Positions 1 to 62,373 of a DNA stretch of 62,373 bases are shown here, piece after piece. Position 1 is the first letter of the stretch, and each line of letters begins with the position of its first letter. Under the pieces are notes generated by a model, which saw only the letters and a program-made list of their open reading frames with translations, did not search any database and was not told the DNA's origin. The DNA comes from Gammaproteobacteria bacterium (GTDB lineage Bacteria; Pseudomonadota; Gammaproteobacteria; 21-64-14), in assembly GCA_027013145.1 (NCBI GenBank), contig JALUXX010000030.1, positions 1-62,373 on the forward strand, written 5' to 3'. Made by a program: the position numbers and the translations under genes.

Positions 1-84
1 AGCTCGCTCAAAGTACCCTTGTCAAACATGGCCCCACCCCCCGTCGTCGCCACAGCGCAACGGTACGGAGCCAGCTTCACCAGC

Positions 85-228
85 TCAACCTCCCCGGACT
101 TCTGCGATGAACCTTTTTTTGACCGCGGCCTTGCGTTTCGCCGGGGCCTTCTTCTTCGTCACCTTCCTCTTGGCGGCCTTGCGTTTGGGCGCCGCTTTCT
201 TCCGTGTTGCCCGTTTCTTTACTGCCAT
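85..228 (-). CDS. Tiny lysine/alanine-rich histone-H1-like protein (47 aa)
   Basis: This 47-residue protein has about 22 Lys/Arg and 11 Ala in short basic blocks of the AAPKRKAAKRK and TKKKAPAKRKA type. That composition is typical of bacterial histone-H1-like or AlgP/HC-type DNA-compacting tails. It has no hydrophobic segment, so it is probably nucleoid-associated, binding nucleic acid by charge. The start is well placed: ATG at 228 follows AAAGGAGATGCGAAG. The same frame continues far upstream as ORF, but only the part after this ribosome binding site has protein-like composition. It is divergent from the large oxidoreductase gene. The function is inferred from composition only; a basic ribosome-associated peptide is an alternative. 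Confidence 0.72.
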   Translation of the reverse strand: MAVKKRATRKKAAPKRKAAKRKVTKKKAPAKRKAAVKKRFIAEVRGG

Positions 229-542
229 CTTCGCATCTCCTTTCGTTGTACGATGAGACATCGTCGGCTCTACATCGACTGTTGTAGGGAAATCCTTTAA
301 CAATCGGTTCACCATCAGCGGGTTCCGTGCACCGGCGCGATCGTTCCCGCCGCATGGGCGCCGGGCGGTCCGGCGTTGCACGTGAGGTGATCGGGCGCGC
401 GGCGGTCCCGACGGCTCGCCGCCGTTCGGCGGGGCGGCCGCGCGCGGCGGCGGGGACGGTGTGTGCGGCGCCCGCGGGCGGCGGGGACTGTGGTAAGGTG
501 TTCGGCCCATCCGATCCGACCCATCCAGCAGGACGACACGAA
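229..542. other. Divergent intergenic region, 314 bp
   Basis: This stretch separates the small basic gene (minus) from the oxidoreductase (plus). The left 80 bp are A+T-richer than the surroundings and should hold the minus-strand promoter, but I find no clean -35/-10 pair. On the plus strand a possible extended -10 (TGTGGTAAGGT, 489-499) lies about 45 bp before the GTG start at 543, without a recognisable -35. The plus frame stays open back to 327, but the residues encoded there are Arg/Gly/Pro-rich and unlike the rest of the protein. Confidence 0.35.
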
Positions 543-3500
543 GTGGAAGAGGACCCGATACGACAGGCGGGCCTGATACCCGGGCTGCGCTTCCGCGATT
601 TGTTCGAAGTCGACGGGCTGCAACGTCTCGACGAGGCCTTTCTGGAGTGGCTCGCGGCCGAGGACGCGCAGGTGCACCGCGACCTCCTGGCCCTGCGCGA
701 GGCCGAAACCGATCCGCCTTCGCTGGAGCACAGTGCGCTGCTGGTCGCGGCGGCGCCGCATCTGGAGGATTTCGTCGCGCGGCTCTTCGGCGTCGAGGCG
801 CCGCTCGCGGCGCTGTGCGCGCGCACCCTCGCGCACGATCCGGTGATGGCATTCAAGAAGGAATTCGTTCTCAAGCGCGCCCGCCGCTACCGCGGGGAGT
901 TTCCGGAGTCGTTCGCCGAACTCGACCGCTGGCTCGACGATCGCCTGGCCGGTGCCGATGCCGACCGCGAACTCGCGGTGGCCCGATTCGCGCTGGCCGC
1001 GCTGGAGGACGCCGAGGGGCACGCCGAGGATCTGGCGCGACTCACGCGCTGGTGCGCGGCGATCCTCCAGCAGCCTGAGGCGCGCGCGCGGGTGGCCGGC
1101 TGGGTGAGCTTCCGGCTGCCGCGACCGGTCGACCACGGGCATCTCGTCGATCGTCGCCGTGTCGAGGGTGATCCGGCCGGGCGCGAGGAGGGCGATCCCG
1201 CCTCGTTCCGGCGCCGCGACGGCTTCGCCTTGACCGACCCGCGCATGGCCTCGCGCGAGGTCCAGGGGGAGGTCCACTACTGCATCTACTGTCACGACCA
1301 CGACGGCGATTTCTGCTCCAAAGGCTTCCCGCGCAAGAAGGGCGAGCCCGAACTGGGCCTGAAGGTCGACCCTCTGGGCAACATCCTCACGGGCTGCCCC
1401 CTGGAGGAGAAGATTTCCGAGATGCACACCCTGCAGCGCGACGGGCACACCCTCGCGGCCCTCGCCGTGGTCATGGTCGACAACCCGATGGTGCCGGCGA
1501 CCGGCCACCGCATCTGCAACGATTGCATGAAGGCGTGCATCTATCAGAAGCAGGATCCGGTCAACATCCCGCAGATTGAGACCCGCGTGCTCACCGACGT
1601 TCTCGAGCTGCCCTGGGGCGTGGAGATCTACGGGCTGCTCACGCGTTGGAACCCGCTGCGCCGGCGCCAGTACCGCATGCAGCCCTACAACGGGCGCAAG
1701 GTGCTCATCGCCGGGATGGGCCCGGCGGGATTCACCATGGCCCATCACCTGACGATGGAGGGGTGCGCGGTGGTGGGCATCGACGGGCTCAAGATCGAGC
1801 CCCTGCCCGAGGCCCTGCTGCGCGGGCCGGTGCGCGACTATTCGGACCTGGTCGAACCGCTCGACCGGCGCGTGAACTACGGTTTCGGCGGTGTCGCCGA
1901 GTACGGGATCACGGTGCGCTGGGACAAGAATTTCCTCAAGGTGATCTACCTCACGCTGGCGCGCCGGCCGACCTTCCAGGTCTTCGGCGGAGTGCGCCTG
2001 GGCGGTACCGTGACCCTGGAGGACGCCTGGGAACAGGGCTTCGACCACGTGTGCAACGCCTGCGGGACCGGGCTGCCGCGGGTGATCCCGATGGGCAACA
2101 GCCTGGCGCGCGGCATGCGCCAGGCGAGCGACTTCCTCATGGCGCTGCAGCTCACCGGCGCGGCCAAGTCCGACAGCCTTGCCAACCTGCAGTTGCGGAT
2201 GCCGGCCGTGGTCATCGGCGGCGGTCTGACCGCGGTCGACACGGCGACCGAGGTGCAGGCGTACTACATCGCGCAGGTGGAGAAGGTTCTCGCGCGCCAC
2301 GAACGCCTGACGGCCGAACTCGGTGAAGACAAGATCCTCGCGCGGTTGGACGAGGAGAATCGCGGCATCCTGGCCGAGTTCCTGGAGCACGGGCGCGCGG
2401 TGCGGGCCGAGCGCGCGCGCGCCGCAGCCGCCGGCGAGGCGCCGGATTTCATCCCGCTGTTGCGCCGCTGGGGCGGGGTCACACTGGTCTACCGGCGGGG
2501 GATGAACGAGTCGCCGGCCTACCTGCGCAACCACGAGGAGATCATCAAGGCCCTCGAGGAGGGCGTCTACTACGCCGAAGGTCTGGAACCGGTGCGCGCC
2601 GAACTCGACCGTTACGGCCACGTGGAGGCGCTGGTCTGCCGGCGCCGCCGCCAGCATGAAGGGCGCTGGCTGGCGACGAGCGAGGAGGTCACGCTCGCGG
2701 CGCGGGCGGTCTTCGTCGCCGCCGGCGCGGTCCCGAATACCATCTACGAGCGCGAGCACCCCGGCAACTTCGAGCTCGACGGGGATCATTTCCTGCCGCA
2801 CGTGTGTCACGGGCGTGATCTGCAGCCGGTGCAGGCGGTGCAGCACTGCAAGGAGCCGGAGTTCGGGCCGTTCACCTCCCACCGCGACGGCGACCGCTGC
2901 GTCACCTTCATCGGCGACACCCACCCGGCCTTCCACGGCAGCGTGGTCAAGGCGGTGGCATCGGCGCAGCGCAGCTACCCGCAGGTGATGTACGCGCTGC
3001 GTGAGTGCGCCGCGCCTGCCGACGACTCGGCCGAATCCTATCGCGCCTTCCGGGCGCGTATGGACGATCTGCTCACGGCGCGGGTGCACCGCGTCAAGCT
3101 CGACAACCCCTCCGTGGTGGAGCTGGCGATCCGCGCGCCGCTGGCCGCGCGCAACTTCCGGCCGGGTCAGTTCTACCGTCTGCAGACCTTCGAGGGCCTC
3201 AGCCCAGTGGCGGAGGGCACGCGCCTGCAGATCCCGCTGCAGACCGTGAGCGGGGCCGGTGTGGAGGGCGACGATATCCGCCTGTTCGTGCTCCGCGGCG
3301 GCGCCAACCCGCGCCTGGCCGCGGCGCTGGAGCCCGGCCAGCCCCTGGTGCTGATGGGGCCGGCCGGGGCGCCGACGCCGATCGAGAGTGGTCGCACCGT
3401 CCTCGTGATCGCCGGCCGCTGGGGTGCGGCGGCGATGTTCGCGCTCGGCCCGGCGCTGCGTGCGGCCGGCGACCGCGTGCTCTACTTCGCGACGTTCCGC

Positions 3501-4052
3501 AGCGCCGAGGAACTCTACTATCGCGAGCAGCTCGAGGCCGGGGCCGATCGCATCGTCTGGGCGACGGCCGCGGAGCCGGCGATCGCGGCGCACCGTCCCG
3601 CCGATCTCAGCGTGATCGGGGCGAATGTCATCGAGCTGTTGCGCCGCTACGGCGACGGCGAACTGGAGCCCGCGGGCGCGGCGCCGGCGATCCCGCTGGC
3701 CGACGTCGACGAGATCCTGGTGATGGGCTCCACCGGTCTGCTGCGCGGTCTTCAGCAGGCCCTGCGGGGCGATCTGAAGGCCTACTTCAAGCCCGACGTG
3801 CAGGCGATGGGGACGGTGGGCAGTCCGATGCAGTGCATGCTGCAGGGGGTCTGCGCGCAGTGCCTGCAGTGGCAGATCGATCCGCAGACGGGCGAGCGCA
3901 CGCGGGCGGTGTTCTCCTGCGCCATGCAGGATCAGCCGCTGTTCTGGATCGACCTCGACAATCTCGCGGCGCGCCAGGCGCAGAACCGTTTGCAGGATTA
4001 CCTGACGGATCTCTGGCTCGGGCGCGTGCTCGCGCACCGGGAAGAACAATGA
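543..4052 (+). CDS. Large FAD/NAD(P)- and Fe-S-dependent oxidoreductase (1169 aa, GltD/NfnB-like plus PyrK-like modules)
   Basis: This is a cytoplasmic multidomain flavoenzyme. Residues 1-230 have no motif I know. Around 246-340 lies a cysteine-rich segment (YCIYC, DFCSKGFP, TGCP, then CNDCMKACIYQ), suited to one or two Fe-S clusters, as in the N-terminal region of GltD/NfnB-type proteins. A Rossmann FAD site (VLIAGMGPAGF) begins near 387, and a second nucleotide-binding glycine motif (GGGLTAVDTATE) near 560. From about 845 the protein resembles ferredoxin-reductase/PyrK (FRPGQFYRL). It ends with a PyrK-like 2Fe-2S pattern near 1096-1125 (CMLQGVC, then CAQC, then a Cys 18 residues on). The GTG start follows AGGACGACACGAA. 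The combination suggests internal electron transfer or bifurcation between NAD(P)H and another donor; the substrate is unknown. The next gene overlaps by ATGA. Confidence 0.85.
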   Translation: MEEDPIRQAGLIPGLRFRDLFEVDGLQRLDEAFLEWLAAEDAQVHRDLLALREAETDPPSLEHSALLVAAAPHLEDFVARLFGVEAPLAALCARTLAHDPVMAFKKEFVLKRARRYRGEFPESFAELDRWLDDRLAGADADRELAVARFALAALEDAEGHAEDLARLTRWCAAILQQPEARARVAGWVSFRLPRPVDHGHLVDRRRVEGDPAGREEGDPASFRRRDGFALTDPRMASREVQGEVHYCIYCHDHDGDFCSKGFPRKKGEPELGLKVDPLGNILTGCPLEEKISEMHTLQRDGHTLAALAVVMVDNPMVPATGHRICNDCMKACIYQKQDPVNIPQIETRVLTDVLELPWGVEIYGLLTRWNPLRRRQYRMQPYNGRKVLIAGMGPAGFTMAHHLTMEGCAVVGIDGLKIEPLPEALLRGPVRDYSDLVEPLDRRVNYGFGGVAEYGITVRWDKNFLKVIYLTLARRPTFQVFGGVRLGGTVTLEDAWEQGFDHVCNACGTGLPRVIPMGNSLARGMRQASDFLMALQLTGAAKSDSLANLQLRMPAVVIGGGLTAVDTATEVQAYYIAQVEKVLARHERLTAELGEDKILARLDEENRGILAEFLEHGRAVRAERARAAAAGEAPDFIPLLRRWGGVTLVYRRGMNESPAYLRNHEEIIKALEEGVYYAEGLEPVRAELDRYGHVEALVCRRRRQHEGRWLATSEEVTLAARAVFVAAGAVPNTIYEREHPGNFELDGDHFLPHVCHGRDLQPVQAVQHCKEPEFGPFTSHRDGDRCVTFIGDTHPAFHGSVVKAVASAQRSYPQVMYALRECAAPADDSAESYRAFRARMDDLLTARVHRVKLDNPSVVELAIRAPLAARNFRPGQFYRLQTFEGLSPVAEGTRLQIPLQTVSGAGVEGDDIRLFVLRGGANPRLAAALEPGQPLVLMGPAGAPTPIESGRTVLVIAGRWGAAAMFALGPALRAAGDRVLYFATFRSAEELYYREQLEAGADRIVWATAAEPAIAAHRPADLSVIGANVIELLRRYGDGELEPAGAAPAIPLADVDEILVMGSTGLLRGLQQALRGDLKAYFKPDVQAMGTVGSPMQCMLQGVCAQCLQWQIDPQTGERTRAVFSCAMQDQPLFWIDLDNLAARQAQNRLQDYLTDLWLGRVLAHREEQ

Positions 4053-4333
4053 ACCCCGGCCCCGGCGATGCCGCCGCCCGCACGCTGGGCTGGCGCCGCG
4101 GCGCGCGGGCGGTTCCGGCGGTGCTGGTCGCGCTCCTCCTGTCCGGCTGCGGCACGGACTTCGACCGCGCCGTCTACGACACCCTGAACAACGTCCAACG
4201 CCAGCAACGGCCCTGTGTGGCCCCCGTGCCGACGGACTGCCCGAAGACGCCGAGTTACGAACAGTACCGGCGCGAGCGCGACGCCGCGCAACGGCCGGAG
4301 CCGAATGCGCCCGACGCGGCCCCGGGTTCCTAG
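4049..4333 (+). CDS. Small predicted lipoprotein (94 aa)
   Basis: This short secreted protein has an N-terminal basic stretch, a hydrophobic segment (VPAVLVALLLSGC) and a lipobox with the acylated Cys at about residue 36. The mature part is about 60 residues, rich in Pro and Gln, with two further cysteines (RPCVAPVPTDCP) that could form a disulfide. The start ATG overlaps the oxidoreductase stop (ATGA), so the two are probably cotranslated. The stop codon TAG lies exactly at the edge of the palindromic element at 4331, so the C-terminus may have been set by its insertion. There is no recognised family. Confidence 0.6.
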   Translation: MNPGPGDAAARTLGWRRGARAVPAVLVALLLSGCGTDFDRAVYDTLNNVQRQQRPCVAPVPTDCPKTPSYEQYRRERDAAQRPEPNAPDAAPGS

Positions 4334-4462
4334 GAGCCTGTCGGACTTAGGTGTTCGTAGCGAGGCGGCGGGAGATCGAGGACAGTTTTCCGATCGTTTG
4401 AGGCGAATAGTGATCGCTATTTAACGAGAACGATCGGAAAAATGGGCCGATCTCCCACCGCC
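4331..4462 (+). repeat. MITE-like palindromic element, copy 1 (right end missing)
   Basis: The element begins TAGGAGCCTGTCGGACTT and matches the reverse complement of 53782-53940 along its length. By eye there are about 16 mismatches and one 6-bp insertion over roughly 125 aligned bases. Shared blocks include AGCGAGGCGGCGGGAGATCG and GGGCCGATCTCCCACCGCC. The last 35 or so bases of copy 2, including the outer right terminal repeat, are absent here. No transposase is encoded. The remaining bases up to the mltD start at 4696 show nothing recognisable. Confidence 0.75.
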
Positions 4463-4695
4463 CGGTACCGTTCGTTGCAAAGCCGCCGCCTTCCGTTCTT
4501 TGGCACGTTCCTTGCTCAATCCTGCCGGGGGCGGTTGTTCGCCGACCGATTGACGCAGCGGGTCGTCGCCGTGTCAAAATCCGCCGGCCCGGCGCCTCGG
4601 GCGAGGTTTCGCGCCGCTGCGCGCTGGCGATGGCGGCGGCGGGGAGAGGCGTGCGAACTCCGGGTGCGGATCCACGAATCAGGGACGGTTTGGCC

Positions 4696-6117
4696 ATGGG
4701 ACTGCAGCGGATACGGGTGGGTCTGTTCCTCTTCGGATTGCTCCTTTCACTCCCGGCCTGGTCGAATCCCGAGACGGCGGCACCGGCAAGCGCGGTCCCG
4801 GACCCCTTCCCGGTCCCGGCGGTCCTCAAGCCCAACGTCGCGTTCTGGTGCAAGGTGTTCGCCGTCTGGAGGCGCGACCAGGTGGTGCTGCACGACTCCG
4901 ATCACCTTGGACTGATCTATGAGACTTTGGAGCTGCCCGGTCCGGTCGGGGAGCGCCAGAGCCGCGCGCAACGCGACTACGTGCGGCGGGCGAGGGCCGC
5001 GCTCGAAGACCGGCTGGCGCGGCTCGAGCGCCGGGTGCGCGGGGGCCGGGTGCTGGACGCGCGCCAGCGTGCACTGCTGGCGCGCATCATCGCCTTCGCG
5101 GGCCCGCACGCCCTCGCGGGTGCCGCCGACCGGGTGCGTGCGCAGCGCGGGATGCGCGGGCGCTTCCTGCGCGGGCTGGAGCGCAGCGGCCGCTACGAGG
5201 CGCGCTTCCGCGCGATCTTCCGCGCCGCCGGGCTGCCGCCGGACCTCGCCTATCTCCCGCACGTCGAGTCCTCCTTCCGCTCCGCGGCGCGCTCCAGCGC
5301 CGGTGCCGTCGGAATGTGGCAGTTCACGCGCAGCGCGGGGCGGGTGTTCCTGCAGATCGATCGCGCGGTCGACGAGCGGCGCGACCCCTTCGCCGCGGCG
5401 CGCGCGGCGGCGGGCTACCTCAAGACGGCCTATGCCGCGCTCGAAAGCTGGCCGCTCGCGGTCACCTCGTACAACTATGGGATCCTCGGGATGATGCAGG
5501 CGCGCGAGCGCTACGGGACCGATTTCACCCGCATCCTGCAGGACTACCGCTCGCGTACCTTCGGCTTCGCCTCGCGCAACTTCTATGCCGAGTTCCTCGC
5601 CGCGCGCGCGATCGCCCGTGACCCGCGACGCTGGTTCGGGCACGCGATCCGCTATGATCGGCCGATCGCGCAGGACCGCGTCGTGTTGAAGCGCCCGGTG
5701 CGGGTGCGGGTGCTCGCCGCGCACTACCGGGTCGCGCCCGTGACGCTGGCCGCACTGAACCCGGCCTGGAACCGTATCGTCGTCCGCGGCCGGATTCCGC
5801 TGCCCGCCGGCAGTACGGTACGGTTGCCGGCCGGCCGCGTCGCCGAGTTCGGGATCGCCCATCGCTGGGCCCGGCTGCACCGCGCGCCGCACCCGGTCCC
5901 GGTCGTGCTGCGTCTGATCCGGGCCGCCGAGGCGCAGGTGCGCGGCGCGGGGTCGCGCGCCCTCTACCACATCGTGCGCCGCGACGAGACGCTGACCGGT
6001 ATCGCACGCCGCTACCGCATCCCGCTCCCGCGCCTGCGCGCCCTGAACGGGATTCCCCGCGGCGACGACCTCATCCGCATCGGCGAGCGCCTGCTGGTGC
6101 GCGCGCCGCGGTACTGA
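4696..6117 (+). CDS. mltD: MltD-like membrane-bound lytic murein transglycosylase with LysM
   Basis: It cleaves the MurNAc-GlcNAc bond of peptidoglycan in the periplasm. The protein is 473 aa. A signal sequence (MGLQRIRVGLFLFGLLLSLPAWS) is followed by a variable region. The SLT domain lies at about 175-310, with the catalytic glutamate in YLPHVESSFR, then GAVGMWQF and SYNYGILGM, all hallmarks of family 1D transglycosylases. Two LysM-type segments follow: a weak one around 335-385 and a clear C-terminal one (YHIVRRDETLTGIARRYRI). ATG 4696 was chosen because it opens the signal peptide and follows AGGGACGG; the upstream in-frame residues are not signal-like. It appears monocistronic. MltD in E. 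coli is a lipoprotein; here I see no lipobox. Confidence 0.88.
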   Translation: MGLQRIRVGLFLFGLLLSLPAWSNPETAAPASAVPDPFPVPAVLKPNVAFWCKVFAVWRRDQVVLHDSDHLGLIYETLELPGPVGERQSRAQRDYVRRARAALEDRLARLERRVRGGRVLDARQRALLARIIAFAGPHALAGAADRVRAQRGMRGRFLRGLERSGRYEARFRAIFRAAGLPPDLAYLPHVESSFRSAARSSAGAVGMWQFTRSAGRVFLQIDRAVDERRDPFAAARAAAGYLKTAYAALESWPLAVTSYNYGILGMMQARERYGTDFTRILQDYRSRTFGFASRNFYAEFLAARAIARDPRRWFGHAIRYDRPIAQDRVVLKRPVRVRVLAAHYRVAPVTLAALNPAWNRIVVRGRIPLPAGSTVRLPAGRVAEFGIAHRWARLHRAPHPVPVVLRLIRAAEAQVRGAGSRALYHIVRRDETLTGIARRYRIPLPRLRALNGIPRGDDLIRIGERLLVRAPRY

Positions 6118-6312
6118 TCACCTTCGGCGGTCGCCGGGATATCGCCCGCCGCACCCGGAAACGGCATGCCGCCCCGCGGCGCGCCGTGGCCCGCCTTCGC
6201 GCCTGAGACACGCGGGCGCCACTGCGCGTTTTCCCGGACGCACGGATGATCGGGGTCTTCCCGGCTTCCGTGGCGTCCTTGCGGGCGCCCGGACGGCGGG
6301 CGGTCCGGGGGT

Positions 6313-7179
6313 TCAGTGCGCCGCCGCGCCCGATTCGCGCCAGATGTCGGTGATCGGCCGGCGTTGCGCGCTGTGGCCGAGGGGGGGCAGGCCGTAGAGC
6401 GCCTCAATCGTGCGCAGCACGCGGTAGTGATCGATGCGCTCGGTGTAGACCCCGGGGCGGACGCGACCGCCGACGAAGATCGTCGGGATGTGGTTGCCGC
6501 TCTGGCGGTCGTCCTCGTCCCAGGTCAGGATGAAGAGGTCGTTGTGGGTCCGCGCCCAGCGGATATAGGCACCGAGGTGTTCGCGCAGCCAGGTGTCGGC
6601 GCGCTTCACACTGCCGTCATGCATGTCGTTCATCATGTTCGGGATCACGAAGGAGACCGTCGGCAGGCGGCGGAAATCCTTCGGAAAGGCGGAGAACGGG
6701 CGGTTGACGGCGGCGGGAACGTCGACGCCCTGCCAGTTCACCACCGGATTGTGCTTGCGGCGGTACTCCCCGGCGCTGCATCCGCTGAACCCCGCGGCCG
6801 GCAGCGACTCGGAATAGATGGCGAACCCGAGGCCGGCGCGACGCAGGGCGGTGGCCAGGTTGGGGCCCCGGAAGGTGTGCGGGCAGGAGTCGCTGCGCAG
6901 CCCCTGGGTCGCGCCCGAAAACAGGGCGAGGTAGTTCGGCTCGCTGGGATGGGTGATCGCATAGGCGCGGTTGAAGAGCACGCCCCAGCGTGCGAGGGCG
7001 TTGATGTACGGTGCATCGGGATTGCCGATGATATCGCTGTAGGAGCGGTTCTCCTCGATCACGATCACCACGTGATCCGGCGGCGGGGGCAGGGTCGGGG
7101 CGGCGGCGCCTGTCGGGCCGAGGACCACGGCGGCCGCCCCCGCGAGGGCCGCCCAACGCCTCGAATTGATTGGGGTCAC
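6313..7179 (-). CDS. Secreted phosphoesterase-family protein (acid phosphatase/phospholipase C type)
   Basis: This 288-aa protein has a signal peptide (ending near AAVVLGPTGAAA) and the phosphoesterase-family (PF04185) pattern: HVVIVIEENRSYSDIIG near the N-terminus, HPSEPNYLALFSG, and near the C-terminus FILTWDEDDRQSGNHIPTIFVG. In alkaline-phosphatase-superfamily enzymes these segments supply the metal-binding acidic and histidine residues. It probably hydrolyses phosphomonoesters or phospholipid head groups outside the cytoplasm. The start is GTG at 7179, preceded by GGAGCATCCGATC. It is divergent from the acyltransferase gene across an A+T-rich patch containing TATAAT. The 195 bp downstream, before mltD's end, hold nothing obvious. 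Confidence 0.85.
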   Translation of the reverse strand: MTPINSRRWAALAGAAAVVLGPTGAAAPTLPPPPDHVVIVIEENRSYSDIIGNPDAPYINALARWGVLFNRAYAITHPSEPNYLALFSGATQGLRSDSCPHTFRGPNLATALRRAGLGFAIYSESLPAAGFSGCSAGEYRRKHNPVVNWQGVDVPAAVNRPFSAFPKDFRRLPTVSFVIPNMMNDMHDGSVKRADTWLREHLGAYIRWARTHNDLFILTWDEDDRQSGNHIPTIFVGGRVRPGVYTERIDHYRVLRTIEALYGLPPLGHSAQRRPITDIWRESGAAAH

Positions 7180-7289
7180 GATCGGATGCTCCGCGCGCGC
7201 CGCCCGGCGCCCGATGTTTCCTATAATTCTATACGGGCGGCCGCGGGTGCAAGTCGCGGCGCGTGCAGGTGGACGCGGCGGGGGGTGGC

Positions 7290-8624
7290 GTGGGATTCCG
7301 GACCGCGGATTGGTACGGCGGACGTTGGCTGATCGCCGAACCCGGGCGCGAAGGGCTCGCGCGGCGGGCTGTGCGGCGCGTGCTGATGCAGGCGTTCGAT
7401 ACGGCGGTACGCCTCTCCCACCAGGTCGAAGTGACGGGCCTCGAGCACTACTCGCGCACGCGCCCGACGCTGATCGTCGCGAGCCACCGGCGGGATACCG
7501 ACGGGCCGCTGCTCGGCAGTGCGCTGATCGACCGGCGCGGTCGCCGGCCGGTGGGTCCGTTGCCGCACTTCGTCGCGCGCGAGGACCTGTTCCGGCGCGG
7601 ATTCCTGCGCGAGTATCTCACCGGCTGGCCGCGCCCGTTGCGGGAGCTGCTGGGCGTGATCAACGTCGCCCCGGTGCTGGAGTTGCTGCACGCCCATCCC
7701 ATGCGGCGGATTCCGGAGCGCAGTCTGTGGGAGACCCTGGAGGACGTCCGCGCGGTGTGCGGCGACCTGCCGATCACGGAGGTGCTGCGGCCGCGTTGGG
7801 TGGAGGAGGTGAGGCGTCTGGCCCCGCGCGGCGCGGCCGGGCTGAAGGTCTCGGACGTGCTGAAACGACGGTATCGTCCGGTCCTGCGGCTGCGTTACGG
7901 CCTCTCCAAACTGACGCGGGAGTGTTTTCGCGCGATCAAGCCGCACGAGCGGCAGGTGATCGAGGCCCAGCTCGGGCGTTTCGTGGCGCTCCTCGATCGC
8001 GGCGAGTCGGTGCAACTGGAACCGGAAGGGACGGTATCGACCGACGGCAGTTTCCATCGTATCCGCAACGGGCTCTATACGCTTTTGGCGCGGGCGAAGC
8101 GGCCTCCACCCGTACTCCCGGTCGGCATCACCTATGACTTCATCTGCAGCGGCTGCACCCGCGTCTTCGTCAATGTCGGGCCGGAGCTGACCGGGCTCGA
8201 GGCGCTCCCGCGCCGCGAGGTCAATGCGCGCGTGGCACGGGCCATCCGGGCGCTCACCACGGTCACGGTGAGTCAACTCGCCACCCGTCACCTTCTCGAA
8301 GCCGTCGGCCCTGCGGGCGGCGGTTCGGTCACGGCCGCGGAACTGGAGGCGTGCGTCGCGGAGCAGGCGCTTCGCTGGCGGCGCCGCGGCCTGCAGGTCG
8401 ATCCGCGCGCCTTCGATGAGCGCGAACGCCGGCGCCGCGTGCATGGCTACCTGCAATACTGCGTGCGGCACGGTGCCCTGGTGCGCCGGCGCGGCGACGT
8501 GTTCGTCGCGGGTGCCGGCTCGCGCCGCGGTCACGGCGGGCCGGGCGAGGCGCATTTCCTGCGTTACGCACACAACGAGTTCGACGGCATCGCGCGTTGT
8601 ACCGCCGGGGCTGCGAGCAGCTGA
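7290..8624 (+). CDS. PlsC-like glycerolipid acyltransferase (long form)
   Basis: The acyltransferase signature is present: the H-x4-D motif (SHRRDTDGP) and, much later, a substrate-binding EPEGT motif (QLEPEGTVSTDG), followed by PVGITYDF. It should transfer acyl chains to a lysophospholipid or a related acceptor at the inner membrane. About 444 aa is longer than ordinary PlsC (about 240-280). The spacing between the motifs is large (about 170 residues), and there is an extra C-terminal region of about 150 residues. GTG 7290 follows GGGGGGTGGC; an alternative GTG lies at 7263 without a ribosome binding site. The next gene begins 67 bp on and is probably cotranscribed. The exact acceptor is unknown. 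Confidence 0.78.
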   Translation: MGFRTADWYGGRWLIAEPGREGLARRAVRRVLMQAFDTAVRLSHQVEVTGLEHYSRTRPTLIVASHRRDTDGPLLGSALIDRRGRRPVGPLPHFVAREDLFRRGFLREYLTGWPRPLRELLGVINVAPVLELLHAHPMRRIPERSLWETLEDVRAVCGDLPITEVLRPRWVEEVRRLAPRGAAGLKVSDVLKRRYRPVLRLRYGLSKLTRECFRAIKPHERQVIEAQLGRFVALLDRGESVQLEPEGTVSTDGSFHRIRNGLYTLLARAKRPPPVLPVGITYDFICSGCTRVFVNVGPELTGLEALPRREVNARVARAIRALTTVTVSQLATRHLLEAVGPAGGGSVTAAELEACVAEQALRWRRRGLQVDPRAFDERERRRRVHGYLQYCVRHGALVRRRGDVFVAGAGSRRGHGGPGEAHFLRYAHNEFDGIARCTAGAASS

Positions 8625-8691
8625 GCCGGTGCGCGCGCCGCGGCGCCTGATGCGGGGCCGGCCGGCGCCCGGTGTGCTAGAGTCGCCCCGC

Positions 8692-9687
8692 ATGGAGGGT
8701 CGGCGCGGGATCCGGGTTCGGAGCTTATTGCGGCCGGGAGTCCTGCTCCCGGTGCTGTTCGCGGCCGCCCTCCTGGCGTTCGTGTTCAGCATCGGCGACC
8801 TGCCGCGGGTCGTCGGCCGCGTGCGGCGGATCCCGGCGTCGACCCTCGCTGCGGCCCTCCTGCTGGCGCTGCTCTATCTGTGGCTGAAGCTGCTCGAGTT
8901 CCGCCTGCTGTTGCGCGCCCTCGGCATCGCCACGCCGCCGCGCCGCCTCCTCCTGGCGTTCGCGGTGGGCGAGATCACGCTGGCGATACCTGCGGGCGTC
9001 TATGCGCAGAACTACGTCCTGCGCCGGTTGCAGGGTTCCGGCTTCGCCCACTCGGCCGCCGCCACGACGGTGATCCTCGCGCTGGAGACCGGGCTCGTGT
9101 TTCTGGCCCTGGCGCTCGACCCGATCCCCGCGTGGCCGTGGCTGCGCCCGCTTGGTATCGCGCTGCTGGCCGCCTCTGTGCTCGTGCTCTCCCTGTCGCT
9201 GCGTCTGCGGGGTTTGGGGGCGGCGTTGGCGCGGCGCCTGTCGCTGGCGCCGCTGCGTTCGCTGTTCCGCGGGCTGGAGGAACTGCTCGGCGGGCTGCGC
9301 CGCCTGTCCACTGCGGCCGTGCTGGTGCCGAGTCTGGCGCTGACGGCCGTCTATCTGGCCGCCCTCTGCGCCGCGTTTCTGCTGGTGGCGCATGGTGTCG
9401 GCGCGCAGGCCTTCACCTTCCGCCAGGCGCTTTCGGTCTACGCCTTCTCGCTGATGGTCGTGCTGGTGCTGGGCGGGGTCGTGCCGCAGCTCGGCGGGGT
9501 GGAACTCGCCGGTCTCGGCGCCGCCCAGGCCTGGGGGTACGGCCCGAGCGAGGGACTGGCGATGATGATCGGCTTCCGCATCGTCTGGACCGCGGCCATC
9601 TGGCTCTGGTGCATCCCGGCCGTGGTTCTACTTTGGCGCGAGTTCGGCCGTCCCGCCGGTGACGACGGCGAGGAAGCGCCGCACTGA
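8692..9687 (+). CDS. Lysylphosphatidylglycerol synthase TM-region/UPF0104 membrane protein
   Basis: A 331-aa integral membrane protein with about eight hydrophobic helices, resembling the flippase part of MprF (LPG_synthase_TM family). Recognisable features are the long leucine-rich helices, an early PAGVYAQNYVLRRL segment, and the late Gly-rich GGVVPQLGGVELAGLGAA segment before the last helices. Proteins of this family move or organise lipids in the inner membrane, often beside acyltransferases or glycosyltransferases. Both neighbours fit: a PlsC-like gene upstream and a MurG-like glycosyltransferase converging downstream. The final 60 bp overlap the end of that gene on the opposite strand. 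Confidence 0.8.
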   Translation: MEGRRGIRVRSLLRPGVLLPVLFAAALLAFVFSIGDLPRVVGRVRRIPASTLAAALLLALLYLWLKLLEFRLLLRALGIATPPRRLLLAFAVGEITLAIPAGVYAQNYVLRRLQGSGFAHSAAATTVILALETGLVFLALALDPIPAWPWLRPLGIALLAASVLVLSLSLRLRGLGAALARRLSLAPLRSLFRGLEELLGGLRRLSTAAVLVPSLALTAVYLAALCAAFLLVAHGVGAQAFTFRQALSVYAFSLMVVLVLGGVVPQLGGVELAGLGAAQAWGYGPSEGLAMMIGFRIVWTAAIWLWCIPAVVLLWREFGRPAGDDGEEAPH

Positions 9688-10785
9688 GACCTCCGTGGGC
9701 GGTACCGCCGGCAGCCCCGGCAGGCCCCGCGCGCGGGCGACGTCGGCGACCAGGTCGAGGTGCTTCTGTTCCACGGCGTGCACGTGACCGCGGCTGCGGT
9801 GATACTCCGCGAGGTATTCCTGCTCGCTCTGTCCGGGGGTTGGTACGAACAGGGCCGGGCGGCGCAGTTCGGCCAGTTCCATGAGGGTGCTGTAGCCGGA
9901 GCGGCACACCACGAGCCGCGCGCGGTTGAGCAGCTCCTCCTGGCGGTTACGGTCCAGATAGGGGTGGATGGTCACGCGGCCGTCGTCGCGCGGCGCCTCG
10001 CCGGCGCGCTCCGGGCGCCCGAGCGCGACCACGACGCGGCCCGGGAGGCGGTGCACGTCGCGCAACACGATGCGCTCGAGCAGCGTACGCTGGGGTTCGG
10101 CGCCGGAGATGCTGACGAAGCAGTCGACATCCTGCGCCAGCGGGCGGCGGTGGACGCTGGCGAGGTTGCCGAGGTAGCGCAGCCGCCCGCCCCAGTCGCA
10201 GTGCGGGTGGTGGCTGAGATCGCCGGCGAGCCCCCCGTTGTCCTCCACGTCCGGGACGAGAATCGCGCGCGCACGCCGCAGCAGGCGGCGCTGGCCGCAC
10301 TCGACGAGCTTCTCGAGTCCATAGGGGCGGCCGGGAATGATCTGGCGCAGGGAGTGGAACACGTAGTAGCTCGGCACCTCGCGCAGGCACACGCCGAAGC
10401 GGCTGTCGGAGACGATGCGGTCGAAGCCGCGCTCGCGCTGCAGCCGGCGGGTGAAGGCGCGCTCGCGGGCGAAGGTGGCCAGGACCATCGGCATGGCGAG
10501 GCTCATCTTCACGTAGAACCAGGCCGGCCGGCGGCTCAGCGGTTTGGGGATGTCGCGCAGGGGCACGAACTCGCAGGAGGCGCCGAGTTCGTCGCGCAGG
10601 AGGCGCAGGGCGCGGCCGTTGGAGAGGACCGTCACCCGATGTCCCGCCCCCGTCAGGCCGCGGATGAGCGCCAGGTCGCGCGTCGCGTGACCGAGGCCCC
10701 AGTCGTGTACCGCGAACAGGACCTTGAGCCCGCCTCCCGCCGGCGCCGCCCCCGGCGCCGGGTCAGGGGATGCGGCCGTGGCCAT
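9628..10785 (-). CDS. MurG/UDP-glycosyltransferase-like protein (GT-B fold)
   Basis: A 385-aa protein with GT-B architecture. The N-terminal Gly-rich loop (VHDWGLGHATRDLALIRGL) is typical of GT28/GT1-like enzymes that act on a membrane acceptor. The C-terminal half has a nucleotide-sugar-binding pattern (CFVSISGAEPQRTLL, CRSGYSTLMELAELRRPALFVPTPGQSEQEYLAEY). It probably transfers a sugar to a lipid-linked acceptor. It is the second gene of a minus-strand pair, with its start overlapping the cytochrome gene by 23 bp. No clear ribosome binding site precedes ATG 10785, consistent with coupling. The tail overlaps the upstream plus-strand gene by 60 bp. The substrate cannot be read from sequence. 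Confidence 0.8.
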   Translation of the reverse strand: MATAASPDPAPGAAPAGGGLKVLFAVHDWGLGHATRDLALIRGLTGAGHRVTVLSNGRALRLLRDELGASCEFVPLRDIPKPLSRRPAWFYVKMSLAMPMVLATFARERAFTRRLQRERGFDRIVSDSRFGVCLREVPSYYVFHSLRQIIPGRPYGLEKLVECGQRRLLRRARAILVPDVEDNGGLAGDLSHHPHCDWGGRLRYLGNLASVHRRPLAQDVDCFVSISGAEPQRTLLERIVLRDVHRLPGRVVVALGRPERAGEAPRDDGRVTIHPYLDRNRQEELLNRARLVVCRSGYSTLMELAELRRPALFVPTPGQSEQEYLAEYHRSRGHVHAVEQKHLDLVADVARARGLPGLPAVPPTEVSVRRFLAVVTGGTAELAPK

Positions 10786-11329
10786 GGTCGGGTGTATCGT
10801 CGTGACCGTGGCCCGGTGGTTGCGGGGGCCGCGCCGTCAGCTCCTGGTAGCGTGCCGGGGTCATCGCCGGCAGCCTGCGCACGAAGGCGACCAGGTCCCA
10901 GATCTTCTCGTCGCTGTGGGACCGGCCCCAGGCCGGCATCCCGGTCATCCGGATCCCGTGTTTGATGATCCAGAAGAGTTCCCGCGGGTCGGCCGAGCCG
11001 GCGACCCGGGCCAGCTCGGGTGGCTCCGGATTGAGACCTTCGCGCAGCTCCGAGGCGGACACGCCCGGCGCGAGGTGGCAGCCCGCGCACATCTCGGCGT
11101 AGTGCTCGGCCCCGGTATCGACGCGCACGGGATCCTCCAGGTCCGCCGGCACGGTGACGTCGGCCGCGCGCACCTCCACGGACCGTTCCATCACCGTGTG
11201 GAGGAACCAGCGCAGGAGTCCGGAATCCGGGCGATCCGCGGCGACATCGTAGAGGCCGGAGTACACGACCCCCACCAGGGCCGCCGCGGCGAGCAGCAGC
11301 CCCGCGAAGGTACGGCGCAGGAATTTCAT
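10763..11329 (-). CDS. Membrane-anchored mono-haem cytochrome c
   Basis: A 188-aa protein with an uncleaved or signal-type N-terminal helix (RRTFAGLLLAAAALVGVVYSGLY), then a class-I cytochrome c domain. The single haem site CAGCH is near residue 81, and a probable distal Met ligand lies in IRMTGMPAWG. It ends with a His-rich tail (GHGHDDTPDHGHGRIP) that could bind metal. Its role is electron transfer in the periplasm. ATG 11329 follows GGGGGAGCGACG. It is the first gene of a minus-strand pair with the glycosyltransferase, an unusual partner. Confidence 0.85.
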   Translation of the reverse strand: MKFLRRTFAGLLLAAAALVGVVYSGLYDVAADRPDSGLLRWFLHTVMERSVEVRAADVTVPADLEDPVRVDTGAEHYAEMCAGCHLAPGVSASELREGLNPEPPELARVAGSADPRELFWIIKHGIRMTGMPAWGRSHSDEKIWDLVAFVRRLPAMTPARYQELTARPPQPPGHGHDDTPDHGHGRIP

Positions 11330-11403
11330 CGTCGCTCCCCCAATATCCGCGTACCGCGTCCATTATGGAGACCCGGCCCGGCGGAAGGAACCGCGGGGCG
11401 CGG

Positions 11404-11817
11404 TCAGCGCGCGAACAGCCGCGAGGGGTCACGAAACGACTTGAACTCGAGGGCGTTGCCGCTGGGGTCGTCGATGAACAGCGTCGCCTGCTCGCCGGGC
11501 CGGCCCCGGAAGCGGATGCGCGGGGCGATGCGGAAGGCGACCCCGGCCGCGCGCAGGCGTTGCGCGAGCGCGTGCCAGTCCTCCCACGCCAGCACGAGGC
11601 CGAAGTGGGGCACCGGCACCGCGTCGCCGTCGACCGGATTGACGGCGCCTGCGCTCGCGCCCCCGTCGACCAGGTGGGCGCTGATCTGGTGGCCCCGGAG
11701 GTCGAAATCGATCCAGCGCCGATCCTCGCGGCCGACGCGACAACCCAGCACCTCGACGTAGAACGCGCGCGCGGCCTCGAGGTCGTGGACCGGAAAGGCG
11801 AGATGGAAGGGGGTCAT
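11404..11817 (-). CDS. VOC/glyoxalase-superfamily protein
   Basis: A 137-aa protein of vicinal-oxygen-chelate type, with two beta-alpha-beta-beta-beta modules. It opens [23 protein letters not shown] and ends [16 protein letters not shown], where His, His and Glu are the usual metal ligands. Members include ring-cleavage dioxygenases, glyoxalases and resistance proteins; the length and the [10 protein letters not shown] ending are common in uncharacterised single-chain members. I chose ATG 11817, with AAGGA 9 nt upstream, over GTG 11823, which sits too close to it. It stands alone, divergent from the DsrE-like gene. Confidence 0.85.
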
Positions 11818-11980
11818 CGGCACGCTTCCTTACGGCGGTGCGCCGCGGTGCAATAAAAGCGGCCGTTGCCGCGTCGTAGCCCGCGGGGCCCAGGGTCGTC
11901 GACCCGCGCCCGCCGCGGTTGCGGTACCATTCGCATCCAGCCACCGTCTGCACGGCGCCGTCGGGCGCAGGAGGACCGCA

Positions 11981-12487
11981 ATGAAAACCAGAACTTCCAT
12001 CCGGGTCGTCGCACTGTTGTTGTTGGGCCTGCTGGCCGGGGCCTCGGTCTCCGCGGGTGCCGCGCCGCTCAAGGATACCGCGGCCCTCTCCGGGCTGAAA
12101 TCGGCCAAGGCGGTGTTCCTGATCGACTCGGACAACCCGCGCAAGGTCGCGCACGTGCTGCGCCTGGTCGGCAAGACGGCCAAGAGCATGGACCGTCAGG
12201 GCGTCAGGACCAAGGTGGTGGTCGTGGTCATCGGGCCCACGGTGGCGTTTCTGACCAAGGACCGGCGCGGCATCTCCTACCGGGACATGCGTTCGGTGGC
12301 GGAGATCCAGAAGGGGGTGCGCACGCTCGCCAGGGAGGGCATCCGGACCGAGGTCTGCGGCGTGGCCCTGCACGGGCGCGACATCGACCCCAAGGACGTG
12401 ATCGCCGCCGCGCACCCGGTCGGCAACGGTTTCATCTCCGCGATCGGCTACCAGCAGAAGGGCTACAGCCTGGTGCCGGTGTACTGA
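11981..12487 (+). CDS. Periplasmic DsrE-family protein
   Basis: A 168-aa protein with a cleavable signal peptide (ALLLLGLLAGASVSAGA), then a DsrE/DsrF-like alpha/beta domain: VFLIDSDNPRKVAHVLRLVG, VVVVVIGPTVAFL, and CGVALHGRDIDPKDVI with a cysteine at about residue 127. In this fold the Cys position is often the sulfur-carrying residue. Export makes it a periplasmic member, a group mostly seen in sulfur-oxidising and other redox-active bacteria. ATG 11981 follows GCAGGAGGACCGCA. It lies directly upstream of the hyf-like operon but is separated from it by a promoter at 12538. The function is uncertain. Confidence 0.8.
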   Translation: MKTRTSIRVVALLLLGLLAGASVSAGAAPLKDTAALSGLKSAKAVFLIDSDNPRKVAHVLRLVGKTAKSMDRQGVRTKVVVVVIGPTVAFLTKDRRGISYRDMRSVAEIQKGVRTLAREGIRTEVCGVALHGRDIDPKDVIAAAHPVGNGFISAIGYQQKGYSLVPVY

Positions 12488-12537
12488 GGCACCGGGCGCG
12501 CGCACGCCGGCGGCCCCCGCCGCGTTACGCGCGGCCA

Positions 12538-12567
12538 TTGACGGGACCGGCGGCGCGTCCCTATACT
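12538..12567 (+). promoter_or_regulatory. Sigma-70-type promoter of the hyf-like operon
   Basis: TTGACG (12538-12543) and TATACT (12562-12567) are separated by 18 bp, close to consensus and unusual in such GC-rich surroundings. Transcription would begin near 12574, giving a leader of about 130 nt before the TTG start of the first subunit. Confidence 0.6.
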
Positions 12568-12657
12568 CGCCGCCCATCCGACTCCGGGGCGGGCGCCCCG
12601 GGGCGCACGGCGCGGGAGGCGCCGGTTTCCGGGTATCGCCCGGGAGGACGGGCCGCC

Positions 12658-12693
12658 GTGTCGCGTCTGCTTTCGATCCTGCCGTTCGCCTGA
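12658..12693 (+). CDS. Possible 11-residue leader peptide before hyfB
   Basis: A GTG start, preceded by GGGAGGACGGGCCGCC, opens an 11-codon frame whose TGA abuts the AAGGA of the next gene. Translation of it could couple to the weak TTG start of hyfB. It may be chance; there is no run of regulatory codons such as an attenuator would use. Confidence 0.18.
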   Translation: MSRLLSILPFA

Positions 12694-12703
12694 AGGAACT
12701 TCG

Positions 12704-14722
12704 TTGTCGCTGTCCCTCGCCCTGTGGGCGGTGCTGGGGGCGCTCGCCTCCGGCCTGCTCGGTCTGGCGGCCGACCGTTTTCCGGCGCCCGCCAAGGCCG
12801 CCGTCTTCGCGCTGCTCGGCCTGAGCGGGCTGGGGGCGGTGCTGGGCGGCGGGGACGCGCTGTTGCGCGGGTTGACCACCGCGCAGACGTTTCCGCTCGG
12901 GCTCCCCTGGCTGCACTGGCACCTGTGCCTCGACCCCCTGTCGGGCTTCTTTCTGATCGTCATCGGCATCGCCACCGTCGCCGTGTCGGTCTACGGCCCC
13001 GGATACGTGCGCGAGTATGAACACGGGCGCCAATCGACCGTGCCGCTCTATCTGTTCACCGGCATCTTCGTCTCCGGCATGCAGCTCGTCGTCCTCGCCG
13101 CCGACGCCTTCAGCTTCATGGTCGCCTGGGAGCTGATGTCGTTGTCGAGCTATTTTCTTGTCGCCTACCAGCATCAGCACGCCGCCAACCGGCGCGCCGC
13201 CTTTCTCTATCTGCTGATGGCCGAAGTGGGCGGCCTCGCGATCCTGCTCGCCTTCGGGGTGCTCGCCGCGTTCGGCGGGGGGTTCTCGTTCGCGGCCATG
13301 CGCGCGGCGGCGCTCGGCCCCGGCTGGGCCTCGGTGGCCTTCGTCTTCGCGCTGTTCGGATTCGGCATGAAGGCGGGCCTGGTGCCGCTGCACGCGTGGC
13401 TGCCCGAGGCGCACCCGGTGGCGCCCTCGCACGTCTCGGCGCTGATGAGCGGCGTCATGCTCAAGGTCGCCCTCTACGGCCTCATCCGTTTCACCTTCGA
13501 CCTGCTCGGCGGCCCCCACTGGGACTGGGGACTGGTCCTCCTGCTCGCGGGCAGCGCCTCGGCGCTCCTCGGCGTGCTCTATGCGCTCATGCAGCACGAC
13601 CTCAAGCGCCTGCTCGCCTACCATTCGGTGGAGAACGTCGGCATCATCTGCATGGGCCTGGGGCTGGCGATGATCTTCGCCGGGACGGGCCATCCGCGCC
13701 TCGCGGTGCTGGGGCTGATCGCCGCGCTCTACCACACGCTCAACCACTCGCTGTTCAAGGGGCTGCTCTTCCTCGGCGCCGGCGCGGTCCTGCAACGCAG
13801 CCACGAGGGCGATCTCGAGCGCATGGGCGGGCTCATCGGGCGCATGCCGGTGACCGCGCTGTTCTTCCTCATCGGCTGCATCAGCATCTCGGCGCTGCCG
13901 CCGTTCAACGGCTTCGTCTCGGAGTGGTTGACCTTCCAGGCCGCGCTGCAGGCGCCGGCCCTGCACAGCGGTGTGCTGCGCGCGCTCATCCCGGTGACGG
14001 CGGCGGCGCTGGCGCTGACCGGGGCGCTGGCCGCCGCGTGCTTCGTCAAGGTCTTCGGGGTGGCGTTTCTCGGCCGCGCGCGCAGCCGCCACGTGCGCCA
14101 CGCACGCGAGGTCGACCTCGGCATGCGTGCCGGGCAGGGCCTGCTGGCGGCGCTGTGCCTGGTCTTCGGCGTGCTGCCGACCTACACGGTGCAGGCGCTG
14201 GAGCCGATCGCGCACCAGCTCCTCGGGCGCGGGCTGCCGAGCGCCTCGGCGCAGGGGTGGTTGTGGCTCACCCCGGTCTCGCCGCAGACCGCCTCCTATG
14301 CCGCGCCCCTGGTGCTCGCCGGCATGGTCCTGTTCGGCGGCGTGATGTTCGCCTTGCTGAACGCGCGCCGGCGCACGCGCCGGGTGCGGCGCACCATCCC
14401 CTGGGCGTGCGGGTTCGGGCCGCTCGATGCCCGCATGCAGTACACCTCCACGGCCTTCACGCATCCGATCCGGCGCATCTTCCGCCCGGTCTGGGAGATC
14501 CACGAAGAGGTGGAGACGGGGGGCGACCGGGGCCTGCGCCCGGCCGCCCTGCGGCACCGGCTGCACGTGGAGGACCGCTCCTGGCGTGTGCTCTACGAGC
14601 CGGTCGGGCGCTGGGTCGCGGTTGCGGCGCGGCAGGTCGGGCGGATCCAGACGGGGAGCGTGCGCACCTATCTGGCGTATTCGTTTCTCACTCTGGTGGT
14701 GTTGCTGTGGCTGATCACCTGA
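12704..14722 (+). CDS. hyfB: HyfB/HycC-like proton-pumping antiporter subunit of an Ehr complex
   Basis: A 672-aa membrane subunit of the NuoL/NuoN/MrpA antiporter family, like HyfB and HycC of formate hydrogenlyase. The proton-pathway glutamate is in WELMSLSSY, and lysines are in FGMKAGLVPLHAWLPEAHP and SGVMLKVALYG, as expected for an active proton-translocating subunit. About 15 transmembrane helices precede a soluble C-terminal tail (about 560-650) that ends in a last helix. The start is TTG at 12704, supported by AAGGA 7 nt upstream. It is the first gene of a six-gene operon whose members overlap by a few bases, except the last. Confidence 0.88.
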   Translation: MSLSLALWAVLGALASGLLGLAADRFPAPAKAAVFALLGLSGLGAVLGGGDALLRGLTTAQTFPLGLPWLHWHLCLDPLSGFFLIVIGIATVAVSVYGPGYVREYEHGRQSTVPLYLFTGIFVSGMQLVVLAADAFSFMVAWELMSLSSYFLVAYQHQHAANRRAAFLYLLMAEVGGLAILLAFGVLAAFGGGFSFAAMRAAALGPGWASVAFVFALFGFGMKAGLVPLHAWLPEAHPVAPSHVSALMSGVMLKVALYGLIRFTFDLLGGPHWDWGLVLLLAGSASALLGVLYALMQHDLKRLLAYHSVENVGIICMGLGLAMIFAGTGHPRLAVLGLIAALYHTLNHSLFKGLLFLGAGAVLQRSHEGDLERMGGLIGRMPVTALFFLIGCISISALPPFNGFVSEWLTFQAALQAPALHSGVLRALIPVTAAALALTGALAAACFVKVFGVAFLGRARSRHVRHAREVDLGMRAGQGLLAALCLVFGVLPTYTVQALEPIAHQLLGRGLPSASAQGWLWLTPVSPQTASYAAPLVLAGMVLFGGVMFALLNARRRTRRVRRTIPWACGFGPLDARMQYTSTAFTHPIRRIFRPVWEIHEEVETGGDRGLRPAALRHRLHVEDRSWRVLYEPVGRWVAVAARQVGRIQTGSVRTYLAYSFLTLVVLLWLIT

Positions 14723-15666
14723 CGAGCTGGGTCCTGGCGCTGGTGCAGACGGCGCTGTTCGTGGCCGGCGCACCGCTGCTCGCGGGCTGGCTCAAACGCG
14801 TGAAGTGCCGCCTGCAGAACCGGCGCGGCCCGCGCCTCACCCAGCCCTATCGCGACCTGTTGCGGCTGTTCCGCAAGGAACTCCTCCTGCCCGAGGGCTC
14901 GTCCTGGGTGTTCCGGGCGGCCCCGTACGTCATCTTCGGCGCGATCGTCCTCGCCGCGGCGGTCGTGCCGCTGATCGCGCTGCGGCTGCCGACCTCGGCG
15001 ATCGCCGACGTGATCGTGCTCGTGGGTTTCTTCGCCCTGGCGCGTTTCTTTCTCGCCCTCGCGGGCATGGATGTGGGCACCGCCTTCGGCGGCATGGGCG
15101 CCTCGCGCGAGATGACGGTCGCCTCGCTCGCCGAGCCGGCGTTGCTGATGGCGGTCTTCACCCTGGCGATGAGCGCCGGCACGACCGACCTTTCGGTGGC
15201 GATCCAGCGTATCCTCTCCTCGGGCCTGGTGATCCGGCCCTCGTTCGTGTTTGCGCTGCTCGGCCTGCTGCTGGTGGCCGTCGCCGAGACCGGCCGCATC
15301 CCGGTCGACAACCCCGCCACCCACCTCGAGTTGACGATGATCCACGAGGCGATGGTGCTCGAGTACAGCGGCCGGCACCTGGCCCTGATGGAGTGGGCGG
15401 CCCAGATCAAGTTCATGATCTACGCGGCGCTGATCGCCAACATCTTCCTGCCCTGGGGCATCGCCGTGGGCTTCGGGTTCGGGGCGCTCGCACTCGGCGC
15501 GGCGGCGGTCGCGGTCAAGCTCGCGTTGTTGGCCGCCCTGCTGGCCGTGAGCGAGACGCTGCTCGCCAAGATGCGGCTGTTCGCCGCGCCGCAGTTCCTC
15601 GGCTTCGCTTATCTGCTGTGTCTGCTGGGGATGCTGAGCCACGTGATCCTGGAGGTGGGGGGATGA
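14707..15666 (+). CDS. hyfC: HyfC/HycD/NuoH-like membrane subunit
   Basis: A 319-aa membrane protein homologous to NuoH and HycD, which join the hydrophilic arm to the membrane arm. Signatures are the cytoplasmic loop RLQNRRGPRLTQPYRDLLRLF, GMGASREMTVASLAEPALL, and AETGRIPVDNPATHLELTMIHEAMVLEYSG. The last carries the acidic residues that couple cluster chemistry to proton movement. About eight helices are visible. GTG 14707 overlaps the end of hyfB by 16 bp; the next gene starts within its stop codon (ATGA). Confidence 0.9.
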   Translation: MADHLTSWVLALVQTALFVAGAPLLAGWLKRVKCRLQNRRGPRLTQPYRDLLRLFRKELLLPEGSSWVFRAAPYVIFGAIVLAAAVVPLIALRLPTSAIADVIVLVGFFALARFFLALAGMDVGTAFGGMGASREMTVASLAEPALLMAVFTLAMSAGTTDLSVAIQRILSSGLVIRPSFVFALLGLLLVAVAETGRIPVDNPATHLELTMIHEAMVLEYSGRHLALMEWAAQIKFMIYAALIANIFLPWGIAVGFGFGALALGAAAVAVKLALLAALLAVSETLLAKMRLFAAPQFLGFAYLLCLLGMLSHVILEVGG

Positions 15667-16343
15667 ACGCCCTGCAGGGGCTCGACCTCACGCGGCAGTT
15701 GATTCTTCTGCTCGCCGCCCTGGTGCTGTTCAGCTCCTTCGCCATGCTCGCGCAGTCGCGTCTCGTCGGGCTGGTGCGGGTGTTCGCGTGGCAGGGCGTC
15801 CTGCTCGCCGTCACCACCGGTCTGGTCGCTTACGCCTCCGGCCATACGCACCTCTACGCCTCCGCCGTGTTGACCTTTTTCCTCAAGGGTCTGCTGATCC
15901 CCTGGATTCTGCACCGGATGGTGCTCCGGCTGGGACTGGAGTCGGCGCGGGAGAGCGACGCCTATCGCACGCCGGTGCAGCTCGCCGGGGCGGGTCTCGT
16001 GGTCTTCAGCTACTACGTGGCCCTGCCGGTGGTGCAGCTCTCGGCCCTGTTCACGCGCAACACCATCGCGGTCAGCCTCGCAGTGGTATTGCTCGGCATG
16101 CTGCTCATGATCTCGCGGCACAAGGCGGTCAGTCAGGTCGTGGGTTTCATGTCGATCGAGAACGGCCTGTTCTTCGCCGCCGTGGTCGCCACCTACGGCA
16201 TGCCGATGGTGGTGGAACTCGGTGTGGCCTTCGACGTGCTGGTGGCGGCGATCCTGTTCGGTGTGGTGTTCCTGCAGATCCGCGCCAGCATCGATACGCT
16301 GGACGTGGACCGCCTCAACCGCCTGAGCGAGTCCGAGCCGTGA
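15663..16343 (+). CDS. hyfE: HyfE-like (NuoK/MrpC-related) membrane subunit
   Basis: A 226-aa protein with six or seven transmembrane helices, matching HyfE-type subunits, which contain a NuoK/MrpC-like core. The conserved mid-membrane acidic residues are in VGFMSIENGLFFAAV and MVVELGVAFDVLVAAI, corresponding to the NuoK glutamates of the proton path. The soluble C-terminus is short (DTLDVDRLNRLSESEP). The start ATG overlaps the hyfC stop, and the hyfF GTG overlaps this stop (GTGA), so stoichiometric translation is likely. Confidence 0.88.
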   Translation: MNALQGLDLTRQLILLLAALVLFSSFAMLAQSRLVGLVRVFAWQGVLLAVTTGLVAYASGHTHLYASAVLTFFLKGLLIPWILHRMVLRLGLESARESDAYRTPVQLAGAGLVVFSYYVALPVVQLSALFTRNTIAVSLAVVLLGMLLMISRHKAVSQVVGFMSIENGLFFAAVVATYGMPMVVELGVAFDVLVAAILFGVVFLQIRASIDTLDVDRLNRLSESEP

Positions 16344-17818
16344 TCGCCGTCTATCTCACCCTGGCGCTGCCGCTGGCCGGCGCCCTGTGGCTCGGCGCCT
16401 TCGGCCACCGCCGCTCGGCCGGCTGGGTCAACGTGGCGGTCTCCGGCGCCACCTTCGGCGCCAGCGCGGCGGTCGCGGCCGACGTGCTGCGCGGCGGGCC
16501 GCTGCTGAGCGGCGGGCGAATGTTCTACATCGACGCCTTCAACGTCTACCTGGTGGCCCTGACCGCTTTCGTCGGCTTCACCACCGCGATCTTCTCGCGC
16601 CCGTACATGGTGCACGAGGTCGAGGCGGGACGCGTCAACGCGCGGCGCATGCGCCTGTATCACAGCATGTATCAGGGTTTCCTGTTCACCATGCTCCTGG
16701 CCCTGTCGACGAACAACCTGGGCATCCTCTGGGTGGCGATGGAGGGTGCGACGCTCGCCACGGTGCTGCTGGTCAGCCTCTACCGGACCCCGGAGTCGGT
16801 CGAGGCGGCGTGGAAGTACTTCATCCTCTGCGGCGTGGGTATCGCCCAGGCGCTGTTCGGCACCGTGCTCCTCTATTTCGCCGCCGCGCGCGTCATCCAC
16901 GCGCGCGACGAGGCCCTGCTGTGGACCTCGCTGCACGCCGCCGCGCCGGGCCTGGAGCCGGCCGTCGTGGGGCTGGCGTTCGTGTTCCTGCTCGTCGGCT
17001 ACGGGACCAAGGTCGGGCTGGTGCCGCTGCACAACTGGCTGCCGGACGCGCACTCGGAGGGCCCGACGCCGATGTCGGCGATCCTTTCCGGGCTGCTGCT
17101 CAACGTGGCGCTCTATGCCGTGGTCCGCGTGAAGATGATCGTGGACCCGGCGCTCGGCACGCCGCTCGCGGGGCGGCTGATGATGGGTTTCGGCATGCTC
17201 TCGTTCCTGGTGGCGGTGTTGTTCCTGCATCGCCAGCGCGACATCAAGCGCCTCTACAGCTACTCCTCGATCGAGCACATGGGGCTGATGACCTTCGCCT
17301 TCGGGGTCGGCGGGCCGCTGGCGACCTTCGGTGCGCTGCTGCACATGACCGTGCACTCGCTGACCAAGTCCTCGATCTTCGTGACCGCCGGGCATGCCGC
17401 ACACATCGCCGGCACGCAGCGCATCGAGCAGATCCGCGGGCTCATCCGCACGCAGCCGGCCGTAGGCTGGGGACTCCTGCTCGGCACCGCGGCGATCGCG
17501 GGGTTTCCGCCCTTCGGGGTGTTCACCAGCGAGTTCCTGGTGCTCAGCGCGACGATGAAGGCCTGGCCGTGGCTGACGCCGCTGCTCCTGATCGGACTCG
17601 GCGTCGCCTTCGGCGGCCTGTTCCGGCACCTGCATCCGATGGTCTACGGGGAACGTCCGGATTCGCAGTCCGCGGTGGCCGCCAACATGCTGCCGGTGGC
17701 GGTGCAGCTCGCGCTGGTGCTATGGCTGGGCTTGGCGATCCCCGGCTTCCTCGCCCACTGGTTCGATCAGGCCACGCACCTGATCGCGGGCGCGACGCTG
17801 CTCGGAGGCGGGTCGTGA
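16340..17818 (+). CDS. hyfF: HyfF-like second antiporter subunit
   Basis: A 492-aa membrane protein of the NuoN/NuoL family, about 14 helices. The helix-5 glutamate (WVAMEGATLATVLLVSLY) and the TM7 lysine (GTKVGLVPLHNWLPDAHSEGP) are present. At the TM8 position there is LLLN rather than the usual Lys (hyfB has MLK). A further His/Lys cluster (HMTVHSLTKSSIF) is conserved. It lies between hyfE and hyfG with GTGA overlaps on both sides. The complex therefore has two different antiporter-type subunits, as in HyfB/HyfF of hydrogenase 4, but no HyfD. Confidence 0.88.
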   Translation: MIAVYLTLALPLAGALWLGAFGHRRSAGWVNVAVSGATFGASAAVAADVLRGGPLLSGGRMFYIDAFNVYLVALTAFVGFTTAIFSRPYMVHEVEAGRVNARRMRLYHSMYQGFLFTMLLALSTNNLGILWVAMEGATLATVLLVSLYRTPESVEAAWKYFILCGVGIAQALFGTVLLYFAAARVIHARDEALLWTSLHAAAPGLEPAVVGLAFVFLLVGYGTKVGLVPLHNWLPDAHSEGPTPMSAILSGLLLNVALYAVVRVKMIVDPALGTPLAGRLMMGFGMLSFLVAVLFLHRQRDIKRLYSYSSIEHMGLMTFAFGVGGPLATFGALLHMTVHSLTKSSIFVTAGHAAHIAGTQRIEQIRGLIRTQPAVGWGLLLGTAAIAGFPPFGVFTSEFLVLSATMKAWPWLTPLLLIGLGVAFGGLFRHLHPMVYGERPDSQSAVAANMLPVAVQLALVLWLGLAIPGFLAHWFDQATHLIAGATLLGGGS

Positions 17819-19407
17819 GTACGGGCGGCGCATTCGCGTGGTTCGAGGCGTTCCTCGCGGACTGCCGCGGCGAGAACCTCCTGGTGGAGGAGGTCGCCGG
17901 GCCCGCCGGGCCGGCGCGCTGCCTGCGGCTCGACCCCGAGGACTGGGGCGCGTTCGCGCGCCTCGCCGCACGCACGGGGCTGCGCTGGTGCGCGGTGTGG
18001 GGCGAGCACCGCCCGCCGCGGATCGTGGTGAGCGCGTGCCTGGAGCGGGCCGGGGGCTATCTGCTCGCCCGCACCGCGGTCGAGGAGGCGACGCCGGTCC
18101 TGCCCTCGCACACGCCGCACTATCCCGCCGCCGACCGCCCGGAGCGTCACCTGCAGGATCTGCTCGGCGTGGTCTTCACCGATCACCCGGACGCCCGGCG
18201 CTGGGTGCGGCACCGCGCCTGGGGCGAGAGCGAGTTCCCGTTGCGCCGCGATTTTCCCCTGCGGCGCGAGGCGCCGGGGCCGACGCCGCCGGACGCCGAC
18301 TATCCGTTCCTGCGCACCGAGGGCGCCGGCGTCTACGAGATCCCCGTCGGACCGGTGCACGCGGGGATCATCGAACCGGGTCACTTCCGTTTCCAGGCGA
18401 TCGGCGAGGCGGTCCTCAACCTCGAGGAGCGACTCGGGTACACCCACAAGGGCATCGAAAAGCTCGCCGAGGGGCGCGACGCCGAGGGTCTGGCGCGCCT
18501 CGCCGGGCGCGTCTCGGGCGATTCCACGGTGGGGCACACGTGGGCGGCGTGCCAGGCGATGGAGCGGGCCGCGCAGCTCGAGCCGCCGCCGCGGGCGCTG
18601 GCGCTGCGGGGCCTGCTCGCCAAGCGCGAGCGCATCGCCAATCACCTCGGCGACGTGGGGGCGATCTGCAACGACGTCGGCTTCGCCTTCGCGTGGTTTC
18701 AGTTCAGCCGCCTGCGCGAGCGCTGGCAACGCGACAACGCGCGCGTGTTCGGCCACCGGCTCCTGCGCGGCGCCGTGGTGCCGGGCGGCACGGCCGTCGA
18801 CGTCTCCCCGCAGGAGCACCGCGAGCTCGCCGGCGCCGCCGCGGCGCTGGCGCACGAGCTCGACGAGCTGGTGCCCATCCTGGAGGAGAACGCCTCGCTC
18901 CAGGACCGCCTCGTCGGTACCGGCGTGCTTCCCCGGGAGACGGCCGAGCGGCTCGGCACCCTGGGCTACGTCGCCCGCGCCAGCGGCATCGACCGCGATG
19001 TGCGCCGCGACGCCCCGTATTTTCCCTACGACCGGCTCGAGGTCCGCGTGCCGGTGCGCGCGGCGGGCGACGTGGCCGCACGGCTGGCCGTGCGCATCGA
19101 GGAACTCCGCATCGGGCTCGAGCTGCACGCGCGGCTGCTCGACATGCTCCCCGGGGGGGCGGTGCGCGTGCCGTGGCGCGGCGCGGCGCCCGGCGCCGAG
19201 GGACTCGGGATCGTGGAGGGATGGCGCGGGGAGATCCTCGCCTTCGTGCGTTTCGGTCCCCGCGGCGAGGTGGCCCGCTACTACCCGCGCGATCCGAGCT
19301 GGCTCAACTGGCCGGCGCTCGAGGTGCTGATCGACGGCAACATCGTCCCGGACTTCCCCGTCTGCAACAAGTCGGTCAACGCCTCCTACTCGGGACACGA
19401 TCTGTGA
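17815..19407 (+). CDS. hyfG: HyfG-like NuoC-NuoD fusion without [NiFe] ligands
   Basis: A 530-aa fusion. Residues 1-165 are NuoC-like (ERHLQDLLGVVFTDHPDARRW); the rest is NuoD/hydrogenase-large-subunit-like (HAGIIEPGHFRFQAIGE, NLEERLGYTHKGIEKL). In a real [NiFe] hydrogenase two CxxC pairs hold the Ni. Here the first reads RVSGDSTVGHT (near 228-238), and the C-terminal DPCxxC is replaced by FPVCNKSVNASYSGHDL with a single Cys, so no Ni site can form. This marks an energy-converting hydrogenase-related (Ehr) complex or quinone-type reductase, not a hydrogenase. The C-terminus is not truncated. The operon order and GTG overlap with hyfF support complex membership. Confidence 0.85.
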   Translation: MSTGGAFAWFEAFLADCRGENLLVEEVAGPAGPARCLRLDPEDWGAFARLAARTGLRWCAVWGEHRPPRIVVSACLERAGGYLLARTAVEEATPVLPSHTPHYPAADRPERHLQDLLGVVFTDHPDARRWVRHRAWGESEFPLRRDFPLRREAPGPTPPDADYPFLRTEGAGVYEIPVGPVHAGIIEPGHFRFQAIGEAVLNLEERLGYTHKGIEKLAEGRDAEGLARLAGRVSGDSTVGHTWAACQAMERAAQLEPPPRALALRGLLAKRERIANHLGDVGAICNDVGFAFAWFQFSRLRERWQRDNARVFGHRLLRGAVVPGGTAVDVSPQEHRELAGAAAALAHELDELVPILEENASLQDRLVGTGVLPRETAERLGTLGYVARASGIDRDVRRDAPYFPYDRLEVRVPVRAAGDVAARLAVRIEELRIGLELHARLLDMLPGGAVRVPWRGAAPGAEGLGIVEGWRGEILAFVRFGPRGEVARYYPRDPSWLNWPALEVLIDGNIVPDFPVCNKSVNASYSGHDL

Positions 19408-19420
19408 GCGGGACGGCACG

Positions 19421-19948
19421 ATGTTGAGGACCCTGTACAAGATCGCCCGCACCGGCGTGGTGAGCGAGCCGGCCGCGAAGGACGCCGCGCCGGCGCTCGA
19501 GGTCGTCGGCGAGCGCCTGCGCGCGGCGCTGGTGCGGCGTCTGTCCCGGAGCCTTGCGATCCGCCAGGTCGACGCCGGCTCCTGCAACGGCTGCGAACTC
19601 GAGATCCACGCCCTCGACAACCCCTACTACGCAATCGAGCGCTACGGCGTGCGCTTCGTGGCCTCGCCGCGCCACGCCGACCTGCTCCTGGTGACCGGGC
19701 CGGTGTCGCGTCACATGGAGGCGGCGTTGCGCGCGGTCTACGAGGCCATGCCGGAGCCGCGGCTGGTGATCGCCGTCGGCGACTGCGGCGCCGACGGCGG
19801 CGAGTTCGGCGTCTCCTACGCGAGCTGCGGCGGGGTCGCCTCCGTCATCCCGGTCGACGGCGTCGTCCGCGGCTGTCCGCCGACGCCCGCCGAGCTGATG
19901 CGTGGGATCCTCGAGGTGCTGGAGATCGCGGCCGGTCAGCCGAAGTAG
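19421..19948 (+). CDS. hyfI: HyfI/NuoB-like small Fe-S subunit
   Basis: A 175-aa subunit with a 45-residue N-terminal extension and then a NuoB/hydrogenase-small-subunit core. All four ligands of the proximal [4Fe-4S] cluster are visible: C55 and C58 (GSCNGCELE), C122 (GDCGADGG) and C152 (RGCPPTP). The CxxC spacing is the hydrogenase/HyfI kind, not the tandem Cys of complex I. It would pass electrons to the degenerate active site between HyfG and HyfI. It starts 13 bp after hyfG. No ferredoxin-like subunit (HyfH/HyfA) follows, so the electron donor must come from elsewhere. The last 13 bp overlap the convergent thioredoxin-fold gene. Confidence 0.88.
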   Translation: MLRTLYKIARTGVVSEPAAKDAAPALEVVGERLRAALVRRLSRSLAIRQVDAGSCNGCELEIHALDNPYYAIERYGVRFVASPRHADLLLVTGPVSRHMEAALRAVYEAMPEPRLVIAVGDCGADGGEFGVSYASCGGVASVIPVDGVVRGCPPTPAELMRGILEVLEIAAGQPK

Positions 19949-20517
19949 TCGGGCTCGTTGCCCGGCTTCCACTTGATGTTGCAGCCGAGGCTCGGCTTCT
20001 GGTCGGGCGGGACCGGCCGGCCGGCGAGCACGGCGTCGATGGCCGCGGCGAGGTCGCGGCCGGTGACCGGGGCGTCGTTGCGCGGCCGGGCGTCGTCGAA
20101 CTGGCCGCGGTAGACCAGGCGCCGATCGCGATCGAAGAGGAAGAAGTCCGGCGTGCACGCGGCGCGATAGGCCTTGGCCACCGCCTGGGTCTCGTCGTAC
20201 AGGTAGGGGAAGGTGTAGCCGATCGAACGCACCTCGGCGACCATCTTGTCGGGGGCGTCGTCGGGGTAGTTGGCGACGTCGTTGGAGTTGATCCCGACGG
20301 CGGCCAGGCCCCTGGCCTGGTACTCGCGTACCACCTCCGCGAGCCGGTGGCGGATGTGCTGCACATACGGGCAATGGTTGCACAGGAACATGACCAGCAG
20401 CGCCGGGGCGTCGCGGAAGTCCTCCAGGGAGACCTCGCGCCCGGTGGCCGGCTCCGGCAGGCGGAACGGCGGGGCCTGCGTGCCCAACTCCAGCATGGTC
20501 GATTCGGTGCGTGCCAT
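19936..20517 (-). CDS. AhpC/TSA-type thioredoxin-fold protein
   Basis: A 193-aa cytoplasmic protein without a signal peptide. It has a peroxiredoxin/TlpA-like fold: LGTQAPPFRLPEPATGREVSLEDF, then the redox centre FLCNHCPYVQHI (CNHC), AVGINSND, and CTPDFFLFD. It ends with SLGCNIKWKPGNEPDYF, a tail typical of a widespread uncharacterised thioredoxin-like subfamily. It probably reduces disulfides or peroxides. ATG 20517 follows GGAGGAAGCC. It converges on the hyf-like operon with a 13-bp overlap; a role with that complex is possible but unproven. Confidence 0.85.
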   Translation of the reverse strand: MARTESTMLELGTQAPPFRLPEPATGREVSLEDFRDAPALLVMFLCNHCPYVQHIRHRLAEVVREYQARGLAAVGINSNDVANYPDDAPDKMVAEVRSIGYTFPYLYDETQAVAKAYRAACTPDFFLFDRDRRLVYRGQFDDARPRNDAPVTGRDLAAAIDAVLAGRPVPPDQKPSLGCNIKWKPGNEPDYFG

Positions 20518-20673
20518 GGCTTCCTCCGTAGCGTCACTTCGGGCTGGCGAGTCCGGGATTCTAGCCCAAGGCGGGCCGGGGCAGTAGGCACAATGCGCCG
20601 CGGGTGCCGCCGCGGCCGCGCGCGGCGGGGAAATCCCTTGCGTGCGGCGCGGGCACGCGCAACACTTTGCGCC

Positions 20674-21837
20674 GTGAACCCGCCGTCGGAAACCTCACCG
20701 GTCCACCCGCAGCGGTCCGAGCCCCGGGACGCGGAAGTGCGCCTGGTGCCGGAGCGCAATACCCTCGAGTGCGTCGGCGACTGGACCGTGGACCGGCTCG
20801 CGCGGCTGCAGCGGGGTCTGGAGGCGCTGCCGCGACCCGGCGCGCGTGAGATCGTGGTGGACGGAAGCGGGGTACGGGCGATGGACACCGCCGGCGCCTT
20901 CGTCATGTGCCGCACGGTGGAGGGGCTCGGGCGCGAAGGCGTGCGGGTCTCGGTGCGCGGCCTGCGCCCGGAACTGCAGCGGCTGCTGACGCTGATCCGC
21001 GACCCCTCGCTGGCGGGCGCGCAGCCGCCCGCGGCGCCGCGCACCGGATTTCTGGAGCGCGTGGGGCGCAACGCCTGGGTCCGGGCGGCGGAAGGCGTCG
21101 GCCTCCTCTCCTTCCTCGGCGAGATCGCGCTGACGCTGGTGCGCTGGCTGCGCCACCCCGCGCGGATCCGCGGCCGCATGCTGCTGCACGGCGTGCAGGT
21201 GGCGGGCTGCAACGCGCTGCCGATTCTCGGCCTGCTCTCGTTCCTGCTCGGCGTGGTCATCGCCTACCAGGGCGGGGTGCAGCTCCAGTACTACGGGGCG
21301 AACATCTTCATCGCCGACCTCGTGGGCTTCGCGATGCTGCGCGAACTGGCGCCGATGATGACCGCGATCATCGTCGCCGGGCGCACCGGCTCGGCGTTCA
21401 CGGCGCAGATCGGGACCATGCAGGTCAACGAGGAGATCGATGCGCTGCGCACGATGGGACTCTCGCCCATGGACGTGCTCGTGCTCCCAAGGCTCCTGGC
21501 GCTGATCGTCGCGCTTCCGTTGCTGACCGTCTACGCCGATGCGATGGGGGTGCTCGGCGGGATGGTGATGGCCAAGCTCCAGCTCGGGATCGGCTTCGGC
21601 GCCTTCCTCCAGCGCTTCGAGTCCGCGGTGACGCTGCCCTCCTATCTGCTCGGCATCGGCAAGGCGCCGGTGTTCGCCGCGATCGTGGCCGTGGTGGGCT
21701 GTTTCCGCGGCTTTCAGGTGAGCGGCGGGGCCGACAGCGTGGGGCGCCAGACGACGGTGAGCGTGGTGCAGTCGATCTTTCTGATCATCGTCGTGGACGC
21801 GGCGTTCTCCGTCCTCTTCAGTTGGCTGGGGGTGTGA
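20674..21837 (+). CDS. mlaE: MlaE-type ABC permease with N-terminal STAS domain
   Basis: A 387-aa fusion. Residues 1-115 form a STAS-like domain (EIVVDGSGVRAMDTAGAFVM), the role filled by the separate MlaB in E. coli. The rest is an MlaE/DUF140 permease with about five to six helices and the coupling motif NEEIDALRTMGLSP. It forms the inner-membrane core of an MCE phospholipid transporter. GTG 20674 is preferred because the upstream frame is Arg-rich and unlike a STAS start; no strong ribosome binding site is visible, and ATG 20593 is an alternative. It is the first gene of mlaE-mlaF-mlaD-lipoprotein, with the next start overlapping its stop. Confidence 0.88.
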   Translation: MNPPSETSPVHPQRSEPRDAEVRLVPERNTLECVGDWTVDRLARLQRGLEALPRPGAREIVVDGSGVRAMDTAGAFVMCRTVEGLGREGVRVSVRGLRPELQRLLTLIRDPSLAGAQPPAAPRTGFLERVGRNAWVRAAEGVGLLSFLGEIALTLVRWLRHPARIRGRMLLHGVQVAGCNALPILGLLSFLLGVVIAYQGGVQLQYYGANIFIADLVGFAMLRELAPMMTAIIVAGRTGSAFTAQIGTMQVNEEIDALRTMGLSPMDVLVLPRLLALIVALPLLTVYADAMGVLGGMVMAKLQLGIGFGAFLQRFESAVTLPSYLLGIGKAPVFAAIVAVVGCFRGFQVSGGADSVGRQTTVSVVQSIFLIIVVDAAFSVLFSWLGV

Positions 21838-22625
21838 GGGTGGCGGCGGCCGGGGAGACGGTGGTGGAGGTGCGCGACCTGGTCACGCGTTTCGGCACGC
21901 AGGTCGTGCACGATCACATCGACCTCGGCGTGCGCCGCGGCGAGGTCCTCGCCATCGTCGGCGGCAGCGGGTCGGGCAAGTCGACGCTGCTGCGCGAGAT
22001 GCTGCTGCTCCAGCAGCCCAGCTCGGGCACGGTGCGCTTGTTCGGGCGCGACGCGGCCGGCCTGAGCGACGCGGATCTGCTCGCCCTGCGGCGGCGCACC
22101 GGGGTGTTGTTCCAGCGCGATGCCCTGTTCAGCTCCATGACCGTATTGGAGAACGTCGGCGTCCCGCTGCGGGAGCACACCGCGCTGGACGGTCGCCTGA
22201 TCGACCAGATCGCGGCGATGAAGATCGCGATGGTGGGGCTGGAGGCGGAGGCGGGGAGCAAGCTCCCGAGCCAGCTCAGCGGCGGGATGCGCAAGCGCGC
22301 CGCGCTCGCGCGCGCGCTGGCGCTGGATGCGGAACTGCTGTTCCTGGACGAGCCGACCTCGGGGCTGGACCCGGTCAGCGCGGCGGAACTCGACCGCCTG
22401 GTGGTCGGGCTGCGGGACGGGCTCGGCCTGACGGTGGTGATGGTGACCCATGACCCGGACGCGCTCTGGCGCGCCGCCGACCGGGTGGCGATGCTCGGCG
22501 GCGGCCGGCTGGTCGGGGAGGGTCCGGTGGACGAGCTGCAGCGCTCCGACCACCCGTTGGTACGCGCCTTCTTCGGCGCCACGCAGCGTTGTCCGCCGAC
22601 GGAGGGGGCATGGAACCGAAGGTGA
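21834..22625 (+). CDS. mlaF: MlaF-type ATP-binding subunit
   Basis: A 263-aa ABC ATPase driving lipid movement between the inner membrane and the periplasmic MCE ring. Walker A is GGSGSGKST, the signature LSGGMRKRAALARAL, Walker B ELLFLDEPTSGLDP, and the switch His is in MVTHDPDAL. The FQRDALFSSMTV segment after the Q-loop is typical of the Mla/Mkl subfamily. The start GTG overlaps the permease stop. The C-terminal 16 bp overlap the next gene, supporting tight coupling. Confidence 0.92.
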   Translation: MRVAAAGETVVEVRDLVTRFGTQVVHDHIDLGVRRGEVLAIVGGSGSGKSTLLREMLLLQQPSSGTVRLFGRDAAGLSDADLLALRRRTGVLFQRDALFSSMTVLENVGVPLREHTALDGRLIDQIAAMKIAMVGLEAEAGSKLPSQLSGGMRKRAALARALALDAELLFLDEPTSGLDPVSAAELDRLVVGLRDGLGLTVVMVTHDPDALWRAADRVAMLGGGRLVGEGPVDELQRSDHPLVRAFFGATQRCPPTEGAWNRR

Positions 22626-23533
22626 ACTACGCCCTGGTCGGGCTGTTCGTGGTGCTGTTCGGGGGTGCGCTCATCGGGGGCAGCCTGTGGCTCGCCACGG
22701 GTTCGCTGCGCCAGAGCTACGACACCTATTACATCTACGTCCACGAGTCGGTCGCCGGCCTGAACCCGGACGCCTCCGTCAAGTACCGCGGGGTGGCGGT
22801 GGGGCGCGTGAGCCGGATCGAACTCGCGCCCGGCAACCCGCAGGAGGTTCGGCTGACCGTGGAGATCCTGCACGGGACACCGGTGAAGGACGACACCGTG
22901 GCGACCCTGCGCCAGCAGGGGCTCACCGGCATCGCCTACGTCGAGCTGAGCGGTGGGACGGCCCAGGCCCCGCTTCTCAAGGCCCGCCCCGGGCAGCCCT
23001 ACCCGGTCATCCCCAGCGAGCCCTCGTTCCTCGCGCGCCTGGACGCGAACGTCCCCGAGCTGATGGCCAACGTGACGCGGCTCTCGCGGGATCTGGCCGA
23101 GCTGCTCAACGGCCGCAACCGCGCCGCGGTCGCGGCGACCCTGCGCCACCTCGAGACCGTCACCGGCGACCTGGCCCGGCAGACCGACACCGTGAACCGG
23201 GCGCTGGCCGGGGCGAGTGCCACACTGCGCAACACCGCGCGCGCCACCGCCGGCCTCGACCGCACGCTCGCGCGCATCGGCGCCAGCGCCGCCGCCCTGC
23301 AGCGTATGGCCGAGCGGATCGCGCGCACCACCGACGATCTCGACCGCACGCTGCACGCAACCGGTCCGGGTGTGACGCGCTTCGCCGCTACGACCCTGCC
23401 CCAGGTGCAGGGCCTGGTGATCGACCTGCGCCGGCTGGTGGACGGCCTCGACCGGACCAGCCGCGAACTGCGTGCAAATCCGAGCCTGTTGTTGTTCGGG
23501 CGCCGGCCCGCCAAGCCCGGGCCGGGGGAATGA
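22610..23533 (+). CDS. mlaD: MlaD-type MCE-domain protein
   Basis: A 307-aa protein anchored by an N-terminal helix (ALVGLFVVLFGGALIGGSLWL). It is followed by one MCE domain (about 35-115: VAGLNPDASVKYRGVAVGRV, GLTGIAYVEL) and then a long helical tail rich in Ala, Thr and Arg repeats (about 140-290), longer than in E. coli MlaD. The MCE hexamer binds phospholipid in the periplasm; the long helical part could form a tube towards the outer membrane, as in single-MCE PqiB/YebT-like systems. ATG 22610 follows GGAGGGGGC. Confidence 0.92.
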   Translation: MEPKVNYALVGLFVVLFGGALIGGSLWLATGSLRQSYDTYYIYVHESVAGLNPDASVKYRGVAVGRVSRIELAPGNPQEVRLTVEILHGTPVKDDTVATLRQQGLTGIAYVELSGGTAQAPLLKARPGQPYPVIPSEPSFLARLDANVPELMANVTRLSRDLAELLNGRNRAAVAATLRHLETVTGDLARQTDTVNRALAGASATLRNTARATAGLDRTLARIGASAAALQRMAERIARTTDDLDRTLHATGPGVTRFAATTLPQVQGLVIDLRRLVDGLDRTSRELRANPSLLLFGRRPAKPGPGE

Positions 23534-23561
23534 GCGGGCGGTGCCCGTAAGGGGGACGGCG

Positions 23562-24248
23562 ATGAAGGTGCGAGGAATGCAGGGGCATCCGCGGCGGGCG
23601 GCGGTCATCGCGGCGCTGCTGGTTCCGCTGTTGGGGGCGTGTGCGGCCCTCGGCCCGGGCCCGGCGCCGGCGGTGGCGCGCTACCGCCTGGCGCCGGCGC
23701 CGGTGGCACACGCGGCGCTTCCGTCGACGGGGCCGGTGATCGCCGTCGATCCGCCCGCCGCGGTGCCCGGCCTGGGCGGGCGCGGCATGGCGTACGTGAC
23801 CCAGCGCTACCGGATCGCCTATTTCGCCCGCCACGGCTGGATCGCGCCGCCGGCGCGCATGCTCGAACCGCTGCTCGTCGCGGCGCTGCGCCGCCGCGGC
23901 GGCCTGCGCGCGGTGCCCGCCTCGGTCGCGGTAGCCGCCGGCCTGCGGCTCGACACCCGGATCCTCGCGCTGCAGCAGGAGTTCACCGCGCGGCCGAGCC
24001 GGGAGCGCGTGGCCGTGCGGGCGTGGCTGATCGACGCGCGCAGCGGGCGGCTCGTCGCCACGCGCGTGTTCACGGCGGTGGCGCCGGCGCCGCAGGACGA
24101 TCCCTACGGCGGCGTGCAGGCCGCCAACCGTGCCGTGGCCGATGTGCTCGACGCGCTGGCGGCGTTCTGCCGCGCACAGGTGCGCGCACGGGTCGCGGCG
24201 CCGGCGGCGCCCGGCGCGGCCGCGAGTCCGCGGCCGACGCCGCCGTAG
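23562..24248 (+). CDS. ABC-transport auxiliary lipoprotein (PqiC/YmbA-like)
   Basis: A 228-aa lipoprotein with the lipobox LVPLLGAC. Its mature part matches the ABC-type transport auxiliary component family (PqiC, DUF330): YRLAPAPVAHAALP, AYVTQRYRIAYFARHGWIAPPARML, LRLDTRILALQQEF, VRAWLIDARSGRLVATRVF. In MCE systems it sits in the outer membrane and receives the lipid channel. It is the last gene of the mla operon, 28 bp after mlaD. The Ala/Pro-rich C-terminal end is probably disordered. It stops 12 bp from the convergent P-type ATPase gene. Confidence 0.85.
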   Translation: MKVRGMQGHPRRAAVIAALLVPLLGACAALGPGPAPAVARYRLAPAPVAHAALPSTGPVIAVDPPAAVPGLGGRGMAYVTQRYRIAYFARHGWIAPPARMLEPLLVAALRRRGGLRAVPASVAVAAGLRLDTRILALQQEFTARPSRERVAVRAWLIDARSGRLVATRVFTAVAPAPQDDPYGGVQAANRAVADVLDALAAFCRAQVRARVAAPAAPGAAASPRPTPP

Positions 24249-24260
24249 GGGTCGCCCGGT

Positions 24261-27020
24261 CTACGCGTTGCGGCGCCCGCGCAGCAGGCGTTTCTCCAAC
24301 TCGACCAGCAACAGGATCGCGCCGCCGGCGACGGCGATTCGCGCCCAGTGCGCGGCGTCGAGGGCGTCGGAGCCGAACAGCGCCTGCAGGGGCGGCGCGT
24401 AGGTGAACAGGCCCTGCAGGGCGAGCGCCAGCGCGATCGCGAGCAGGGCATAGCGCCCGCCCGCGAGGCCGCCGCGCCCGAGCGCGGCGCGCGTGAAGCG
24501 GCGCGCGGCGAGGAGATAGAAGGCCTCGAAGCTCATCAGCGCGTTCACCGCCACCGTGCGCGCCGTCTCCAGCGGCGCGCCGGTGCCGCGTTCCCACAGG
24601 AACAGGCCGTAGCTCGCCGCCACGAGCAGGAGCGAAACGAAGGCGATGCGCCACAACAGGAAGGCGGAGAGCAGCGGTTCGTCCGGCGCGCGCGGGCGCC
24701 GGTGCATCACCGCGTCCTCGGCCGGTTCGAAGGCCAGCGCCAGCGCCAGCGTCACGGCGGTGATCAGGTTGACCCACAGGATCTGCAGCGGCGTGATCGG
24801 CAGCGGGCGCCCAAGCAGTACCGCGACGACGATCATCGCCGCCTGCGCCGCGTTGGTCGGGAGGATGAACTGGATCGCTTTGCGCAGGTTGTCGTAGACG
24901 GTCCGGCCTTCCTCCACGGCGGCGGCGATGGAGGCGAAGTTGTCGTCGGCGAGCACCACCTCGGCGGCCTCCTTGGCGGCCTCGGTGCCCTTGCGGCCCA
25001 TGGCGATGCCGACGTCGGCGCGGCGCAGGGCGGGGGCGTCGTTCACCCCGTCGCCGGTCATCGCCACCACGGCGCCGGTGCGTTGCAGGGCCTGGACGAG
25101 GCGCAGTTTGTGTTCGGGTGCGGCGCGCGCGAAGACGTCGGTACGCCGCGCCGCCTCATCGAGCGCCGCGTCGTCAAGGGCGTCGAGTTCCGGTCCCGTG
25201 AGCACGGTATTCCCCGCGATCCCGAAGCGCCGCGCGACGGCGCCCGCCGTGGCTGCATGATCGCCGGTGATCATTTTCACCCGGATCCCGGCCCTCCGGC
25301 AGCGCGCCACCGCCGCGAGGGCCTCGGGCCGCGGCGGATCGACGATGCCGACGAGGCCGAGCAGCGTGAGCCCCCCCTCCAGGTCCGCGAGGTGCAGGGT
25401 GGTCCGCTCCGCGTCCAACGGCGCGAAGGCCAGCGCCAGCACCCGGAGGCCCGCGTCCGCGAGCGACCCGGTACGCGCATGCCAGCGGCGCGGATCGAGC
25501 GGGCGCCCGGTGCCCTGGGCGCGTTCGGTAGTGCACAGCGCGAGGAGGCGTTCGGGGGCGCCCTTGACGCAGACGAAGGCGTGGCCGGCGCGGTCGTGGT
25601 GCAGCGTGGCCATGAGGCGTTCGCGGGCGTCGAACGGGATCGTGTCGCGGCGCGGATGGGCGGCGCGCTCGCCCTCCGGATCGAGCCCGGCCTTCGCGGC
25701 GAGGAACCACAGCGCGATTTCCATCGGATCACCCAGCGGGGCCGGCGGATCACCCAGCGGGGCCGGCGGATCACCCAGCGGGGGCGCTGTCCCGCCGGCG
25801 GTGTTCACGGCGGCGTCGTTGCAAAGTACCCCGACGCGCGCGAGTTCGAGCAGTTCGGGGGCGGAGGAGGCCTCGATCGACACGCCCGCGCGCGCGAAGC
25901 CGCCGTGCGCATCGTAGCCGACGCCGCCGACCTCGTAGTCGCCTTCGGCGGTGGCGACGGCCTGGACCGTCATCTCGTTACGGGTCAGCGTCCCGGTCTT
26001 GTCCGAGCAGATCACGCTCACGGCGCCGAGGGTCTCGACCGCGGGGAGGCGGCGCACGATGGCGTTGCGCCGCGCCATGCGCTGCACGCCGATCGCGAGC
26101 GTGATCGTGAGGATGGCCGGGAGGCCTTCCGGGATCGCGGCCACCGCCAGCCCCACCGCCGCCAGGAACATCCCGGCGGGTTCGTGGCCGAAGCGCCAGA
26201 TCCCGTACCAAAGCGTCGCGCCGGCGATGGCGAGGATGGCGGCGCTCAGGCGCCGGCCGAAGACCGCCATCTGCCGCAGCAGCGGGGTGGTCAGCGGCTG
26301 CACCTCGCGCAGGAGCGCGCCGATGCGCCCGACCTCGGTCGTCTCCCCGGTGGCCACCACCACGCCGCGGCCCTGGCCGGCGAGCACCAGCGTCCCTGCG
26401 TAGGCCATGTCCCGGCGCTCGGCGAGCGGCGCCTGGGACGCCACGGGGCCCGGCTCCTTGGCGGCGACCTGCGACTCGCCGGTCAGGACCGCCTCGTCGA
26501 TCTGCAGCAGGCGCGCATGGATCAGCCGCAGGTCGGCCGGCACGCGGTCGCCCGGCTGCAACAGCACGATGTCCCCGGGGACCAGGTCCGCGGCCGGGAT
26601 CTCGACGCTGCGGCCGGCGCGCAACACGGTCGCGCGCGGCGCCAGCAGTCCGCGGACGGCGTCGAGGGCGCGCTGCGCCTTGCCCTCCTGCACGAAGCCG
26701 ATCAGGGCGTTGATGACGACGACGCCGAGGATCACGCCCGCGTCCACCCAGTGGCGCAGGGCGAGCGTGAGCGCCGCGGCGCCGAGCAGCACGTAGATCA
26801 GGGTGTCGTGGAACTGGGCGAGGAAGCGGGCGAGGGGGCCGCGGCGCACCGGGGCGGCGAGGCGGTTGGATCCGTAGCGCGCGCGCCGCGCGGCCGCCTC
26901 TCCGGCGTCCAGCCCCGCCGCCGATGCGCCCAGGCGTTCGAGCACCTCCTGCGCCCGGAGCGCGTGCCACGGCGGCCCGGGATCGACCGGGGCGGTGTCC
27001 TGCGGCGTCATGCCCGACAT
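24261..27020 (-). CDS. P2-type cation-transporting ATPase
   Basis: A 919-aa P-type ATPase. It has an N-terminal cation-ATPase segment (WHALRAQEVLERLGAS), an A-domain LTGES, the PEGLP motif in M4 (AAIPEGLPAILTITLAIG), the phosphorylation site CSDKTGTLTRN, MITGDHAATA, TGDGVNDAPALRRADVGIAMG, and six C-terminal helices. PEGLP marks the Ca2+/Na+/H+ (type II) group; the transported ion cannot be read with certainty. ATG 27020 follows GGAGGGAGCGACG. The GDPxE motif of the nucleotide-binding domain is preceded by a threefold PLGDPPA repeat (see the repeat feature). It looks intact and monocistronic. Confidence 0.92.
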   Translation of the reverse strand: MSGMTPQDTAPVDPGPPWHALRAQEVLERLGASAAGLDAGEAAARRARYGSNRLAAPVRRGPLARFLAQFHDTLIYVLLGAAALTLALRHWVDAGVILGVVVINALIGFVQEGKAQRALDAVRGLLAPRATVLRAGRSVEIPAADLVPGDIVLLQPGDRVPADLRLIHARLLQIDEAVLTGESQVAAKEPGPVASQAPLAERRDMAYAGTLVLAGQGRGVVVATGETTEVGRIGALLREVQPLTTPLLRQMAVFGRRLSAAILAIAGATLWYGIWRFGHEPAGMFLAAVGLAVAAIPEGLPAILTITLAIGVQRMARRNAIVRRLPAVETLGAVSVICSDKTGTLTRNEMTVQAVATAEGDYEVGGVGYDAHGGFARAGVSIEASSAPELLELARVGVLCNDAAVNTAGGTAPPLGDPPAPLGDPPAPLGDPMEIALWFLAAKAGLDPEGERAAHPRRDTIPFDARERLMATLHHDRAGHAFVCVKGAPERLLALCTTERAQGTGRPLDPRRWHARTGSLADAGLRVLALAFAPLDAERTTLHLADLEGGLTLLGLVGIVDPPRPEALAAVARCRRAGIRVKMITGDHAATAGAVARRFGIAGNTVLTGPELDALDDAALDEAARRTDVFARAAPEHKLRLVQALQRTGAVVAMTGDGVNDAPALRRADVGIAMGRKGTEAAKEAAEVVLADDNFASIAAAVEEGRTVYDNLRKAIQFILPTNAAQAAMIVVAVLLGRPLPITPLQILWVNLITAVTLALALAFEPAEDAVMHRRPRAPDEPLLSAFLLWRIAFVSLLLVAASYGLFLWERGTGAPLETARTVAVNALMSFEAFYLLAARRFTRAALGRGGLAGGRYALLAIALALALQGLFTYAPPLQALFGSDALDAAHWARIAVAGGAILLLVELEKRLLRGRRNA
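25725..25787. repeat. 21-bp tandem repeat, three units, inside the ATPase gene
   Basis: The units 25725-25745 and 25746-25766 are identical and 25767-25787 differs near its end. The unit encodes PLGDPPA in frame, so the conserved GDP motif appears three times in a row before MEIAL. The repeat keeps the reading frame. Confidence 0.9.
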
Positions 27021-27108
27021 CGTCGCTCCCTCCGGGGGCGGCCCTGCGGGCAGTATGGCATCGCGCCCGCAGGACCGGGTCGGCGATCGGCGCGAAGCTT
27101 GATCGAGG

Positions 27109-27636
27109 TCACGAAGCGGCGCGACCGGCGCGGCGGGCCGCGCGGAACGCGGCGAGTTGCGCGTCGGCCCAGGCGTCGGCCTCGATCTCGGTGTTGCGGC
27201 CGGGGATCTGGCGCGTCGCGCGCAGGAAGTGGAACGCCTCGTGGGCGAAGATCCACACCAGCGCCTGATCGAGGTCCCCGAGCCGCGTGCGCCCGCGCAC
27301 CTGGATCCACTCGCGCCCGGTACGCGGGTCGTAGAGCCAGGCCCCGCGCCGGCACCCGCGCGGCAGCGGGGGAAAGGAGCCGTCCGGGGCGCGGTACAGC
27401 GGCGGGCGCCGCGTCGTCGTGGTGGTGGGGAAGGGGCCGGGGAGCTTGCAGGCGATGCGGAAGGTGGGGCGCTCGCGGGTGGGCAGATGACACCACCCGT
27501 ACACGCCGCGGTAGCGCGGACTGCCGTGGTCGATGCGCACCCACTCCAGGCGTGCGGTATCGTGCCGCGCGAGCAGCGCACCGATCCATTCGAGTCCGGC
27601 CGCGGCCGGGGCGTTCAGGCGTACGTGCAGTTTCAT
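27109..27636 (-). CDS. Putative HExxH metalloprotease-like protein
   Basis: A 175-aa protein of no family I recognise. The key visible feature is HEAFH (near residue 131) in WIFAHEAFHFLRATRQIPG, followed by NTEIEADAWADAQLAAF. An HExxH helix with an acidic E-x-E-A-D about 20 residues later resembles gluzincin/SprT-like zinc sites. It has no signal peptide, so it is cytoplasmic. The start ATG at 27636 begins a β-strand-like MKLHVRLNAPA. It lies 20 bp after amtB on the same strand and may be cotranscribed with glnK-amtB. Zinc binding and proteolysis are inference. Confidence 0.65.
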   Translation of the reverse strand: MKLHVRLNAPAAAGLEWIGALLARHDTARLEWVRIDHGSPRYRGVYGWCHLPTRERPTFRIACKLPGPFPTTTTTRRPPLYRAPDGSFPPLPRGCRRGAWLYDPRTGREWIQVRGRTRLGDLDQALVWIFAHEAFHFLRATRQIPGRNTEIEADAWADAQLAAFRAARRAGRAAS

Positions 27637-27656
27637 CCGCAACGCCCGCGGCGGGC

Positions 27657-28967
27657 TCAGAGGTTGTAGCCGCTCTCCTCGTGCAGCGCCAGATCGAGTC
27701 CCTCGGTCTCCTGTTCCGGCGTGACCCGCAGGCCGATCACCGCGTCGAGGACCTTGAGCAGGACGTAGCTGACGCCGCCCGACCAGATGAGGGTCGCGAC
27801 GACGCCGAGGATCTGCACGAGGACCTGATGGCCGATGCCGACCCCGGGCGCGAGCCCGGCCCCGCCCAGCCCGGTGGCGGCGAACACGCCGGTGAGCGTC
27901 GTCCCGAGCATGCCGCCGACGCCGTGGACCGGGAAGACGTCGAGGGAGTCGTCGACGTGCAGCGTGCGTTTGACGAACTGGGTGGCGGCGAAGCAGACGA
28001 CCCCGGCGCTCGCGCCGATCGCCAGGGCGCCGAGCGGCCCGACGTAGCCCGAGGCGGGGGTGATCGTCCCGAGGCCGGCCACCATGCCGGTGACGATGCC
28101 GAGCACGCTCGGCTTGCCGAACACGACCCACTCGCACCCCATCCATGCGAGGCAGCCGGCGGCGGCGCCGATGTGCGTGGCCAACATGGCCATCCCGGCC
28201 GCACCGTCGGCGGCCAGCGCACTGCCGGCGTTGAACCCGAACCAGCCGACCCACAGCATCCCGGCCCCGGCCACCGTCATGGTGAGATTGTGCGGCGGCA
28301 TCGCGGTGTCGGGGAAGCCGCGCCGGCGCCCAAGCACCAGCGCGGCGACCAGGGCGGCGACGCCGGCGTTGACGTGCACGACGGTGCCGCCCGCGAAGTC
28401 CAGCAGCCCCATGCGCTGCAGCCAGCCGCCGCCCCAGACCCAGTGGCACACCGGCGCGTAGACCAACACCAGCCACAGGACGCTGAAGGCGAGCATCGCC
28501 GAGAAGCGCATGCGCTCGGCGTAGCCGCCGACGATCAGCGCCGGGGTGATGATGGCGAAGGTCATCTGAAACATCACGAACACGCTCGTCGGGATGTGGC
28601 CGTGCACGCTGTCCGCGCCGATACCCGCGAGCAGCGCGCGGCCCAGCCCGCCGATCCACGGCTGCCAGCTCCCGCCGTCGCCGAAGGCCAGGCTGTAGAC
28701 GGCGAGCAGCCACAGCACCGAGACCGCAGCGGTGATCGCGAAGCACTGCATCAGGATGGAGAGGACGTTCTTGGTGCGCACCAGCCCGCCGTAGAACAGG
28801 GCCAGCCCCGGCAGCGTCATGAACAGGACCAGGGCGGTGGCGGTGAGCAGCCAAGCGGTATCGGCCGGGTCGATCCCGGTGCCGGCGGCGAAGGCGGGGG
28901 CGGGCAGCAGACAGGCGAGCAGCAACGGCGCGCCGAGCCGGCGGCACGACCTGGGCGTCGGTCTCAT
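27657..28967 (-). CDS. amtB: Ammonium transporter AmtB
   Basis: A 436-aa Amt/Rh channel with a signal peptide (LLLACLLPAPAFA) and 11 helices. The twin pore histidines are in GGTVVHVNAG and FPVHGVGGMLGT; the Amt family pattern is in LALFYGGLVRTKNVL and FGFNAGSALAADG. The cytoplasmic tail (RVTPEQETEGLDLALHEESGYNL) is the standard regulatory tail. It conducts NH4+/NH3 and is gated by the trimeric PII protein encoded 53 bp upstream. The order glnK-amtB is the usual one. Confidence 0.96.
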   Translation of the reverse strand: MRPTPRSCRRLGAPLLLACLLPAPAFAAGTGIDPADTAWLLTATALVLFMTLPGLALFYGGLVRTKNVLSILMQCFAITAAVSVLWLLAVYSLAFGDGGSWQPWIGGLGRALLAGIGADSVHGHIPTSVFVMFQMTFAIITPALIVGGYAERMRFSAMLAFSVLWLVLVYAPVCHWVWGGGWLQRMGLLDFAGGTVVHVNAGVAALVAALVLGRRRGFPDTAMPPHNLTMTVAGAGMLWVGWFGFNAGSALAADGAAGMAMLATHIGAAAGCLAWMGCEWVVFGKPSVLGIVTGMVAGLGTITPASGYVGPLGALAIGASAGVVCFAATQFVKRTLHVDDSLDVFPVHGVGGMLGTTLTGVFAATGLGGAGLAPGVGIGHQVLVQILGVVATLIWSGGVSYVLLKVLDAVIGLRVTPEQETEGLDLALHEESGYNL

Positions 28968-29020
28968 GGGCACTTTTCTCGTTCTGTGGTTCTCGATCGA
29001 TCGGCGGGTCCGGTCGGGGA

Positions 29021-30272
<1,252 letters not shown>

Positions 30273-30335
30273 GCGGTCGCCGGCCGACGCCCCGGCCCGG
30301 GTCCACTCGCGCCGGGGCGGGCCGGTCCCCCCACC

Positions 30336-30348
30336 CCCGCTTCGCGGG
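30336..30348 (+). terminator. Small hairpin after the NERD gene
   Basis: CCCGC, loop TTC, GCGGG, then TTAAAG. The five-base GC stem with a short A/T tail is weak, but it sits in the only gap before the next gene. Confidence 0.22.
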
Positions 30349-30441
30349 TTAAAGCGGTCCCGTCCGGGGCCGATAGTCCTCCTGGATCGCCGACCGAGGC
30401 GCGCGCCCGCGGCGTGCGCCGTTGACCCCCAGGGAGGATGC

Positions 30442-31839
30442 ATGTCGATCCCCGAAACCGTGGCCCGCTACCTGCAGCAGCGGCATGTCCCGTTCCGCGA
30501 GCTGCCGCACGCGCCCACCGAGACCCTGGAGCAGGCCGCCGCGGCCGCGGCGGCGCCGTTCAACCGCATGGCCCGTACGGTGATCCTCAAGGGCCCGAAA
30601 CGGATGCTGATGGCGGTCCTTCCCGCGGCCCATATCCTCGATTTCCAGGCGCTGTGCCAGGAACTCGATACCGACCTGACGCCGGCCTCGCCCGAAGAGG
30701 TGGCCGGCATCTTCCGCGACTGCGATCCCGGGGTTCCCCCGCCCCTGGGCGAGGCCTTCGGTCTCCCGGTCATCCTCGACGAGGGGCTGCTCGGGTTCGA
30801 GGAGGTGTTCTTCGAGCCGGGCAGCCGCGGCAGCCTCGTGGCCATGCGCCCGCACGAGCTGCTCAAACTCCAGCCCGAGGTGTGGCGCGGGCGTTTCGCG
30901 CGCCCGGTGATCGACCTGGTGCGCCCGGACTTCGATCTGGAACCCGGCGGCGACCTGCGCGCGGCGGTGCAGCGGTTCACCCCGCAGCGCATCCGCGACC
31001 GGATCCAGGAGATCCATGATCTGCCGCCGATTCCGGAGATGGCCCATCGGCTCCTCGAGCTGAGCCTCAATCCGCTGGCCGACGCCGACGACCTCGCCGA
31101 GGTGGTCGAACTCGATCCGAGCCTCGCCGCGCAGGTGGTCAGCTACGCCACGTCGCCCTTCTACGGATATCGCGGCCGCGTGGACTCGGTGCGCGACGCC
31201 ATCACCCGCGTGCTCGGCTTCGACATGGTGATGAACATGGGGCTGGGCATCGCCATCGGCAAGTCGCTGCGGGTGCCCGCCGAGGGACCGCTGGGGATGC
31301 GCGGGTACTGGCGCCACGCGATCTACACCGCGGCCCTGACCGAGCGCCTCGCCACCTCGCTGCCGCGCGAGTTCCGCATCCGGCCCGGCATGGCCTATCT
31401 CGCCGGGCTGCTGCACGACTTCGGTCACCTGCTGCTCGGTCACGTCTTCCGTCCGGGCTTCACCCTCCTGAACCGGTTCATCGAGGTCAATCCCGAGATC
31501 CCGATCACCGACCTCGAGACCTACGTCCTCGGCGTGCGCCACGATCAGATCGGGGCGTGGCTGATGCGTTCGTGGGGGATGCCGGAGGAACTGCTGGTCG
31601 CCGTGCGCTGGCACCATCACGAGGAATACTGGGACCAGCACGCGCTCTATTCGCACCTCGTCCTCGTCGCCGACCGTCTGCTCAAGCGCCACGGGATCGG
31701 GGACGCGCCGGACGGCGAGCTGCCGCAGACGGTGCTCGAAATGTTGGAGCTGAGCGAGGAGCAGGCGCTGGTGATCCTGGGCTACGTCATGGAATCGTGC
31801 GAGGCGCTCGACAACCTCGTGCGCCAGCTCGCCGCCTGA
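30442..31839 (+). CDS. YbaK/ProX-like domain fused to an HDOD signalling domain
   Basis: A 465-aa two-domain protein. Residues 1-150 are YbaK/aminoacyl-tRNA-deacylase-like: MSIPETVARYLQQRHVPFRE, ARTVILKGPKRMLMAVLP, FGLPVILDEGLLGFEEVFF. From about 190 to the end is an HDOD domain (LPPIPEMAHRLLELSLNPLADADDLAEVVELDPSLAAQVV) with an HD pair in YLAGLLHDFGHLLLGHVF and a later WHHHEEYW. HDOD proteins act in signalling without known catalysis. The deacylase-like part could bind a misacylated tRNA or another ligand. ATG 30442 follows AGGGAGGATGC. Fusions of this kind occur in other proteobacteria but their role is not established. Confidence 0.82.
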   Translation: MSIPETVARYLQQRHVPFRELPHAPTETLEQAAAAAAAPFNRMARTVILKGPKRMLMAVLPAAHILDFQALCQELDTDLTPASPEEVAGIFRDCDPGVPPPLGEAFGLPVILDEGLLGFEEVFFEPGSRGSLVAMRPHELLKLQPEVWRGRFARPVIDLVRPDFDLEPGGDLRAAVQRFTPQRIRDRIQEIHDLPPIPEMAHRLLELSLNPLADADDLAEVVELDPSLAAQVVSYATSPFYGYRGRVDSVRDAITRVLGFDMVMNMGLGIAIGKSLRVPAEGPLGMRGYWRHAIYTAALTERLATSLPREFRIRPGMAYLAGLLHDFGHLLLGHVFRPGFTLLNRFIEVNPEIPITDLETYVLGVRHDQIGAWLMRSWGMPEELLVAVRWHHHEEYWDQHALYSHLVLVADRLLKRHGIGDAPDGELPQTVLEMLELSEEQALVILGYVMESCEALDNLVRQLAA

Positions 31840-31896
31840 GCGCCCGCAGAGCCGATCCGGTCTCGATCCCCTGCCGACTCCGCCGCGCCGCCGCCG

Positions 31897-32457
31897 CTAC
31901 CGCCCGAGGAGGGCGGCCTTGAGGTCCCCGCTCGCCGGATCCGGACCGAGCCAGATGCGCAGCAGGGCGCGGTAGAAGTCGTCCCCGGGGATGATGCCGC
32001 GCACCCGCCCGCGTACCGTCACCCGCGTCCCGCGTCCCGGGAGCGCGTCCAGCAGCACGACGTCGCCGCGGCGCACCGTATCGAACAGCGCGTTGAAACG
32101 CTCGATGCGCGGTCGCAGGGCCGCGTACTCCGCGCGCGAGAGGTTGTCCCGGAACCCTTCGTCCCAGGCGCGCGCCATGCGCGCGCCGCTGAGTGAACGA
32201 TAGAGGAAGTGCATCCACACCCGTTTCGGTCCCGGCTCGGCGAGCACCGCCGCGGCGGAGTCGGCGCGCCGGACCAGGTACAGCGCGGCCACGTAGATGT
32301 GGAAGAAGTACTTGGTCCGCAGGCCGGCGCCGTTGAGCACGAGCACCGGACCGTCCGCCACCGGCCGCGCGCGCGGCGGGACCGCGACGCCGGCGACGGT
32401 CGCGGCCTGCACCGGCGCGGTCGCCGCCAACAACACCAACAACCACAGGATGCGCAT
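31897..32457 (-). CDS. Chalcone-isomerase-fold periplasmic protein
   Basis: A 186-aa protein with a cleavable signal peptide (LVLLAATAPVQA) and the chalcone-isomerase-like pattern: LVLNGAGLRTKYFFHIYVAALYL, WMHFLYRSLSGARMARAWDEGF, and a C-terminal GIIPGDDFYRALLRIWLGPDPAS. Bacterial members are thought to bind fatty acids or small hydrophobic ligands rather than isomerise chalcones. ATG 32457 follows GGGGGAGAACGCG. It converges on the HDOD gene and is a single-gene unit. The role is inferred from fold only. Confidence 0.82.
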   Translation of the reverse strand: MRILWLLVLLAATAPVQAATVAGVAVPPRARPVADGPVLVLNGAGLRTKYFFHIYVAALYLVRRADSAAAVLAEPGPKRVWMHFLYRSLSGARMARAWDEGFRDNLSRAEYAALRPRIERFNALFDTVRRGDVVLLDALPGRGTRVTVRGRVRGIIPGDDFYRALLRIWLGPDPASGDLKAALLGR

Positions 32458-32660
32458 CGCGTTCTCCCCCGATCCCCCGCTCCAGTATAGGCCGCGCCCG
32501 CCGCGCCGGCCCCTTCAGTTCCGCGGCTCTGCGACCGATGTATCGGGGGAGGGCGCCACGGCGGCCCAACCCCCGAATCGGGAAGCCGTCCCGGAGTCCA
32601 ATCCAGCGACGGGCGCTCGTCCGGGCCCCCGGGCCCGCGGCCAAACGACGGAGCAAGGCC

Positions 32661-32885
32661 ATGAAAAAGCAGCCTTTGCAGATGGTGGTGATCGATCTCG
32701 AGAACGGCCGGCGCGGGGTCTTCGTCGGCCGCCCGCTGGTGCCCGACGACTGGGCGGACGACGATTTCCAGGTGGAGAACGTGTGGTTCACCGATGTCCA
32801 GCAGATCCCGGAGGGGGTCACGCTGGAGCAGATCACCGATTTTACCCTCGATCAGGTCGACTACCTGACCCGTACCCGCCAGTGA
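32661..32885 (+). CDS. Small acidic hypothetical protein (74 aa)
   Basis: A 74-residue soluble protein beginning MKKQPLQMVVIDLENGRRG, with an acidic middle (DDWADDDFQ) and a C-terminus of alternating hydrophobic and acidic residues (LEQITDFTLDQVDYLTRTRQ). It has no signal peptide, Cys or known motif. The start is supported by GGAG 8 nt upstream of ATG 32661. Its composition is ordinary for a small regulatory or adaptor protein. I do not recognise it. Confidence 0.68.
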   Translation: MKKQPLQMVVIDLENGRRGVFVGRPLVPDDWADDDFQVENVWFTDVQQIPEGVTLEQITDFTLDQVDYLTRTRQ

Positions 32886-32941
32886 CGCCCGGGCGCGACC
32901 CGTCTGCGGACGCGACCGCCGCCCGTCGCGGAGATCGCGGT

Positions 32942-32969
32942 TTGCACTACGCACCGTAGCGGCTACAAT
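32942..32969 (+). promoter_or_regulatory. Candidate sigma-70 promoter of the lamin-tail gene
   Basis: TTGCAC (32942-32947) and TACAAT (32964-32969) with a 16-bp spacer, 61 bp before the ATG at 33031. Confidence 0.4.
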
Positions 32970-33030
32970 CGGGTCACGGGCAGGATGCCCGTGCCTTCAT
33001 GGACGACGGGAATTCACAAGGAGGTGTGTC

Positions 33031-33705
33031 ATGTATCGAGTATCCCTGTCGGGGCGGCGCGTCCGTGCCGCCGCCGCAACCGTGCTGTCGCTCCTGGGTC
33101 TCCTCTTCATCCCGGCCGCGCAGGCCGCGCTGCTCCTCTCCGAGGTCCTCTACGACGCCGTCGGGTCGGACAACGGGGCGGTGTTCGTCGAACTCGCGGG
33201 GGCGCCGGGGACGGTGCTCGACGGTTTCCGGCTGGAAGGGATCAACGGGGCCGACGGCCGCGTCTACCTGACCGTGCCGCTCGCCGGGACGATCCCGGCC
33301 TCGGGGCTGTTCGTGGTCGCCGACGATGCCGGCGGCGGCACCACCGCCGTGGCCAGCGCCGATCTGGTGGTGAACTTCGACTTCCAGAACGGGCCCGATT
33401 CCATCGTGTTGCGGGACCCCGCCGACCGGATCGTCGACGCCCTGGGCTACGGGACCTTCCCGGCCGGGAGTTTCTTCGCCGGCGAGGGACGCCCCGCGCC
33501 GGATCCCGCCGCCGGCGCCAGCCTGGCGCGCGGCCCCGGGCTGCCCGACAGCAACGACAATCTGCGCGACTTCGCGGTGTTGGACGTCCCGACCCCGGGC
33601 GCGGCCCCCGGCGCCGCGCCGGTACCGTTACCGGCCGCGGCCGTTCTGCTGCTGTCCGGGATACTCGGGCTGGTCCCGGTCGCGCGTCGTCGCCGCGGGA
33701 CCTGA
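33031..33705 (+). CDS. Secreted lamin-tail-domain protein with VPLPAA/CTERM sorting tail
   Basis: A 224-aa exported protein. The signal peptide (TVLSLLGLLFIPAAQAA) is followed by a lamin-tail (LTD) domain: LLLSEVLYDAVGSDNGAVFVEL, FVVADDAGGGTTAVAS, FDFQNGPDSIVLRDPADRIVDALGYG. The C-terminus is a textbook exosortase-type tripartite tail: VPLPAAAVLLLSGILGLV, then ARRRRGT. Such proteins are processed by an exosortase and displayed or released at the surface; no exosortase gene is in this window. An excellent ribosome binding site (AAGGAGGTGTGTC) fixes the start. It is followed by a strong hairpin at 33721. Confidence 0.85.
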   Translation: MYRVSLSGRRVRAAAATVLSLLGLLFIPAAQAALLLSEVLYDAVGSDNGAVFVELAGAPGTVLDGFRLEGINGADGRVYLTVPLAGTIPASGLFVVADDAGGGTTAVASADLVVNFDFQNGPDSIVLRDPADRIVDALGYGTFPAGSFFAGEGRPAPDPAAGASLARGPGLPDSNDNLRDFAVLDVPTPGAAPGAAPVPLPAAAVLLLSGILGLVPVARRRRGT

Positions 33706-33720
33706 GCGCGGTCCGCCCAC

Positions 33721-33749
33721 GGCGGCGCCCCGCGTGCCGGGGCGCCGCC
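33721..33749 (+). terminator. Strong GC hairpin after the lamin-tail gene
   Basis: A perfect 12-bp stem (GGCGGCGCCCCG / CGGGGCGCCGCC) with a five-base loop, 15 bp after the stop codon. There is no T run, so termination may be only partial. Confidence 0.5.
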
Positions 33750-34008
33750 TCCCGGTCCGGGCGACCCGGCGGCCGGTGCTTCCGGGCGGAATTGGCATTC
33801 GACTTTCATTTTGGTGTATAACCTCCTACTATCAGGGCGAATAAAGATTCAAGCGAATAATCGCCGAAGGACGGCGGCATAACCATCCGGGCCTCGAACC
33901 CGCGCGGCCGTCGGCGGCGCGGGCATCGGGAGGGACCGCCGCCGGTGCGGATTCGATCCGACCGGCCCCGGCCCCGTCCGCAACGCCCGGTGCGCAGGAG
34001 AACGACCG
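33750..34008 (+). other. Intergenic region before the GGDEF-EAL gene
   Basis: This region is A+T-rich at 33795-33860 (TTTCATTTTGGTGTATAACCT), suggesting a promoter. TATAAC at 33817-33822 has TTGGCA 19 bp upstream, a spacer longer than ideal. Nothing else is recognisable. Confidence 0.3.
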
Positions 34009-35865
34009 ATGCGGATGTTCAAGGGGGACGATCACCCCGCCGATCCGCCGGCGGAGCTGATCCTGGAACGCAACGCCTTGAGCGGTGCGCTGCTGTCCGT
34101 TACCGCGATCCTCGCCGAGGGGCGCGATCCACCGACGATCCTGCACGCGATGTGCGACGCCCTGGTCGCGGCGTCCCCGCGCCTGCGCCTGGCCTGGGCG
34201 TATCTTGGGGATCCCGACGTCGAGCGCGTGCAGCCGGTCTACGCCGCCGGGTCCGCGCGCGCCTACGCCGACTACCTGCGCCACGGCGAGTCCGCCGAGC
34301 TTTCCCTCGGCCCCATCCGCCGCTCGCTGCTGACCGATCAGCCGAGCGTCGTGCATATCCAGTACGACGGCCGTGCGGGCTCGTGGCGGGACCGGGCGCT
34401 TCAGGATCACCTGCGCGAGCGCGCCTGCATCCCCTTCGGCGACATCGGCGGGACGACGGTCTCGCGCGGCGTACTCGTCGTCTACGCCGACGAACCCGAT
34501 TATTTCGAGCGCATCGGCCTGGAGCCGTTCTTCGCCTTCGCGCGCCTCGGGGAGATGGCGATCACGCAGGCGCGGTTGTACGAGCGCCTGCAGGAGATGG
34601 CCACCGTCGATCACCTCACCGGGCTGCTCAACCGCGGCGCCCTGCAGGAGATCCTCGATCGCGAGCACGCGCGCGCGCAGCGCAGCGCACGGCCGTATTG
34701 CATGCTGCTGTTCGATCTCGATCGTTTCAAGCTGATCAACGACAGCTACGGCCACGGCGTCGGGGACGAGGTGCTGGCGGCGGTCGCGCGTCGCGCGGAG
34801 GAGGTCCTGCGCGACGGCGACTGGCTCGGGCGCTGGGGCGGGGAGGAGTTTCTCTGCCTGCTCCCGGAGACCGATCCGCACGAGGGTTACCTGGTGGCCG
34901 AGCGGCTGCGTCTGGGTATCGGCGAGCGCCCGCTCGAGGCCGGCGGCCGGCGCCTGGACGTCACCGTGAGCGTGGGGCTGGCCGCCTTCCCGCGCGACGG
35001 GGACGCCCTGGCCGATCTGCTGACCTGTGCCGACGCCGCGCTCTACGAGGCGAAGCGCTCGGGCCGCAACCGGCTGGTCAGCAGCAACGGCCGGGCGCAG
35101 GGGATCTTCTTCGTCGGCGGGCAGGTCGAGGAGGCATTACGCGACGGCCGCGTCCGCCCGGTCTATCAACCCATCGTCGATCTCGCCACCGGCGAAATCG
35201 TGGCGGACGAGGCCCTGGCGCGGATCGTGACCCCCGGCGGTGGCCTGATCGAGGCGCACGAGTTCATCGAGGCCGCCAGCCAGCTGCAACTCATCCATCG
35301 GATCGACTACCAGATCATCATGCAGACCATGCGCTACTGCATGAGCCTGATGGCCCTCGGCCGGCGGCGGCTGCACTTCGTCAACGTGTCCGCCGACCTT
35401 CTGCGCCACCCGGACCTCGTGGCGAAGCTGGTGGAGCAGGCGCGGCACTACTGCGAGCAGTGCGGCGAGCGCGAGAAACCGCTGGTGATCGAGATCACCG
35501 AGCGCGAGCTGCTCGAGGACACCGCGCAGGCGCGGCGCATCCTCACGCCGTTCCTCGACTTCGGGCTGCGCCTGGCGATCGACGACTTCGGCAGCGGCTA
35601 CTCCTCCTTCCAGTATCTCGCCGATCTCCCCGTGGCCTTCCTCAAGATCGAAGGCGATCTGGTACGCCGCGCGCCGCGCGAGCCGCGCGTGCGCGCGATC
35701 ATCCACGGCATTCAGGACACGGCCCGCTCGCTGGGCCTGACCACGTTGGCCGAGTCCGTCGAGGACGCCGCCACCATGGCGGTGATGAAGGAGATCGGCG
35801 TGCACTGGGCGCAAGGGTTTCATTTCGCCCGTCCGCAGCTCGAGTCCGGCTCGCGGGGCGCCTGA
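34009..35865 (+). CDS. GAF-GGDEF-EAL cyclic-di-GMP protein
   Basis: A 618-aa soluble protein. Residues 25-190 form a GAF-like sensor. A GGDEF domain (about 195-360) has the active GGEEF signature (LGRWGGEEFLC) and SRxxD-independent flanks. An EAL domain (about 380-610) contains EAL (VADEALAR), FVNVS, VIEITERE, IDDFGSGYSS, FLKIEGDLV and AESVED. All catalytic residues for both synthesis and hydrolysis of c-di-GMP appear to be present, so it may be bifunctional or switched by its ligand. ATG 34009 follows AGGAGAACGACCG. No transmembrane segment is visible. Confidence 0.92.
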   Translation: MRMFKGDDHPADPPAELILERNALSGALLSVTAILAEGRDPPTILHAMCDALVAASPRLRLAWAYLGDPDVERVQPVYAAGSARAYADYLRHGESAELSLGPIRRSLLTDQPSVVHIQYDGRAGSWRDRALQDHLRERACIPFGDIGGTTVSRGVLVVYADEPDYFERIGLEPFFAFARLGEMAITQARLYERLQEMATVDHLTGLLNRGALQEILDREHARAQRSARPYCMLLFDLDRFKLINDSYGHGVGDEVLAAVARRAEEVLRDGDWLGRWGGEEFLCLLPETDPHEGYLVAERLRLGIGERPLEAGGRRLDVTVSVGLAAFPRDGDALADLLTCADAALYEAKRSGRNRLVSSNGRAQGIFFVGGQVEEALRDGRVRPVYQPIVDLATGEIVADEALARIVTPGGGLIEAHEFIEAASQLQLIHRIDYQIIMQTMRYCMSLMALGRRRLHFVNVSADLLRHPDLVAKLVEQARHYCEQCGEREKPLVIEITERELLEDTAQARRILTPFLDFGLRLAIDDFGSGYSSFQYLADLPVAFLKIEGDLVRRAPREPRVRAIIHGIQDTARSLGLTTLAESVEDAATMAVMKEIGVHWAQGFHFARPQLESGSRGA

Positions 35866-35953
35866 CGGGCCGGTTGTGCTGCATGGTGCGGGCCCCCGCA
35901 ACCCCGATACCCGGGAGCCGTGGCGGTGCTTTGATACGGGGCCGCCCGGCGAT

Positions 35954-36724
35954 TCACTCCGGCCTCTCGAGCAAGCGCGCCAACCGCGCGGCGTCGCGTG
36001 CGGCATAGGCGGCCTCGTCGTTGTCGAAGAATACATAGACTCCCTTGCCCCGCCCCTGCCAGCCGTGCACCGCATCGGCGAGAGCGCGCAGCGCCGGGAG
36101 GCGGTAGGAGCCGCCGTAGGCGCCGCGCGGCCCGTGGAGGCGCAGGTAGACATAGTCGGTGGTGGCTACATCCGGGCTGCGGAAACCGGCGAGGTGGTAG
36201 ATGCAGAACGCCACGCGCGCCTTGCGCAGCAATGCGTAGATCTCGCGGTGGTGCCAGCTCGGGTCCCTGAACTCAAAGACGTAACGCGCCGATGCCGGCA
36301 GCAACTCAAGAAAGGCGGCCAGGCGCGCCGCATTGCGGCGCCAGCGCGGCGGGAGCTGGAACAGGATCGGACCGAGCGTCGGGCCGAGCACCGCCGCCCG
36401 CTCCATGAACGCTTGCAGCGGCTCCTCGCAGTCGCGTAGTTTCCTGCGGTGCGTAATTGCGCGCGGTGCCTTTACCGCGAATCGGAACTCGTGCGGGACC
36501 GAGGCGCGCCATAGCGCAAAGACGGCCGCTTCCGGTACGCGGTAGAAAGTGCTGTCGATCTCCACCGCCCGGAACCGTTGCGCGTACCATGCGAGCCATT
36601 CGCGCGCGGGCAGCGTGGCCGGGTAGAAGCGCCCGCGCCAGTGCGCATAGTGCCAGCCGCAGGTTCCCACCCGGATCGTCTTGCGCCGCGCGGCCGCGGC
36701 GGCATTGTTTCGCGAAGCGTTCAT
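35954..36724 (-). CDS. DUF72/YecE-like TIM-barrel protein
   Basis: A 256-aa protein of the DUF72 family: IRVGTCGWHYAHWRGRFYP near the N-terminus, RAVEIDSTFYRVP, EFRFAVKAPRAITHRRKL, LGPILFQLPPRW, ARYVFEFRDPSWH, and YVYLRLHGPRGAYGGSY at the C-terminus. The family is a TIM-like barrel of unknown catalytic function. The N-terminal stretch before residue 16 (MNASRNNAAAAARRK) looks like an extended start. No clear ribosome binding site is visible. It is divergent from the unknown large gene. Confidence 0.92.
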   Translation of the reverse strand: MNASRNNAAAAARRKTIRVGTCGWHYAHWRGRFYPATLPAREWLAWYAQRFRAVEIDSTFYRVPEAAVFALWRASVPHEFRFAVKAPRAITHRRKLRDCEEPLQAFMERAAVLGPTLGPILFQLPPRWRRNAARLAAFLELLPASARYVFEFRDPSWHHREIYALLRKARVAFCIYHLAGFRSPDVATTDYVYLRLHGPRGAYGGSYRLPALRALADAVHGWQGRGKGVYVFFDNDEAAYAARDAARLARLLERPE

Positions 36725-36805
36725 CGGACTGACACGCCGCCGTCATCGACCGGGCCTACGCTATGCGCCCGACGGTGGCGGCAGCCACGCATCTGGTGGA
36801 TCGGG

Positions 36806-39283
36806 ATGAAACCGCGAGCGCCGATCATGCCCGTTGCGCCCCGAAGTCGCATGGAACGGAGCGCACCGCCGCCCGCATCGGTCGAGGAGGCGCTACGGGG
36901 TCTCGGGCTCGCGCAAACGGCGAGCGACCGACGGCTGGATTCGCTGCCCTTCGGTCCCGAGGATATCACGGCCGGTACCGAGACCGAGTTGCAGGCCGCC
37001 GTGGGCGGGCTGCGCAGTGACGTCGATCTGCCGATCCGGATCCAGGACTCGAACTACTTCGCCAATGTCGTGCGCCACGCCGCGACGGCGGAGGCGCCCG
37101 GGCGCGCGGTCGCCGAGATCGTCCGCTTCCTCTCTCACAATCCCGACGGGGTCTGGGAGAACAGTTGGGTCCGCCTGCGCTATGCGGACCTGGGCGCCTA
37201 CGCGGCGCGGGTCCTCGACGCGGACCTGCGTCGCGACCGGCGCGACCCCTTGGGCCCATTGCGCGGGGACGCGCACCGCATCCTCTACCGGCGCCCCGAC
37301 GGCCACACGGGGGTGCGGGTGCCGATCAGCTACCTGCTCAAGCTGACGCTCGCCGGGATCATCGGGCGCCGCGGGCGGGTCCCGGCGCTGGTTTACCAGA
37401 CCGGCCACCGGCTGATGGCGCATTACCTGAACGACAACTGTTCCCCGGAGACGCTCTCTTTCAACATCCGGCCGCTGAACCGGGCCGGGGGCATGGGCGC
37501 CGCGGTGGCCGATGAGACCGCCAAGCGCTTCCTGCTCACCCATCTCCTGATCCTCTACGCCAACGAGCGCTTCGCTCTGCGCGACAGCGGCCAGACGGCG
37601 ATGGTGTACAGCTCGCCGCACCCGCCGGTGCGGCAGCGTCGCCTCAACGACTCGATCTCGGACACCTTCTATCGCGAGCTGTTCGTCAGCCCGTGTCTGT
37701 CCGGGTGGGACGACGGCGAGCGCAAGCACGCCTACATGATGCTGTGCCACGAGGTCCTCAGCCGCAGCCAGCTCAACGCCGTCGCGAAGCTGCGCGAGGC
37801 GGGAATCATCACGCGCGACCTGGTCGTGCTCCCGAACCTGTCGAACGTCAGCCTCGCCAACAACGGCACCCACGTGAGCCTCGGCAGCCGGCTCCTGGGC
37901 GGGGCGCTGCGCGCCGGGGATCGCGACTTCGGACCCGCCAGCGAGAAATACCTCGGCGACCTCGCGATCAAGATCATGGAGCACTTCCTGCCCCTGTTCG
38001 TCGGCACCTACAGCGCGGCGCCCTATCGCCTGGACTTCGAGGACTTCCACCCGGAGAAGGCACTCGCCTTCCTGCCCCACGAACTCGACTACACGCACCT
38101 GCGGATGCTGTGGCGCGGCTGGCGCCACAAGGCGCAGCTGCGCTTCCTCGGCCACACGCGCACCCCGCTGGGACCGGCCTGGATCGACCGCTCCCTGGCG
38201 CGGCTGCTGCGGCTGCGCGGCGACGTGGTGCCGGACTTCCGGCTGCTCGACTATCTGGTCGCGCTCGGCAGCACCGAGCGCAGCCCCGCCCTCGACGGCA
38301 CCCCCGGAAACGAGGAGCGCCTCAAGCGGGATCTGGCCGACCTCGGCGTCTTCGACACGCGCATGGCCGTCTATCAGTTGCTGCGCCTGCGGCCCTTCGC
38401 GCGCATGGGGTTCTCGGGCTTCGAAGGGCGCCACTACAGCCTGTTCGAGGATCTACACGGGGATCTGGGGCGCGGCGTCGATCTCCAGGCGCTGTTGTGC
38501 GCACTGGCCTACAAGTACATGATCGCGGGCGGCGTCGGCCACGCCCATATACCCGACACGCGTTTCGTCGAGAGCGAACGGCGCCAGATCGTGTTCGCCG
38601 CCGCGATCGGGGTGCCGGCGTTCTATGTGCGACGCGATACCGCCAACCGTTTTCTGCGCCGGGTACTGGAGCGCACCGCGCGCGTGCGTCCCGGACGCCG
38701 GGATCGGCGTTACCTCAAGGTCCCGCTCGCCGAATATCGCCGGGCGCTCCTCAGGGTGGTTCTGGAGGACGGCGCCGATCTGATCGAGGCCCTCGGTCTT
38801 TCGGAGACGGTGCGCGACCTGCGCGCGCGGCTCGATGAGCCTGAAGCCCTGGGCGCCGCGGCGCGGCTGCAGTCGGGCATCCTCGCCGAGGCCGGCGTGC
38901 GCTCCGCGTTCTCCCTCACCGCGGCGGAGTTCAACCGCGCCGCCGAACGCTACTACCGCGGGCCGCTCAAGCAGCATCACCTGCGCGCGGGACTGGCCTG
39001 CCTCGAGCGCGACCTGCGCGAGCTGGACGCCAACCGCATGCGCGAGCCCGCCTACGGGCACGCGATCCGCAGCCTGATCGGGGAGGAATCGGCCGCGGGT
39101 TTCCTCGCGCGGGTCCGGCCCGCACTCCTGCGCGAGGGGCTGCGCGAGAACGAACTCTATCGGCTGATCGGGCTGCTGCTGGCCGTCATCCATCGGGACA
39201 CGGAACGCTCCCAGGCCGCCCCGGAGCCGCACACGGAGGACGACGATGTACCGCCACCAGTACGTCGAGCGGGAAACGGGTAG
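36806..39283 (+). CDS. Large protein of unknown function (825 aa), first gene of a lipid cassette
   Basis: I do not recognise this protein. It is soluble-looking, rich in Arg, Leu and Asp, with no signal peptide and only weak hydrophobic segments such as VPISYLLKLTLAGIIG. Conserved-looking blocks are YQTGHRLMAHYLNDNCSPETL, RRLNDSISDTFYREL, VVLPNLSNVSLANNGTHVSLG, and EDFHPEKALAFLPHELDYTHL. Several His/Asp/Asn residues could form a catalytic or metal site. The start is uncertain: ATG 36806 is used, but 36851 (MERSAPPP) is possible; neither has a strong ribosome binding site. It overlaps the phosphatidylserine-decarboxylase-like gene by 38 bp and is almost certainly cotranscribed with it, so it may be its partner. 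Confidence 0.75.
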   Translation: MKPRAPIMPVAPRSRMERSAPPPASVEEALRGLGLAQTASDRRLDSLPFGPEDITAGTETELQAAVGGLRSDVDLPIRIQDSNYFANVVRHAATAEAPGRAVAEIVRFLSHNPDGVWENSWVRLRYADLGAYAARVLDADLRRDRRDPLGPLRGDAHRILYRRPDGHTGVRVPISYLLKLTLAGIIGRRGRVPALVYQTGHRLMAHYLNDNCSPETLSFNIRPLNRAGGMGAAVADETAKRFLLTHLLILYANERFALRDSGQTAMVYSSPHPPVRQRRLNDSISDTFYRELFVSPCLSGWDDGERKHAYMMLCHEVLSRSQLNAVAKLREAGIITRDLVVLPNLSNVSLANNGTHVSLGSRLLGGALRAGDRDFGPASEKYLGDLAIKIMEHFLPLFVGTYSAAPYRLDFEDFHPEKALAFLPHELDYTHLRMLWRGWRHKAQLRFLGHTRTPLGPAWIDRSLARLLRLRGDVVPDFRLLDYLVALGSTERSPALDGTPGNEERLKRDLADLGVFDTRMAVYQLLRLRPFARMGFSGFEGRHYSLFEDLHGDLGRGVDLQALLCALAYKYMIAGGVGHAHIPDTRFVESERRQIVFAAAIGVPAFYVRRDTANRFLRRVLERTARVRPGRRDRRYLKVPLAEYRRALLRVVLEDGADLIEALGLSETVRDLRARLDEPEALGAAARLQSGILAEAGVRSAFSLTAAEFNRAAERYYRGPLKQHHLRAGLACLERDLRELDANRMREPAYGHAIRSLIGEESAAGFLARVRPALLREGLRENELYRLIGLLLAVIHRDTERSQAAPEPHTEDDDVPPPVRRAGNG

Positions 39284-40268
39284 CATCCGCACCGAGGCGA
39301 TCTTCGCCGACCGGATCGTGCGCACGCTCTACTCGGCCGCACGCGAGAACGCGCCGGTCCTGTTCCGCGCGCTCACCGGGCGCCATGCCTCGGCGCTGCT
39401 CGGCTACCTGAACTACGACGTCGCGCTCGGCGCGCGGCTCTCGGGCGGGCGCGCCTTCCTGCGCCGGCTCGGCGTGGACCTGCGCGAGTGCCTGGATCCG
39501 CCGGAGTCCCTGGATACCGCGCGCAAGGTCTTCGAGCGCCGCATCCGCTATTGGGAGTGCCGTCCGCTGCCCGCCGATCCGCGCATCGTGGTCTCTCCGG
39601 CGGACGCCCGCGTGCTGGTGGGTTCGCTGCGCGAGGCCTCGGCCCTGTTCCTGAAGGACAAGTTCTTCGATTTCGAGGAACTCCTCGGCCGCGATCGGCG
39701 GCGCTGGCTGGCGGCGTTCGCCGGCGGCGACTGGGCGGTGTTCCGCCTCACCCCCGAGAAGTATCACTACAACCATACCCCGGTCGCGGGGCGTGTGGTC
39801 GATCACTATGAACTGCCCGGCCGTTACCACTCCTGCAATCCCGCGGCGGTGATCGCCCTCGCAACGCCCTACTCGAAGAACCGGCGCGTGGTGACCGTGA
39901 TCGACACCGACGTGCCCGGCGGAAGCGGGGTCGGGCGCGTGGCGCTGATCGAGGTGGTCGCGCTGATGATCGGGGATATCGTGCAGTGTTACAGCGAGGT
40001 GGGCTACGAACGCCCGCGGCCGGTCGAGCCGGGGATGTTCGTGGTTCGCGGGGCGCCGAAGAGTCTCTACCGGCCGGGGAGCAGCACGGACGTGCTGCTC
40101 TTCCAGCGCGGGCGCGTGCGCTTCGACGAGGATCTGTTGCGCAACCGCGCGGACGGTCGCGTCGCAAGCCGCTTCTCGCTCGGGTTTCGCACGCCGCTGG
40201 TGGAGACCGAAGTCCGGGTACGGGCCTCGGTCGCGCGGCGCATCGACGGGGCGCCGATCGCGGGGTGA
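39246..40268 (+). CDS. Phosphatidylserine-decarboxylase-like protein
   Basis: A 340-aa protein resembling PSD proenzymes. Residues 110-125 hold a strand like the usual PSD N-terminal region; YHYNHTPVAGRVVDHY carries the active-site His pattern (canonical YHRxHSPV). A GSST motif at 278-281 (RPGSSTDVLLF) is the probable self-cleavage site that forms the pyruvoyl group. The encoded enzyme would convert phosphatidylserine to phosphatidylethanolamine or act on a related head group. ATG 39246 follows GGAGGACGACG. It overlaps the gene before and is followed 26 bp on by an Lgt-like gene. Whether this is the housekeeping psd of the cell is uncertain. Confidence 0.82.
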   Translation: MYRHQYVERETGSIRTEAIFADRIVRTLYSAARENAPVLFRALTGRHASALLGYLNYDVALGARLSGGRAFLRRLGVDLRECLDPPESLDTARKVFERRIRYWECRPLPADPRIVVSPADARVLVGSLREASALFLKDKFFDFEELLGRDRRRWLAAFAGGDWAVFRLTPEKYHYNHTPVAGRVVDHYELPGRYHSCNPAAVIALATPYSKNRRVVTVIDTDVPGGSGVGRVALIEVVALMIGDIVQCYSEVGYERPRPVEPGMFVVRGAPKSLYRPGSSTDVLLFQRGRVRFDEDLLRNRADGRVASRFSLGFRTPLVETEVRVRASVARRIDGAPIAG

Positions 40269-40294
40269 CCGCGGACGACAGGGGGGCTATCGCC

Positions 40295-41347
40295 ATGAGC
40301 AGCGCAATCTTCGTGACCGTACTCGCCGTGGTCTTCGGCGCCCTTCTCCTCTGGGGTTTTCGGACGCTGCCCGGGGAGCGCTGGCAGATCCTCGCCACCG
40401 TCCCGTTCGGTAAGGGCCCGGACGGCTCCTGGCGCGGGGTGAACCTGACCTACTATGGCTTGTTCTCCGCCGTCGCCTATGCGGCGGCGCTGGCGCTCCT
40501 GTTCGTGCTGACCGGCGCCGTTGGGGTTCCCGCCTTCGCCACGCTCGCGGTATGTGCGGCGACGCTCGCCGTCTGCGTCCCTGCGGCCGGGGTGGTGGCG
40601 CGCGTGGTGGAGCGTAAACGTCACACGCTCAGCGTCGCCGGCGCCTTCTTCGTCGCGGTGCCGCTTGCGCCGATGATCCTGTGGCTCGCCGACGCGTATC
40701 TGGCGCGACCGCTGGGGTACCGTCTGCCCCTGCTGCCCATGCTCGCGGCGATGGCGATCGCCTACGGTCTGGGGGAGGGGCTCGGGCGCCTGGCGTGCAT
40801 CAGTTTCGGCTGCTGCTACGGTTGCCGCGTGGCCGATGCGCCGGCGCCGATGCGTCGCGTGTTCAAACACTGGCACTTTCGTTTCACCGGGACGACCAAG
40901 AAGATCGCCTATGCGAGCGGCCTGCAGGACGTCGCCGTGGTCCCGGTCCAGGCCCTCACGGCGATGCTCTACGTGGCGACCGCCCTCGCGGGTGTGACCC
41001 TGTTCCTGCGGGCCCGCTACCTGGCCGCCTACGTCCTCGTGCTCGTGGTGACGCAGGGATGGCGTGTCTTCTCCGAGACCCTGCGGGCGGATCACCGCGG
41101 CGGCGGGCGCTGGTCGGCCTATCAGGTGATGTCGCTGTTCGCCGCGGCGCTCGGCGTTGCGGTGGGGATCGGACTCGCGCGGACTTCCGCCCCGGCTTCC
41201 GATCTGGCGGCCGGCCTGCGCGTGCTCTGGCATCCGGACGTACTGCTCTTCATCCAGTCCTGCTGGCTGGCGATCTTCCTCTACACGGGGCGCAGTGCCG
41301 TCACCGAGGCGAGCGTCTCGGTGCGCGTGCGGCGCGAGCGGGTGTGA
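40295..41347 (+). CDS. Lgt-like (prolipoprotein diacylglyceryl transferase family) membrane protein
   Basis: A 350-aa polytopic membrane protein with seven to nine helices. The Lgt-like signature is GEGLGRLACISFGCCYGCRV, a variant of the family's GRxGNF-type loop that occurs in Lgt relatives. A later ETLRADHRGGGRWSAYQVMSL resembles the Lgt C-terminal segment. True Lgt moves diacylglycerol from phosphatidylglycerol to the lipobox Cys; with this divergence it may act on another acceptor. It is the third gene of the cassette. It ends 4 bp from the convergent tamB. Confidence 0.78.
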   Translation: MSSAIFVTVLAVVFGALLLWGFRTLPGERWQILATVPFGKGPDGSWRGVNLTYYGLFSAVAYAAALALLFVLTGAVGVPAFATLAVCAATLAVCVPAAGVVARVVERKRHTLSVAGAFFVAVPLAPMILWLADAYLARPLGYRLPLLPMLAAMAIAYGLGEGLGRLACISFGCCYGCRVADAPAPMRRVFKHWHFRFTGTTKKIAYASGLQDVAVVPVQALTAMLYVATALAGVTLFLRARYLAAYVLVLVVTQGWRVFSETLRADHRGGGRWSAYQVMSLFAAALGVAVGIGLARTSAPASDLAAGLRVLWHPDVLLFIQSCWLAIFLYTGRSAVTEASVSVRVRRERV

Positions 41348-41351
41348 GCGC

Positions 41352-44300
41352 TCAGCGCTCGATGGTGTAGAGGAAATCGATGCCGCTCTCGATGCCGGTC
41401 TCGGTCGAGACGCTCCAGCGACGGCTGAGCTTGTAGCGCAGGCGGAAGATGTTCCCGGGTTGGAACAGCGAGGTCGCGTACTGGACGTAGAGGCGTGGCG
41501 AGAGGTATTTGCCCAGCACGAGCGAAGTGCTCGGGGCGGTGCTCGGTGCGAGGGCGTTGGCGACCGCCGGCGGAAGCCCCGGGGGCGGGGCCGTCGATGG
41601 GGTCAGGCTGCCGGTCTGGATCTGCGCCTCCTGCAGGTCGAGGAGGGAGCCCACGCGCCCGAGCAGCAGGTTGGCGCCACCCAGCCCGAGGCCGGTGGCG
41701 GCGCTGGAGAGCGCGGAACCCTGGGCGGTCGAGACCTGATTGATCGGGCGCCCGAGCAGGAGGTAGGACAGGATGTCGGACTGCGCCATGGACGGGCTCG
41801 AGAACAGGCTCAGGGTCGGGTGGCGCGCCGTCCCGCGCACGTGAATCCCCACGGTGACGTCGCCGACCGTGCGCACCGACTCCAGGTCGAGGCCGGGATC
41901 GTCGACCGGCCCCCCGGCGAACAGCAGGCGGCTGCTGGCGAGTTTCAGCTCCTGCCCGTAGGCCTTGAAGGTCCCCGAACGGATCTTCAGTTCGCCCTGG
42001 CCCAGGGTGGGCTTGCCGGGCTCGTCGATCGCCAGCAGTTGGCCGCCGATCGTGCCCTTGAATCCCAGGGCGCGGAGTTCCGTATGGTCGCCGAGGATCA
42101 GGCGCACGCGTGCATGCACGCGCCAGGCCGGCGGGGGGCGCGTGCGTTCGCCGACGAGCACGACGTCCGGTGAGCTGTGGACGACGCCCGGGGGCGGCTG
42201 CCAGTCGAGCCGCGCCCGCACGACGGCGACGCTGCCGTCGAGGTAGAGATCGCGTCCGGCCGTGCGCAGTTCGAGGTCCGGGGAGACGGATACGCGCGCG
42301 CTCGGAATGTCGGCGACCTGGAAGTCCTGGCCGCGGATCTGCAGCCGCGCGCTCCAGTGGCCCCGGGCATCGGGCCGTGCGTCGCCGCTCAGCCGCAGCG
42401 TACCCTTGCCCGAGCGCGCGCCCGCATCCACGCGCACGGCGTTGGCACCGGTGCCGGACGCATCGATCCGCAGATCGGTGAGGTGAATGCCCAGTGCCGG
42501 CAGCTCGGCGGCGCCGGTGAGGGTCGCGCGGCCGGTTACCACCGGTCGGGAGACGCGGCCGGCCAGGCGCAGGTCGGCCGCGAGGCTCCCGTGCACCGCC
42601 TGGATCTGCGGGAACAACGCGCTGATCCAGCCCAGGGCGTGCAACCGGGCCTGAACCGCCCCCGCGAGCGTCCCGCGCCGCCACGAGGCCCGGGGGTTCG
42701 ACCCCGCGAGCGCGAACTCGGCGTGCAGCCGCCCGCCGTCTTCGAGCGTCAGTCCGGCGCGGGCCTGCAGCCGGTCGGGCGCGAGATCCAGCCGCGCCTC
42801 GAGGCGCCGGTAGCCGACGCGGCCCTGGCCGGCGGCCGCGGGGTAGGTCAGTGCCCCCGGTCCGGCCTGCAGGCGGGCACTCCCGTGCACCGCTCCGCCC
42901 GCGGGGGCGGCGAACCGCGCGTCGGCCGCGAGGGTGCCGGTCAGGCGGGCCCCGCCCTCGAGCAGCGGGTCGAAGAGGGGCAGCGGCAGTGCGCGGATTT
43001 TCGCTGCGGCATCCCAGCCGTGCCCGCGGCGGGCGCCGGCCTGCAGGCAGACGCGGGCGCCGGCGGCGCCGCTCCAGCAGGCCGGTGCGAGCCGCATGCG
43101 CGTTGCCCCGAGCGCGAGGTCCACCGGACCGGCCAGGTGCCACGCGTCGCCCTTGCGGGGCAGGAGGTCGGCGCGTTCGAGTCGCCCGCGCCACAGCGCC
43201 CCGTCGCGACCGCCGACCGCGGCGACTTCCACCCGCAGCGCGCGCGAGCGCAGTTGCGCCGTCCAGCGTTGTCGGGCCGCGGTGCCGGCGGCGCGTACGG
43301 TGAGGTCGGTCGGCTGCAGTTGCGCGCCTTCGATCGCGACGGCGCGAAACTGCAGCGATACCGGCTGGTCCGCGCGCAGCCCGGCGTCGATGCGCACGGC
43401 GAGGCCCTTGACCCGATCGGCGCCGACGTGCAGGTCGCGGCCGTCGACGACGGCGGCGACGCGCGGGGACGCGCGCGGCCCACGGAGCGAGCCCTGCGCA
43501 TCGAGGCGGCCGCCGGAATCCGGCAGGAGCGCAGCGAGATCGGGCGCGCGGAGGCGCCAGTCGAGGTCCCAGCGTGTGCCGAGCGTGCCCGCCGCGTGTG
43601 CGCGTGCGTCGGCCACGCGCAGGGAGAGCGTCGTCAGGGTGAACTCGCCGCCGTCCAGTCGTGCTTGGAGGGCCCCGCGCACGGGTCGCTTGCGCAGGGT
43701 CCCGCGCAGGGCGTCCAGCTTCAGGCGCACCTTCGGACGGTGCCCCACGAGGGCGGCGGACAGCGTGAGGTCGCCCCCGAGCCGGCCCGGCCAGTTCCGC
43801 CACCGCCGGCCGGGGTCGAGGCCGGCGGCGTGCAGGTCGAGGTCGAGCGCAGGCTGCGGCCTCCAGCCGATCCGCCCGGCGCCCGTCAGGCGCCCGCCGA
43901 GCAGCTCGGCTTCCAGGGTCTGCAGGCGCATCCCCTCCGCGTTCCCGCGGCCCGTGATCCGCCACGTACTCTCGGGCAGGTGCGCCCCGGCGAGTTGGGT
44001 CTCGAGTTGCACCCGATAGTCGCGGGCGCTCCCGGCGATGTGCAGATCGCCCCGCGGGCTGCGCCAGCGCGCGGCCCCGGTGAGCGGCCAGGCGAGCCCG
44101 CTCCAGCGCGCCTCCAAGGTCCCGTGCAGCGACCGTATCCCGCCGCTCCCTTCGCCGGCGAGGAGGAGCCGTGGCCCGCCGGGGGCGGTGACGATCAGCG
44201 GCGCCAAGCGCCAGCGGCCGTCGGCATAGGCCAGGTAGAACCGGGCGAGGAGCGGCGGCGCCGCGGCGGCGGCGCCGGCGACGGTCCCGCTCAAGCGGAC

Positions 44301-45149
44301 GCTGCGCCCGCCGCGCCCCTGTGCATGGACCCGGCCCGCGACCCGCGCCTGCGGCCAGTCCTTGCGCCAGTCCCGGGGATCGAACGCCAGCAGCCGGATC
44401 CGCGCCCGCCAGCTTCGCCCGCCCAGCGGTCCGTCCACGCGCGCATCGACGCGCGCACGTACGCCGCCCTCGACCTGCTCGGCGAGCGTGACCCGCGCCC
44501 GGTCCCCGTGGATCCGCCCGTGTCCGGTGACCGTGGGGCGCCCGCTCAGGTGCAGGGTCCAGCGGTTGTGCAGGTCCACCCGATACGGCGCGCGCGGGAT
44601 CAGCGTGCCGCGCAGCGCGAGCGTCCCCTGCGGCGCCGTCACGTCCAGGCCGGCGAGGTCGATGCGCCGGGGCCCGGCCCGCAGGCGCAGGGAGATCGCG
44701 TCGAGGTGCAGCGCCCGCGCCCCGGGGCGCTCCCAGGTGAGGCCGCGGACCTGCGCCCGGTCGACGACCAGCTTCACCGGTACGCGCAGGTGCGGGGGCG
44801 GGCGGCGCGGGGCGCCCGGACCGGGCGCCGTGCGCACCCGCACGCGATCGAGGCTCAGGTGCGTGATGTGCACCGTGTTGTCGAACAGCGCGCGCGGGCG
44901 CCAGTCGAGCGCGAGCCGCCCGACGCGGATCGACGCGCCCGCCGGCGAGCGATAGCGCAACCCGCCGATCTCGAGCGGGCCGATGAGCCGGCCGTTCACC
45001 TGTGCGACCTGCAGGTCGCCCGGGGCGAGGGCGCGCGCGAGATCGACCAGCCAGCGCGCGCCCGTGGTCGTGGCGGCCAGGAAGACGAGCGCCCCGGTCG
45101 CTGCGGCCAGCGACCCCGCCAGGATCCAGGCGACGGTGCGCCGTCTCAC
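41352..45149 (-). CDS. tamB: TamB, AsmA-like translocation/lipid-transport protein
   Basis: A 1265-aa periplasm-spanning protein. It has an N-terminal inner-membrane helix (VAWILAGSLAAATGALVFLAA), a very long β-rich domain of repeating hydrophobic strands, and a C-terminal TamB/DUF490 domain ending ...LYVQYATSLFQPGNIFRLRYKLSRRWSVSTETG and a final aromatic. It forms a hydrophobic groove for phospholipid transport to the outer membrane and, with TamA, aids autotransporter assembly. The start is GTG, overlapping the tamA stop (GTGA). Confidence 0.95.
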   Translation of the reverse strand: MRRRTVAWILAGSLAAATGALVFLAATTTGARWLVDLARALAPGDLQVAQVNGRLIGPLEIGGLRYRSPAGASIRVGRLALDWRPRALFDNTVHITHLSLDRVRVRTAPGPGAPRRPPPHLRVPVKLVVDRAQVRGLTWERPGARALHLDAISLRLRAGPRRIDLAGLDVTAPQGTLALRGTLIPRAPYRVDLHNRWTLHLSGRPTVTGHGRIHGDRARVTLAEQVEGGVRARVDARVDGPLGGRSWRARIRLLAFDPRDWRKDWPQARVAGRVHAQGRGGRSVRLSGTVAGAAAAAPPLLARFYLAYADGRWRLAPLIVTAPGGPRLLLAGEGSGGIRSLHGTLEARWSGLAWPLTGAARWRSPRGDLHIAGSARDYRVQLETQLAGAHLPESTWRITGRGNAEGMRLQTLEAELLGGRLTGAGRIGWRPQPALDLDLHAAGLDPGRRWRNWPGRLGGDLTLSAALVGHRPKVRLKLDALRGTLRKRPVRGALQARLDGGEFTLTTLSLRVADARAHAAGTLGTRWDLDWRLRAPDLAALLPDSGGRLDAQGSLRGPRASPRVAAVVDGRDLHVGADRVKGLAVRIDAGLRADQPVSLQFRAVAIEGAQLQPTDLTVRAAGTAARQRWTAQLRSRALRVEVAAVGGRDGALWRGRLERADLLPRKGDAWHLAGPVDLALGATRMRLAPACWSGAAGARVCLQAGARRGHGWDAAAKIRALPLPLFDPLLEGGARLTGTLAADARFAAPAGGAVHGSARLQAGPGALTYPAAAGQGRVGYRRLEARLDLAPDRLQARAGLTLEDGGRLHAEFALAGSNPRASWRRGTLAGAVQARLHALGWISALFPQIQAVHGSLAADLRLAGRVSRPVVTGRATLTGAAELPALGIHLTDLRIDASGTGANAVRVDAGARSGKGTLRLSGDARPDARGHWSARLQIRGQDFQVADIPSARVSVSPDLELRTAGRDLYLDGSVAVVRARLDWQPPPGVVHSSPDVVLVGERTRPPPAWRVHARVRLILGDHTELRALGFKGTIGGQLLAIDEPGKPTLGQGELKIRSGTFKAYGQELKLASSRLLFAGGPVDDPGLDLESVRTVGDVTVGIHVRGTARHPTLSLFSSPSMAQSDILSYLLLGRPINQVSTAQGSALSSAATGLGLGGANLLLGRVGSLLDLQEAQIQTGSLTPSTAPPPGLPPAVANALAPSTAPSTSLVLGKYLSPRLYVQYATSLFQPGNIFRLRYKLSRRWSVSTETGIESGIDFLYTIER

Positions 45150-46930
45150 AGGTCCGGCCCCATCGAGAACTGCACCCGTATCGGCTTGCCCGGAAGATCC
45201 AGGGCCCAGGCGAAATCGATGCGGATCGGCCCCACGGGCGAGTGCCAGCGGATGCCGAATCCGACGCCGCGGTCGAGCTTGCCGTTGAGACGGTCGAGGG
45301 CGTTGCCGACGTCGTAGAAGCCGGCGATGCCCCAGTTGCGCCACACGCGGTGCTCGTACTCGACGCTGCCCACGATCAGGTAGCGCCCGCCGACGACCTG
45401 CCCGCCGGCGTCGGTGGGGCCGAGGGACTGATAGGCGTAGCCGCGCACACTCTGGGCGCCGCCGGCGAAGAAGCGCTGCGAGGCGGGCAGGCTCGCGAAC
45501 TGCGGGACCCAGCTCAGTCCGAGTTCCCCGCGCAGCAGCAGACGGCCCGCCCCGAGGAAGGGGACGGGATGCACGGCGCGGGCCTGCAACAGCGATTCCA
45601 GGAAGGTGGCGTCCGAGCCGACGTGGCGCACGCTGCCGTGCACGTCGAGATTGAGGCGGTAGCCGCGCAGGGAATAGGTCTCGCCGCTCTTCTTGATGTA
45701 CTGCCAGGCGACGCCGGGCATGAGCAGAAAGGAGTTGCCCGACTGGTCGCCGACGCGGAACTGTTCGTGCAGGAAATTGAGATACAGGCTTTCCTGGAGC
45801 AGGCCGCGCACGCGTTGCACCGTGGCCGATGCGTTCTGCGAATGGATGACGCTCGTGTCGGTGCGTTGGTTGAAGATGCCGGTGGCGGCGATGAACTGGT
45901 CGGTCCGCGGACGCGCGAGCGGGATGACGTAGCGCGCGGTGAGGCTGTTGCCGATCTGCGAGACCTTGAGTTCGACGCCGGCGTGATGGCCCCAGCGCCC
46001 GATCCGCCGTCGGCTCCAGCCCAGGCTCACGCGTGCACCGGTGTCGGTGCCGTAGCCGATGCCCGCGGTGTATCTCGACGCCGGGCCGGGCTTCAGGTAG
46101 ACGGAGATCGGCACCTCGTGGTCGGCGGTCGCCCGCTTCAGGTCGGGCTGGACCTCGACGTCGCGGAAGTAGTCGCTGTCGACGAGGGCGTTTTGCAGCT
46201 CCTGCAGCTTCGCGGTGGAATAGAACTGGCCGCGGTGGAACGGCAGGTAGCGGCGCAGGAAGGCGGGCGCGAGCGCGGTCTGGCGGAAGCTCACCGCGCC
46301 GAAGCGGTAACGCGGGCCGGTGTCGAAATCGAGGAAGACCGCGGCGGTGTTGCGGTTCAGGTCGATGCGGATCTCGTGACGCGTAAAGTGGGCGTCGAGG
46401 TAGCCGCGGACCGCCGCGAGCTGGGCGAGCAACCGCTTCGCGCGCGTGTACTGCGGCTGGACGAGCCGCGCGCCGCGGTGCAGGGGCAGCTCGCGCAGGA
46501 GGCGCCCGAAGGCCGGATCCTCGCGCCCGGCCCCGGTCAGCCGGACATCGAGCGTGCGGATGCGCACCGGCGGTCCCGGGTCGACGCGGAAGCGCGCGAT
46601 CCACGTGCCGTCGTTGTGAATCAGCTCACGGTGCAGCACCGGGTGATAATAGCCGAAGGGGGCGAGCGCGGCCCGGATCTGGGCCGGCGCCTCGGTGTAG
46701 AGACGGCGCAGTCGCGCCTCGGTCAGGTGCGGGTCGTCCTTCTGTTGTTCGATCGCGAGGAAGGCGCGTACGTTGTCGGCGAGCGTGTCGCCGAGGCCCC
46801 GGATCTCGACCTGCACCGGGAGCCCCGCGTAGGCCGCCGGGGCTGCCAGCAGCACGGCGGCCAGGAGGACCCGGTGCAGCGACCGGCCCCACGCCGCTGC
46901 GCGGCCCCCGATCCGCCCGGCGGCCGGCAT
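45146..46930 (-). CDS. tamA: TamA, Omp85-family outer membrane protein
   Basis: A 594-aa Omp85 protein. It has a signal peptide (LLAAVLLAAPAAYAG), three POTRA-like domains to about residue 270, and a 16-strand β-barrel ending with VGFGIRWHSPVGPIRIDFAWAL and a last strand of FSMGPDL. The RGY-type L6 motif is in SVRGYAYQSLGP. It inserts or exports outer-membrane proteins together with TamB. ATG 46930 lacks an obvious ribosome binding site, so the exact start is uncertain. Confidence 0.94.
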   Translation of the reverse strand: MPAAGRIGGRAAAWGRSLHRVLLAAVLLAAPAAYAGLPVQVEIRGLGDTLADNVRAFLAIEQQKDDPHLTEARLRRLYTEAPAQIRAALAPFGYYHPVLHRELIHNDGTWIARFRVDPGPPVRIRTLDVRLTGAGREDPAFGRLLRELPLHRGARLVQPQYTRAKRLLAQLAAVRGYLDAHFTRHEIRIDLNRNTAAVFLDFDTGPRYRFGAVSFRQTALAPAFLRRYLPFHRGQFYSTAKLQELQNALVDSDYFRDVEVQPDLKRATADHEVPISVYLKPGPASRYTAGIGYGTDTGARVSLGWSRRRIGRWGHHAGVELKVSQIGNSLTARYVIPLARPRTDQFIAATGIFNQRTDTSVIHSQNASATVQRVRGLLQESLYLNFLHEQFRVGDQSGNSFLLMPGVAWQYIKKSGETYSLRGYRLNLDVHGSVRHVGSDATFLESLLQARAVHPVPFLGAGRLLLRGELGLSWVPQFASLPASQRFFAGGAQSVRGYAYQSLGPTDAGGQVVGGRYLIVGSVEYEHRVWRNWGIAGFYDVGNALDRLNGKLDRGVGFGIRWHSPVGPIRIDFAWALDLPGKPIRVQFSMGPDL

Positions 46931-47146
46931 TCAGCCGCTGCAGAATCCAGGCTGGATCGAGGGTCCCCGGGCCCGCCGGGGCGTCGGCCCGCCGGGGCGG
47001 AGCGGATGGGGTGCGCTTGAAGGCATCGCCGTGTTCGGGCCCGTGCGGGAGCCGCGGGAGTCCATGATGCCACGAAATCGCGTCCGCCGTCAGGCGCCCG
47101 GGGCGGGCACTGGGAGGTGGTTCGGGGCCGCGGTGTGCCGCCGGGG

Positions 47147-47602
47147 TCAGGAGCGGGGGAAATCGACCGGGGCGGCCATCGCCGGGTGGCGCGGTGCGGC
47201 GGGTTCCGGCGACCCGGCGGGTGCCGCCGTCGCCGGCTTCGGGGCCCCGCGGGCCGCCGTCGCGGGTGGCGCCTGCGGCCGGGTCGGGAAGGCGACCGCG
47301 GGCGCCGCGGCCGGTTCGAGGACCTGGCCGGCGAGCGCGTGGGCCCCCCGCGCCAGGTGCTCGTGCAGCGAACGCTGGCCTGCGGCCGCGTCCGCCGCGA
47401 GTTCGGCGGTCCGGGCGAAGTGGCGTTGGACCTGTTGGCGAAACGCCGCGTAGTCCTTTTCGGTGGAATCGAGCGTGCGCGCGAGATCGCGCAGTCGGCG
47501 CGCGTCGGGGCCGCTCCCGCGGCCCAGGTAGAAGCCGACGCCGATCCCCGCGAGGAGCCCCCCGAGGGAGGCCGCCAGCATCCAGAGCAAGTTGAGGTTC
47601 AT
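47147..47602 (-). CDS. yhcB: YhcB/ZapG-like inner membrane protein (DUF1043)
   Basis: A 151-aa protein with an N-terminal helix (LLWMLAASLGGLLAGIGVGFYLGR) and a coiled-coil-like stretch (RDLARTLDSTEKDYAAFRQQVQRHFARTAELA), the DUF1043 pattern. It ends in a Pro/Ala-rich disordered tail. YhcB acts in cell-envelope coordination and division. ATG 47602 follows GGAAGGGCGC. The 216-bp gap after it, before tamA, shows nothing recognisable. Confidence 0.87.
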   Translation of the reverse strand: MNLNLLWMLAASLGGLLAGIGVGFYLGRGSGPDARRLRDLARTLDSTEKDYAAFRQQVQRHFARTAELAADAAAGQRSLHEHLARGAHALAGQVLEPAAAPAVAFPTRPQAPPATAARGAPKPATAAPAGSPEPAAPRHPAMAAPVDFPRS

Positions 47603-47830
47603 GCGCCCTTCCTTCCTGCGGCCGCGCGCCGGGCGACGGTGCGCACCGGGCCGGCCTCGTCCCCGCTAGCGGCCGGTGCCGGTCGGGCTTGAAGGCCCGG
47701 GGAACCCCGGGCCGGGGTACTAAACTTCCGTCGGATCCGGCCGTTAGCCTGTTCGAGCCGCATTCCCCGGTGCCGTGTGGACCCCGCGGCCCGGCGACGC
47801 GCGCGGCGCCGCGCCCGCGGGGGCACATCG

Positions 47831-49120
47831 ATGGTCGACAAGGTCAGAGTCGAGTGCGCCGAGCTCAAGCTCGGCATGTACGTGTGCGAGCTCGATCGTC
47901 CGTGGCTCGAGACGCCGTTCCCGTTCCAGGGATTCGCGCTCGACAGCATGGAGTCCATCGAAGCGGTGCGGCGGGTCTGCGACTACGTCTTCGTGGATAC
48001 CGAGTTGGGCATCGCCCCCCGGCGCCCCGCCCGGACGGCCGCGGGCGGGGCGTCGGGGTGGTCGGCCGAGGTTCGCGGGGGCGCACGCCCGCAAACGCTT
48101 GCATCGCTTCCGATCGCCGCCGCGGGCCGGCCCGTCTATCCGCGGCGGACCGACTTCGAGGCGGAACTCGCCCGTGCGCACACCCTGCAGACGGAGGGGC
48201 GGGCCCTGATCGGTCAGGTGTTTCGGGACGTCCGCCTGGGCAAGAGCCTGGACCCGGGCGACGCCAGGGCCGTGGTCCGGTCGCTGACCGAGAGCATCCT
48301 CGCCAATCCGGATGCGCTGCTGTGGATGATGCAGCTCAAGCGGCGCGACGAGTACACCTCCCTGCACTGTCTGAACGTCTGTATCCTGAGCCTCGCCTTC
48401 GGTCGCCACCTCGGGTTGCCGCGGGAGGCGTTGCACGAACTCGGGCTCGGGGCGTTGCTGCACGACATCGGCAAGATGCGCGTGCCGTTGGAGATCCTCA
48501 ACAAGCCCGGCCGCCTGGAGCCGCAGGAGTTCGCCGTCATCCAGACCCACACCGGCGAGGGGCGCGAGATCCTGCGCGTGAACTCCGGTCTCGGCAACGC
48601 CGTGCTCGACATCGTCTACGGCCATCACGAGCGCCGCGACGGCAGCGGCTATCCGCGCCGGCTCAGCGGCGACGAGATCAGTCTGTTCAGTCGCATGGTC
48701 GCGATCGTCGACGTCTATGACGCGGTCACCAGTGACCGCGTGTATCACAAGGCGGCCTCGCCCGTCGCGACGCTCGGTTGGATGTACGAGCATCGCGCCG
48801 AGTTGTTCGACCCGGGTCTCGTCGAGTCCTTCATCCAGTCCCTCGGGATCTTCCCCGCCGGCAGCGTCGTGGAGATGACCAGCGGTGCGGTCGGGGTGGT
48901 CATCGATGCCAGTCCGGAGCGGCGCCTGCGCCCGCGGGTGCTGATGGTCCTGAACCCCGACAAGGAACCCATCGAGCAGCCGCGGGTGATCGATCTCGCC
49001 GAGCGGCCGGTCGACGCCGCCGGACGCACCTTCGACGTGCGTCTGGTATTGGAGCCGGGCAGCTACGGTGTGCACCCGGCCGACTACCTCTCCGGGGAGT
49101 TCACCGCCGCGGAGCTCTGA
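47831..49120 (+). CDS. HD-GYP cyclic-di-GMP phosphodiesterase (DUF3391 N-terminal)
   Basis: A 429-aa cytoplasmic protein. The N-terminal DUF3391-like region (ECAELKLGMYVCELDRPWLETPF) is followed by an HD-GYP domain (about 165-345). The HD pair is in LLHDIGKMRVP, then HTGEGREIL, HHERRDGSGYP, and VDVYDAVTSDRVYH. All metal and GYP residues are present, so it should hydrolyse c-di-GMP. The C-terminal 80 residues add a β-rich extension. ATG 47831 is chosen because the DUF3391 region starts there. The last 37 bp overlap the convergent kinase gene. Confidence 0.92.
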   Translation: MVDKVRVECAELKLGMYVCELDRPWLETPFPFQGFALDSMESIEAVRRVCDYVFVDTELGIAPRRPARTAAGGASGWSAEVRGGARPQTLASLPIAAAGRPVYPRRTDFEAELARAHTLQTEGRALIGQVFRDVRLGKSLDPGDARAVVRSLTESILANPDALLWMMQLKRRDEYTSLHCLNVCILSLAFGRHLGLPREALHELGLGALLHDIGKMRVPLEILNKPGRLEPQEFAVIQTHTGEGREILRVNSGLGNAVLDIVYGHHERRDGSGYPRRLSGDEISLFSRMVAIVDVYDAVTSDRVYHKAASPVATLGWMYEHRAELFDPGLVESFIQSLGIFPAGSVVEMTSGAVGVVIDASPERRLRPRVLMVLNPDKEPIEQPRVIDLAERPVDAAGRTFDVRLVLEPGSYGVHPADYLSGEFTAAEL

Positions 49121-50697
49121 GTGTCCGGACCGGCATGCCGGGTGTCGAGGTGTATCCGGATCCTGCGGACGAGCCCCTCGGCGTCGTCCCCGGGCCCGGC
49201 GGCGATCACGGCCACAGCTTCGCGTTCCGCGCGGTCCGGCGGCTCGATGCGTTCGAGCTGGCGTTCCAGCACTTGGAGATCCGCTTCGGAGGCGTCGCGT
49301 GTACGGCCCTCGATGCGTGCGCGCAGGACGGATGCCGGCGCCGTGAACTCGAGCACCAGGACCGGCACCGCCAGGCGCCGCGCCAGTGCGTAGAAGGGCA
49401 GGCGCCGGCGCCGCTCGAGGAAGGTCGCATCGGCGATCACGGCATGCCCCGCGTCGAGCACGTGCGCCGCGAGCCCTTCGAGCCGGCCGTAGAGGGCGTC
49501 GTCCGCCTCCGGGGTATAGATCCCGCCGCCCGGGGGCGAGCCGGAAGTCTCCAGCGGCGCGAGTCGGTGCATCCGCTTGCGCTCCACGTCCGAGCGCAGC
49601 CGTACGGCGCCGAGGCGTTCGAGCAGCGTCTGCGTGACGGTCGTCTTCCCCGATCCCGAGGGTCCGTGGGTGAGCAGCAGGAACGGCCGCGCCGGCGCGG
49701 CGGCACGCGCGGCGAGTTCGAGATAGCCGCGGCAGGTCTCCAGGGCCGCGGACCGTGCCGGCGCGTCCGTCCATTCCTGGGCGGATCGAAGCGCGGCGAC
49801 CTTGGCGCGCACCAGGGCCCGATAGACACGGTAGTAGCGGTGGAGCGCGAGCCCGGCGTAATCCCCGGTCTGCTGCAGGTAGGCGTCGACGAAGCGCCGG
49901 GCGAGATCGGCGCGGCCGCGGTCCTCGAGGTCCATGTCCAGGAAGGCATACTCGCTGACGACGTCGATCCAGCGCAGTTGCGGATTGAACTCCAGGCAGT
50001 CGAAGATCGCCGGCGCGCCGTCGACCCACGCGATGTTGCCCAGATGCAGATCGCCGTGGCACTCCCGTATGTATCCCCCGGCCGCCCGTGCGACGAGATC
50101 GCCCCGCCGCGCGGCGTACTCGCGTTCCGACCATTCCCGCAGGGCGGCCAGGCGCGCGCGCGCGGCGGGGTCCGCCAGCAACGGCTCGATCTGCGCGAAG
50201 TTCTCGCGCACCGGCCGGTGGATCCGTTCGGGGTCCGCGTAGGGCGAGCGTGGATCCGCGCGTTCGATCGCGGCGTGGAAGCGCGCGAGGATCTCGGCGA
50301 TGCGATCGACGTCTCCCGGCCGCACCTCGCCGCGTTGCAGCCGCAGGTCCAGGCGCGCGTCCTGCGGAAACTCCCGCATGCGCACGGCGTACTCGAAGGG
50401 TTCTCCGGCGCCCGGGACGGGTGCTTCGGGTGTGCCGCCGATGCCGACCACGTCGCAGTATATCTGCGGGGCGAGACGCCGGTTCAGTCGCAGCTCTTCG
50501 TGGCAGAAGAAGCGGCGGCGCTCCAGCGTGGAGAAGTTCACGAAACCGAAATCGACCGGCTTCTTGATCTTGTAGGCCCAGTCGCCGGTGAGCAGCACCC
50601 AGGAGATATGCGTTTCCAGCACCGTGACCGCGGACACGGGGTGCGGATAGCGCCGCGGGTCCTGCAATGCGCGGATCAGCGGCGGCTGCGACGCCAT
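49084..50697 (-). CDS. Aminoglycoside-phosphotransferase-like plus P-loop kinase fusion
   Basis: A 537-aa fusion. Residues 1-320 resemble APH-type kinases: THISWVLLTGDWAYKIKKPVDFGF, the catalytic ECHGDLHLGNIAWVDGAPAIFDCLEFNP. Residues 340-520 are an AAA_33-type kinase with Walker A THGPSGSGKTT and the RSDVERKRMH pattern. It probably phosphorylates a small alcohol or sugar; the two domains could act in succession. Such fusions occur widely in proteobacteria without a defined substrate. ATG 50697 follows GGGGACGGTAGC. The tail overlaps the HD-GYP gene end by 37 bp. Confidence 0.88.
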   Translation of the reverse strand: MASQPPLIRALQDPRRYPHPVSAVTVLETHISWVLLTGDWAYKIKKPVDFGFVNFSTLERRRFFCHEELRLNRRLAPQIYCDVVGIGGTPEAPVPGAGEPFEYAVRMREFPQDARLDLRLQRGEVRPGDVDRIAEILARFHAAIERADPRSPYADPERIHRPVRENFAQIEPLLADPAARARLAALREWSEREYAARRGDLVARAAGGYIRECHGDLHLGNIAWVDGAPAIFDCLEFNPQLRWIDVVSEYAFLDMDLEDRGRADLARRFVDAYLQQTGDYAGLALHRYYRVYRALVRAKVAALRSAQEWTDAPARSAALETCRGYLELAARAAAPARPFLLLTHGPSGSGKTTVTQTLLERLGAVRLRSDVERKRMHRLAPLETSGSPPGGGIYTPEADDALYGRLEGLAAHVLDAGHAVIADATFLERRRRLPFYALARRLAVPVLVLEFTAPASVLRARIEGRTRDASEADLQVLERQLERIEPPDRAEREAVAVIAAGPGDDAEGLVRRIRIHLDTRHAGPDTQSSAAVNSPER

Positions 50698-50902
50698 GCT
50701 ACCGTCCCCACAGGCTCAGGCGGATGCGCCCGGTTCGCGGCCCCGAAGGCCGTCGGGCGCCGGGCGCCGCGCGTTCGAAAAGTCCGCTCCGGACTTCGTC
50801 GGCACGTACTTTAAGGATATCATGGGCGCCGCCGACGGCACCGGCCCGGACGCGGGCCGCCGTGGAGCGTCCGGCGCCGTGTGGTTCCGATCCGGTCCCA
50901 GT

Positions 50903-53239
50903 ATGCCACGAGCCAATCCCTCTGCCTCCCGCAGCCGCGCGCGCGGGCGAAGATCGACCCGCGGCGGCGCGCGCCGCGCCGCCGCGGGTCCCCGGCGCCG
51001 GTGGCTCGCCTACGCCGCCGCTGCGGCGGGGCTCGCGCTCCTCGCCTACGTCCTCTATCTCGATCACGTCGTGCGCAGCCAGTTCGAGGCCAAGCGCTGG
51101 TCGCTGCCCGCGCGCGTCTACGCGCGGCCGCTGGATCTCTATCCCGGCATGGCGCTCGGGCGTCGCGGGTTCGCCTTCGAATTGCGTGCGCTCGGCTACC
51201 GCCGCGTCGCCGACGCCGTCGATCCGGGCACCTACACGCGAACCGCAGCGGGCTATCGCTTCGTCACACGGGAGTTCACCTTCTGGGACGGGATGCAACC
51301 GGCGCACCGCGTGCGGGTGCGCTTCGGTGGCGGGCATGTGACGGCGCTGACGGACGGCGCCGGACGCGCGCTCGCGCTCGTGCGTATGGACCCCGTGCAG
51401 ATCGGCGCCCTCTACCCGGCGCGCGTCGAGGACCGGATCCTGGTGCGGCTCGCGCAGGCCCCGACGGTGCTGGTGCGCGGCATCGTGGCGGTCGAGGATC
51501 GCGACTTCCACCGCAACTTCGGCATCGAACCGAAGGCGATCGCGCGTGCCTTCCTCGCCAACCTGCGCGCCGGCCGCGTCGTCCAGGGCGGCAGCACTAT
51601 CACGCAGCAGCTCGTGCGCAACTTCTTTCTGAGCAACCGCCGCTCGCTGTGGCGCAAGGCCAAGGAAGCGGTCATGGCGGTGCTGCTGGATCTGCACTAT
51701 CCCAAGGCGCAGATCCTGGAGGCCTACCTGAACGAGGTCTACCTCGGGCAGGACGGCGCGCGTTCGATCCACGGCTTCGGGCTGGCGAGCCGCTTCTACT
51801 TCGACCGGCCGCTCGCGCGCCTCGACGCGGCCCGGCTCGCGCTGCTCATCGGACTGGTGAAGGGTCCCTCGTTCTACGACCCCCGCCGCCACCCGAAGCG
51901 TGCCCTGGCGCGGCGCAATCTGGTCCTGGGCATTCTGCGTGACCAGGGGGTGATCGACGCCGCGACCGCGGCCGCGGCGCGGCGGGCGCCCCTGGGCGTG
52001 ACGGCGACCCCGCGTCCGCTCACGCCCTATCCGGCATTCTGGGATCTGATGCGTCGCCAGCTCCTGCGCGATTATCGCGCGAGCGATCTGCGTACCGCCG
52101 GGCTGCGCATCTTCACGACCCTCGACCCGCTGGTGCAGGCCGCCGCCGAGCGCGCGCTCGACCGCGAGGCCGGCGTCCTGGAACGGCGCCGCGGCCTGCC
52201 GCACGGCAGCCTGGAGGGCGCCGTGGTGGTCACCTCGGTATCCGGCGGCGAGGTGCTTGCGGTCGTGGGCGGGCGCGAGGCGCGCTACGCCGGTTTCAAC
52301 CGCGCCCTCGACGCCGCGCGCCCGGTCGGCTCGCTGATCAAGCCGGCGCTGTATCTGACCGCCTTGCGGGATCCGAAACGCTACACCCTGGCCACGCTGA
52401 TCGACGACGCGCCGATCCGCATCACCGATCCGGACGGCAAGGTCTGGGCCCCGCGCAACTACGATCGGGAGTCGCACGGGGAGGTCCCGCTGTATGAGGC
52501 GCTGGCCCATTCCTACAATCAGGCCACGGTGCGCCTGGGGATGGCGGTCGGGGTCCCCGCCGTCGTCGCCACCCTGCACCGGATGGGCATCGAGCAGGCG
52601 CTGCGTCCGTACCCGTCGCTGTTTCTCGGTGCGGTGAATCTCGCGCCGATCGATATCGCGCGGATGTACGGTACGCTCGCGACCGGGGGGTTCCGTGTAC
52701 CGCTGCGCGCCATCCGCGACGTCCTCGATGCCGACGGGCGCCCGCTCCAGCGCTACCCGTTGCGGATCCATCAGGTGCTGTCCCCCGGGCCCGCCTTCCT
52801 CGTCGACACCGCCCTGGAGAAGGTTGTCACCGAAGGGACCGGGCGCGGGCTGGCGCGCTGGCTCCCGCCGGGGATGACCGCCGCCGGCAAGACCGGCACC
52901 ACCGACGATCTGCGCGACGGCTGGTTCGCGGGCTTTACCGGGGACTACCTGGCGGTGGTGTGGCTGGGCCGCGACGACAACCGCCCCGCGGGGCTCAGCG
53001 GCGCCGAAGGTGCGCTGCAGGTGTGGGGCGCGCTGATGGGGCGTATCGCCGCGCAGCCGCTGCGCCTGGCTCCGCCGCAGGGGGTGGTGGAGGCCTGGAT
53101 CGATCCGCGGTCGGGGCGGCGCACCGGCGCGGGCTGTCCCGGTGCCGTACAATTGCCGTTCATCGACGGTTCCGTCCCCGCGGCGCGTACCGGTTGCGCG
53201 GGCGGGGTGGGTGACTGGCTGCGGAGGTGGTTGCGGTGA
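50903..53239 (+). CDS. mrcB: Penicillin-binding protein 1B (bifunctional)
   Basis: A 778-aa class A PBP. A basic cytoplasmic tail is followed by a TM helix (WLAYAAAAAGLALLAYVLYL), a UB2H-like region, the glycosyltransferase domain (EDRDFHRNFGIEPKAIARAF, GGSTITQQLVRNFFL, EAYLNEVYLG), and the transpeptidase domain with S-x-x-K (SLIK), SYNQA and KTGTT. It builds and cross-links peptidoglycan at the inner membrane. The start is uncertain: ATG 50903 opens the usual MPRxx tail, while ATG 50822 has AAGGA close upstream and would add 27 residues. Confidence 0.94.
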   Translation: MPRANPSASRSRARGRRSTRGGARRAAAGPRRRWLAYAAAAAGLALLAYVLYLDHVVRSQFEAKRWSLPARVYARPLDLYPGMALGRRGFAFELRALGYRRVADAVDPGTYTRTAAGYRFVTREFTFWDGMQPAHRVRVRFGGGHVTALTDGAGRALALVRMDPVQIGALYPARVEDRILVRLAQAPTVLVRGIVAVEDRDFHRNFGIEPKAIARAFLANLRAGRVVQGGSTITQQLVRNFFLSNRRSLWRKAKEAVMAVLLDLHYPKAQILEAYLNEVYLGQDGARSIHGFGLASRFYFDRPLARLDAARLALLIGLVKGPSFYDPRRHPKRALARRNLVLGILRDQGVIDAATAAAARRAPLGVTATPRPLTPYPAFWDLMRRQLLRDYRASDLRTAGLRIFTTLDPLVQAAAERALDREAGVLERRRGLPHGSLEGAVVVTSVSGGEVLAVVGGREARYAGFNRALDAARPVGSLIKPALYLTALRDPKRYTLATLIDDAPIRITDPDGKVWAPRNYDRESHGEVPLYEALAHSYNQATVRLGMAVGVPAVVATLHRMGIEQALRPYPSLFLGAVNLAPIDIARMYGTLATGGFRVPLRAIRDVLDADGRPLQRYPLRIHQVLSPGPAFLVDTALEKVVTEGTGRGLARWLPPGMTAAGKTGTTDDLRDGWFAGFTGDYLAVVWLGRDDNRPAGLSGAEGALQVWGALMGRIAAQPLRLAPPQGVVEAWIDPRSGRRTGAGCPGAVQLPFIDGSVPAARTGCAGGVGDWLRRWLR

Positions 53240-53754
53240 GGTCGAGGCGTCGCGCAGGCGGTGCGCTCTCCGGGCCGGCGGTCCGCCGGGGGCGGTTCCT
53301 CGCCGGGTCGCTTGCGGTGCTGCTCGGCGGCTGCGCCGGCGTCCCGGCGCCGCCGCCCGGCGCCGGACCGGGCGCGGCGCCGGCGCGCGGGGAGCTTGCG
53401 GTGCCGCCGGGCGCGGCGACCGGGCCGCGCGCCGCGGTCGTGGCGCTGGTCGACGACGCCGGCCGTCAGGAGCGTGGCGGCCACCTCGGCGCGGCGGCCG
53501 CGAGCCTGGAACGGGCGCTGCGGATCGCACCCGCGGATGCCTCCCTGTGGCGGCGGCTGGCGCGTCTGCGCCTGCAGCAGGGCCGTTTCGGTCAGGCCGA
53601 GCAGCTCGCGCGGCGTGCGTTGCTCGCCGCGGGTTCCGACCGCGCGGCCGCGGCCGCGGCGTGGCGCATCGTGGCGGCGGCGCGCAGTGCCCGGGGCGAT
53701 GACTCGGGCGCGCGGCGCGCGCAGGCGCGGGCGGCGGCGCTGGAGGCCCGTTGA
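53236..53754 (+). CDS. Small TPR-containing lipoprotein
   Basis: A 172-aa lipoprotein (lipobox AVLLGGC). A Pro/Ala-rich linker is followed by two or three TPR-like helical repeats (RGGHLGAAAASLERALRIAPADASLWRRLARLRLQQGRFGQAEQLARRALL). GTG 53236 is preferred because GGAGGT lies 8 nt upstream and the codon overlaps the mrcB stop. It probably binds a partner at the outer membrane, perhaps PBP1b (compare LpoB, which has no TPR). The partner is inference. It is followed by the MITE-like element. Confidence 0.75.
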   Translation: MRSRRRAGGALSGPAVRRGRFLAGSLAVLLGGCAGVPAPPPGAGPGAAPARGELAVPPGAATGPRAAVVALVDDAGRQERGGHLGAAAASLERALRIAPADASLWRRLARLRLQQGRFGQAEQLARRALLAAGSDRAAAAAAWRIVAAARSARGDDSGARRAQARAAALEAR

Positions 53755-53781
53755 GGCGGCGGGGCGGTTTACGGGTAGACT

Positions 53782-53940
53782 AGGAGCCTGTCAGACTTGG
53801 GTTCGCTCTATTACGGCGGTGGGAGATCGGCCCGTTTTTCGGATCGTTGAACGGCGATTACGATTCGGCTGAAACGATCGCAAAGCCGTGCTCGATCTCC
53901 CGCCGCCTCGCTGCGAACACCCAAGTTCGACAGGCTCCTG
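53782..53940 (-). repeat. MITE-like palindromic element, copy 2 (complete)
   Basis: A 159-bp element with terminal inverted repeats AGGAGCCTGTC(A/G)(G/A)ACTTGGGT and GACAGGCTCCT. The two arms (about 75 bp each) are imperfect reverse complements along their whole length, so it can fold into a long cruciform or RNA hairpin. It has no coding capacity. Its reverse complement aligns with 4331-4462. It could also terminate or stabilise the mrcB transcript. Confidence 0.82.
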
Positions 53941-54031
53941 GCCGTGGATGGGGGGGCGATCCGGGCGGTTGCGCGGGCCCGGGACGGGGACGGACCGGCG
54001 GCGTGGGGCCGTCCGTCCGCGGGAGTTCGAT

Positions 54032-54535
54032 GTGACCGTCTATGCAGTCGACAAGCTGATCGCGCAGGCGCGCCAACTCGCGGCGGACTACAAGCGTGTC
54101 ACCGGCAAGCCGCTCGCCGGCGTCAGCGCCGAGGTCGCGGAATACGACGCCGCGCGGCTCCTCGATCTCGAGTTGTGCCGTGAGCGCACCGCGGGCTACG
54201 ACGCGATCGGACGCGGGCCGCGCGCGGGGCTGCGGGTCCAGATCAAGGGGCGGGCCATCTTCGACGAGCGCAAGGGCGGTCAGCGGATCGGACAGCTCAA
54301 GCTGGAACAGGAATGGGACCTGCTGGTCCTGGTGCTGCTGGACGAGCGCTTCGAACCGACGGAGATCTACGAAGCGGATCGCGCGACCGTGGAGGAGGAC
54401 CTGGCCGCCCGCGGCGGCGGGCGCAGCCGTCGGGGCGCGATGTCGGTCGGGCGCTTCCGCAATCTCGCGCGCCTGGTCTGGACGCGCGAGCGCGGCCCCG
54501 AGGAGGACGAGATCTGGGACAACCGCAGCGCATGA
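54032..54535 (+). CDS. Putative PD-(D/E)xK-like protein
   Basis: A 167-aa soluble protein of no named family that I can assign. The visible pattern is D-x(n)-QxK: an acidic segment (EVAEYDAARLLDLELCRERTAGYDAIG) is followed by LRVQIKGRAIFDERKGGQRIGQLKL, as in restriction-endonuclease folds. GTG 54032 follows GGGAG. It precedes the YoaA helicase gene by 37 bp and is probably cotranscribed, fitting a DNA-related role. Nuclease activity is inference. Confidence 0.62.
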   Translation: MTVYAVDKLIAQARQLAADYKRVTGKPLAGVSAEVAEYDAARLLDLELCRERTAGYDAIGRGPRAGLRVQIKGRAIFDERKGGQRIGQLKLEQEWDLLVLVLLDERFEPTEIYEADRATVEEDLAARGGGRSRRGAMSVGRFRNLARLVWTRERGPEEDEIWDNRSA

Positions 54536-54572
54536 CGGGCCGCGGCGCAGGCCCGGCGGCGACGGCCCCACG

Positions 54573-56567
54573 GTGAGCGTACGCGCGCTGCTCGGCGCGG
54601 ACGGGCCGCTGGCGCGCGAGGTGCCCGGGTTCGCACCGCGCACCCAGCAGCAGGCGATGGCCGCGGCCGTCGCCGGCGCCCTCGAACGGCGCTCGGTGCT
54701 GATCTGCGAGGCCGGTACCGGTACCGGCAAGACCTTCGCCTATCTGGTCCCGGCGCTGCTTTCGGGCGGTCGCGTGCTGGTTTCGACCGGTACGCGTACG
54801 CTGCAGGATCAGCTCTTCCACCGCGACCTCCCGGTGGTGCGCTCGGCCCTCGGGGTCCCCGTCACCACCGCGCTGCTCAAGGGGCGGGCGAACTACCTCT
54901 GCCTGCAGCGCCTGGAGGACACCGTGGCCGACGGGCGCCTGCGCGCGCGCGCCGAAGCGGCGCAGTTGCAGCGCATCCGCGCCTGGGCCGGGCGCAGCGC
55001 CGACGGCGACATCACCCGCTTCGCCGATGTCCCGGAATCCTCCCCGCTCTGGCCGCGGGTGACCTCGACGACCGAGAACTGCCTCGGCGCCGAGTGCCCG
55101 CACTATGCCGATTGCTTCGTCGTCAAGGCGCGGCGCAGTGCGCAGGAGGCCGATGTGGTCGTGGTGAATCACCACCTGCTCTGCGCGGACATGGCCCTCA
55201 AGGAGTCGGGCTTCGGGGACCTGCTGCCCGGCGCCGACGGGTTCGTGATCGACGAGGCGCATCAGCTCCCCGATGTCGCCGCGCGCTTCTTCACGGTCGC
55301 CTTCGGGGCCGGGCAGGTGCTGGAGCTGTGCCGCGACGCGCTCGGCGCCTCGGCGCGCGCCGGCGCCGACGCGGCCGCGGTGCGGGCGGCGGTCGAGCGT
55401 ACCGAGCGCGCCGTGCGCGAGCTGCGCCTGGCCCTGGGCGAGGGAGTCCGGCGCGCCGCCTGGCGGCGGGTGGAGAACGCGCAGCCGGTCCGTTCGGCGG
55501 TCGCGGGTCTCGCCGCCGCGCTCGGCGGCCTGAGTGCGGTGTTCGAACCGCTGGCGCCCGGCGGGAAGGAGCCCGAGGCCCTGATGCGTCGCGGCGCCGA
55601 TCTGCTTCAACGGCTCGGCGCGGTGACCGGTATCGAGCCCGAAGGCGCGGCACCGGATCCCGCTGCGGACGGCGATGCGGAGGAGGGCGCGGCGGTGCGC
55701 TGGTGGGAGACCCACGCGCGCGGCTTCGGCCTGTATCGGACCCCGCTCGATGTCGCGGCCGTGTTCCGCGCGCGCATGGACGAATACCCCGCGGCGTGGG
55801 TCTTCACCTCGGCGACGCTGGCCGTCGACGGCGCCTTCACGCACTTTTCCGCGCGCCTGGGCCTGGAGGGCGCGGAGACGGCGTTGTGGGAGAGCCCCTT
55901 CGACTTTCGCCGCAACGCCCTTCTGTACCTGCCGCAGGGTTTGCCCGATCCCAACGCGCCGGGGTACACGGGGGCGGTGGTCGAGGCGGCGCTGCCGGTG
56001 CTGGCGGCGAGCCGCGGGCGGGCGTTTCTGCTCTTCACCAGCCACCGTGCGCTGCGCGCGGCGGCCGAGCGGCTCGCGGGGCGGCTCGAATACCCGCTGC
56101 TGGTGCAGGGCGAGGCCCCGCGCGATGCGCTGCTGCGGCGCTTTCGCGAACTCGGCGACGCCGTGCTGCTGGGAACGGCGAGCTTCTGGGAGGGCGTGGA
56201 CGTACGCGGTTCGGCGCTCTCCTGCGTGCTCATCGACCGCCTGCCCTTCGCCCCGCCCGACGATCCGGTGCAGGAGGCGCGCATCGAGGCGTTGCGCGCC
56301 CGCGGCGGCAATCCGTTCATGGAGTATCAGATCCCGAGTGCGGTGCTACAGCTCAAGCAGGGCGTGGGGCGGCTGATCCGCGACCCGGAAGACCGCGGCG
56401 TGCTCGTCCTGTGCGATCCGCGCGTCGGGTCGCGCCCCTACGGGAAGATCTTTCTCGCCAGCCTGCCGGAGATGCCCGTCACCCGCGATCCCGCCGAGGT
56501 GCGTGCCTTCTTCGATGCCGCCGGCCGGGGGGACGGGCCGGCGGGCCGGGCGGTACTCGCCCCGTGA
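54573..56567 (+). CDS. yoaA: DinG/YoaA-family Fe-S DNA helicase
   Basis: A 664-aa XPD/DinG-like 5'-3' helicase. Walker A is in EAGTGTGKTFAYL, DEAH in FVIDEAHQLPDV. Four Fe-S cysteines lie in NYLCLQRL and ENCLGAECPHYADCFVV. The C-terminal motifs FTSATLAVDG, GTASFWEGVDVRG and QGVGRLIR are present. It unwinds DNA in repair. The arrangement with tsaB downstream (GTGA overlap) is the same as in E. coli (yoaA-tsaB), which supports YoaA rather than DinG. GTG 54573 is the start. Confidence 0.92.
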   Translation: MSVRALLGADGPLAREVPGFAPRTQQQAMAAAVAGALERRSVLICEAGTGTGKTFAYLVPALLSGGRVLVSTGTRTLQDQLFHRDLPVVRSALGVPVTTALLKGRANYLCLQRLEDTVADGRLRARAEAAQLQRIRAWAGRSADGDITRFADVPESSPLWPRVTSTTENCLGAECPHYADCFVVKARRSAQEADVVVVNHHLLCADMALKESGFGDLLPGADGFVIDEAHQLPDVAARFFTVAFGAGQVLELCRDALGASARAGADAAAVRAAVERTERAVRELRLALGEGVRRAAWRRVENAQPVRSAVAGLAAALGGLSAVFEPLAPGGKEPEALMRRGADLLQRLGAVTGIEPEGAAPDPAADGDAEEGAAVRWWETHARGFGLYRTPLDVAAVFRARMDEYPAAWVFTSATLAVDGAFTHFSARLGLEGAETALWESPFDFRRNALLYLPQGLPDPNAPGYTGAVVEAALPVLAASRGRAFLLFTSHRALRAAAERLAGRLEYPLLVQGEAPRDALLRRFRELGDAVLLGTASFWEGVDVRGSALSCVLIDRLPFAPPDDPVQEARIEALRARGGNPFMEYQIPSAVLQLKQGVGRLIRDPEDRGVLVLCDPRVGSRPYGKIFLASLPEMPVTRDPAEVRAFFDAAGRGDGPAGRAVLAP

Positions 56568-57259
56568 GGGTGCTCGCGATCGAGACGGCGACGCAGGCGT
56601 GTTCGGCCGCGCTCCTCGTCGGCGACGCCCTACTGGAGCGTTTCGAGATCGCCCCGCGCGGGCACGCGCAGCGGATTCTGGCGATGGTCGAGGAGCTGCT
56701 CGCCGAGGCCGGATTGGCCCCGGGCGCGCTCGATGCGATCGCGTTCGGTCGCGGTCCGGGGGCCTTCACCGGGGTGCGGGTCGCGGCCTCGGTGACGCAG
56801 GGCCTGGCCTTCGGGGCCGGCCTGCCGGTGGTTCCGGTGTCGACTCTGCAGGCCCTGGCGGCGGGGGTGCGCCGGCGCACGGGCCACGACGCGGTGCTCG
56901 CCGCGCTCGACGCGCGCATGGGAGAGGTCTACTGGGGGGCGTATCGCGCCGCCGGCGATGCGGCCTCCATGGCCCTCGTCGGCGCCGAACGCGTCGCGGC
57001 GCCGGCAGCGGTCCCGCCGCCGCCGGGACACGGATGGTTCGGTGCGGGCAGCGGTTTCGAGCGCCACGGGCCCGCGCTGGCCGCATGCCTGGGGGCGGCG
57101 CTCGCGGGCGTCGTCACCGACGCGCTGCCGCGGGCCGCGGACGTGGCCGCGATCGGGGGCGAGCGGCTGCGCGCCGGGGAGGCGCGCCCGCCCGAGGAGG
57201 CCGTTCCCGTCTACCTGCGCGACGAGGTGGTGACCCCTTCCCCGGCGGGCGAACGCTGA
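56564..57259 (+). CDS. tsaB: TsaB, tRNA t6A modification protein
   Basis: A 231-aa ASKHA-fold protein: VRVLAIETATQACSAALLVGD, then RGPGAFTGVRVAASVTQGLAFG, VPVSTLQALA, and ALDARMGEVYWGAY. It pairs with TsaD in threonylcarbamoyl-adenosine formation at tRNA position 37. The start GTG overlaps the helicase stop, so translation is coupled. Length and motifs are typical. It converges on dapE, 17 bp away. Confidence 0.94.
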   Translation: MRVLAIETATQACSAALLVGDALLERFEIAPRGHAQRILAMVEELLAEAGLAPGALDAIAFGRGPGAFTGVRVAASVTQGLAFGAGLPVVPVSTLQALAAGVRRRTGHDAVLAALDARMGEVYWGAYRAAGDAASMALVGAERVAAPAAVPPPPGHGWFGAGSGFERHGPALAACLGAALAGVVTDALPRAADVAAIGGERLRAGEARPPEEAVPVYLRDEVVTPSPAGER

Positions 57260-57276
57260 GGGCGCCCCCGATCGGC

Positions 57277-58416
57277 TCAGGCGTACAGGAGCACCTCGAT
57301 GATCCGGCGATAGACCGCGGATAGGGCTTCGAGCTCTTCGGTGCCGACGCGCTCGTTGATCTGATGGATGGTGGCGTTGACCGGACCGAGTTCGACGACC
57401 TGGGCACCGGTGGGGGCGATGAAGCGCCCGTCCGAGGTGCCGCCCGTGGTGGAGGCTTCGGTCTCGATCCCGAGGACGTCGCGGATGCCGGTGCGCACGG
57501 CGTCGAGCAGTGCGCCTGCGGGGGTCAGAAAGGGCGCTCCGGAATGGACCCACTCGAGGTCGCGGCGCAGGCCGTGGCGATCGAGGATCTCCGCGGTCCG
57601 CCGCTTCAGCTCGTCCGCGGTGATCTCGGTGGAGTAGCGGAAGTTGAAGACGGCCTCGAGTTCGCCGGGCACGACGTTGTGGGCCCCGGTGCCGGCGTGG
57701 ACGTTGGAGAGCTGGAAGGTGGTCGGCGGAAAGTGGGCGTTGCCTCGATCCCACTGCGTCGCCGCCAGTTCCGCCAGCGCCGGCGCCGCGCGGTGGATCG
57801 GATTGTCGCAGCGCTCGGGATAGGCGACGTGGCCCTGGACGCCGTGGACGCGGAGCCGCCCGGTCAGAGACCCGCGCCGCCCAATCTTGACGGTGTCGCC
57901 GAGCCGCTCGCGGCTGCTGGGCTCTCCGACCAGACACCAGTCGATGCGCTCGCCGCGTGCCTGAAGGTGTTCGACGACGCGCGCGGTGCCGTCGACGGCG
58001 GCGCCTTCCTCGTCGCTGGTGAACAGGAAGGCGAGCGAACCGCGCCGCGGCGGACCGGCCGCCAGGGCCGCCTCGCAGGCGGTGATCATCGCCGCGAGGC
58101 TGCCCTTCATGTCGGCGGCGCCGCGCCCGTAGAGGTAGCCCGCGCGGACCTGCGGCGCGAACGGCGGGATGTCCCAGCGTTCCGGAGGACCGCTGGGGAC
58201 CACGTCCGTGTGCCCGGCGAACGCCAGCACCGGTGCCGAGTCGCCGAGCCGGATCCAGGCGTTGGTCACCGCACCGAAGGGCAGGCGTTCGACACGGAAT
58301 CCCAGGCGCTCTAGGCGCTCGATGAGGATCTCGTGGCAGCCGGCGTCCTCCGGGGTCACGGACGCGCGCGCGATCAGCCGGTGCGCGAGTTCGACGGTGG
58401 GGGTGGCGGAGGGCAT
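57277..58416 (-). CDS. dapE: Succinyl-diaminopimelate desuccinylase DapE
   Basis: A 379-aa M20-family metalloenzyme. Metal ligands and catalytic residues are in [45 protein letters not shown], and the late [10 protein letters not shown]. It removes succinate from N-succinyl-LL-diaminopimelate in lysine and peptidoglycan synthesis. It is the last of the three dap genes, 28 bp after dapD. Confidence 0.96.
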
Positions 58417-58444
58417 GCGCGGCCGATCGCGGGTCCGGGGCGGC

Positions 58445-59266
58445 TCAGAGGTCGCGCAGCAGGGCGTTGATGCCGACCTTGGCGCGGGTCTTGGCGTCGA
58501 CCTGCTTGACGATCACGGCGCAGTAGAGGCTGTACCTGCCGTCCTTGGAGGGCAGGTTACCGGGCACCACGACCGCGCCCGCGGGCACCCGCCCGTAGAG
58601 GATCTCGCCGGTCTCGCGGTGATAGATGCGTGTGCTCTGGCCGATGTAGACGCCCATCGAGATCACCGCCCCGCGTTCCACGACCACGCCTTCGACGATC
58701 TCCGAGCGCGCCCCGATGAAGCAGTCGTCCTCGATGATCGTGGGTGCGGCCTGCACGGGTTCGAGGACCCCGCCGATGCCGACCCCGCCGGACAGGTGGA
58801 CGTTCTTCCCGATCTGTGCGCACGAACCGACCGTCGCCCAGGTGTCCACCATCGTACCGCTGTCGACGTAGGCGCCGATGTTTACGTAGGAGGGCATGAG
58901 CACGACGCCCGGCGCGATGTAGGCCCCGCGGCGCGCCGTCGCGGGCGGGACCACGCGCACGCCCGCGGCGCGGAACTCACGCGAGTTGAAGTCCGCGAAC
59001 TTGGCCGGCACCTTGTCGTAGTAGTTGGCGAAACCGCCCTTCATGAAGCTGTTGTCCTCGATCCGGAAGTAGAGCAGTACCGCCTTCTTGAGCCATTCGT
59101 TGACCGTCCATCCGGACGCACCGGGTTCGGCCACGCGCGCCTGCCCGCTGTCGAGGAGGGCGATCGCCTCCAGTACCGCCTCGCGCACGTGGGTGTTTAC
59201 GGCGCGGGGGGTGATCTGTGCGCGCTCCTCGAATGCCTGCTCGATCACCGCTTTGATTTCGTTCAT
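58445..59266 (-). CDS. dapD: Tetrahydrodipicolinate N-succinyltransferase DapD
   Basis: A 273-aa left-handed β-helix acyltransferase: the N-terminal [57 protein letters not shown], and the hexapeptide repeats [33 protein letters not shown]. It transfers succinyl from succinyl-CoA to tetrahydrodipicolinate. It lies between dapC and dapE. ATG 59266 follows GGAGCGA. Confidence 0.97.
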
Positions 59267-59371
59267 TCGCTCCGTTCTCCGTCGGTGCGCGCCGCGCCGT
59301 TCGTCCGGATGCGCGCGATCGGGGTAGTGTATCGGCTTTGTGGCCGGGATCGAAGCGCCGGCGCGCCGCGC

Positions 59372-60565
59372 TCACGCGAGGGACTGCACGAAGTCGCGGA
59401 TGCGATGCGCGGCCGCGACGCACTCCTCGATCTCCGCCACCAGGGCGATGCGCACCCGGTTGCGCCCGGGGTTCTCCCCGTAGGCGCTGCGCGAGAGGAA
59501 GGTGCCCGGCAGCACGGTCACGTTCGCGCGTGCGTACAGGAGCCGCGCGAACTCCGTGTCCGCTATCGGGGTGCGCGGCCAGAGGTAGAAGCCCCCCTCC
59601 GGGCGCCGCGCCTCCAGGTGCCCGTCGAGGATCCCGAGCACGGCATCGAACTTGGCCCGGTAGGCCGCGCGATTGGCCTGCACGTGCGCCTCGTCCTCCC
59701 ATGCGGCGATGCTTGCGGCCTGGTGGTGCGGGGCCATCGTGCAGCCGTGGTAGGTGCGGTAGCGCAGGAAGGTTGCGAGCAGCTCCGGATCACCGGCGAC
59801 GAAGCCCGAGCGCATGCCCGGCAGGTTCGAACGCTTGGACAGGCTGTGGAAGACGACGCAGCGCCGGAAATCCGCGAGACCCATCCCGGCGGCGGCCTCC
59901 AGCAGGCCGGGCGGAGGGCGGGCCTCGTCGGGATAGATCTCGGCGTAACACTCGTCCCCGGCGATGACGAAATCGTGCTCCTGCGCGAGACCGATGAGCC
60001 TCTGCAGCGTGGGCACGTCCAGTACCGCGCCGGTGGGGTTTCCCGGCGTGCACAGGTAGAGGAGCTGGCAGCGGTCCCAGACCTCCGCCGGCACTGCCGC
60101 GAAGTCGGGCACCGTCGCCTCCGGTCCGGCCGGATTGACATACCAGGGCCGGGCCCCGGCGAGCAGCGCCGCGCCCTCGTAGATCTGGTAGAACGGGTTC
60201 GGCACCAGCACCAGCGGGTCCGCGCTCCGGTCGACGACGCACTGGGCGAAGGAGAACAGCCCCTCGCGCGAACCGTTGAGCGGCAGTACGTGGCGCTCCG
60301 GATCGAGTGGCGGCGAGAGGCGATAGCGGCGGCTGGCCCATGCCGCGATCGCCGCGCGCAACGCGGGCTCGCCGCGCGTGGTCGGGTAGCGCGACAGCCC
60401 CGCGAGGCCGGCGGCGAGGCGGGCGGCCACGGGTTCGGGCGCGGCGTGGCGCGGTTCGCCGATGGCGAGGCTGATGGGCGGTAACGACGCCGGCGCGGTG
60501 TCCCGCAACAGGCGGGACAGGCGCTCGAACGGGTAGGGCTGCAGTCGCGAGAGGTCCGGGTTCAT
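59372..60565 (-). CDS. dapC: Succinyldiaminopimelate transaminase DapC
   Basis: A 397-aa class I/II aminotransferase. PLP Lys is in FHSLSKRSNLPGMRSG, with YLCTPGNPTGAVL, IAGDECYAEIY and the C-terminal RVRIALVAEIEECVAAAHRI. The N-terminal MNPDLSRLQPYPFERL is typical of DapC. The encoded step lies between DapD and DapE, matching the gene order dapC-dapD-dapE, the complete succinylase branch. The first 105-bp gap to dapD holds no obvious terminator. Confidence 0.94.
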   Translation of the reverse strand: MNPDLSRLQPYPFERLSRLLRDTAPASLPPISLAIGEPRHAAPEPVAARLAAGLAGLSRYPTTRGEPALRAAIAAWASRRYRLSPPLDPERHVLPLNGSREGLFSFAQCVVDRSADPLVLVPNPFYQIYEGAALLAGARPWYVNPAGPEATVPDFAAVPAEVWDRCQLLYLCTPGNPTGAVLDVPTLQRLIGLAQEHDFVIAGDECYAEIYPDEARPPPGLLEAAAGMGLADFRRCVVFHSLSKRSNLPGMRSGFVAGDPELLATFLRYRTYHGCTMAPHHQAASIAAWEDEAHVQANRAAYRAKFDAVLGILDGHLEARRPEGGFYLWPRTPIADTEFARLLYARANVTVLPGTFLSRSAYGENPGRNRVRIALVAEIEECVAAAHRIRDFVQSLA

Positions 60566-60805
60566 GATCTCAGGTTCGTCGGGCGCCGGGCGGTGTCCCG
60601 TACCCGGCGGGCGCGCCCGGCCCGGTCGCCGGGATCCGGACCCCGCCCCCCCCCGCCCCGCGGCGGGCGAAACCGGTACAATCGCCACGCGCCCCGGCGA
60701 CCGGTCGAGTCGATGGCGGGATCGCGCCGAAGGTGATGTGGAGATGCGCGGACGGGCGATGTCGGGCCGCCGCGGGTCGCCCGAATGCGCGGGGTAGTAT
60801 AAGGG

Positions 60806-61702
60806 ATGGAGCGGAGTGGGACCACACGGGCGCGGAGGCTGCTGCCGGTCCTGAGCCTGCTGCTGGCGGCGACCCTGTGGGGACTGATCTGGTATCCGCT
60901 CCGGCTGCTCGAGGGTCACGGCCTCGGCGGTTTGTGGAGCGCCCTGGTGATCTACGCGGCGGCGTCGCTCCCCGGCGCCGTGTTGCTGTGGCGCGGGCGC
61001 GGCCAGTTGCGGCGCCGGCCGGCGGGGCTGCTCGCGCTCGCGCTGGCCGCCGGCTGGTGCAACGTCAGCTTCATCCTCGCAATCCTCGACGGGACGGTGG
61101 TGCGGGTCCTGCTCTTGTTCTACCTTTCGCCGTTATGGGCGACCCTGCTCGGTTGGGTGATGTTGCGCGAGCCGCTCACCCGCAACTCGGGGGTGGTGCT
61201 GGTACTGGCGATGGCCGGTGTGGTGGTGATGAGCTGGCACCCGCAGCTCCATCACCCGTGGCCGCAGGAGACTGCGGACTGGCTCGCGGTCTCGTCGGGG
61301 TTCACCTTCGCGTACGCCAACGTGCTGGTGCGCAAGTTCTCCGACATCGGTATTCCGGTCAAGACTGCGGTCACGTGGCTCGGGGTCGCGGGGGTTGCGG
61401 CGCTGTGGCTGTGGTTCGGCCGGATCGGGGTGCCGGCGGTCAGCGGCCCGTGGGTGTGGGCCGCGGCGGTCGGGCTCGGCTGGTTTGCGATCGTGCTGAT
61501 GACCGTGTCGGTCCAGTATGGGGTCACCTACATGCCGGTGCAGCGCTCGGCGGTGATCCTGCTGTTCGAATTGGTCGTCGGCGCCGTCTCCTCCCAGATC
61601 CTCACGGCCGAAGTCGTGAGCGTCCGCGAGTGGGTCGGGGGGGTGTTGATTGCGGCGTCGGCGTACTTCGCGGCCCGCGCGCAACAGGTGCATCCGCAAT
61701 GA
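60806..61702 (+). CDS. EamA/DMT-family transporter
   Basis: A 298-aa drug/metabolite transporter with ten helices in two EamA halves: LLLAATLWGLIWYPLRLLEG, FYLSPLWATLLGWVMLREPLT, then a second half ending in AVILLFELVVGAVSSQILTAE. The substrate is unknown. The start ATG 60806 is preceded by AAGGG only 0-5 nt away, and TAGTAT at 60795-60800 sits at the distance of a -10 box, so a leaderless transcript is possible. The next gene starts in its stop codon (ATGA). Confidence 0.88.
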   Translation: MERSGTTRARRLLPVLSLLLAATLWGLIWYPLRLLEGHGLGGLWSALVIYAAASLPGAVLLWRGRGQLRRRPAGLLALALAAGWCNVSFILAILDGTVVRVLLLFYLSPLWATLLGWVMLREPLTRNSGVVLVLAMAGVVVMSWHPQLHHPWPQETADWLAVSSGFTFAYANVLVRKFSDIGIPVKTAVTWLGVAGVAALWLWFGRIGVPAVSGPWVWAAAVGLGWFAIVLMTVSVQYGVTYMPVQRSAVILLFELVVGAVSSQILTAEVVSVREWVGGVLIAASAYFAARAQQVHPQ

Positions 61703-62097
61703 GCGACGCCCGCCCGATGCGCTATACCGCGCTGCACCATGCGGCGGTCCTGGTCGGCGATACCGGACGGGCGCTCGCCTTCTACGCCGGAGTGCTGGGG
61801 CTGCCCGTGGATCCCGGCCGTCCGGACCTCGGCTACCCCGGGGCCTGGCTGCGCATCGGGGACCAGCAACTGCACCTGATGGAACTCCCGGACCCGCACG
61901 CCGACGCCCCCCGTCCCGCGCACGGCGGGCGCGATCGCCATGTCGCCCTTGCGGTGGAGAGCATCGAGCCGGTCGTGCGCGCGCTCGATGCGGCGGGGGT
62001 GGCCTATACGCGCAGCCGCTCCGGTCGCCGCGCGCTGTTCTGCCGCGACCCGGACGGAAACGCCGTCGAGATCCTCGAGGCCGGTCCGTCCGATTGA
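61699..62097 (+). CDS. VOC-superfamily protein
   Basis: A 132-aa glyoxalase/VOC protein: RYTALHHAAVLVGDTGRALAF with the first His ligand, GRDRHVALAVES with the second, and FCRDPDGNAVEILE with the Glu. It is translationally coupled to the EamA transporter (ATGA), suggesting a shared substrate. It is not closely similar to the VOC protein at 11404. Function unknown. Confidence 0.88.
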   Translation: MSDARPMRYTALHHAAVLVGDTGRALAFYAGVLGLPVDPGRPDLGYPGAWLRIGDQQLHLMELPDPHADAPRPAHGGRDRHVALAVESIEPVVRALDAAGVAYTRSRSGRRALFCRDPDGNAVEILEAGPSD

Positions 62098-62126
62098 GAC
62101 TTGCGTATAGCGTTGACGGCCATCCC

Positions 62127-62219
62127 GTAGCCCGGGTGCAGGCCGCAGGCCGGAGTCCGGGGGATCGCGGTGCGGAGGAGACTCCTTTCCCGGATTGCGC
62201 TGCGCTCCATCCGGGCTAC
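62127..62219. repeat. REP-type repeat bounded by GTAGCCCGG
   Basis: It begins GTAGCCCGGGTG and ends CATCCGGGCTAC, inverted termini of a repeat widely seen in gammaproteobacteria (form GTAGCCCGGATGxAGCG...). The right half, read in reverse, contains the usual GGAGCGCAGCGCAATCCGGG. The middle has a further palindrome (GGAGACTCC). It can form a cruciform. Confidence 0.8.
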
Positions 62220-62249
62220 ATCGATGAGGCGATCCGACGCCAACCCAAT

Positions 62250-62373
62250 GTAGCCCGTATATGGTCTCCTCCCATTTTGCAAGGCCGTGAGCGGGTCGAT
62301 GGCAGGGACAGGTTGCGTCCGTATATTCGGCCTGTTGGTGAGGACCCGCGAGGGGTTCTCTGGCCACGATGAA
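62250..62373 (+). mobile_element. Possible left end of an insertion sequence (IS110-like), cut by the window edge
   Basis: A second GTAGCCCG at 62253-62260 breaks off after eight bases into unrelated A+T-richer sequence (TATATGGTCTCCTCCC). The window ends in CACGATGAA, where a coding start could begin. A broken REP followed by a noncoding leader and ATGAA is what an IS110/IS1111 element in a REP would give, but no transposase is visible, so this is a weak guess. Confidence 0.25.

Follow-up and report, generated by a model that had tools for sequence, protein, structure and literature searches.

Three adjacent genes on the + strand of a 62,373-nucleotide stretch of gammaproteobacterial DNA (the window, meaning the whole stretch analysed) constitute an obligate three-gene module that, in Desulfobacterota, is strongly linked in the genome to the phosphate-starvation genes pst, phoU and phn. 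The triad encodes a predicted ATP-dependent carboxylate-amine ligase of an unannotated family (P825), a pyruvoyl-dependent decarboxylase related to phosphatidylserine decarboxylase (PSD-like) and a membrane protein related to prolipoprotein diacylglyceryl transferase (LGT-like). We consider it reasonably probable that the triad is a phosphate-linked lipid pathway; the odds are about even that it is a biosynthetic module which remodels membrane lipids chiefly under phosphate scarcity, by a chemistry that we infer. Since the three-gene set is fixed and its setting is frequently a phosphate-starvation cluster, it probably builds an undescribed phosphorus-saving membrane lipid.

A check of the open reading frames of the window bears out the single operon of overlapping or nearly overlapping genes seen by the first-pass annotation. 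P825 occupies 36806..39283 (+; ATG at 36806, stop at 39283, 825 aa); its reading frame overlaps by 38 bp that of the PSD-like gene at 39246..40268 (+; ATG at 39246, 340 aa; PF02666 at 1e-35), and 26 bp further downstream starts the LGT-like gene at 40295..41347 (+; ATG at 40295, 350 aa), a predicted diacylglyceryl transferase with an altered acceptor site. An alternative GTG start lies upstream of the LGT-like ATG, and its use would produce an overlap with the PSD-like gene. No sigma-70-like promoter was found in the cassette and no tRNA in the window. The cassette does converge on tamB (PF04357, 4.3e-58); the functional link to tamB/tamA that had been drawn from this is nevertheless a local accident, as tamB does not recur beside the triad and the neighbours that are conserved at other loci are phosphate-starvation genes. 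The question of whether canonical psd and lgt genes exist elsewhere in the host genome has a clear answer: both are retained as separate copies, and so is gshA.

The co-occurrence of the three genes was surveyed over 345 Desulfobacterota genomes. PSD-like and LGT-like are found in an identical set of 41 genomes, 40 of which contain a complete P825; the remaining one lacks a full P825 because its contig stops 146 bp past the PSD-like gene. The genes lie on the same strand, separated by short gaps (medians of 24.5 bp and 51 bp), and in 33 of the 40 all three fall within 300 bp. The triad is rare in Gammaproteobacteria (PSD-like in 3/369 genomes), where a second lineage also carries it; further triads are present in one Kiritimatiellae MAG and one ‘Candidatus Magnetomicrobium’ MAG; no P825 was found in plasmid records. 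Far from being neighbours among close relatives alone, the three genes thus co-occur almost perfectly over Desulfobacterota and in other lineages. Neighbours brought together by chance or bound to one lineage, without any joint function, would suit the merely moderate mirror-tree correlations among the three proteins (0.59-0.68), but the match of presence and absence is near-perfect over the 345 genomes and gene order is kept in divergent lineages, which makes such an origin vanishingly improbable; because P825 homologues 44-57% identical adjoin both partner genes in several phyla, the triad is not a product of chance. Carriers of the module include many anaerobic bacteria. A DksA/TraR-like ORF recurs between the PSD-like and LGT-like genes, other widely shared ORF clusters near the triad are generic or antisense to it, and GGDEF/EAL neighbours recur at triad loci but belong to a generic family that control windows contain as well.

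P825 has no match in Pfam, NCBIfam or PHROGs, not even a Pfam match at E<=1; none of its 23 homologues matches GshA (PF04262) or GCS2 (PF04107), hhalign against eight GshA sequences returned a probability of 0.1%, indicating no relation at the sequence level, and no sequence relatives were found in the PDB. The first-pass annotation had found no domain that it could name in this protein; this holds for sequence families, but the fold can now be named. Two AlphaFold models of the P825 family match GshF, GshA, YbdK, PafA and Dop, with Z scores of 13.3-15.0 over 313-392 residues; the top rows of the structure search (8 for one model, 24 for the other) all belong to the glutamine synthetase/gamma-glutamylcysteine synthetase (GS/GCS) superfamily, and the next unrelated rows score Z 5.3 and 4.0. 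A P825-family model matches GshF with a Foldseek probability of 1.00; Foldseek alone gave no trustworthy match for the first model. The models show a predicted GS/GCS ligase fold for P825, the overall fold of the superfamily being common to both. More than 100 columns are invariant in the alignment of 23 homologues. Matched by eye, two motifs resemble residues of the GshA metal/ATP site: E59-x-E61 (codons 36980..36988, +; within G57-x-E59-x-E61, kept in at least 90% of rows and placed by the models on the first beta strand) is proposed as the Mg/ATP-site acidic pair and putative counterpart of E27/E29 in E. coli GshA, and E540-x-R542 (codons 38423..38431, +; within GFEGRHYS, invariant and on a strand in the Geobacter model) as the putative counterpart of E328/R330. 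P825 differs from the superfamily in its size (825 aa against about 500 aa, with large inserts), in having no detectable sequence similarity to it and in being always accompanied by lipid-type genes.

The PSD-like protein is a clear member of PF02666 (123.6 bits against a curated cut-off of 22). Alignments show the predicted catalytic residues of phosphatidylserine decarboxylase to be conserved: the Asp/His/His/Ser set (D120, H174, H177 and S280) is invariant in 18 homologues, and the Gly-Ser-Ser cleavage motif common to both is present as the GSST self-cleavage motif already pointed out by the first-pass annotation (residues 278-281; 40077..40088, +), which is conserved across the family. PSD-like aligns to the canonical Psd of the host (E 1.1e-15; 34% identity over ~239 residues) and is a separate paralogue, scoring far under the NCBIfam equivalog cut-offs and having PAD-A where PSD has PAD-G. 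With all catalytic residues in place in PSD-like, and with a P825 whose superfamily, as judged by fold, forms amides with amines, the module could instead yield a modified phospholipid: PSD-like would make phosphatidylethanolamine (PE) or a PE analogue, P825 would couple an amino acid or another acid to its amine and LGT-like would move or recycle diacylglycerol, the phosphorus being retained and the genomic Pho linkage reflecting general envelope stress. This scheme is unlikely, as it offers no obvious role for an obligate LGT-like protein, which as a transferase cleaves the link to phosphate, and the strong pst/phn linkage better suits phosphorus saving.

The LGT-like protein is a divergent relative of Lgt. 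The PF01790 profile, whose match is full-length in members of the LGT-like family, is matched by 18 of 18 of them (best 7.4e-12), and most Desulfobacterota copies exceed the Pfam cut-off, while the window copy falls slightly under it (5.5e-5). When the LGT-like alignment was compared as a profile with the single Lgt of the host, the match fell short of significance over the full length but picked the signature-motif region; a search of the profile against solved structures found no Lgt chain. The GCCYG loop (40808..40822, +) noticed at first pass is indeed invariant in the family, as are R168, R260, E264, R267, C171, C176 and C177 (A2 numbering, 3 higher than counting from the ATG). Alignment with the host Lgt makes R168 and R260 the counterparts of R143 and R239, both essential in Lgt (PMC13251419), and counterparts of E243 and R246 are likewise retained. 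Prolipoprotein-type Lgt carries at position 103 a histidine (an aromatic residue in variants) proposed to bind the lipobox peptide (PMC4728403), together with N146; in LGT-like the former is not His, being V in most rows, and the latter is Cys, a substitution known as N146C variants in distant Lgts (PMC13251419). Judged from these alignments, LGT-like keeps the donor-site arginines of Lgt and has a changed acceptor site. Since 43 of 44 triad genomes also keep a strong canonical lgt, with which LGT-like coexists, it is not the housekeeping Lgt.

Unlike Lgt, LGT-like has extra terminal hydrophobic segments and a positively charged active-site side, with a mean of 22.6 K/R on the loops of that side against 2.8 on the other (topology assigned by eye). 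Together with the positive-inside rule, this bias suggests that the active site faces the cytoplasm and is suited to a soluble acceptor. Canonical Lgt acts at the periplasmic face (PMC4728403); a periplasmic active site in LGT-like would make a cytosolic acceptor awkward and would count against the explanation favoured here. The known acceptor of Lgt is the lipobox cysteine (PMC4728403), and PafA and Dop are among the structural matches of P825; LGT-like might hence lipidate a special cysteine, with PSD-like and a PafA-like P825 decarboxylating or amidating that residue or a peptide partner. Such peptide or lipoprotein modification is a poor prospect: among ORFs of at least 90 aa no small precursor gene recurs with the triad, the ORF recurring between the PSD-like and LGT-like genes and the other shared ORFs are of the kinds described above, and the proposed lipobox-binding histidine is absent from the family.

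The genomic setting points to phosphate. Of 56 distinct triad loci, 19 have pst, phoU or phn genes at their flanks, whereas none of 60 control windows does (Fisher p 1.5e-7), and Pfam confirmed PhoU, PhnG, PhnJ, PhnD and PhoH among the neighbours. In three genomes where P825 lies apart, pstS, a gene for a low-molecular-weight (LMW) phosphatase, PSD-like and LGT-like form one same-strand cluster, and P825 itself adjoins pho genes. Within ~8 kb, about two-thirds of the triad loci lack a Pho neighbour, and neither the window's own locus nor the other gammaproteobacterial loci have pst/pho neighbours. Pho boxes upstream of P825 were not significant (8/60 regions at p<=0.05), with a box of the E. 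coli type that may not be that of Desulfobacterota. LMW-PTP (ArsC-like) genes in some triad clusters and the GCS fold of P825 would also be compatible with a module for redox or arsenic/phosphate handling that works by making or attaching a low-molecular-weight thiol; however, two of the three enzymes belong to lipid families and LMW-PTP genes occur at few triad loci only, so that this chemistry appears very unlikely.

For the favoured reading, a phosphorus-saving lipid, the following route is proposed, in which the order of steps is a guess. LGT-like would take sn-1,2-diacylglyceryl from phosphatidylglycerol, releasing glycerol phosphate, and pass it to a new acceptor that is not a lipoprotein; the acceptor would most likely be a cysteine-type thiol, whose identity is a guess. 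PSD-like would decarboxylate the resulting alpha-amino-acid head group; phosphatidylserine carries a serine head group, of which S-diacylglyceryl-cysteine would be the sulfur analogue. P825 and ATP would then join a carboxylate to the remaining amine, most likely the gamma-carboxyl of glutamate (the acid, too, is a guess). The product expected from this route is doubtful though conceivable: a zwitterionic thioether lipid free of phosphorus, of the S-diacylglyceryl-N-(gamma-glutamyl)cysteamine type. In broader terms, we tentatively propose a possible lipid class, new to science, in which the head group of a phosphorus-free glycerolipid is thioether-joined to diacylglycerol by a repurposed Lgt of inverted topology, after which the head group is decarboxylated and a new GS-fold ligase family gamma-glutamylates or otherwise amidates it, as a means of saving phosphate in Desulfobacterota and in recipients of horizontal transfer. 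The head-group or lipid-modification role envisaged by the first-pass annotation fits two of the three families, and a function in membrane lipids gains support from the linkage to Pho clusters; the product itself is only deduced.

In anoxic waters and sediments, phosphorus-free lipids serve as biomarkers of phosphate limitation, and to our knowledge few pathways to them are known. The module is carried by about 12% of the sampled Desulfobacterota genomes, among them a culturable Geobacter (the triad was confirmed in Geobacter argillaceus ATCC BAA-1139), includes an unnamed ligase family and could account for part of the unassigned lipidome; if the proposal is true, it would be a case of Lgt chemistry beyond lipoproteins. 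No description of this gene combination or of cysteine/thioether lipids was found in open-access papers. OlsBA, BtaAB and PlcP are lipid pathways of phosphate limitation. Agt glycolipids and OlsF ornithine lipids have been shown under phosphate limitation in Desulfovibrio alaskensis G20 (PMC5193443). The triad shares with all of these pathways the link to phosphate starvation and the proposed replacement of phospholipid by a phosphorus-free lipid; its enzymes are nevertheless entirely unlike theirs, its core having no acyltransferase, betaine synthase or glycosyltransferase. The sulfur-containing aminolipid SAL of Roseobacter contains cysteinolic acid and a fatty acid held in amide linkage (PMC8319176, PMC11631085); its sulfur-containing amino head group resembles, in idea only, that of the lipid proposed here, in which, by contrast, diacylglycerol would be joined via a thioether.

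All three genes of the operon proposed in the first-pass annotation lie on the forward strand of the window: an 825-residue protein (P825; 36806-39283), a 340-residue PSD-like protein (39246-40268), whose gene overlaps that of P825 by 38 bp, and a 350-residue LGT-like protein (ATG at 40295 to 41347). The PSD-like protein is a clear member of PF02666 (1e-35); the LGT-like protein of the window scores 23.1 bits against PF01790 (cut-off 24.9), a family matched by 18 of 18 LGT-like members (best 7.4e-12). The earlier remark that the first gene carries no nameable domain holds insofar as P825 has no match in Pfam, NCBIfam or PHROGs, but a fold could be assigned from AlphaFold models. The genome of the host, 99.9% complete at 3.28 Mb, also encodes, separately from this triad, the canonical psd and lgt that the annotation proposed to look for, as well as a canonical gshA; the triad members are thus divergent additional copies rather than housekeeping enzymes. 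A third, short PF02666 gene is found at G000:C65:77991-78464 (L003). Upstream of the triad lie a GGDEF-EAL gene on the same strand (34009-35865), retained in the sister species and elsewhere not triad-specific, and a DUF72 gene on the opposite strand (35954-36724).

One scan of GTDB contigs recovered 23 loci with P825 homologues, whose carriers include the sister species (BMS3Bbin13), Geobacter argillaceus, Smithella, Desulfobacula, Desulfomicrobium, Desulfocapsa, Desulfuromonas, a Kiritimatiellae MAG and 'Candidatus Magnetomicrobium'; in nearly all, PSD-like and LGT-like genes follow immediately. When three profiles were run separately on 345 genomes from the phylum that includes Geobacter argillaceus (called Desulfobacterota), full P825 was detected in 40 and PSD-like and LGT-like in 41 each, in an identical set of genomes, the 41st (G166) being without P825 because its contig stops 146 bp past the PSD-like gene; G392 has a P825 match only, a 31-residue fragment. 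The order P825, PSD, LGT on one strand is kept throughout, with median gaps of 24.5 and 51 bp, and all three genes are at most 300 bp apart in 33 of the 40 genomes; in three MAGs, P825 is separate and the other two genes are paired elsewhere (same contig in two). Among 369 Gammaproteobacteria genomes, PSD-like occurs in three: those of the host, of the sister species and of a third organism with the three genes in succession. The triad is an obligate module kept well beyond close relatives, and its patchy distribution suggests horizontal transfer. In G372, an IS1595-type transposase ORF (L134:10923-11321) sits between PSD-like and LGT-like; as the LGT-like match begins at profile position 52, its 5' end may be disrupted.

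Residues D120, H174, H177 and S280 of the PSD-like protein are invariant in 18/18 homologues and align with the host canonical Psd; an active pyruvoyl decarboxylase is expected. In the LGT-like protein, the Lgt residues R143, R239, E243 and R246, which belong to the site for phosphatidylglycerol or to the hydrogen-bond network around it (PMC4728403; PMC13251419), have counterparts in R168, R260, E264 and R267 (numbering three higher than from the ATG). H103, an essential residue of E. coli Lgt with a proposed role in binding the lipobox peptide (PMC4728403), is replaced by valine in most members, and N146 by cysteine, a change known from distant Lgts (PMC13251419); the donor site is thus retained and the acceptor site altered. 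Whereas the active-site face of E. coli Lgt is periplasmic and negatively charged (PMC4728403), that side is rich in K+R in LGT-like proteins (mean 22.6 in the loops, versus 2.8 on the opposite side, with loop borders set by eye), which by the positive-inside rule suggests an inverted protein with its active site towards the cytoplasm. A separate strong canonical Lgt match is present in 43 of 44 triad genomes, counting G259, where it alone is listed and the triad copy falls under threshold; G202 has the triad copy alone.

Members of the glutamine synthetase/GCS superfamily couple a carboxylate, usually the glutamate gamma-carboxyl, to an amine or ammonia at the expense of ATP, Dop being a hydrolytic exception. 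The structure prediction advised in the first-pass annotation leads to this fold: the P825 models of the window (pTM 0.79) and of Geobacter (pTM 0.81), not fully independent with 23 sequences in common, were each compared with the PDB. The best eight rows of the former consist of gamma-glutamylcysteine synthetases, bifunctional glutathione synthetases and YbdK, with a top Z of 13.3 at 4.3 A over 378 residues, and the row after them, unrelated, has Z 5.3; the best 24 of the latter all belong to the superfamily (GshF 15.0, GshA 14.6, PafA 13.5, YbdK 13.4, Dop 13.2, with plant and yeast GCL and glutamine synthetases; next Z 4.0). Foldseek gives GshF a probability of 1.00, but with an E of 1.7e-3. 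Sequence comparison finds no relation, and the predicted assignment as a ligase of this superfamily therefore stays at fold level; residues 319-355 and much of 412-543 are modelled at low confidence. The conserved G57-x-E59-x-E61 and E540-x-R542, matched by eye, look like the metal/ATP residues E27/E29 and E328/R330 of E. coli GshA.

The functional clue to the triad is its Pho-gene neighbours, which were outside the original query. In many loci the triad adjoins phoB, pstSCAB, phoU, phoR, phnCDE, C-P lyase genes or phoH (families confirmed). Genes of pst, phoU or phn type occur near 19 of 56 distinct triad loci (fetched stretch, ~8 kb each side) versus 0 of 60 control windows, each 19 kb long and taken from genomes with a triad, mostly a few closed ones (Fisher p 1.5e-7), the control count being as detected by queries drawn from triad loci. 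Placement varies (upstream, downstream, either strand), and the association is thus not a single inherited block, although related genomes are not fully independent. Three genomes with a separate P825 carry a same-strand cluster of pstS, an LMW-phosphatase gene, PSD-like and LGT-like, with a DksA-like ORF in two of the three by the search used; their P825 adjoins phoB/phoR/phoU, and in two also pst genes. The window's own triad has no pst/pho/phn neighbour. A test for an E. coli-type Pho box, in which 8 of 60 upstream regions reached p<=0.05, was not significant.

In Desulfobacula, the triad is followed after ~1.6 kb by C-P lyase genes (L023:14042-17027, L027:12128-14933), among which phnG and phnJ were confirmed. 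In three divergent lineages (L086:4011-6461, reverse; L030:5569-7947, forward; L093:14254-16647, reverse), the operon contains or adjoins a gene for a protein of ~800 residues, its C-terminal half a GT4 glycosyltransferase (Pfam) and its N-terminal half resembling, by eye, a PHP domain; this protein is a candidate for a glycolipid synthase acting in the same stress response. In Smithella-type loci (L013:11468-11872; also L014, L016, L026, L029, L128, L202, L203), a DksA/TraR-like zinc-finger ORF, possibly a regulator, separates PSD-like from LGT-like. LMW-phosphatase (ArsC-like) genes stand between pstS and PSD-like (L201:12463-12873; L202:11849-12259; doubled at L203:3758-4674) or between PSD-like and LGT-like (L089:7106-7537).

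Lgt removes diacylglycerol from phosphatidylglycerol and releases glycerol phosphate, a chemistry that suits a phosphate-saving pathway; its acceptor is a cysteine thiol, the PSD substrate is a serine-type alpha-amino acid of a lipid head group, and GCS enzymes couple glutamate to cysteine. The three families would converge on one substrate type. In the simplest pathway, LGT-like would form S-diacylglyceryl-cysteine from PG and a cysteine-type thiol, PSD-like would decarboxylate it to S-diacylglyceryl-cysteamine, and P825 would add a gamma-glutamyl or similar group; decarboxylation is placed ahead of amide formation because the Schiff base of pyruvoyl decarboxylases requires a free alpha-amine. 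The product would be a zwitterionic lipid devoid of phosphorus, PE-like in charge; a modified PE, still containing phosphorus, is less likely, as is a modified peptide.

No description of the trio was found in the open-access literature searched. Under phosphate limitation, a sulfate reducer is known to use glycolipids (Agt) and ornithine lipids (OlsF) (PMC5193443), and the sulfur aminolipid of roseobacters has an amide linkage (PMC8319176, PMC11631085). None of these pathways has the enzyme set of the triad, which is probably a phosphate-linked lipid pathway and stands a real chance of making a new lipid class.
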